A DNA stretch of 33,787 bases, taken from NCBI GenBank assembly GCA_021158045.1, contig JAGGVK010000031.1, positions 1-33,787 of the forward strand, written 5' to 3'. The translations under genes were made by a program, and so were the position numbers. The stretch comes from a bacterium (GTDB lineage Bacteria; Patescibacteriota; Minisyncoccia; Minisyncoccales; CG1-02-41-26). Below the pieces are notes generated by a model. That model saw only the letters and a program-made list of their open reading frames with translations, was not told the origin of the DNA and made no database searches. Shown here one piece after another: positions 1-33,787 of the stretch (position 1 is the stretch's first letter; each line of letters opens with the position of its first letter).

Positions 1-79
1 AAGCAGGCCCTATTGGAGGGGCTGGGGTAGCTTTGCCAGCAGGAATATGAAGTTTTACTATTGCTGCTACTTTTTTCAT
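1..79 (-). CDS. rplK: 50S ribosomal protein L11, N-terminal part, runs off the window
   Basis: Reverse complement of 1-79 reads [26 protein letters not shown], the L11 N-terminus; it follows nusG. Confidence 0.93.
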
Positions 80-621
80 ATTTTTTTCACTTGTAAAGAG
101 TCTACCTCAACTGGCGTATCTCTGCCAAAAATATTTACTAAAACTTTAATCTTACCCCTATCTTTATCTATTTCCGAAACTCTGCCTTCAAAATCCTTAA
201 AAGGGCCATCTGTTATCTTGACTAAACTACCAAGCGTAACGTCTACTTTATACTGAGGCGCCTCTACTCCCATTCTTTTTTTAAGAATCTCAATCTCCTT
301 AGGTGAAACAGGAATAGGAGTTGTTCCAGCCCCAATAAACCCAGTCACCCTAGGAGTATTTCTTACTACATACCATGAATCATCAGTAACTATCATTTCC
401 ACAAGCACGTAACCGGGATAAATTTTCTCTTCAACAAGTTTTCTCTTTCCATTTTTTATCTTAATTTTTTTTTCTTTCGGCACTATAACATTAAAAATCT
501 TATCTTCCATACCCAAACTTTCAATTCTTTGGCGCAAATTTTTGGCTACTGCGTCCTCATACCCAGAGTATGTATGCAACACATACCAATTTCTTCCTTG
601 TTGTATCTTTTGTTTAGGCAT
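76..621 (-). CDS. nusG: Transcription termination/antitermination protein NusG
   Basis: 181 aa: [48 protein letters not shown] motif [15 protein letters not shown]. Confidence 0.97.
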
Positions 622-644
622 TGTGATCTGTATTATTCTATGTT

Positions 645-839
645 CTAAAACACAAACTCTTTCAGAAGTTTTGTGAACCCGGCATCCAAGAGGCTTAAAA
701 AAATTGCTACTGATATAGAAATGCCAACTACAATCAAGGTATATCTCAAAGTTTGTCGACGAGTTGGCCAGTCAATTTTCTTTGCTTCCACCCAAGACTC
801 CTTAAAAAAAATTTTAATTTTCTCAAAAATGCCCTTCAT
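645..839 (-). CDS. secE: Preprotein translocase subunit SecE
   Basis: FFKESWVEAKKIDWPTRRQTLRYTLIVVG plus one TM helix, immediately upstream of nusG. The ORF track begins at a TTG (857); the first ATG is at 839. Confidence 0.92.
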   Translation of the reverse strand: MKGIFEKIKIFFKESWVEAKKIDWPTRRQTLRYTLIVVGISISVAIFLSLLDAGFTKLLKEFVF

Positions 840-881
840 AATTTTCACCGTCTTCAACTCAAAAATTTAAACAAAGTCCTT

Positions 882-900
882 AAAAAAGCCCCTTAGGGCT
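882..900 (-). terminator. Rho-independent terminator of gyrB
   Basis: Minus strand AGCCC-TAAG-GGGCT followed by TTTTTT, between the gyrB stop and secE. Confidence 0.75.
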
Positions 901-907
901 CACTTTT

Positions 908-936
908 ATATTAGAACCCTTTTTGGAATTTGTCAA
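908..936 (-). promoter_or_regulatory. Predicted sigma-70-type promoter for secE-nusG-rplK
   Basis: Minus strand TTGACA, 17-bp spacer, TAATAT. Confidence 0.7.
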
Positions 937-945
937 ATAAAACAA

Positions 946-3900
946 CTAAATATCCAAGTTTTTAACTTCCTTTGCTCTTGCCTGCAAAAACTTTTTCCTT
1001 GGCAAAACTTCTTTACCCATTAAGACATCAAAAGTGTGGTCTGCAGCTTCAGCGTCTTCAATACTAACTCTCAAGAGAATACGATTAGCAGGATTCATTG
1101 TTGTCTCCCATAATTCCTCAGGATTCATTTCCCCTAAACCTTTATACCGCTGAATACTTATCTTTGCCTCCTTTTCTTTTCCTGCTTGCTGCCCGCTTTT
1201 CTTTTTCTTCGTTTTTCCGTCTTTAACAAGAGAAGGTTTTTTCAGATAAGACAAAATCTCTTCCTTGTCAGCATCTGTATAAGCATACTCTATTTTTTTG
1301 CCGAGTTGAATTTTATAAAGCGGCGGTTGGGCAATATATAAATAACCTCTGTCAATCACTTCCCTAAAATAACGGAAAAATAAAGTTAAGAGCAAAGTTC
1401 TGATATGAGCCCCGTCAACATCCGCATCGCTCATCAGAATTATTCGGTGATACCTCAACTTTGAAATATCAAAATCTTGGGCTATGGCTGTCCCTAGAGC
1501 AATAATTAAAGATTTAATCTCTTTAGAAGATAAAATTTTATCCAATCTTGCCCTTTCTGTGTTTAAAATTTTTCCCTTTAACGGCAGAATTGCTTGGCAT
1601 CTCCTATCTCTGGCTTGTTTTGCGCTTCCTCCAGCTGAATCACCTTCCACAACATAAAGTTCAGATTCTTCTGGATTTTTAGAGGAACAATCAGCTAATT
1701 TACCAGGCAAAGTCAAACCCTCTAAAATCCCCTTCCTTAAAACAGTTGTCCTAGCTGCTTTTGCTGCCCTTCTTGCTTTTGCTGAAAGCAGACAATTCTC
1801 AATAATGCTTTTTGCGTCTTGGGGATACTTCTCTAAAAAATTACTTAAACCCTCAGAAAGAATAGCTTCTACTGCTATCTTGGCTTCAGGATTGCCTAAT
1901 TTTGCTTTCGTTTGCCCTTCAAACTGAGGTTCTTTTAACTTCACCGATACCACTGCTACTATTCCCTCCCTCACATCATTACCCGTCAGATTTTCTTCTT
2001 TCTCCTTCAAAAAACCATTTTTCCTAGCATAATCATTAAGCGTTCTAGTCAAAGCGCTCCTAAAACCAGTAAGATGTGTTCCTCCTTCGCCTGTAAAGAT
2101 GTTATTAGCAAAGCTCTCTTCAAGAGATTCCATCTCTTTTGCATATTGGAAAGCCACTTCAACTATCACTCCTTCTTTTTCTCCTTTCACATAAAAAACA
2201 TTATTATGGCGAGTCTCTGCCCCATTTACTAAATATTTTACAAAAGAACGAATTCCACCTTCAAAATAAAAATTATATCTAAAAGACAAATTACTCCTTT
2301 CGTCCCTAATGCCTATCTTAACTCCCGGAGTAAGATAGGCTTGCTGGCGAAGATGCGCTAAAATTTTCTTTATGTCAAATTTGATGTTCCTAAATATCTC
2401 AGGGTCAGGCTCAAAAATAATAGTCGTGCCTCTCCTATCACATCTGCCAATTTTTTTCATCTTTGTAGTAGGTTTGCCTTTAGAGTATTCCTGAACATAC
2501 TTCTCTCCACCTCTGCAAATTTCAGCCCTCATATATTTGCTCAAAGCACACACCACTGACACCCCCACACCATGCAATCCTCCTGACACTTGATAGGCTT
2601 TTCCGCCAAATTTTGCCCCAGCATGTAATGTTGTCATTACAGTCTCAAGCGCTGATTTCTTTGTTTGGGGATGAATATCTACAGGAATTCCCCGGCCATC
2701 ATCTACAGTTTTTATTCTATTGCCATCCAAAAGAGAAACCTCTATGCTTTTGCAAAAGCCAGCCATTGCTTCGTCTAATGAATTGTGGCAACAAATGGGA
2801 GAGAACCCTCCTACAAAATTTTCTCCATTTGGCACTGAAACATCATAAACCCAAGGATGAGAATATTTTATTTTTTCAATTTTTCCAACTCTCAAAGCAC
2901 CTAAATTAGAATTCAAAAATTTTAAAGCTCCAGTATTTAAAGCCAACTTTCCCCTCTCTTTTAATAAAGTTGTAATTCCATTTCGAGAAATGCCTGTTTG
3001 CCCCTGATTGATACGGGATAAAGCAGTTCCTTTAAAACGCTTCGCAACTACCTCCTTAAAGGGAAGACAGTTGAAATATAAATAAGGGGGGTGAGTGGGT
3101 GGCATCCAATAAAAATCAATCCTGGAGGTTTGCGCTTTGGGTTTAAATGATGCCTGCTTTATTTTTCCTTTATAATTTACTTTTACATACTCTCTTCTTT
3201 CTTTATGTCCAACTTTTCCAAAACAATAACTCTTTCCTAAAGAGGAAAGCAAATAAGAAAGGGATGAAGTTAATTCCTTGTTTTTACTCAATAAAGAAAA
3301 TTTTGCTCTTTCTTTTCTAATGGGAAAAGTGTCATTTATTAAGCACCTTGTCCAAACATCGGTTGGATAGCCATCGCCGGCTAAATATCCTATCAAATAT
3401 CTTTCTCTAAAACTTTGTGGAAGATTAAAAATTAAATCAGGAACTTTTTTGTTAGAGCTGTTTTCGCCAGTTTTGAAAATCTCTCTAAAGACTAAAGCCA
3501 CTAAATAAGAATCAATAGCTACTGCTCTGGCCGTTTTACAAACATAATAGGAGTTTGGCTTAAAACCAAAAACTTTTCTAATCAGAAAGCAAGTATAGTT
3601 AATTAAGTTTTTCTCTTTAGGCTCCAAGCCAAAAACTACTTTGTTTTGAACATTTTTATTTTTTTCAATACATCCTTTAGCAGCAAAAATGCCCAACAGT
3701 TCAGCTAAATAGCGACCAGTCCTGAGTTTTGGCTTTAACAAAATTTTGGGATTCTGCCTTGTCCCAATTAAAACTTGCGTTTTAATTTTTGCAACATCTT
3801 TGGTTTTGAGTCTTCTTAGTAAATTAAAGGGTAAATAATTACACCGTTTGTAATCATAAAAGACATTAGAAGAGTGTTGAATGCGAGCCTTATCAGCTTT

Positions 3901-4614
3901 TTCTTTAAGGGCTGATTTTAATTGCTGATAAATCTCGCCAGTTAATAAATTTTTGATATTATACAAATGTATATTTTCTGTTTTTTGGGCTGGCAATTTC
4001 AAAAATTCGTCAATTAAATCAATTTCTTCAATTGGATTTTCAACTTCTGGCAAAACTTTTGGAACGACAATTGGTGTTCCAATTTGAATCTCCGACCCTT
4101 TGATTGGCAAAACCTGTCCGTCTTTTAAAGTGAATAAAGAGTGATAGGGAGTAATTTCTACCTGTTGGCCATTTTGCAAAGTAATCTTATAAATTTCACT
4201 ATTAACTTTATGACGAATCAAAGAAAAGACCGGTTGAAATTTCAATTTTAGGTTCTGGTGGTCAAAAGACAATGCTTCAACCTGAAAACTCTTTCTTAAA
4301 ATTTCCGCTTCTCCTTTAATTGATTTTTCCGCTAATTGAGAATTTTTAGCAAAATAATCGTCAATAAATTTTCCAATCTTTTCTATTTTAATTTTCCCCT
4401 TATCCCTTACTATAATAGGAGTATCGTAACTCACACTGTTGTCTACGCACTCCCAAATTAAATGATGCAACCCTTCAGAACCAGTTGAGCCAATATACAT
4501 TCCAGGCCTTCGCCTGACTGGCTCCAGGCCCTTTAGCACATATATGTCCTTGGCTGTATATGACTCCTTTTTAGTTTTTTTTGTTTTTGGTTGTGATTGT
4601 GTTTGCCGTGTCAT
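946..4614 (-). CDS. gyrB: DNA gyrase subunit B precursor interrupted by an intein (670-aa host protein after splicing)
   Basis: MYIGSTGSEGLHHLIWECVDN / SLDEAMAG, GGLHGVGVSVVCALS, ELYVVEGDSAGGSAKQARDRRCQAILPLKGKILN, RYKGLGEMNPEELWETTM. Confidence 0.96.
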   Translation of the reverse strand: MTRQTQSQPKTKKTKKESYTAKDIYVLKGLEPVRRRPGMYIGSTGSEGLHHLIWECVDNSVSYDTPIIVRDKGKIKIEKIGKFIDDYFAKNSQLAEKSIKGEAEILRKSFQVEALSFDHQNLKLKFQPVFSLIRHKVNSEIYKITLQNGQQVEITPYHSLFTLKDGQVLPIKGSEIQIGTPIVVPKVLPEVENPIEEIDLIDEFLKLPAQKTENIHLYNIKNLLTGEIYQQLKSALKEKADKARIQHSSNVFYDYKRCNYLPFNLLRRLKTKDVAKIKTQVLIGTRQNPKILLKPKLRTGRYLAELLGIFAAKGCIEKNKNVQNKVVFGLEPKEKNLINYTCFLIRKVFGFKPNSYYVCKTARAVAIDSYLVALVFREIFKTGENSSNKKVPDLIFNLPQSFRERYLIGYLAGDGYPTDVWTRCLINDTFPIRKERAKFSLLSKNKELTSSLSYLLSSLGKSYCFGKVGHKERREYVKVNYKGKIKQASFKPKAQTSRIDFYWMPPTHPPYLYFNCLPFKEVVAKRFKGTALSRINQGQTGISRNGITTLLKERGKLALNTGALKFLNSNLGALRVGKIEKIKYSHPWVYDVSVPNGENFVGGFSPICCHNSLDEAMAGFCKSIEVSLLDGNRIKTVDDGRGIPVDIHPQTKKSALETVMTTLHAGAKFGGKAYQVSGGLHGVGVSVVCALSKYMRAEICRGGEKYVQEYSKGKPTTKMKKIGRCDRRGTTIIFEPDPEIFRNIKFDIKKILAHLRQQAYLTPGVKIGIRDERSNLSFRYNFYFEGGIRSFVKYLVNGAETRHNNVFYVKGEKEGVIVEVAFQYAKEMESLEESFANNIFTGEGGTHLTGFRSALTRTLNDYARKNGFLKEKEENLTGNDVREGIVAVVSVKLKEPQFEGQTKAKLGNPEAKIAVEAILSEGLSNFLEKYPQDAKSIIENCLLSAKARRAAKAARTTVLRKGILEGLTLPGKLADCSSKNPEESELYVVEGDSAGGSAKQARDRRCQAILPLKGKILNTERARLDKILSSKEIKSLIIALGTAIAQDFDISKLRYHRIILMSDADVDGAHIRTLLLTLFFRYFREVIDRGYLYIAQPPLYKIQLGKKIEYAYTDADKEEILSYLKKPSLVKDGKTKKKKSGQQAGKEKEAKISIQRYKGLGEMNPEELWETTMNPANRILLRVSIEDAEAADHTFDVLMGKEVLPRKKFLQARAKEVKNLDI
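2782..4437 (-). mobile_element. GyrB intein, 552 aa, with LAGLIDADG homing-endonuclease domain
   Basis: Ser1 block A SVSYDTPIIV; block B VEITPYHSLF; DOD motifs LLGIFAAKG and LIGYLAGDG; block F HPWVYDVSVPNGENFVGG; block G CCHN followed by Ser+1. Removal gives VDN-SLDEAMAG, the normal GyrB sequence. Confidence 0.95.
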
Positions 4615-4617
4615 AGA

Positions 4618-5062
4618 ACAAATTAAAAATTAAAAATGAAAAATGAAAAACTACAGAGCAAAATTAAAAAAGAAAATTAATTTAATTTTAGATTTTAGAT
4701 TGTCATTTTTCATTTTTCACTTTTAATTTTTCATTTTTATTGCCTATCCTGCTTTTATGGAATTACAATAACAGAGGAAAAGAGATTGCTTCGTCGCTCC
4801 GCTCCTCGCAATGACAGAAGGGAGGAATCGCTTCGCTCAGGATGACAGCATGGCGAATGGCAAAGAAATAACCAATAATTAATTACCAATGACGAAACCC
4901 GAATGACGAATGACGAAAAAATGACCAATGAACAATGAACAAAATCTCAAATCTCAAATCTCGAAATTACATCTCAAAATGCAAAATTACAATTCAAAAT
5001 TCAAAATCTCTTTTAATTTTACATTTTAGCTTTTCATTTTTCACTTTTCACTTTTCACTTTT
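4618..5062. repeat. Composite intergenic repeat cluster R1 (heptad blocks plus 28-nt palindromic module)
   Basis: attgcttcgtcgctccgctcctcgcaat at 4785-4812; AATGACGAAACCCGAATGACGAATGACG and (AATCTCA)n around 4890-5025; parts recur at six other spacers. Confidence 0.9.
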
Positions 5063-7173
5063 CACTTCCTCACCTCCCATTCTGGATTCCTTTCCAATGC
5101 CTCAATTATCCTATGGTGTAAAGTGTCTACTTCTTTTGAGGACAACGTTCTGTTTGATGCCTGATAAATAATATGCAAAGAGAAACTCTCCTTGCCTTTG
5201 GGGATTTCGTCCCCATTATAAATATCAAAAATGTCAACATCTCTAACCAATTCGGTTCCGAGAGCATTAATAATATTAAGTATTTCTACTACTTTTGTGC
5301 CTTCAGGCACTAAAATTGACAAGTCCCTCACTGCCGCTGGGTATTTAGAAATCGGCTGATACTCTTTCTCTTCTAAGGCTAATTTAACCAATTTATCAAA
5401 CTCAATTTCAAAAGCAAATAACTTTTCCTTCATACCAAGCTCTTTTAGCAAGATGCTTGGATGAATTTCTCCTAAAACTCCAAGTTCCACTTCGCCTATT
5501 TTAATTTCTGCGCTCTTTGCTGGATGCCAAATAGAAAACGAAGAATTTTCCGGCTCTCGATGATAACTGTCATACCATACATCAGTAATCCCTAATGTCC
5601 TAAACAAAGCGTCAATTGCTCCTTTCAACTCATAAAATCCATCTTTCCCTATTCCCTGCCTTGTTAAAATCCCACTCAACATTCTCTCCTCTCTTACCCT
5701 AAAATTCTTATTCTGTTTTTTAGCCTTTAGTTCCGGTTTTTTTATCTTTCTGAAAGTTTTTCCTATTTCAAAAATCTTTATCTCAGGAAAGAGCTTCAGA
5801 TTCTTTTTTACACCACCTACTAAATTTGGAACCAAACTTGGCCTAAGGAACTTCTGGTTATCGCTCATTGGATTCGCTAACATTAATAAATTCCCTGTTT
5901 GGAAACCAAAATCTTCTGCTTGCTTTGCGTTCAAAAAAGAGTAACTGTAAACTTCAAAAAAACCCATTTCCTTTAACCTGCTCTTGACAAAGTTACGCCA
6001 AAATACAATGTCGTTCCGTTCTGGGGGTATCAATGCGCCAAGCGGTAAGACGCCAGGAATATTCTCATAGCCATAAATCCTGCCTATTTCTTCAACCAAG
6101 TCTTCTTCTAAAGAGATATCTGTCCTTCTTGTAGGAACTGTTACAATAAAACTTCTTGCACTTCTTTCCTTAATTTTAAAGCCAAGCCTTTTGAAAATTT
6201 TTTTTATTTCTTGCTTTGGAATTTTCACACCCAATAATTTTTCCGCACAATCTAATCTAAAAAGAATTCTCTTAGGTACAATTTTGCGGGGATAAATATC
6301 AACACCGCCTTTTACAATTTTTCCCCCTGCTGTTTTTTGAATTAAACTACAAACTCTTTCGGTAGCATAATCAATGAGATTTGGGTCTATTCCATTTTCA
6401 AACCGCCAAGAAGCATCGGTTTTAAGTTTAAGGGCTTTTGAAGCCTTCCGAATAAGGTTGGAATTGAAATTTGCTGCTTCAATAATAATGTTTTTTGTTT
6501 CAGAATCAATTCCTGTGCTTTTCCCTCCTTTAATTCCCGCTATCGCAATAGGTCTGTTTTGGTCGGCTATCACCAAAATATCTTTATCTAAAATATAAGT
6601 TTTATTATCCAAAGCTTCAATTTTTTCGCCCCTTCTTGCCTTTCTGACAACAACAAATTTCCGCATTAATCCGCGCTTATCCGCTTCTAATTTATCAAGG
6701 TCAAAGGCATGAATAGGCTGGCCCGTTTCTAACATCACATAATTTGTAATATCAACAATATTATTAATCGGCTGAAGCCCGCAAACCTTCAATCTTTCTT
6801 GGAGCCATCTCGGCGAAGATTTCACTTTTACTCCTAAAATTAGTTTTGCTGTATATCTAGGACAATCTTCTTTATTCTCCACTTCCACCCTAATAAAATC
6901 TTTGGCTTTTAAATTTTTGTTTTCTCTTAGTTTAGGATTTGGAATTTGGAGCTTGGAATTTGTGAGAACAGAACACTCACGAGCTACCCCAATATGAGAT
7001 AAGCAATCATGTGCCCTGTTTGGCAAAATATCAATGTCTAAAACAAAATCTCTATCTCTCTTTTTCACGCTCTCAACCTCAAAGCTGTGCATTGCCAAAA
7101 TATTGGCTATCTCCTTTGGCTTGGGTAGCTTTCTTTCAAAAAAAGATTGTAGCCAATTATATGAAAACTTCAT
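5062..7173 (-). CDS. pheT: Phenylalanine--tRNA ligase beta subunit, short form
   Basis: 703 aa: MKFSYNWLQSFF, DIDILPNRAHDCLSHIGVARE, GRIYGYENIP, C-terminal anticodon-binding-like KYPAAVRDLSILVPE. Confidence 0.96.
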   Translation of the reverse strand: MKFSYNWLQSFFERKLPKPKEIANILAMHSFEVESVKKRDRDFVLDIDILPNRAHDCLSHIGVARECSVLTNSKLQIPNPKLRENKNLKAKDFIRVEVENKEDCPRYTAKLILGVKVKSSPRWLQERLKVCGLQPINNIVDITNYVMLETGQPIHAFDLDKLEADKRGLMRKFVVVRKARRGEKIEALDNKTYILDKDILVIADQNRPIAIAGIKGGKSTGIDSETKNIIIEAANFNSNLIRKASKALKLKTDASWRFENGIDPNLIDYATERVCSLIQKTAGGKIVKGGVDIYPRKIVPKRILFRLDCAEKLLGVKIPKQEIKKIFKRLGFKIKERSARSFIVTVPTRRTDISLEEDLVEEIGRIYGYENIPGVLPLGALIPPERNDIVFWRNFVKSRLKEMGFFEVYSYSFLNAKQAEDFGFQTGNLLMLANPMSDNQKFLRPSLVPNLVGGVKKNLKLFPEIKIFEIGKTFRKIKKPELKAKKQNKNFRVREERMLSGILTRQGIGKDGFYELKGAIDALFRTLGITDVWYDSYHREPENSSFSIWHPAKSAEIKIGEVELGVLGEIHPSILLKELGMKEKLFAFEIEFDKLVKLALEEKEYQPISKYPAAVRDLSILVPEGTKVVEILNIINALGTELVRDVDIFDIYNGDEIPKGKESFSLHIIYQASNRTLSSKEVDTLHHRIIEALERNPEWEVRK

Positions 7174-7327
7174 AGTTTTATTTTTTTACTTCTTTTTCCA
7201 ACGTTTTCACTAGCCATAATTTATAGCATTAACAATAATTCTTTCAATATCCTCCTTGGATTATCATTGAAAAAATATGGCCACATAAGACATCTAAAAT
7301 TCTGGCAATTTCTTCTTCATAATTTGC

Positions 7328-8368
7328 TTAGAATTGCTTTAAAAATCTCAAATCCACAGAATGAAACAGTCTGATATCAGGAATATTATATTTCAACATC
7401 GCCAATCTATCCAAACCCATGCCAAAAGCAAAACCTTGCCAATTTTTTGGATTCAATCCTGCTGCCTTGAACACTTTTGGATGCACCATCCCTGCTCCTA
7501 TAACCTCAGCCCATTCTTTTGTGCTTTTCCAAAAAATATCTACCTCAAAACTTGGTTCAGTGAAAGGAAAATAACTGGGGCGCAAACGCATTTTTATGTC
7601 TCCTGCAAAAAATTTCTTTACAAATTCTTGGATAACAGCCTTAAAATTAGCAACAGATATTTTTCCCCGTTCTTCCACCATTAACCCTTCTACCTGATAA
7701 AATTGAAATTCATGGGAAGCATCTGTTGCTTCATGCCGAAAACACTTCCCCGGCACTACAATCCTTAAGGGCGGATTATGTTTTTCCATATAACGAATTT
7801 GAACCGGGCTAGTGTGGGTCCGCAATAAAAGCCTTTCACTTTTTGCTTTTTGCTTTCTGGTTTCTGGTTCTTTTCCTTTGAGCCAAAATGTATCCCACAT
7901 ATCTCTGGCAGGATGGTCTTTGGGAATATTTAAGGCATCAAAATTATACCACTCTGTTTCAACTTCGGGCCCCAAAACAACAGAAAAACCCATAGATTGA
8001 AAAATTTCCTCCACCCTCTGTTCCACTAATGTTAAAGGGTGCAAATGCCCTCTTTCTACTTTTACGCCCGGAGCAGTAATATCTATTCTCTCCTCTGAAA
8101 GAGCCTTTTTTATCATCTCCTGCTGAAAGAAAGCCCTTTTTTTCACCAATATTTCTTGCAGAAACTGTTTTATTTCATTAATCCTCTTTCCTATTTCCTT
8201 CCTTTTTTCAGGCGTTGCTTTTGAAAGCATCTTTATGCACTGGTTTACCTCCCCTTTTTTGCCAAGAAATTGCCGATATAATTTTTCAAGTTCAAAAACG
8301 CTTTGAGCGTTTTTTATTGCTTTCTCGGCCTTAGATTTCAAATTTTCTAAATCTTTTTTGTCTAACAT
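7328..8368 (-). CDS. pheS: Phenylalanine--tRNA ligase alpha subunit
   Basis: 346 aa: GHLHPLTLVEQRVEEIFQSMGF, HPARDMWDTFW, LLRTHTSPVQIRYM, FAFGMGLDRLAMLKYNIPDIR. Confidence 0.97.
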   Translation of the reverse strand: MLDKKDLENLKSKAEKAIKNAQSVFELEKLYRQFLGKKGEVNQCIKMLSKATPEKRKEIGKRINEIKQFLQEILVKKRAFFQQEMIKKALSEERIDITAPGVKVERGHLHPLTLVEQRVEEIFQSMGFSVVLGPEVETEWYNFDALNIPKDHPARDMWDTFWLKGKEPETRKQKAKSERLLLRTHTSPVQIRYMEKHNPPLRIVVPGKCFRHEATDASHEFQFYQVEGLMVEERGKISVANFKAVIQEFVKKFFAGDIKMRLRPSYFPFTEPSFEVDIFWKSTKEWAEVIGAGMVHPKVFKAAGLNPKNWQGFAFGMGLDRLAMLKYNIPDIRLFHSVDLRFLKQF

Positions 8369-8430
8369 ACACTTTTATTTTATCACCAATTTCAAATTTA
8401 TTCAACTATAAGCAAAAGCATTTATAGACC

Positions 8431-8476
8431 AAAAATAAAAAAGAGTTCGTCCACATTTAAGAACGACCTCACTCTT
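8431..8476 (-). terminator. Terminator of the tRNA cluster
   Basis: Minus strand AAGAGT(GAGG)TCGTTC-loop-GGACGAACTCTT followed by TTTTATTTTT, just after tRNA-Asp. Confidence 0.65.
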
Positions 8477-8478
8477 AG

Positions 8479-8554
8479 CGGTCGCGATGGGATTTGAACC
8501 CATGATCTTCTCCGTGACAGGGAGACGTGTTAAGCCGGGCTACACCACGCGACC
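8479..8554 (-). tRNA. tRNA-Asp (GTC)
   Basis: Full cloverleaf: acceptor GGTCGCG/CGCGACC, anticodon arm TCTCC-CTGTCAC-GGAGA, T arm ATGGG-TTCAAAT-CCCAT; CCA not encoded. Confidence 0.95.
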
Positions 8555-8607
8555 AAAATAACTTCACAACATCCTATCTTATAGATTTACAGATATGGCA
8601 AATCTTA

Positions 8608-8679
8608 TGACGACGGAGGGATTCGAACCCCCGACTCATGGCTTATGATGCCACTGCTCTACCACTGAGCTACGCCGCC
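8608..8679 (-). tRNA. tRNA with CAT anticodon, elongator Met or Ile(k2C)
   Basis: Acceptor GGCGGCG/CGTCGTC, D arm GCTC/GAGC, anticodon loop ATCATAA, T loop TTCGAAT. Confidence 0.92.
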
Positions 8680-8910
8680 ACAAGCCTCTACAAAAAAGCC
8701 ATTTTTCTTGGAAAGATACAACAGGTATTTTAGATTATACAAGAGAAAAAGGGAAAACCAAAGCCCATAGTTTCCCTTTAATAAGGGGAGCGAAGGGTGT
8801 CTGAGGACTCCGCAGACCCAGTCCCCTTCAACTCGCTGACTTGCTCATATCACAACCAAGCAAGCGGAGTGAATTGAAGAGAGACAATTTTTTTCTTAAA
8901 TTCTATCTTG

Positions 8911-8981
8911 TTGCGGGGCCTGGAATTGCACCAGGGTCTCGAGGTTATGGGCCTCGCAAGATACTACTTCTCCACCCCGCT
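8911..8981 (-). tRNA. Initiator-like tRNA-fMet (CAT), atypical
   Basis: AGCGGGG/CCCCGCA with unpaired A1-A72, TG GAGA (A11-T24), anticodon loop CCCATAA, T arm CCTGG-TGCAATT-CCAGG. Outer stem matches the canonical bacterial initiator. Confidence 0.8.
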
Positions 8982-9057
8982 ATATATTGTTTTACACTTT
9001 ATAAGAGAAAAATCAAGCCAAGCACTAAATAACCAACCTGACACAGGACATTAAACA

Positions 9058-9735
9058 AATCTCAAATCTCAAATCTCAAATCTCAAAATCACATCTCAAA
9101 ATGCAAAATTTCTTTTAATTTTAGATTTTAGATTGTCATTTTTCATTTTTCACTTTTCATTTTTCATTGCCTTGCGAGGAGTCCTGCTGAAAGCAGGATG
9201 ACGCGGCAATCTCAGAACTACGGTAATAAGGGGAAGAGATTGCTTCGTCAGTCGCTGCGCTCCTTCCTCGCAATGACAGAGTAGAAAGAGTCGCTTCACT
9301 TAGGATGACGGTTGGGGATAAAATAAAAAAGATAAGGACTTTTTAAATGACGAAACCCGAATGACGAATGACAAAAAAATGACCAATGACCAAAATCTCA
9401 AATCTCAAATCTCAAATCTCAAAATCACAATTCAAAATTCAAAATGAAAGGTGCAAAACTAAAAAATGATTAAAAATTAAGAATCTCTTTTAATCTTTCA
9501 TTTAATTTGATTTTACATTTTAGATTGTCATTTTTCATTTTTCACTTTTCATTTTTCATTTATTAAACTTGACATCTAACATTTGACATCTTGTTGTGTT
9601 TTGGCATTTAGGCTTTGGATTTGGATTGGCATTTTAATGGCAGAGAGCAGCCCTCTGCCACGGAATAACTAAGGGAAAGAGATGCCAAGAAGCGTTAATA
9701 CACTCAGGGTATTGCCCATGTGTCCTGCTTTATGC
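9058..9735. repeat. Composite intergenic repeat cluster R2 (most complete copy)
   Basis: Heptad block, 45-nt palindrome 9166-9210, 36-nt module 9239-9274, second heptad block 9346-9450, tail TTGACATCTAACATTTGACATCTTGTTGTGTTTTGGCATT. Confidence 0.92.
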
Positions 9736-9741
9736 AGTCAA

Positions 9742-10287
9742 TTAAAAAACTTCTAACTCTATCAACGTCTTTTCAATAGTATTCACTATCTGCAAGGCTT
9801 CTGCCTTTGGCAATGAAAAATCCGGGTCTCGCAAAATATCTTCGTAAACCTTAAATGCTTTGCTAAGTTGGAAAAAGGTTGAAATATTCCTCCCAGATAA
9901 AACCTGTAAACGCTCTTCTATATTCTTTTTCCCATACCCAAGACGCTGCAAAGTGTCATCCAAGAAATTCATAGCTTCAACAACAGCCAATTTATAATCG
10001 CTTGGAGAATCGGACTGCAACCTCTTTTTAATTGAGGACCAACGCTCAATCTTACTATCTTGCCCGTGATTATAAAAAGAGTTAAAATCCTCTAAATTAA
10101 TTCCATATCTTATTTTAAGATAACTTGTGTGCAAGCAGAGGTAAACAATGGTTACAGCAAAAAGAATGGTTAACCCTATAAAAGTTAACTTTACTACAAA
10201 AAGTTTCTCTTGGAGCTGAGGAGAAATAATAAAAGAAAGGATGCTCTTAACCGTGTTTGCTATATTGTTATATTCCAACGGAACCAT
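9742..10287 (-). CDS. Conserved-looking hypothetical protein with one TM segment
   Basis: 181-aa ORF, TM around VVKLTFIGLTILFAVTIVYLCL, cytosolic helical tail; 2-nt gap to the gatA stop. Confidence 0.8.
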   Translation of the reverse strand: MVPLEYNNIANTVKSILSFIISPQLQEKLFVVKLTFIGLTILFAVTIVYLCLHTSYLKIRYGINLEDFNSFYNHGQDSKIERWSSIKKRLQSDSPSDYKLAVVEAMNFLDDTLQRLGYGKKNIEERLQVLSGRNISTFFQLSKAFKVYEDILRDPDFSLPKAEALQIVNTIEKTLIELEVF

Positions 10288-10289
10288 AT

Positions 10290-11750
10290 CTAAATGTTGT
10301 TATTCTTAGAAACAATTTTTTCTATCATCTTCCCAATTTCGAAAATGGCATCTTCTTCACCAGCTCTCCCAATAATTTGTATGCCAACAGGCAAATCTCC
10401 GCTCTTGCTGCAGGGAACAGAAAGAGCAGGTAATCCTGCCATGCTCGCAGGCACCACCAAAATGTCTGACAAGTACATTTGCAAAGGATTATCAGTCTTT
10501 TCCCCAAATCGAAAAGCAGGAGTGGGAGCAACAGGAGCCAAAATAGCATCCACCTTTCGGAAAGCCTCATCAAAGTCTTGCTTTATCAATCCTCTCACCT
10601 TTTGAGCTCTTAAATAATAAGCCTCGTAATACCCAGCAGATAAAGCATAAGTGCCTAACATAATTCTTCTTTTTACCTCCGAACCAAATCCTTCGCCTCT
10701 TAATTTAAGATAGGCATCAAACAAACTCAAATCTTTCCCCTCCGGAATTTCTCTGCCATACCTTATGCCATCATATCTTGCCAAATTGGCTGATGCTTCT
10801 GAAGCGGAGATAATATAATAGCAAGGTATACCATACATCGTATGAGGTAAAGAAATCTCGTTAATCTCCGCTCCTTCATTGTGTATCTTTTCAATCATTT
10901 TCCTTACTGCTTCCCTAACCTCCTTGTCAATTTCCTCGCTAAAATACTCTTTTGGAACACCAAATTTAAATTTGCAAGCCTCAAGTTTTGCATCGTTTTC
11001 AGTAGAACGAGTTTTGGGTTTAGGTTCAATAGAAGTTGAATCTTTTTTGTCTTTTCCCTTGATTACATCAAAAACAATTTTAGCGTCTTCAACATTATTA
11101 GTTATTGGCCCAATCTGGTCTAAGGAAGAACTAAAAGCTATTAGCCCATAACGCGAGACTGCTCCATAAGTGGGCCTCAACCCCACAACTCCACAAAAAG
11201 AAGCTGGCTGCCTTACAGACCCACCTGTATCAGACCCAAGGCTAAAACAAGCCTCTCCCGCTGCTACCGCAGCTGCCGAACCCCCTGAAGAACCACCAGG
11301 AACTCTTGATAAATCATAAGGATTGCAGGTTTTTTGAAATGCGGAATTTTCACAAGACGAACCCATTGCAAATTCGTCAAGGTTTGTCTTTCCTAAAACA
11401 ATTGCCCTCTCTCTTTTCAATTTTTCTATAACAGTCGCGTTGTAAACTGCTTTATAATTTTCTAAAATTCTTGAACCAGCCGTGCAAGGCAAGCCCTTTA
11501 CTAATATATTATCTTTAACAGCAAAAGGAACTCCTGCTAATAAAGGAACATTTTTGCCTTTAGAGATATCTTCGTCAACTTCCCGGGCTTGAGAAATCGC
11601 CGAATCCTTGTCTATAGTTAAAAAAGCTTTTATCTTTTGCTCTACTTTTTCAATTCTCTGAAAGTAACTTTCAACAACCTCTTGAGCCGAAAACTTCTTT
11701 TCAATTAATCCCTGATGGATTTGCTTAATTGTGAGCCTTTGAAAATTCAT
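10290..11750 (-). CDS. gatA: Asp-tRNA(Asn)/Glu-tRNA(Gln) amidotransferase subunit A
   Basis: 486 aa amidase signature: GVPFAVKDNILVKG, VPGGSSGGSAAAVAAGEACFSLGSDTGGSVRQPA. Confidence 0.97.
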   Translation of the reverse strand: MNFQRLTIKQIHQGLIEKKFSAQEVVESYFQRIEKVEQKIKAFLTIDKDSAISQAREVDEDISKGKNVPLLAGVPFAVKDNILVKGLPCTAGSRILENYKAVYNATVIEKLKRERAIVLGKTNLDEFAMGSSCENSAFQKTCNPYDLSRVPGGSSGGSAAAVAAGEACFSLGSDTGGSVRQPASFCGVVGLRPTYGAVSRYGLIAFSSSLDQIGPITNNVEDAKIVFDVIKGKDKKDSTSIEPKPKTRSTENDAKLEACKFKFGVPKEYFSEEIDKEVREAVRKMIEKIHNEGAEINEISLPHTMYGIPCYYIISASEASANLARYDGIRYGREIPEGKDLSLFDAYLKLRGEGFGSEVKRRIMLGTYALSAGYYEAYYLRAQKVRGLIKQDFDEAFRKVDAILAPVAPTPAFRFGEKTDNPLQMYLSDILVVPASMAGLPALSVPCSKSGDLPVGIQIIGRAGEEDAIFEIGKMIEKIVSKNNNI

Positions 11751-11798
11751 TGAACACTTTCAATATTAAACTTAATATCCTATCTCGAATTTTAAAAA

Positions 11799-12092
11799 TT
11801 AATGCTCCAAAACCAATTTTACCTTAATATAGTCCCCTTCTTTTTTAGGAGAGGCTTCCCTAATCTCACGTATAACTCCTGGTGATTGTTCAGCAACTAT
11901 ATCTTCACGCCAAGTGTTTTCACCAACCTTTACGATATTAGAACCTTTTACTTTTGAAATATCAGCACGTTTCAGCATCTCAAAATAATCTAAAATCTGA
12001 GAGAGGTCTTTTTGCATCTTTTTAACCTCGTCAGAAGACAAAGCAATCCTGGCTAATTTCGCAATATGTTGAACTTCGTCTTGGGAAATCAT
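11799..12092 (-). CDS. gatC: Asp-tRNA(Asn)/Glu-tRNA(Gln) amidotransferase subunit C
   Basis: MISQDEVQHIAKLARIALSSDEVKKMQKDLSQILDYFEML. The ORF-track start (12140) adds MLKSPAGSGTITSLLR, which is encoded by the adjacent repeat. Confidence 0.93.
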   Translation of the reverse strand: MISQDEVQHIAKLARIALSSDEVKKMQKDLSQILDYFEMLKRADISKVKGSNIVKVGENTWREDIVAEQSPGVIREIREASPKKEGDYIKVKLVLEH

Positions 12093-12590
12093 ACGTAATA
12101 GGGAGGTAATCGTCCCGCTTCCAGCAGGACTCTTTAACAACCCTCGGTTTTTAATATTTTCCTACACGGGAGACCCTACGGTTCTACGGTCATCCCGCTT
12201 CCAGCGGGATCCACGCTTCCCGGCCCCTCTCCTACATCAGGGTGTTCTTCTTAACTTGGAATCATCATGGGGAGGTAATCGTCCCGCTTCCAGCGGGACC
12301 CCTCGCAAAGCAGTGAAAAATGAAAAATGAAAAATGAAAAATGACAATCTAAAATCTAAAATTAAATTAAATTAAAAATGAAAAGTGAAAAGTGAAAAAT
12401 GAAAAATTAAAATGTAAAATTGAAAGAAATTCTTAATTTTTATTGGTTTCGGCTTCCTGTCATTGCGATGGGTCTCCCTCCTGTCATTGCGAGGAAGGAG
12501 CAAAGCGACTGACGAAGCAATCTCTTCCTTATACTTGGTCGTTGCTTAGCTTAGCCAAGCAATCTAACACGGAAAACCCTACGGTTCTTT
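12093..12590. repeat. Composite repeat cluster R3, inverted relative to R1/R2/R5/R6
   Basis: Inner stem-loops 12112-12130, 12192-12210, 12281-12299; 30-bp direct repeat GGGAGGTAATCGTCCCGCTTCCAGC(A/G)GGAC; inverted 36-nt module 12486-12521. Confidence 0.9.
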
Positions 12591-12644
12591 TATAATTTGG
12601 AATTCTGCCTCTTGCACAATTTCATTTCCAAGGGTTTTCGCGCT

Positions 12645-13700
12645 TTACTCCGGCGATTCCTGATAATCTGCAGCAGTTGATAAAACTTCCTGCAAGCTAT
12701 CAATACTCTCCAAAGCAATACCTCCTCCTCTCACCACTGCAGTCAAAGGGTCCTCAATAATCTTAACAGGCATTTTAGTTTCTCTGCTAATGAGCTTATC
12801 CATATCTCTAAGCAACGCTCCCCCTCCACTCAAATAAATTCCATCTCGCATAATATCAGACAAAAGTTCAGGAGGAGTATTTTCAATAGTTCTTTTTATT
12901 AAATCTATCATTTGATTCACGGATTTTTCAATAGCTCCATAGACAGTAGCTGAATTAATAACTAACTCTTGGGGCAACCCAGTTACCAAATTTCTGCCTC
13001 TAACAGCCATTTCCTTATTCTCTTTTTGGGGCAAAACAGCAGCAATATTCATTTTTACGCTTTCAGCAGTCCTTTTTCCAATAAGCAGTTTATATTTCTG
13101 TTCAATAAAACTTATAATATCACTATCCAATTTATCGCCAGCAACCTTAATAGTCTCAGAGTTCACAATTCCCCCTAAAGAAATCACTGCCACTTCTGTG
13201 ATGCCTCCTCCAATATCAACAACAAAATTTCCCCTTGCTTCTTGTATAGGCAGCCTTGCGCCAATAGCGGCTGCCACCGGCTCTTCAATTAGATAGATAT
13301 ACTTGGCTCCTGCATTTTTGGCAGCATCAAAAACAGCCTTCTTTTCAACATCAGTAACTCCGCAAGGAACCCCAATAATTACTCTCGGCAGCATAGCAAA
13401 AATACCGCTGCGTTGGCGGGCTTTTCCAATAAAATATTTCAACATTTCTTCAGTTACTTCGAAATCAGAAACTACTCCCCTAACCAAAGGTCTCACCGCT
13501 TGAATATGTCCGGGAGTTCGCCCCACCATTTTTTTTGCTTCTTCTCCTATAGCTAAAATCTGACCAGTTTTCTTATTAACCGCTACTACTGAGGGTTCAT
13601 TCATAATTATTCCTTTGCCTCGAGCATAAACTAAGGAATTTGCTGTCCCTAAATCGATGGCAAGGTCTTGAGTGAAATGAGAAAAAAGTTTCTTAAACAT
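12645..13700 (-). CDS. mreB: Rod shape-determining protein MreB
   Basis: 351 aa: DLAIDLGTANSLVYARGKGI, EEPVAAAIGARLPI, VVDIGGGITEVAVISLGGIV, GIYLSGGGALLRDMD. Confidence 0.97.
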   Translation of the reverse strand: MFKKLFSHFTQDLAIDLGTANSLVYARGKGIIMNEPSVVAVNKKTGQILAIGEEAKKMVGRTPGHIQAVRPLVRGVVSDFEVTEEMLKYFIGKARQRSGIFAMLPRVIIGVPCGVTDVEKKAVFDAAKNAGAKYIYLIEEPVAAAIGARLPIQEARGNFVVDIGGGITEVAVISLGGIVNSETIKVAGDKLDSDIISFIEQKYKLLIGKRTAESVKMNIAAVLPQKENKEMAVRGRNLVTGLPQELVINSATVYGAIEKSVNQMIDLIKRTIENTPPELLSDIMRDGIYLSGGGALLRDMDKLISRETKMPVKIIEDPLTAVVRGGGIALESIDSLQEVLSTAADYQESPE

Positions 13701-13734
13701 AATATAAAGCTCAAAAAAAACAAAACTCTCCGCT

Positions 13735-15018
13735 TTATGTCTTATTAAGCCTCAAGTTTTTTCTTAAAAATGCCGGCAATTGTTTTATTTTCACAAAACG
13801 GGCAATTTTTTTATCCCTTCTTTTGATTTCAACGCTTTGTTTTCTTAGCATTCTATCGCTTACTACAATTCTATACGGTATTCCAATTAGGTCGGCATCG
13901 GCGAATTTTTCACCCGGCGACTTATTTTTTCTATCATCATACAATACATCAACATTTTGTTTTTGTAAAATCCGATATACTTTCTTTGCAGCCTTTTCAA
14001 GTTTTTCTCTCTGAGACATTTTATTAGAAAGCTGCAAAGAGAGCAAATGAACATCAAAAGGGCTCACAGAGCCTGGCCAAATAATACCCTTCCCATCATG
14101 ATGAACTTCAACAATGGCTCCCATTAAACGAGAAATGCCCACGCCATAACAACCCATTATTATAGGCTTTTTCTTACCGTCTCTATCCTGAAAAAAAGCG
14201 CCTATGGATTGGGAATATTTTACCCCTAAAGGGAAAATATTACCAACCTCAATAGCTTTGCCTTGCAATAATTTCTCTCCACAAACAGGACAATTATCCC
14301 CTGCTTGAAATTTAGCAACTTCTTTATTTTGAGAAAAATGCCCTTTTGGGCAATAAACAATAGTATCTTCGCCCGCTGCTGATAAAACTTGGAATTCGTG
14401 GGTATATCCTTTGGTAAATCCCACGCCTGAAGCCTCAGTTAAAATGGCTTTCAATCCACACCTCCTAAAAATTTTAAAATAGGCTTTCTGAACCTTTTTG
14501 TAATATTTCTTAAAATCGCTTTCCGATTGGTGAAAACTATAAAGGTCTTTCATTTCAAATTCTCTTCCTCTGATTAATCCGGAGCGCGCTCTGGGCTCCT
14601 TACGGAATTTTGTCTGAATTTGATAAATATAAACAGGTAAATCCTCAAAAGAGTGGATATAATTTCGCACAATATCAGTTAGCATCTCCTCATGGGTAGG
14701 CCCTAAGCCAATTTCTTCTTTTCCTTTACACTTATACATCACCTCTCCAATGCCCTCTTTCCACCTACCTGTCTTTAGCCAAAGAGATTTTGGCTGTAAA
14801 ACTGACATTAATATCTCCTGCCCTGAAACATTTTCCATTTCCTCCCTAACAATTCTTTCAATTTTCCTCAAGACACGCAATCCCAGAGGCAGATAAGTAT
14901 AAACACCAGCCATCTCCTTATAGCAAAAACCAGCCCTTTGCAGTAAAATTGCATTAACGCTTTTCTCTCCTTTAGGAGATTCTCTTTTCGTTTTCGTAAA
15001 AAGCCTTGACTGTAACAT
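13735..15018 (-). CDS. proS: Proline--tRNA ligase, short form
   Basis: 427 aa: QRAGFCYKEMAGVYTYLPLGLRVLRKIE, FRKEPRARSGLIRGREFEMKDLYSF, GCYGVGISRLMGAIVE. Confidence 0.95.
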   Translation of the reverse strand: MLQSRLFTKTKRESPKGEKSVNAILLQRAGFCYKEMAGVYTYLPLGLRVLRKIERIVREEMENVSGQEILMSVLQPKSLWLKTGRWKEGIGEVMYKCKGKEEIGLGPTHEEMLTDIVRNYIHSFEDLPVYIYQIQTKFRKEPRARSGLIRGREFEMKDLYSFHQSESDFKKYYKKVQKAYFKIFRRCGLKAILTEASGVGFTKGYTHEFQVLSAAGEDTIVYCPKGHFSQNKEVAKFQAGDNCPVCGEKLLQGKAIEVGNIFPLGVKYSQSIGAFFQDRDGKKKPIIMGCYGVGISRLMGAIVEVHHDGKGIIWPGSVSPFDVHLLSLQLSNKMSQREKLEKAAKKVYRILQKQNVDVLYDDRKNKSPGEKFADADLIGIPYRIVVSDRMLRKQSVEIKRRDKKIARFVKIKQLPAFLRKNLRLNKT

Positions 15019-15033
15019 AGAAAAAACAAAAAC

Positions 15034-16116
15034 TCAAAACAATCTTTGTATATCCTTAATAGTCACAAATGCCATCAATCCAATTAAAAGAATAAAAAAC
15101 GTTGCATTAACTTTTGCTTCAATCTTAGGATTAATGGCTTTCCCTCTGATTTTCTCAATCGCCAAAAACAAAAGTTTTCCACCATCAACAGCAGGAATAG
15201 GCAAGAGATTAGAAACCGCTAAAAAATTAGCAATCATTCCTAAAGTGAACAAGAAACTCCAAATACCATGCGACAAAGCACTAAACATAACACTTCCTAT
15301 GCCAACTGGACCAACTAACTGGGCTCCTTCCATAGGCTTGCCTATTAAAGCTTGCCAAACCATCTTACCTAAAAAATATGGCACCAAAACAGTTGTCCTG
15401 CCAGAAATTAAACAGCTTTCTAAAAAGGCTCCCGGCAAAGAATATTTTTTCTGCTCAACCCTTAACAAAGCTATTCCCATAGCCCCTTGTCCGGGAGGAG
15501 GAGATGTTCGGGGAACTAATGAGAAATTAGAAATTTTATTTCCTCTTTGAATCTTTAAAATTATCTTTTTGCCCTTATTACGGGCAACAAAGTTCTGCAC
15601 ATCTTCCATCTTGTTAACTTTGCTCGCTAAGTTCCCAACTTCCAAACCCAAAATAACATCGCCTCTCTCTAATCCTGCTTTTTTAGCAGGAGTGTCCGGC
15701 AAAACTTGCGCAATTTCTACTTTTGGATGAGAAACATTTGAAGCATTATCCGGTATGGCTTGGGGCAATCCTCCAAGCCAAGCTACAAGGGTTAAAATTA
15801 AAATACCGCAAATAAAAAAGGAAACTACTCCTCCAGCCACAATAAGGGCCCTTTGCCAAATAGGTTTTTTAGAGAAACTTCTCAATTCTTCAATATTTTT
15901 GTCTTCACCGTAAATTTTAACAAAAGCCCCAAAAGGCAAAAGGTTTAAAGAATACAGTGTTTCCCCCCATTTTTTGCCAAAAATTCTCGGAGGGTAGCCA
16001 ACTCCAAATTCTTCTACTTTAACACCAAACTTCTTGGCTATCAAAAAATGGCCAAGTTCATGCAGAATTAGCAAACCAACAATGCTGAAGAAAATAATTA
16101 ATATTGATAAAATCAT
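15034..16116 (-). CDS. rseP: Site-2 membrane metalloprotease, RseP/M50 family, one PDZ domain
   Basis: HELGHFLIAKKFGV zinc motif, PDZ region AQVLPDTPAKKAGLERGDVILG, NLLPIPAVDGGKLLF. Confidence 0.92.
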   Translation of the reverse strand: MILSILIIFFSIVGLLILHELGHFLIAKKFGVKVEEFGVGYPPRIFGKKWGETLYSLNLLPFGAFVKIYGEDKNIEELRSFSKKPIWQRALIVAGGVVSFFICGILILTLVAWLGGLPQAIPDNASNVSHPKVEIAQVLPDTPAKKAGLERGDVILGLEVGNLASKVNKMEDVQNFVARNKGKKIILKIQRGNKISNFSLVPRTSPPPGQGAMGIALLRVEQKKYSLPGAFLESCLISGRTTVLVPYFLGKMVWQALIGKPMEGAQLVGPVGIGSVMFSALSHGIWSFLFTLGMIANFLAVSNLLPIPAVDGGKLLFLAIEKIRGKAINPKIEAKVNATFFILLIGLMAFVTIKDIQRLF

Positions 16117-16153
16117 ATTTTATTTTATTTTATTTCATTTATCTTAATTCAAC

Positions 16154-17431
16154 TTAATTTTTCTGTTCTCTTTCAATTTCTAAAAGACGATTATACTTCG
16201 CCACTCTTTCTCCTCTGGCTGGAGCGCCTGATTTAATAAAGTCAGAACCAACCCCAACCGCAAAATCTGCAATAAAACTATCACAGGTTTCTCCGGAACG
16301 ATGAGACGCAATAATTTTCCAGGAAAATTTCCTTGCTAGTTTCGCTGCGTCAATTGCCTCGCTTAAAGTCCCAACTTGGTTTGGCTTAATAATCATTCCA
16401 CTACAAGCACTCCTATTATGGGCTAATCTCATTCTCTTTGTATTGGTGGCTAAAAGGTCATCTCCTATTACCAAAACCCCTTGATTAAATTTGCCAGTAA
16501 TTTTTACAAAACCTTCCCAGTCATCTTGGCTAAAAGGGTCTTCAAAAAAGACAATAGGATAATCTTTTGCTAACTCCTCATAAAATCGCAAAAGCATCGG
16601 CCGGTTAAAATGCTTGCCGTCTAAACAATAACTTTCTTTATCAAAAAACTGAGAAGCGGCACAATCTAAACCCATTCCCACTTTATTTTTATAACCGGCT
16701 GCTTCTATGGCTTCTCGAATTATATCCAAAGCCTGCCGGGTTTGGTGTAAGTTCGGAGCAAACCCGCCTTCGTCACCAACATTAATTGAAAACTTGCCAA
16801 ACCTTTTCAATAGAATCTTTCTTAAGGTATGATAGATTTCTGAAGCTGCCCTAAGATTCTCGGAAAAAGAACCTATCTGAGGCAAAATCATAAACTCCTG
16901 CATATTCAAACCATTTCCTGCATGCATTCCTCCATTTAAAATATTAAAACAAGGTTGCGGAAAATGCGACGAATATTCTTTTTCGTCAAATTCTGCAGAC
17001 AAGTTTTCTCTGTAAATTCGGGAGATATAGCGATATAAAGGAACATCCAAAACAGCAGCCCCTGCTTTCGCTAGAGCCATTGAGACAGCTAAAATAGCGT
17101 TTGCTCCCAATCTTGATTTATTTTCAGTTCCGTCAAGTTCTATCATTAAATCATCAGCCTCTCTCTGGGAGATTATCTTTTTACCAATAAACTTTGGAGC
17201 AATAACCTCGACAACATTCTCAACTGCCTTCAAAACCCCTTTGCCCAAAAACCTATTGCCTCCGTCTCTTAATTCTACTGCTTCGTATTTCCCCCGAGAG
17301 GCGCCTGATGGCACAGAAGATTTAAACACTCCTTCTCCAGTTTTAATTTCTACCTCAATTGTGGGATTGCCTCTGGAATCCAAAATTTCTCTGGCTTTAA
17401 TATCTTGAACTTTTAATTTCAGGCGTTTCAT
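16154..17431 (-). CDS. eno: Enolase
   Basis: AREILDSRGNPTIEVEI, SGASRGKYEAVELRD, NVGDEGGFAPNL, SHRSGETCDSFIADFAVG. The ORF-track first codon is TTG; the ATG is at 17431. Confidence 0.97.
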   Translation of the reverse strand: MKRLKLKVQDIKAREILDSRGNPTIEVEIKTGEGVFKSSVPSGASRGKYEAVELRDGGNRFLGKGVLKAVENVVEVIAPKFIGKKIISQREADDLMIELDGTENKSRLGANAILAVSMALAKAGAAVLDVPLYRYISRIYRENLSAEFDEKEYSSHFPQPCFNILNGGMHAGNGLNMQEFMILPQIGSFSENLRAASEIYHTLRKILLKRFGKFSINVGDEGGFAPNLHQTRQALDIIREAIEAAGYKNKVGMGLDCAASQFFDKESYCLDGKHFNRPMLLRFYEELAKDYPIVFFEDPFSQDDWEGFVKITGKFNQGVLVIGDDLLATNTKRMRLAHNRSACSGMIIKPNQVGTLSEAIDAAKLARKFSWKIIASHRSGETCDSFIADFAVGVGSDFIKSGAPARGERVAKYNRLLEIEREQKN

Positions 17432-18363
17432 CAAATTTTCTCAGTTTTATGCAAATAATTATAAGCAGCTAAAGCTGCTCTTGCCCCTTCAGCAGCAGCA
17501 ATAACAATCTGCTTCCATTTTCCATTGTTTACATCACCAGCAGCAAAAATGCCCGGCTGGGAAGTAGCGCAAGTCTGAAAATCAACTTCAATTTCGTCCC
17601 TACTATTTAACTTACAAAGCCTCTTTACGAAGGCGGTAGCCGGAATAGAGTTAATTTGGACAAATACGCCATCAGCAGGAAGTTGCCACAAGTGATTATT
17701 GGAAACATCTTTGTATAAAATCGCCCTAACTCTTTTTGGACCCACAATTTTCACAATTTGTTTTTCTAAGAGAATCCTAATTTTTTTCGATTTGGCGACT
17801 TTTTCCTTTGTGATTTCATCAGCTGCAATCCGCTTTGTTTTTTCAAGGACAAACACTCTTTTAGCATATTTTGCTAAATCCAAAGCGGCTTCTAAACCAG
17901 AATTGCCAGCACCAATAACAACAGCGCTTTTATCACGAAATAGGGAGCCTTTAGAAACCTCTGAATAAAAAACGCCTTTACCAATAAATTCTTTTTCTCC
18001 GGGAATTTCAAGAGGCCTCGGGTCTCTTCCGGTAGCAATAACAACTGTTTTTGACCAAAACTTTTTTTGGCTGGCAGTAGAAACTTGAAAAATATTTCCC
18101 ATTTTTCCAACTCGGACTACTTGCTCTTTTTCTTTAACTACAACATCAAGGCTTTTTAAATGCTTCTTAAGCCTCTTCATTAAACTTAGCCCAGATATGT
18201 TAAGAAAGCCGGGATAATTGTTAACTTCCCTCGCTTTAACAGTTTGGCCTAAAAAATCCTTAGTCAAAAGCAAAGTTCTCAGCTTCTTCCGCTGGGCATA
18301 AATAGCGCATGTGATGCCTGCTGGCCCGCCTCCAATTATAATTACATCGTAAACTTCCTTCAT
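17431..18363 (-). CDS. Thioredoxin reductase-like FAD/NAD(P) oxidoreductase without the CxxC
   Basis: DVIIIGGGPAGITCAIYAQRKK, TVVIATGRDPRPLEIPGE, VVIGAGNSGLEAALDL, QPGIFAAGDV; CATCDG is replaced by SEVSKG. Confidence 0.88.
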   Translation of the reverse strand: MKEVYDVIIIGGGPAGITCAIYAQRKKLRTLLLTKDFLGQTVKAREVNNYPGFLNISGLSLMKRLKKHLKSLDVVVKEKEQVVRVGKMGNIFQVSTASQKKFWSKTVVIATGRDPRPLEIPGEKEFIGKGVFYSEVSKGSLFRDKSAVVIGAGNSGLEAALDLAKYAKRVFVLEKTKRIAADEITKEKVAKSKKIRILLEKQIVKIVGPKRVRAILYKDVSNNHLWQLPADGVFVQINSIPATAFVKRLCKLNSRDEIEVDFQTCATSQPGIFAAGDVNNGKWKQIVIAAAEGARAALAAYNYLHKTEKI

Positions 18364-18405
18364 ATAATACCCTATTGCATAATGTAGAATATGCGTTTTT
18401 TAATT

Positions 18406-19272
18406 CTATCTCTTTATAACTTGAGAAATACAATCAACTAAATCAGTAGCTAAGAGGCTTGAGCCAAAACGCTTACCTGCAATTTCTCCAGCTTTGCCAT
18501 TTATAAAAGCCCCTGCTTGAGCAGATAAAAATGAATCAGCCCCCTGAGCCATCAAACTTCCGCAAATGCCAGCCAATGTATCGCCAGTTCCCCCTACAGT
18601 TAAATAAGGAGTTCCTGCTTCGTTTAAAGCAACATCAGAACCATTAGAAATTATATCTTTTCTGCCTTTAAGCAATAAAGTGCAATTAAGTTTTCTTGCT
18701 TCTTCTTGGACAACTTTAATTTTATCCACTAAACTGAGCTCCTGAATTTTCTTGCCAGTTAAGACAAAAAACTCGTAAAGATGAGGAGTGAGCAACCAAT
18801 TCTTGCCTCGAATTACATCTAAATTCCCAGCTACAGCATGCAAAGCATCAGCATCAATAACAACAGGCAAAGAAACTTCTTTTAAGTATTCTAAAATAGC
18901 CTCTTTCGTCTGGGCTGAGCGCCCTACCCCTCCTCCAATAACAACTGCTGCTTTTCTATGGCTAACTTTTTCTGCCGATTCTGTCATTAAAAGCAAAGTA
19001 GAAAGATTGTCTTTATTCAACCATTTTCCTTCAAGGCCAAAAGTTGCCAAATTCGGAGAAAAACTGGCTATAATATTTGCAGCTCTCTCTGGGGCTAAAA
19101 TATGAACCATATCAACGCCAGCCCTAAATCCTGCCATAGCAGCCAAAGCCGGCGAACCTGTATAAAACTCACCTCCCCCAATAACTATTAATATCCCATA
19201 GTTATATTTGCTAGCGTTCTCGGGCCGAGGATGATATATTTTTTTAAGAATATTTTTGGTAACTTTTATCAT
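18406..19272 (-). CDS. nnrD: ADP-dependent NAD(P)H-hydrate dehydratase
   Basis: YjeF C-terminal/ribokinase-like: GSPALAAMAGFRAGVDMVHILAPE, VIGGGVGRS, TVGGTGDTLAGICGSLMAQG. Confidence 0.9.
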   Translation of the reverse strand: MIKVTKNILKKIYHPRPENASKYNYGILIVIGGGEFYTGSPALAAMAGFRAGVDMVHILAPERAANIIASFSPNLATFGLEGKWLNKDNLSTLLLMTESAEKVSHRKAAVVIGGGVGRSAQTKEAILEYLKEVSLPVVIDADALHAVAGNLDVIRGKNWLLTPHLYEFFVLTGKKIQELSLVDKIKVVQEEARKLNCTLLLKGRKDIISNGSDVALNEAGTPYLTVGGTGDTLAGICGSLMAQGADSFLSAQAGAFINGKAGEIAGKRFGSSLLATDLVDCISQVIKR

Positions 19273-19377
19273 AGGCTTTCATAAAACTACACCATTAAAT
19301 GCTTCATAATATAAGCAAGTTATACACCAAGTCCGCTCAATTATTAACACTTGCACACACAACTTGTTTCCAATTTT

Positions 19378-20262
19378 TTAATATTTAAATTTCTTCAACC
19401 AATCCTTAAGAAGCGTCCCATACTTCGGATGCTCTAAACAAAAAAGGAGATTAGATTTCAGCCAATTTACTTTGTTGCCACATTCCAGCCAATCCGCATT
19501 AATCTCATAACCATAAATTACTTTCCCGCTCTGAATCATTGTTTTGAAAGCATTTGCTAAAATAAGTTCCCCTTTTTCTGTCTGAGGAGTTTTCTTTAAA
19601 GCTTCAAAAACATCGGAATTAATAATATACCTGCCAACAATTGCTAAATTTGAAGGAGCCTCTGAAGCGCTTTTTGGTTTCTCAACAATCCCTTTAATCT
19701 TATAAAGCCGATTAGCAATCTTAGCAACATCAACAATTCCATAAGAGGAAAAATTATCTGGAGTAACTTTCTTTAAGCCGATAACTGGCTTTTGAGAAGT
19801 TGCAAAAATACGAGCCAATTGGCTGATAACCGGAATTTTTGATTTAAAAACATCATCTCCAAAAAGCACACCGCAAGCATCTTTCCCAATAATTTTTCTT
19901 GCTTTTAAAATAGCATCCCCATCTCCCAATGGTTTTTCCTGCCAGCAAGCGCTGAAAGATATGCCTTCAAAATCACTCTCCGCTTTCTGGAGCTCCTGCA
20001 ATAAATCCTTTTTGCCTCTCTGCTTTAAAGTATTTTCAAGCCATGCCCACTTTTTGCAATAATCTAAAATAATTTTTTTTCTTTCAGAAAGCACAAAAAC
20101 AACCTTCCTAATATCACTATCCTTTACCTCCTCCAAAACATAATTCAACATTGGCTTATCAGCCAGTGGCAAGAGTTCTTTTGGCAAAACTTTAGTTATA
20201 GGCAAAAACCTTGTCCCTAAACCAGCAGCTGGAATAATTACTTTTTTAATATCCGATAACAT
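19378..20262 (-). CDS. galU: UTP--glucose-1-phosphate uridylyltransferase family protein
   Basis: VIIPAAGLGTRFLPITKVLPKELLPLADKPMLNYVLEE, EKGELILANAF. Confidence 0.88.
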   Translation of the reverse strand: MLSDIKKVIIPAAGLGTRFLPITKVLPKELLPLADKPMLNYVLEEVKDSDIRKVVFVLSERKKIILDYCKKWAWLENTLKQRGKKDLLQELQKAESDFEGISFSACWQEKPLGDGDAILKARKIIGKDACGVLFGDDVFKSKIPVISQLARIFATSQKPVIGLKKVTPDNFSSYGIVDVAKIANRLYKIKGIVEKPKSASEAPSNLAIVGRYIINSDVFEALKKTPQTEKGELILANAFKTMIQSGKVIYGYEINADWLECGNKVNWLKSNLLFCLEHPKYGTLLKDWLKKFKY

Positions 20263-20290
20263 ATTTTACTTTATTTTTTAATTTATTTTC

Positions 20291-21553
20291 TTATTTTATT
20301 TTCTTTCGTAAAAATGCTGGAATTTCCCAATCTTTTTCTTCTAAAAGCTGTTTTTCTTCTGCCGCTTTCTCTTCTTTTCTAATTTCTAAAGCATTCCTGC
20401 GAAGATGGAAGTTAGCTTTCTTCTTCCCGCTCTCTAACATCGGTTTCTTAAGCCACTTCGTATTATCCTTCTTTTGAAGCGCTTTTTTCTTTTTTTTGTT
20501 GCTTCTCCGCCTTTTCTCTCCAACTGTTTTCTGCTTATCCTTAGTGTTTTTCTTTACGCCTTCCCTATTATCTCCCACGCCTATAAAAGTCACTTTTAAC
20601 TTACCATTATATTTTTGATTTTCAGAAATGCCAAGAATCATCTTAACGCGGGGATTAAGGCTGCAAACTTTTTTACCCAAAAGTTCAACTTCCTTCAAGG
20701 ATAAATCTTTCCCTCCTGCAATATTTAACAAAACTCTCTGAAAAGTTCTTGAAGGGGGTTGTAGATGTAAAGAAGGCTGAAAAATTTTCTTTATAACCTC
20801 TTCTGCCCTGTTAGGCCCCTGAGCCTCAATGGTTTTAAAATAAACCAGTTTACCGCTGCCTTTAAAAATAGTTTTTAAATCAGAAAAATCAAGATTAATA
20901 ACGCCAGGTTTTGAAATCACCTCCATTAGGCTTTTCAAAAGGTCAATTATCTTCTCGTTTAAAAGCGAAAGGGCCTTCTTAAACGGCGTTTTTTTACTAC
21001 CAAATTCAAAAATCTTATCATTGGGAACAACAAGTTTTCCCGACAAATATTCCTCAATTTTTTGTAAAGAGCCCTTTGCTAATTGAGACTTCTTTTCACC
21101 CTCAAAACTAAAAGGCAAAGTAAAAATTCCCAAAGTAATGCTCCCTGTTTTTCGAGCCAAATCAGCCAAGAGAGGAGTAGCCCCTGAACCAAATCCTCCC
21201 CCTAAGGAACTTATTAAAATTAAAATGTCGTTCCCTTTGAAAATTTGATTAACTTTATCCTTACTGTTTTCAACTATTCTCGCTCCCAAATCCCTGTCCA
21301 TGCCAGTGCCCAAACCCTTAGTTATCTTTTCTCCCAACAAAACAGCCCTTACATTATTGCCGGCTTTTTTCAAAATATGTTTATCACAATCAATCAAAGC
21401 AAATCTCGCACCTTTTAAGCCCTTGGCAATCTCAGTTACAATAGAACTGCCCCCTCCTCCAATACCCACAACCTCCACTTTAACTTTTCTTAGTTTAAAG
21501 GGTGTTTTTCTATTATCGCTTTCTTTCTTTTCGCTTTTTTTAAATTTAGGCAT
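20291..21553 (-). CDS. ftsZ: Cell-division protein FtsZ, divergent
   Basis: VEVVGIGGGGSSIVTEI, SSLGGGFGSGATPLLADLA, PFSFEGEKKSQLA, T7-loop-like INLDFSDLKTIF, C-terminal peptide WEIPAFLRKKIK. Confidence 0.88.
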   Translation of the reverse strand: MPKFKKSEKKESDNRKTPFKLRKVKVEVVGIGGGGSSIVTEIAKGLKGARFALIDCDKHILKKAGNNVRAVLLGEKITKGLGTGMDRDLGARIVENSKDKVNQIFKGNDILILISSLGGGFGSGATPLLADLARKTGSITLGIFTLPFSFEGEKKSQLAKGSLQKIEEYLSGKLVVPNDKIFEFGSKKTPFKKALSLLNEKIIDLLKSLMEVISKPGVINLDFSDLKTIFKGSGKLVYFKTIEAQGPNRAEEVIKKIFQPSLHLQPPSRTFQRVLLNIAGGKDLSLKEVELLGKKVCSLNPRVKMILGISENQKYNGKLKVTFIGVGDNREGVKKNTKDKQKTVGEKRRRSNKKKKKALQKKDNTKWLKKPMLESGKKKANFHLRRNALEIRKEEKAAEEKQLLEEKDWEIPAFLRKKIK

Positions 21554-21639
21554 AAAATCAGTTACTTTATCATTATAAACAAATCAAATAAAAATATCAA
21601 ATAATTATGAGAAAAATACATCCTTGACTAACTGCCAAA

Positions 21640-21900
21640 CCGCCAACGAGACCCGGACTTATTGAACTCGAGTTCTTTGAGGTCTTTCGCTTTGCTCAGG
21701 ATGACAGTGGGGATAAAATAAGAAAGGACAAGGACTTTTTAAATGACGAAACCCGAATGGCGAATGACGAAAAAATGTTATCAACGAGACCCGGACTCGT
21801 TGTTATTCTGAGCCGTTAGGTGAAGAACCCCATGGCAAATGGCAAATCTCAAATCTCAAATCTCAAATCTCAAAATGACAATTCAAAATTCAAAATAAAA
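21640..21900. repeat. Composite repeat cluster R4
   Basis: AAATGACGAAACCCGAATGGCGAATGACG, CAACGAG-acccgga-CTCGTTG (21782-21802), (ATCTCAA)4 then AATGACA ATTCAAA ATTCAAA. Confidence 0.88.
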
Positions 21901-21962
21901 GCCAAAAATGAAATAAAAACAAAGTGTTTCGTAATTGAAAAAAATTCGATAGAAACTTAAAA

Positions 21963-21986
21963 GGGCAATGCTATAAAGCACTGCCC
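21963..21986 (-). terminator. Terminator of the 114-aa hypothetical
   Basis: Minus strand GGGCA-G-TGCT-TTAT-AGCA-T-TGCCC followed by TTTT. Confidence 0.65.
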
Positions 21987-21996
21987 AATAAAATCA

Positions 21997-22338
21997 TTAT
22001 TCCAAAAATTTATTTATTATTTTCCTTATCTTGTCTGGTCCATCATCCCTTTCAATAGTTATTATACGAGTGTCATCTGTTACATCCATTGCTCCATCTC
22101 TTATTTTGATTTTTTTAAAAGAACTCATAAAAAAACTAATTGCTTCCTTCGGAGAAGAAGCTTTCATAACTACATAAGCTGCTCCTTTCTTTATAATTTC
22201 CCTTATTACCATTTCTTTGATTTGTTTATTGCCTGGCCTTATCTCTATAATCACTGGGTTAATATCTTTCTTCTTCTCTTGACGGAAACAAAAAACATAA
22301 ATGTTATTACCAATATTTTTTACCCTTTCTATTTTCAT
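21997..22338 (-). CDS. Hypothetical protein (~113 aa)
   Basis: ORF with strong SD (AAGGAGGG, 6 nt before ATG at 22338), promoter and terminator; no family recognised. Confidence 0.82.
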   Translation of the reverse strand: MKIERVKNIGNNIYVFCFRQEKKKDINPVIIEIRPGNKQIKEMVIREIIKKGAAYVVMKASSPKEAISFFMSSFKKIKIRDGAMDVTDDTRIITIERDDGPDKIRKIINKFLE

Positions 22339-22366
22339 CAAAATCCCTCCTTTCTAAGATACTAAA

Positions 22367-22394
22367 ATCATAAGTGAAAAACCTATTTTGTCAA
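22367..22394 (-). promoter_or_regulatory. Predicted promoter of the 114-aa hypothetical
   Basis: Minus strand TTGACA, 16-bp spacer, TATGAT, ~30 nt before the SD. Confidence 0.65.
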
Positions 22395-23023
22395 GATTCT
22401 TCGGACCAGTGAATTACATATTCGTGATAGGGGTCACCGCGAAATTCGCATTTTGTTTCTTCTACTTTTATTTTCTCTGTGCCAAAAACAAATTTAGCTA
22501 TCTGGGCAAGATAACCTCGTTGGTATATACAAACTGATGGATGAAATCTTGGCCTTATGGTTCTCAGAACTAAATACTTTTCTTTTTCATTGAACTCTAC
22601 CGGCTCAAGTTTCCCAAAGTTATAATACTTTTTCCATAAACGAGGCGCTTCTTTGAATGCTTTTTTAGGTGAAAGAAAATGCCTTAATGTAATTTTGGCT
22701 AACAAAGACCTTTTTACAGCCAATTCTCCAAGCTCAAAAATATCTTTGTCTGTCCAACCAAAAATTTTCGCCGCCACCAACCCAACAGCAATAGGCCAAG
22801 AGTCCTTTTCCCAACCAAAAACCCCAATCTTAGACAAATTAATGGGATAACCAAGTTCTTTCATTAATTCTTCAACTTTCCTTACCCCTTCTTCCCCTTC
22901 TTTAAACCGAATGGCTATAATATGGCTTCTTAAAATGGCTGTTCGGCTTTTGCCAGGGATTTTCATTAGCCTTGCAATTTCCTTTTTTAACTCTTCTTTG
23001 GTTTTTTCATCAACAACTGCCAT
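22391..23023 (-). CDS. Hypothetical; possibly V4R/heme-NO-binding-like sensor domain
   Basis: C-terminal KVEETKCEFRGDPYHEYVIHW resembles the C..rGdpycey.i.W end of such domains. ORF track starts at TTG; ATG at 23023. Confidence 0.7.
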   Translation of the reverse strand: MAVVDEKTKEELKKEIARLMKIPGKSRTAILRSHIIAIRFKEGEEGVRKVEELMKELGYPINLSKIGVFGWEKDSWPIAVGLVAAKIFGWTDKDIFELGELAVKRSLLAKITLRHFLSPKKAFKEAPRLWKKYYNFGKLEPVEFNEKEKYLVLRTIRPRFHPSVCIYQRGYLAQIAKFVFGTEKIKVEETKCEFRGDPYHEYVIHWSEES

Positions 23024-23132
23024 TTTATTATGCAGTTCTAAAATTTTTATCAACCGCTTTTTATTCTAACTCAAAACTCAGATTTCCACAATTTATTCTC
23101 TAAAAAAATTTATCCATCGCTCCAAAGCCTCC

Positions 23133-23169
23133 AAATAAAAACGCCCAGCAAATTGTTCCTCTGCTGAGC
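23133..23169 (-). terminator. Terminator of the esterase gene
   Basis: Minus strand GCTCAGCA-loop-TGCTGGGC followed by GTTTTTATTT. Confidence 0.72.
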
Positions 23170-23201
23170 ACAAGCATTCTAATTTCCTTGGGAGTATAAA
23201 A

Positions 23202-24278
23202 TCACTTATTTTCAAAACTACTGGAAAGGAATTCCAACATATTCATAAATTGCCTCAAACCCGCTTCATGGCCTCCTGGATATAATAGAAACTTATGCTT
23301 TATCCGTAAATTGACTAATACGCGGTGGAAGTTTTCTACTGCTGCAGTAATTTGGAATTTATCTTCTTTGTCAACACCAATGTATATTTTCAACTTTCTT
23401 AAATTATCAACATATTCTGCTGCTAAATTTGCTGGGTCGTGCTCTAACCATCTCTTCCAAACAGACGGAATAGGCTCTGGGTTAGGGTATTCCAAGGGCA
23501 GGTCAAGAAAATAAGGCGGGTTGTTAAGATTTGGCGAAAATGCAGCTGCCATTGCCAAGAAAGGCGGCGTAAAAATTTGTTCACTGCGCGTTGATAGCCT
23601 AATACCGCCTGGATTCTCAGCAATAATCTTAGGAAATATTGCCTTCTGCATCTCTTCAAGGTCCAAAGGCGCGTTAAAACTTGCCACGATTCCAAAGACA
23701 TTAGGATATTTCATAGCAAGCATTAAGGCTCCATATCCTCCCATTGAGAATCCACAAATTGCTCTACCATTCTTTGAGGCAATGGTTCTATAATGATTGT
23801 CTATAAAATAAACCAGGTCTTTCACAATATAATCCTCCCAGTTGCCAGTCAATAAAGAATTGGTGTAGAAACTTCCTCCAAAACTATTTTTTGGGTCAGG
23901 GCAAACAATTATTAAATCTTGTATTAATCCCTGCGCCATCAAACTATCTAAATAAAAAACAACATTTTCTTTTCCTATCCAATTAATATCAGTCTCGTTG
24001 TTTGCGCCAAACCCCGCTAAATAGTAAACTACTGGATAATGTTTAGTAGGATTAAGGTAATAGTCAGGAGGTAAAGCAATTGTAACTTTTCTCACTGGCG
24101 AATCACCCATCTTATTTCCTTCCAGGCTGGGGCTAAAAAACGCTCTTTCAACAATACTGGTATGGTAAAAAAACAAAACGCATCCTACCAAAGCCGCCAT
24201 TACCAAAATAGCGCTTAAGGTTGCAAACCCTTCTTTTCCCTGGAAAACCTTTTTTGTTTCTCTCTTCACTTCTATCAC
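23202..24278 (-). CDS. Membrane-anchored alpha/beta-hydrolase, esterase family
   Basis: N-terminal TM, YPVVYYLAGFGANNETD, nucleophile elbow GFSMGGYGALMLAMKYPN, C-terminal GGHEAGL; GTG start. Confidence 0.85.
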   Translation of the reverse strand: MIEVKRETKKVFQGKEGFATLSAILVMAALVGCVLFFYHTSIVERAFFSPSLEGNKMGDSPVRKVTIALPPDYYLNPTKHYPVVYYLAGFGANNETDINWIGKENVVFYLDSLMAQGLIQDLIIVCPDPKNSFGGSFYTNSLLTGNWEDYIVKDLVYFIDNHYRTIASKNGRAICGFSMGGYGALMLAMKYPNVFGIVASFNAPLDLEEMQKAIFPKIIAENPGGIRLSTRSEQIFTPPFLAMAAAFSPNLNNPPYFLDLPLEYPNPEPIPSVWKRWLEHDPANLAAEYVDNLRKLKIYIGVDKEDKFQITAAVENFHRVLVNLRIKHKFLLYPGGHEAGLRQFMNMLEFLSSSFENK

Positions 24279-24331
24279 TCTCCTTTCGGATTCCTTTCGG
24301 AAATTTAAATGTTAAAGGACTAATCTAACAT

Positions 24332-24360
24332 AAAATACGCCAAATTCATCAATTTGTCAA
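24332..24360 (-). promoter_or_regulatory. Predicted promoter of the esterase gene
   Basis: Minus strand TTGACA, 17-bp spacer, TATTTT. Confidence 0.5.
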
Positions 24361-24403
24361 TAACAAGGTAAGATGGAAAAGAAATAAATATTTTTTCGTT
24401 AAA

Positions 24404-24430
24404 AAAACTAAGCTTTTCCTGCTTAGTTTT
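24404..24430 (-). terminator. Terminator of the Trx-CcdA gene, possibly bidirectional
   Basis: AAAACTAAGC-7 nt-GCTTAGTTTT with T tract on the minus strand. Confidence 0.7.
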
Positions 24431-24506
24431 ATTATGACAAATTTTAATTTAACCAGGATTGTTTTATTTTATTGCGTCAACAAAACAATACTGATTTTAA
24501 CGCTTC

Positions 24507-25613
24507 TTAAACTAGTTTCAACAAAATAACAACTCCCATACCAATCATTATTAAACCCGCTATCAAATGCAATACCCTTAACTTCCTCTGCCGCACTTCT
24601 TCTGCCTTTTGCGGGCTCAACCCAAAATAACAGGCTATTGTTATGCCAATCATTGGCAGGATAAATATTAAATTATAGAGTAAGAGCCAAGAAAGGGCTT
24701 GTAAAAACATTTCTTTTTGAGAAAGCATTCCTAAAATGACAATATAAGGGCCTGAGGTACAAGGCAACAAAAACAAACTAACCAGAAACCCAACTACAAA
24801 AGCGCCGATAGGAGAGGTTACAGAATGGATTATTAATTTCATTTTAGGTCGCCACTTCCTTGGAACCTCCATTAGGAACCCGCCTCCCCCATACCAAAAA
24901 TAATCTTTTACATTCAAAACACCAACTATAATAGCCAAACTGCCAATAAATTTCATAAACAAATTTGAAAAACGAACTGCCGAGAGCGCCCTATAAATGC
25001 CAAGTCCCATTAAGAGATAAGAAATATATATTGACAAAGCAAAAGCAAGACCGGCAAAAAGAGCCCTTTTTCTGGAGCCAATGGCAAGTATTGTTGTCAT
25101 TAAAATTATTAAAACAGCAAAGGCGCAGGGATTGACAGAATCAACTGCTGCAGCGCTAATCACTAAAGGAAAAGTAAGTTTTCTTTGATGGGAAGATTTA
25201 ACTTCGGCTTGATTCCCTTTCTGGTTTGGAGAGTTCACACTATTTCTTTCTTTTTTAATATTCAATTCTTCAATTTTTGCTTTTAGGGCGTCAATAATTG
25301 GCTTGTCCCCGATAACACACTTTCCGCCAATAAAAGCCATTGGCACTCCCCTTTCTGCTAAGGGTATGTTCTCCTCATCACAAATTTTCATAAATTCCTC
25401 TCTGTTTTTCTTGTTAAAATATATCTCCTTCGAATCAACATTAAAATACCTATCTAAATGATTGCTTTGCAAGAACGCCTCCACCTTGGCACAATGTGGA
25501 CATCCATGTCCCCAAAAGAAAATAATTTTCTCCACCGCTCCCAAAGAAAAAAAAGGAAAAGATATTGAACTAATTATAAAAACAAAAAGAATTGTTTTTG
25601 CTATTTTAGTCAT
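24507..25613 (-). CDS. Thioredoxin-like (CPHC) domain fused to a CcdA/DsbD-type membrane domain
   Basis: Signal-like N-terminus, FFWGHGCPHCAKVEAFL, then VDSVNPCAFAVLIILM and LFLLPCTSGPYIVILGML with several TM segments. ATG chosen at 25613; ORF-track start is 25676. Confidence 0.88.
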   Translation of the reverse strand: MTKIAKTILFVFIISSISFPFFSLGAVEKIIFFWGHGCPHCAKVEAFLQSNHLDRYFNVDSKEIYFNKKNREEFMKICDEENIPLAERGVPMAFIGGKCVIGDKPIIDALKAKIEELNIKKERNSVNSPNQKGNQAEVKSSHQRKLTFPLVISAAAVDSVNPCAFAVLIILMTTILAIGSRKRALFAGLAFALSIYISYLLMGLGIYRALSAVRFSNLFMKFIGSLAIIVGVLNVKDYFWYGGGGFLMEVPRKWRPKMKLIIHSVTSPIGAFVVGFLVSLFLLPCTSGPYIVILGMLSQKEMFLQALSWLLLYNLIFILPMIGITIACYFGLSPQKAEEVRQRKLRVLHLIAGLIMIGMGVVILLKLV

Positions 25614-25773
25614 ACTTCCTAAAATTTTATTCCTAAAATAAATATAGGAACCTTTCCTATAAGGAAATAATAGCAAATCAAAAATTAAAAATCAAAACAG
25701 AGTACCAACCAAGCATAAAACTACTTGTGCTTTTTACTTTCCTAATTCTAATTTCCTTAATTCTTCCTCATTT

Positions 25774-26055
25774 TCACAGACGTATTTCCTCTTTGGCTTT
25801 TAGATAAATTTTCTCCAACTCCTTAACTATTTCATTGTCCAATCTTTCTTCTAAGATATTTAAAACTTTTTCATGATACCACATTTTTTTATTTAATGGG
25901 ACATTAAATTTTTCTTCTAAACCTTTATCTTGTTTTTTATATGCTTTAATTATAGACATTAAATTATGAATTTTATCAGCACAACAAACCAGTAATGCCT
26001 CGGTGCTATCTCCGTACTTCCCGCTTATAGTATGATACTTTAAGGCTTTGACATA
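25774..26055 (-). pseudogene. 5'-truncated HD-domain (RelA/SpoT-like hydrolase) remnant
   Basis: The 61-aa ORF extends upstream in frame without a start: YVKALKYHTISGKYGDSTEALLVCCADKIHNLMSIIKAYKK, preceded by in-frame TAG. Confidence 0.65.
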
Positions 26056-26190
26056 CTAAGTTTATTGAAGTGGCTAAAAATGGTTGGTTGATTAAAATCT
26101 TTTCGTTTTTTTTGTATGTTCTCACTTAAAAATATTATTGCGCATCTTCCTATTTTTAACCGATTTTTTAACCTTTTGCTTTATCCGACA

Positions 26191-26216
26191 TTCTCACATT
26201 CTTAAGAATGTGAGAA
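26191..26216. promoter_or_regulatory. Perfect 26-bp palindrome TTCTCACATTCTTAAGAATGTGAGAA
   Basis: Direct reading; followed by TTTTC on the plus strand. Confidence 0.8.
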
Positions 26217-26228
26217 TTTTCTTGTTTA

Positions 26229-26261
26229 CTCATATTGCTTACCCTGGGTGAGCAATATGAG
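26229..26261. repeat. 33-bp near-perfect inverted repeat CTCATATTGCTTACCCTGGGTGAGCAATATGAG
   Basis: Arms 11+4 bp with a single T/G mismatch position. Confidence 0.8.
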
Positions 26262-26700
26262 AGCCTTCGCTTCGCTCAAGATGATAGGGGGAAGGGATTG
26301 CTTCGTCAGTCGCTTCGCTCCTTCCTCGCAATGACAGGGAGAAAGAGTCGCTTCGCTCAGGATGACAATAGGGATAAAATAAAAAAGACAAGGGCTTTTA
26401 ATGACGAAACCCGAATGACGAATGACGAAAAAATGACCAATGGACAAAATTCAAATCTCAAATCTCAAATCTCAAAATAACATCTCAAAATGCAAAATTT
26501 CTTTTAATTTTAGATTTTAGATTGTCATTTGTCATTTTTCATTTTTCATTTTTCGTTTAATTTGATTTTAGATTTTAGTTTTTCATTTTTCACTTTTCAT
26601 TTTTCATTTTTCATTGCCTTACGAGGAGTCCCGCTGGAAGTGGGACGACGCGGCAATCTCAAGAAGGAAAAAAGATGCCAAGAAGCGTTGATAAACTGCC
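26262..26700. repeat. Composite repeat cluster R5
   Basis: 36-nt module 26297-26332, heptad block ~26400-26612, 45-nt palindrome 26613-26657. Confidence 0.92.
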
Positions 26701-26885
26701 TTTTTACTTTGGTACATACAATCGCATGTACTAAAAATCACACAGTCAAAATTACAAGCCCAATCCTGAATCACGGAGAGCACAGGTTCTGGACTCATAT
26801 AGTGCAGGATAAAATCCAAACCAAGAAAAAACAGTCCGATGGACCGTCATAAAGAAGTAGTTCCAAAAGCCAAATTCTAAATCAA

Positions 26886-27059
26886 TTAGAGTTTATCCCA
26901 TTCTTCTTTATTAATTCCTGCTTGGCGTAGAATTTCACTTACCAGTCCCCTACTGATTTCACCTTTGTGTTTGTAGGGGATATGAATCTTGAGCGTTCCT
27001 TTCTTTATAAACAGATGTTTGCCACCACTATAAGGACCTTCAAAACCTATATTAATTTG
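26886..27059 (-). pseudogene. 5'-truncated HicA-like toxin remnant
   Basis: Minus frame reads QINIGFEGPYSGGKHLFIKKGTLKIHIPYKHKGEISRGLVSEILRQAGINKEEWDKL*, with TGA directly before it and no start codon. Confidence 0.68.
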
Positions 27060-27062
27060 TCA

Positions 27063-28403
27063 CTACTCGCTTCTTTCTCCAAGAGTAACCTCAACTTCCT
27101 TTTCTTTTCCTCTGCTCATAACTTTAAGGGTTACTTTGTCTCCCGGATTATATTTTTGGATAATTTTAACCAACGAATTCTTAGTAGTAATCTTTTCCCC
27201 ATTAACTTCTAAAATAATATCGTTTTCACATAAACCGGCTTTGTCGGCTGGAGAACCAGGTATCACTGCCATTTCAGAGGGGCTGTTGCCTCTAACAATT
27301 AAAGCTCCATAGTCAATTGAAAGGTTGTTTTCTTTCTGAATTTCCTTTGTGATAACAATATATCTCACGCCTAAAAACGGATAGACAATCTTGCCCTGAG
27401 TCTTTATTTGCTTGATATCTCTTTGCGCCTTGTTGATAGGAATAGCAAAACCAATACTCTGCGCTCCCTGAGCCATTGCTACATTAATGCCAATAACTTC
27501 TCCTTTCAAGTTTAATAACGGCCCTCCAGAATTCCCGCGGTTAATAGCCGCATCGGTTTGGATAACATCTTCTAGGGTTTCAACCATCCCTCCACCCGAA
27601 GCAGTGATGCGCCTTCCCAAACCGGAAATTACTCCCACTGAAACAGTGTTCCTAAATTCTCCCAAAGCGTTGCCAATAGCAATAACTGTTTGTCCGGGAA
27701 CTAACTTTGAAGAATCGCCAATCTTGACTGTAGGAAAGAGTCCTGCCTTAAGCTTGCCATCTTTGCCAATTGATTGCCTCTTCTCAATTTTAATAATAGC
27801 CAAATCTTGAACAGGGTCGCGAGCAAGAACTTTTGCTGGATAACGTTTGCCATCGTTTGCGAGAACTGTATATTCAGCATCTTTGTCAGAAACAACATGT
27901 TTGTTTGTTAAAATCATACCATCAGACGATATAATAAATCCGCTTCCTCCGCCTATTTCCTGCTTTTTTGTACCTTTCTGCTTATATTGAGGAATTTCAA
28001 GCTGTGGGCCAAAAAATTCTTTAAACTCAGGAAAGTCTGGAAAGGGATTAACATATTCTTTCTCAAAGACTGGCAGGTTTTTGCTAATGATAATGCTAAC
28101 AACCGCCGGAGAAATTCTTTTAACAGCGCTGATTACTGCTTGTTCCTGCGTTAGACCTTCTCCCTTAGTGGGAGGAACAGTTGTAATTCCCGTATGGCTT
28201 GGAGAATGAAATGATGTATAGGAAGGATATTGTAAGCCAAAAAGTTCAGGAAGATAGATGCTCCCAAAAAGGCCGCCGATTGCTCCAACAATAAGAGAAA
28301 TAATAATTACAAAGCTAAAGAGAAACGGGCCTCTTTGCCAAAAGGGCTTATGAGAAGTTATTAACTTTGGCGCTTCTTCTGTTTTGTCTAATTGGGGCAA
28401 CAT
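27063..28403 (-). CDS. HtrA/DegP-type serine protease with PDZ domain
   Basis: GSGFIISSDGMILTNKHVV, DLAIIKIE, NRGNSGGPLLNLKGEVIGIN, PDZ IPGSPADKAGLCENDIILEVNG. ORF-track start is TTG at 28445; ATG at 28403. Confidence 0.95.
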   Translation of the reverse strand: MLPQLDKTEEAPKLITSHKPFWQRGPFLFSFVIIISLIVGAIGGLFGSIYLPELFGLQYPSYTSFHSPSHTGITTVPPTKGEGLTQEQAVISAVKRISPAVVSIIISKNLPVFEKEYVNPFPDFPEFKEFFGPQLEIPQYKQKGTKKQEIGGGSGFIISSDGMILTNKHVVSDKDAEYTVLANDGKRYPAKVLARDPVQDLAIIKIEKRQSIGKDGKLKAGLFPTVKIGDSSKLVPGQTVIAIGNALGEFRNTVSVGVISGLGRRITASGGGMVETLEDVIQTDAAINRGNSGGPLLNLKGEVIGINVAMAQGAQSIGFAIPINKAQRDIKQIKTQGKIVYPFLGVRYIVITKEIQKENNLSIDYGALIVRGNSPSEMAVIPGSPADKAGLCENDIILEVNGEKITTKNSLVKIIQKYNPGDKVTLKVMSRGKEKEVEVTLGERSE

Positions 28404-28562
28404 TATAAGTTTGGCTATAAAATTAAAGTTGATTTTTCCCTTCAAACAGAAGAGAAAAAGAAAATAATAAAGAAAAAAGAGACGAGCACAGTATTAAAAT
28501 GCAGTCTAATTATTTTATTCTACTAATTAATATTATAATTAACTTTTTAAATATTACAACAG

Positions 28563-29402
28563 CTACAATAAGTTTTTAATCTTTCCTAAAGCGGCTCTGG
28601 CAGATAATTCTCCCCGCTCTATCACGCTTTTTGCTTTGGTGAAATCACTAAATCTCATCCAAGAGATATCACTAAGTTTAGGCACGATAACAACATCGGC
28701 TTCTTTTAAATAATGATGCGCCAACCTTGCTTGTAAAATGCCGCCTGATTTGTCTATAACAGAAAGAAGCCGAAAAAATGGCCACTTCCGCTTGTTCTTA
28801 GAATATGACTGGGGAAGATAATCGCCAAGCAAATTCACAGCAACCACAATATCAGCTCCCATTTCTCTAACTACATTGTCAGGCACAGGATTTACCAATC
28901 CTCCGTCAGCTAAGATAGAGTTTTGCAGCTTTACAGGTGCAAATATTACCGGCAGCGAGATGCTGGCAGCAACTGCCTTAATTAAGTAGCCATCCTTAAT
29001 CCTTACTTCCCTGCCTGTGTTTAAATCAGTTGCTACAGCCACAAAGGGAATTTTTAAATCATCAAATGTCTTTTGCCCAAATTGTTCTCTAAAAAACTTT
29101 TCAATGTGCCCCGCTTTAACAAAACCACCCAAAGAAAAAGAAGGAGCTGCTAACAAAGATAACATTTTGCGCCAGCCCATTCCTAAAGCTATTTTCTCCA
29201 TCTTATCAACATCTTTGGTCAACGCGTAAAATCCGCCGATTAAAGCACCTATACTGGTGCCGGCAATAAAATCTATAGGAATATTATTCTCTTCTAAAAC
29301 TTTAATTATGCCTATATGGGCTAACCCTTTAGGACCTCCACCTCCTAAAGCTAGCCCAACTTTTGGCTTCTCTGTTTTTGGCTTTTCTGTTTGAGATACC
29401 AT
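28563..29402 (-). CDS. Patatin-like phospholipase (RssA-type)
   Basis: GLALGGGGPKGLAHIGIIKVLEE, GTSIGALIGG, ILADGGLVNPVP. Confidence 0.94.
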   Translation of the reverse strand: MVSQTEKPKTEKPKVGLALGGGGPKGLAHIGIIKVLEENNIPIDFIAGTSIGALIGGFYALTKDVDKMEKIALGMGWRKMLSLLAAPSFSLGGFVKAGHIEKFFREQFGQKTFDDLKIPFVAVATDLNTGREVRIKDGYLIKAVAASISLPVIFAPVKLQNSILADGGLVNPVPDNVVREMGADIVVAVNLLGDYLPQSYSKNKRKWPFFRLLSVIDKSGGILQARLAHHYLKEADVVIVPKLSDISWMRFSDFTKAKSVIERGELSARAALGKIKNLL

Positions 29403-29407
29403 AAACT

Positions 29408-30130
29408 CTAATCTTCTGGTTTATTAAAATTATTCTTATTATGGCCAAACTTATAATGCAATATATCTGTTTTCATTGGTCCCACGAATAACATATAAAG
29501 TTCGTTAAGAATATACTTTATATAAGTTCTCACCCACCCGTCTTCTTCAAATCTTCTTTGGGAATAAAAAACTTTTGGTTTCTTTATGTACCTAAACTTC
29601 CCACATTTCGCAGCCTTTCTAACATAAATATCATCTTCCCCCATTTTCACATCTTCGTCAAAACCGCCTATCTTCTGGTGAAGGCTCCTCTTAATTAAAA
29701 TAGGGCTGCCGCCATTTTGCAACACTCTCTCAAGCAACAAAAGAGGAATATTGTGAAAAACATCATACAGGAAACTTAACCATTTTTTTGAGCCAAAGGG
29801 TTTCAAGAAAAATCCGGCAACATCAAGATTTCTTTCTTGAAACTCACGAAGATACTTTCCTAAAGCGTTCTCTTCAAATTTTATGTCGGCATCGCAAAAC
29901 AAAATTAAATCTCCCTTTGCTACTTTAGCGCCCTCATTTCTGCCTTTGGCAGGCATTCCTCCATCAACTATTTCACACCCATATGAACGAGCAACCTCCC
30001 TTGTTTTGTCTCTTGAGTGAGCATCGGCAACAATAATTTCAAAATCTTGAAAATCCTGCTTTTTTAAAGATTCAAGCAAGACTGGCAAATAACTCTCCTC
30101 GTTAAAAGTTGGTATCACAATTGATATCAT
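29408..30130 (-). CDS. Glycosyltransferase family 2
   Basis: MISIVIPTFNEESYLPVLLESLKKQDFQDFEIIVADAHSRDKT, LILFCDADIKFEENAL. Confidence 0.93.
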   Translation of the reverse strand: MISIVIPTFNEESYLPVLLESLKKQDFQDFEIIVADAHSRDKTREVARSYGCEIVDGGMPAKGRNEGAKVAKGDLILFCDADIKFEENALGKYLREFQERNLDVAGFFLKPFGSKKWLSFLYDVFHNIPLLLLERVLQNGGSPILIKRSLHQKIGGFDEDVKMGEDDIYVRKAAKCGKFRYIKKPKVFYSQRRFEEDGWVRTYIKYILNELYMLFVGPMKTDILHYKFGHNKNNFNKPED

Positions 30131-30339
30131 AAATCTTGATAATCTTAATTCATAACCATCTTAAAAACAAAACTCTTTCTGTATTTTAACCCATTAAAAA
30201 TAAATTTCAATTCTGCAAATTAAGCCACTTAAAATACAAGTGAAATGATATTGATTAAGGTATCTAGAAAGTAAATGAAACAAGAACAAAGTCCACTCTG
30301 CTTCATTAAAAGAACAATTGTTAACAAGACCCTGAACTA

Positions 30340-30720
30340 AAATTCAAATCTCAAATCTCAAATCTCAAAATCACAATTCAAAATGCAAAATTTCTTTTAA
30401 TTTTAGATTTTAGATTGTCGTTTTTCATTTTTCACTTTTCATTTTTAATTTGATTTGATTTTAAATTTTAGATTGTCATTTTTCATTTTTCATTTTTCAC
30501 TTTTCATTGCCTTGCGAGAAGTCCCGCTGAAAGCAGGACGACGCGGCAATCTCAGAATTGTAGTGTAGTAATAGGGGGAAGAGATTGCTTCGTCAGTCGC
30601 TTTGCTCCTTCCTCGCAATGACAGGAAGGGAGGAATCGCTTCGCCCAGGACGACTGCTCGTCAACAAGGTCCGGATTCATTGAAATGCGTTGAACAGACT
30701 CGTTGAACACACATCTTTCT
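30340..30720. repeat. Composite repeat cluster R6
   Basis: Heptad block 30342-30505, 45-nt palindrome 30506-30550, 36-nt module 30584-30619. Confidence 0.92.
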
Positions 30721-30797
30721 CTTAAATCATAACACCTGTCATTGATGGACTCAGAAGCATCACTATTGCCTATGTGTTTTGTTTTATGTAATTAAAA

Positions 30798-30818
30798 GGG
30801 AGTATAATATATACTCCC
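30798..30818 (-). terminator. Terminator of the 455-aa secreted protein gene
   Basis: GGGAGTATA-ATA-TATACTCCC, T tract on the minus strand. Confidence 0.65.
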
Positions 30819-30868
30819 TCCTAAGGCTCTTTTGAGGTTCAAGAACAGAAGTTCTTCCAACAGCAATT

Positions 30869-32236
30869 TTAGAAAGCCAGAAAAGACCACCAGGGTTTTT
30901 TAACTTTCAATATCTTCCCGCCAACTTGGGTTGCGTCCACTTCAACTTCCCTGCGAACCTTTATAGGAATAATTCCAAAAATTCTCTTTGGTTGGATATC
31001 GCGCACTGAATAAACAGGTTGATTATTCTTTTCATTGACATTGAGTTCCACATTGGCTTCCAAACCTGCCTTCACTTTTTTAATAACTTCCTCCGGAGTA
31101 ACTTTAACTTCCCCATTGCCAACCATTACTTTCCCATTGTCTACTCTAACAGGAGCTATGGCTTTTGCTTTTTTAATCTTGCCTATCACTACTTCATCTT
31201 TATCTACCGAAATACTATTGTCTTTGCCGCTAATGGATACCTCTATATTCTTTTTCTCTGGCGTTTCTACAGTTACTTGGTCTGCTTGAATTTTGCCCGG
31301 CGTAATAACCACTCTCTTCACCAACGGTTTAATGTCGGAATACTTCATTGTTTTCTTGCTTCGAATAAGCTCTTTTATCATCCCATCAATGCTTTCTCTT
31401 AGGTTTTTTAACTGCTTTATTTGCTCATCAACACTCATTTTTTTCGACATCACATCACTCACCTTCTCCTTATAATAAGAAACTATATCTTTCGCATGGG
31501 AAGGCGCAATTGGCTTTATTAATGGCATTGGCTGCGCTGTTGGCTGTTCGGGCACCTCTCTAGGCGGATTAACGCATCTCAGATGAACTTTTGCCATCTC
31601 CTCGTTTAACTCTTTGATAATCTTAGCAACCTCCTCTTTTGAGGCGTATCCTTTCGCCTTGAGTTTCTCTTGCCCAAGAGCAATAAGGCCTTTATAGTAC
31701 TGGATTTTCTTTTGAATATCTTTCTCTTTTTCACAAAAAAGCGCTGATTGAGAAGTTACTCTTGTCGCCTCGCCTTGCTCCAGTTTAGGAAGAACTTTCT
31801 CTACGGATTTTTTCAAAGGAATCTTGGTAGAAATTGCTTTGGATAATTTTCTCAAACAGTTTGTTTGCCTTTCGTTAATCTCTTCTTTCAGAATTTGCAT
31901 TTTCTTTTCCAACCGCTCCACTAATTGGGTATTATTTACCTCTTTTGCTTTCTCAATATCTAAGACTAATTCCTTTAGCTCTTCTAACAGGGCATTATCT
32001 ACAGCGCAGCTTGCTACAGCGCTGCTATTTTCAACTTCTTTTTCCGCAGGTAAATTAAAACGCCCGGTCTTTTCTTTCTCTGGTAAAATAGGCACTGGAG
32101 CAGATATTACTTTTTGCAATTTTTGCATTAGCACCTCTCCTGAAGAATTGCTTTTAACTTCATCAGCAAAAACACTTGTTAAAGAAAACAGCGCAGAACC
32201 CACCAATAAACAAATAAACAGCTTTTTATTGAACAT
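30869..32236 (-). CDS. Hypothetical secreted, helix-rich protein
   Basis: 455 aa, signal peptide KKLFICLLVGSALFSLTSVFADE, charged helical middle, beta-rich VTVETPEKKNIEVSISGKDNSISVDKDEVVIG section. Confidence 0.85.
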   Translation of the reverse strand: MFNKKLFICLLVGSALFSLTSVFADEVKSNSSGEVLMQKLQKVISAPVPILPEKEKTGRFNLPAEKEVENSSAVASCAVDNALLEELKELVLDIEKAKEVNNTQLVERLEKKMQILKEEINERQTNCLRKLSKAISTKIPLKKSVEKVLPKLEQGEATRVTSQSALFCEKEKDIQKKIQYYKGLIALGQEKLKAKGYASKEEVAKIIKELNEEMAKVHLRCVNPPREVPEQPTAQPMPLIKPIAPSHAKDIVSYYKEKVSDVMSKKMSVDEQIKQLKNLRESIDGMIKELIRSKKTMKYSDIKPLVKRVVITPGKIQADQVTVETPEKKNIEVSISGKDNSISVDKDEVVIGKIKKAKAIAPVRVDNGKVMVGNGEVKVTPEEVIKKVKAGLEANVELNVNEKNNQPVYSVRDIQPKRIFGIIPIKVRREVEVDATQVGGKILKVKKPWWSFLAF

Positions 32237-32303
32237 AATGTATATTTATTTATTTTTTTCGACCTTTGTTTGTGTCAAATCTTATGCTCTCTTGCATTGT
32301 AAT

Positions 32304-32331
32304 ATTATACCGCTTTTCAAAAATTTCACAA
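32304..32331 (-). promoter_or_regulatory. Predicted promoter of the 455-aa secreted protein
   Basis: Minus strand TTGTGA, 16-bp spacer, TATAAT. Confidence 0.5.
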
Positions 32332-32382
32332 CCAGTGAAGGGCAACAATCCATAAAAAAGCAGCAATAATAAAAATAAAAAA

Positions 32383-32404
32383 GAGAGTGCGCCTAAACAC
32401 TCTC
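32383..32404 (-). terminator. Terminator of the SLT gene
   Basis: Minus strand GAGAGTG-TTTAGGCG-CACTCTC followed by TTTTTTATTTTT. Confidence 0.78.
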
Positions 32405-32429
32405 CATTATTATCAATTATTTGCAATTA

Positions 32430-32990
32430 TTACCTATCATCTATAAAGTATTTCAACGATTTTACAAACCTTTCAAAATAATTTTGCCCATAATCATGGT
32501 CTCGGTTATAGGCAATAATTGCCTTCTTATAATCTCCTTTTGACTGAAGGAGATTATATTTCAAAAAGCTCACCCCAAGAAGAATATTAATCTGGGGCGA
32601 ATAAAACAATATTGCTGGGTCCCTTTCAATTTTTTTTCTTATTTCTGGCAATTTCCAGTATTTTGCCATCCACAAAGCCGTGGCAGCCTTTATCTGGAAA
32701 TAGCCATATTCTCCATACCTTCCTCTTCCATTGCCATCCCCCAACGGATTAATGAAATCGCTTTCTGTTTTGCACAACGCTAATCCAATCTCCAGAGGTA
32801 TTCCAAACCTCTGGCAAGATTCTTTAATTAAATCGAAAAGTAGGACCGCTCTTGCTTCCTCTATTGGGGAAATATTATCGTATTCATCATGAATTTCTTT
32901 TATCCTTTCAACATAAAAATCCTGCGGGTGTAATGGAGTTGCTTTTTGTAACACTATATACAACATATAGAACAAAATCGTTTCAACCAT
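32430..32990 (-). CDS. Lytic transglycosylase, SLT domain
   Basis: FGIPLEIGLALCKTESDF, YGEYGYFQIKAATALWMA, NILLGVSFLKYNLLQSKGDYKKAIIAYNRD. ATG at 32990 has GGGAGG 6 nt upstream; ORF-track start is 33065. Confidence 0.88.
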   Translation of the reverse strand: MVETILFYMLYIVLQKATPLHPQDFYVERIKEIHDEYDNISPIEEARAVLLFDLIKESCQRFGIPLEIGLALCKTESDFINPLGDGNGRGRYGEYGYFQIKAATALWMAKYWKLPEIRKKIERDPAILFYSPQINILLGVSFLKYNLLQSKGDYKKAIIAYNRDHDYGQNYFERFVKSLKYFIDDR

Positions 32991-33300
32991 TTTCATCCTC
33001 CTCCCAAAAATTTTTGAAAGTTCTCTTGAATCTTGTTGCACTAAAAAACAACAAAGACAACCCATAAATTACTAAAAGATAACTTGAAAACTCCATACCA
33101 CAAACGATAGCCAAACTTGATAGATATACTATCATCAATCCCAGCATCTTCAATCTTTCCCTGTTCCTGCCAAAAAGAGAGACAAACATCACTGTTCCTA
33201 TTACATTTAAAAATAGAGTAATAAATACCGGCTCTGCTGCAATATCAAAGAAGAAAACTATTGTAAACCACGACAGAAAAAAAAGACATCCATACAACAC
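32983..33300 (-). CDS. Hypothetical small membrane protein, ~4 TM
   Basis: 105 aa hydrophobic ORF, GTG start with AAGGAGGG SD, overlaps the SLT start. Confidence 0.75.
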   Translation of the reverse strand: MLYGCLFFLSWFTIVFFFDIAAEPVFITLFLNVIGTVMFVSLFGRNRERLKMLGLMIVYLSSLAIVCGMEFSSYLLVIYGLSLLFFSATRFKRTFKNFWEEDENG

Positions 33301-33424
33301 AAGAATCCCTCCTTTTTATTTTTTAAAATGAACTCAATGTATCAACATACTACACAAAAACAGAAACTTGTCAAGATTTCACACTTGATAGACTGCACCT
33401 CGTTTGACACAAGAGCAACCAAAT

Positions 33425-33787
33425 CCCAATGATAAAAATGCAAATCTCAAATCTCAAACCTCAAAATGACATCCTTTTTTGTCATTGCGAGGAGGACCGC
33501 CAAAGGCGGGACGACGCGGCAATCTCATTGCTTCGTCATGGAATAACTACCAATTGTCATTCTGAGCCGTTAAGTGAAGAACCCCAGTTAAAATTCAAAT
33601 CTCAAATCTCAAATCTCAAATCTCAAATCTCAAAATCACAATTCAAAATTCAAAATTACAATTCAAAATTCAAAATTCAAAGTCTCTTTTAATTTTACAT
33701 TTTAGTTTTTCATTTTTCACTTTTCATTTTTCATTTATTAGATTTGACATCTAACATTTGACATCTTGTTGTGTTTTGGCATTCTTG
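33425..33787. repeat. Composite repeat cluster R7, continues past the window edge
   Basis: Shortened 40-nt palindrome 33484-33523, heptad block 33592-33735, same tail as R2. Confidence 0.9.

Follow-up and report, generated by a model that had tools for sequence, protein, structure and literature searches.

The only initiator tRNA found in a Patescibacteria genome probably carries an alternative A18-G55 elbow

We found that a tRNA gene at 8911–8981 on the minus strand of the window (the whole stretch of 33,787 nucleotides that was analysed) very probably encodes the one working initiator tRNA of a Parcubacteria-type Patescibacteria genome, with an elbow that relies on the alternative tertiary pair A18-G55. 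The window is contig 28 of a 54-contig draft assembly of 685 kb that is 98% complete. The function is an ordinary one, carried by an unusual and repeatedly evolved variant of a contact that textbooks treat as invariant.

The initiator tRNA gene and its conservation

ARAGORN called a tRNA-Met(CAT) at 8910–8981, which folds without difficulty, and a sensitive search of the stretch with the Rfam model RF00005 placed it at 8911–8981 with 47.5 bits, above the gathering score of 29, although the tRNA was absent from the whole-window Rfam scan at the gathering cut-off. From residue 1 (8981) to residue 73 (8911) of the minus strand, its parts are AGCGGGG TG GAGA AGTAGTA TCTT G CGAGG CCCATAA CCTCG AGAC CCTGG TGCAATT CCAGG CCCCGCA A. 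The D loop (8962–8968, minus strand) consists of A14, G15, U16, A18, G19, U20 and A21, with A18 at 8965 and G19 at 8964; this register was taken from the AGUGGUA loops of sister initiators. The T loop (8924–8930, minus strand) consists of U54, G55, C56, A57, A58, U59 and U60, with G55 at 8929 and C56 at 8928. The anticodon CAU lies at 8947–8949 on the same strand, directly preceded by C33 at 8950. Short tandem AAATCTC repeats were seen upstream of the gene at 9059–9100.

Like canonical bacterial tRNA-fMet (E. coli metZWV/metY), the window tRNA has the CAU anticodon, an unpaired 1-72 position (A1 and A72, thus no strong pair), G2-C71, C3-G70, G4-C69, the purine-pyrimidine pair A11-U24, G30-C40, G53-C61, U54, C56 and A58. 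Unlike the E. coli type, it has A18-G55 for G18-Psi55, A29-U41 in place of one of the three consecutive G-C pairs at 29-31/39-41, C33, a D loop of 7 nt, a variable loop of 4 nt and an encoded CA end. A second CAU tRNA, a separate elongator tRNA-Met with a canonical GG/TTC elbow, was found by ARAGORN at 8607–8680 on the minus strand, followed by tRNA-Asp(GUC) at 8478–8554 on the same strand, the third member of an fMet-Met-Asp order that about 64 of 110 related loci share. The original prediction had taken the gene for an initiator, and these features, together with the failure to find another initiator, bear this out. The departures that it had listed (C33, the AGG/CCU stem, the D loop AGUAGUA, the T loop UGCAAUU and G at residue 55) are all in the sequence.

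When 40 tRNA places of the genome and the window were rescanned, the two tRNAs in the window were the only ones with a CAU anticodon. A covariance model that included canonical initiators listed no match that was a second initiator in this 54-contig draft (about 98% complete), and so a canonical tRNA-fMet elsewhere, which the original prediction had named, together with lack of expression, as a sign of a pseudogene, was not found. A separate tRNA-Ile(UAU) covers AUA in this genome, and the genes for IF2 and IF3 are present. Orthologues of the tRNA were found in 45 of the 60 genomes searched (its own included), mostly in one copy, and were 97–79% identical over full-length matches; the tRNA of a close relative, genome G002, is 97% identical. 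Among the matches listed, this type of tRNA occurs mainly in MAGs of the Parcubacteria/Paceibacteria type. Matches named Butyrivibrio, Photobacterium, Bacteroidota and other non-Patescibacteria were rejected, as their sequences failed to fold into a tRNA.

Across 27 initiators from this order, 540 of 540 stem cells held standard pairs, 100 cells were double-sided compensatory changes and 12 of 20 pairs changed on both sides. None of 500 shuffles reached the covariation score of these 27 sequences, nor did any slide come near it. The complete stem pairing together with the 100 compensatory cells shows that the initiator tRNA is under selection. Chance and sequencing error, the second of which the original prediction had allowed for, are excluded by this pairing and by the orthologues in 45 of 60 genomes. 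A decaying tRNA with a damaged elbow, whose true counterpart lies elsewhere in the genome or in an assembly gap, is very improbable. A draft assembly and an Rfam score of 47.5 bits, below which only two of the tRNAs listed for the genome fall, would fit decay; against it stand the preserved stems with their compensatory changes, which refute it, the conserved fMet-Met-Asp order, the failure to find another initiator in a genome that is about 98% complete, and the occurrence of the same elbow in phages and in more than 100 genomes (initiator pattern scan, among the matches listed). Low scores or misses of such tRNAs arise because the elbow is swapped. Taken together, the comparative evidence indicates that the window tRNA is the sole start-codon tRNA found in the genome and is not damaged.

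In some relatives about 250 bp interrupt the initiator gene within its anticodon loop (locus L061 of genome G004, at about 1216–1536 on the minus strand; G040:C35; G026:C10). The insert in L061 is a group I intron by Rfam (RF00028, 69 bits).

Coupled exchange of residues 18 and 55

The elbow had been described as eroded. Instead, it is re-paired, with A18-G55 for G18-Psi55 and G19-C56 kept. In sister lineages, a 7-nt D loop AGUGGUA accompanies a T loop with UUC, while the window tRNA combines AGUAGUA with UGC; only residue 18 (A) and its partner 55 (G) are altered, and G19, C56 and U54-A58 are retained. The claim that the D loop lacks its GG pair is thus right for residue 18, which is A, and wrong for G19, which is intact along with C56.

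We examined 104 initiators from across the phylum, found with a covariance model that holds both elbow forms, so that neither form was left out of the sample. Among them, 78 were GG/TTC, 26 were AG/TGC and none was mixed. In a wider set of 524 distinct tRNAs of all kinds, residues 18–19 were read blind to the T loop and initiators selected by pattern were removed. GG occurred with U55 or C55 in 445 and AG with G55 in 77; GG with G55 or AG with U55 was not found among the 524. The rule therefore holds in 522 of 524, and the remaining two are one GA with U55U56, in which A19-U56 is swapped in as a matched pair, and one tRNA that could not be assigned. These counts include related sequences that are not independent, so naive counts overstate the significance. 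The 77 swapped tRNAs comprised 45 CAU, 23 Cys, 6 Leu, 1 Pro, 1 Phe and 1 Gly, from loci that had been chosen around initiators. When tRNA-Cys was tested separately, 23 were AG/TGC, 7 were GG/TTC and none was mixed. The tRNAs that seemed to break the rule by combining a D-loop GG with a T-loop TGC had AGGAGUA loops in which GG is residues 15–16, hence A18/G19. The view that both sides of the elbow changed together is confirmed by this coupling in more than 500 tRNAs, and in these samples A18 is always accompanied by G55. These comparisons indicate that G18-Psi55 is exchanged as a coordinated unit for A18-G55.

Both initiator forms are present inside families f88 and f93, and both tRNA-Cys forms inside the order, which shows that the switch is recurrent and happened more than once. 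The spread of the swap over different isotypes, families and phages points to many separate origins, as far as the compared sequences tell. The swapped elbow is not peculiar to this genome; hundreds of related tRNAs from bacteria and phages also have A18-G55. In the host genome itself, the initiator, tRNA-Cys(GCA) and tRNA-Pro(GGG) are A18/G55. Its tRNA-Thr(GGU) (L015/L007) has G18 A19 with U55 U56, a matched A19-U56 that replaces G19-C56, and similar cases occur in viral contigs. Both of its tRNA-Gln and its tRNA-Ala(CGC) (L027, L030, L025) have C55 with G18 and a T loop with TCC, as do nine CAU tRNAs of relatives.

The pattern AGTAGTA..CATAA..GTGCAA was found in at least 120 viral contigs (L322–L441). 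Of the viral copies that were read, the majority fold as tRNA-Met, and many leave 1-72 unpaired; in these contigs G55 never occurs with G18. The swap is also seen in viral Ser, His, Leu, Gln, Asn, Lys, Asp, Gly and Trp tRNAs. A few viral cells fall outside the rule, with AG and TC in two 'ttta' calls of doubtful quality and GA and TC in a single Thr tRNA; their loops appear to be misparsed. Cultured phages with a swapped initiator-like tRNA are Campylobacter CPX, CP8 and CP81 and Erwinia Cronus and IT22; phage initiator-like tRNA-Met copies outside L322–L441 lie in L443 at 3001–3075 and in L442 at 2989–3063. The copies in Cronus, CPX and CP81 share with the window tRNA an identical D loop AGUAGUA, the T loop core UGCAA and an unpaired 1-72, but they are encoded in phages of other hosts and have U33, a variable loop of 5 nt and an ACCA or TCCA end. 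The CPX record leaves its swapped tRNA unannotated, since tRNAscan-SE 1.21 missed it, while the flanking tRNAs are annotated. A search of the phage collection with the window tRNA gave no close match.

The swapped elbow might instead be an initiator-specific identity element, read by a partner that meets only initiators (such as the N-terminal domain of IF3) or barring the tRNA from the elongator cycle. Initiators are the most often swapped class in the Patescibacteria sample, though its loci were chosen around initiators, and in Cronus and CPX the initiator-like tRNA is the only swapped one among the neighbouring tRNAs that ARAGORN found, the others being canonical. We consider this unlikely, as elongator tRNAs for Cys, Leu, Pro, Gly and Phe and several phage elongators carry the swap too, and sister genomes in the same families carry G18/U55 initiators. 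The swapped tRNA-Cys and tRNA-Pro(GGG) of the host genome further weaken an identity element restricted to initiators as the whole explanation.

Formylation, TruB and the other departures

Neither fmt (Met-tRNA formyltransferase), def (peptide deformylase) nor TruB was detected in the genome (54-contig draft, about 98% complete), in which it differs from the E. coli-type system. Of the 60 genomes searched in the order, 53 lacked TruB, the host genome included; loss of all three genes is common in the order, and fmt and def mostly co-occur in relatives. Bacteria without formylation are known (PMC4014445), and because fmt and def are missing, initiation in this genome is probably formyl-free, with a start Met that probably stays unformylated. 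A check of the residues recognised by MTF, as had been proposed, is moot because no methionyl-tRNA formyltransferase gene is detectable. Likewise, because TruB is absent, the elbows of this genome probably lack Psi55.

Loss of TruB could drive the swap, if without Psi55 the G18-U55 contact is weak and the modification-independent A18-G55 takes over. The widespread absence of TruB in the order is consistent with this, and tRNA-Cys in the order had G18 in 4 of 5 genomes with TruB and A18 in 22 of 25 without it (Fisher p = 0.006, ignoring relatedness). In contrast, initiators outside the order showed no association (A18 in 11 with TruB and 9 without; G18 in 15 with and 12 without), by which TruB loss was rejected as a general cause, and phages swap in hosts that are expected to have TruB. 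A driving role of TruB loss is thus possible, though somewhat doubtful.

We also considered whether one cause, a constraint relaxed once formylation had been lost, lies behind all the oddities together (A1-A72, C33, the anticodon stem and the elbow). With fmt and def absent here, some evidence is in line with this: C1 is kept in 7 of 9 genomes of the order with fmt and in 4 of 19 without it (p = 0.01, ignoring relatedness), and 25 of 26 initiators from genomes lacking fmt are of the A18 form. However, 24 A18 initiators come from genomes that have fmt, A1-A72 occurs together with fmt in 17 genomes, the coupling in the elbow is exact rather than loose, and relatedness inflates the supporting counts. 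A common origin of all these features in relaxed constraint appears unlikely. For residue 1 alone, the tendency of C1 to follow fmt is modest evidence which suggests that A1 of the window tRNA reflects a relaxed MTF signal.

The anticodon-stem pairs A29-U41, G30-C40 and G31-C39 (8954–8952 with 8942–8944) and the loop they enclose span 8942–8954 on the minus strand. Among the matches listed, related initiators have G30-C40 in 110 of 110 and A29-U41 in 87 of 110; the latter is the commonest pair there in both elbow forms, whereas the former is universal. In the same 110, 1-72 is C-A or A-A in 88, A11-U24 occurs in 99 and C33 in 29. C33 was also found in 32 of 128 initiators, 22 of the 50 with A18 and 10 of the 78 with G18; a tie between C33 and the elbow swap was rejected, as C33 occurs with both elbow forms. 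The original prediction had grouped C33 and the AGG/CCU stem with the elbow; judging from the relatives, they are separate, common variations of Patescibacteria initiators that also accompany a canonical elbow. At the 3' end (8909–8912, minus strand), A72 (8912) and A73 (8911) are followed by an encoded CA (8910–8909) instead of CCA; ACCA is present in 54 of the 78 G18-form initiators, and the A18-form ones mostly have ACA. Mycoplasma initiators are known exceptions to the three G-C pairs of the anticodon stem, in which they are relaxed, and eukaryotic initiators show changes at residue 33 or within the T loop. These unusual initiators differ from the window tRNA in that residues 54 or 60 are changed, not the 18-55 pair. 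A54 in eukaryotic initiators is one such change (PMC7912444).

Proposed structure and significance of the altered elbow

In the normal elbow, G18 inserts between residues 57 and 58 and contacts Psi55, and G19 pairs with C56 (PMC4810234, PMC7912444); G18-Psi55 has been called invariant among tRNA pairs (PMC6337575). A recognised variant of the T-loop fold is the UGNRA T-loop, and in the UGAAA T-loops of the FMN riboswitch an adenine is intercalated between residues 4 and 5 (A90 and A38 in L2 and L5) (PMC3764141). The window tRNA has UGCAA, a U-G-N-R-A loop like L2 and L5, with A18 as an adenine available for insertion; the riboswitch loops differ in that they are not in a tRNA and face partner loops other than a D loop. 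All 50 A18-form initiators have A at residue 57, versus 25 of 78 others.

We propose that A18 inserts itself between A57 and A58 to pair with G55, in the manner of the adenine in the riboswitch loops, and that the L shape would be kept in this way without pseudouridine. The flat face of G19-C56 would be intact, so that partners which bind the elbow, such as the L1 stalk and RNase P, could still find their surface. With CAU, an unpaired 1-72, conserved 2-71 to 4-69 and the universal G30-C40, the tRNA would work as an ordinary initiator with IF2 and IF3. We infer that it is aminoacylated, and likewise infer the A18-G55 pairing and its three-dimensional geometry from covariation and the riboswitch analogy rather than from a solved tRNA. 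What is established directly is the sequence, its conservation, the 18/55 coupling, the gene absences and the presence of IF2 and IF3, the tRNA being known here from sequence alone.

A broader reading stands at even chances: a second, modification-free elbow (A18-G55 plus G19-C56) would have evolved repeatedly in Patescibacteria and phages, with initiators favoured, and in this order it would accompany the loss of TruB and of N-formylation, with translation starting without formyl-Met or Psi55. Here both residues of the supposedly invariant G18-Psi55 are replaced together, in phages as well as in the essential initiator of a very large bacterial group, and the lack of intermediates in 524 non-preselected tRNAs makes the requirement of the elbow testable with two point changes. 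Paceibacteria are a place to study both formylation-free initiation and pseudouridine-free elbows. We found no description of the 18/55 swap or of CPR initiator tRNAs in the open literature, to which the search was confined; a laboratory precedent for A18-G55 may exist. Contacts between the D and T loops have reportedly been studied with combinatorial libraries, and those selections may have met A18-G55.

Elsewhere in the window, gyrB (946–4614, minus strand) codes for a protein of 1222 aa, of which residues 112–611 form an intein splicing domain (Pfam PF14890).
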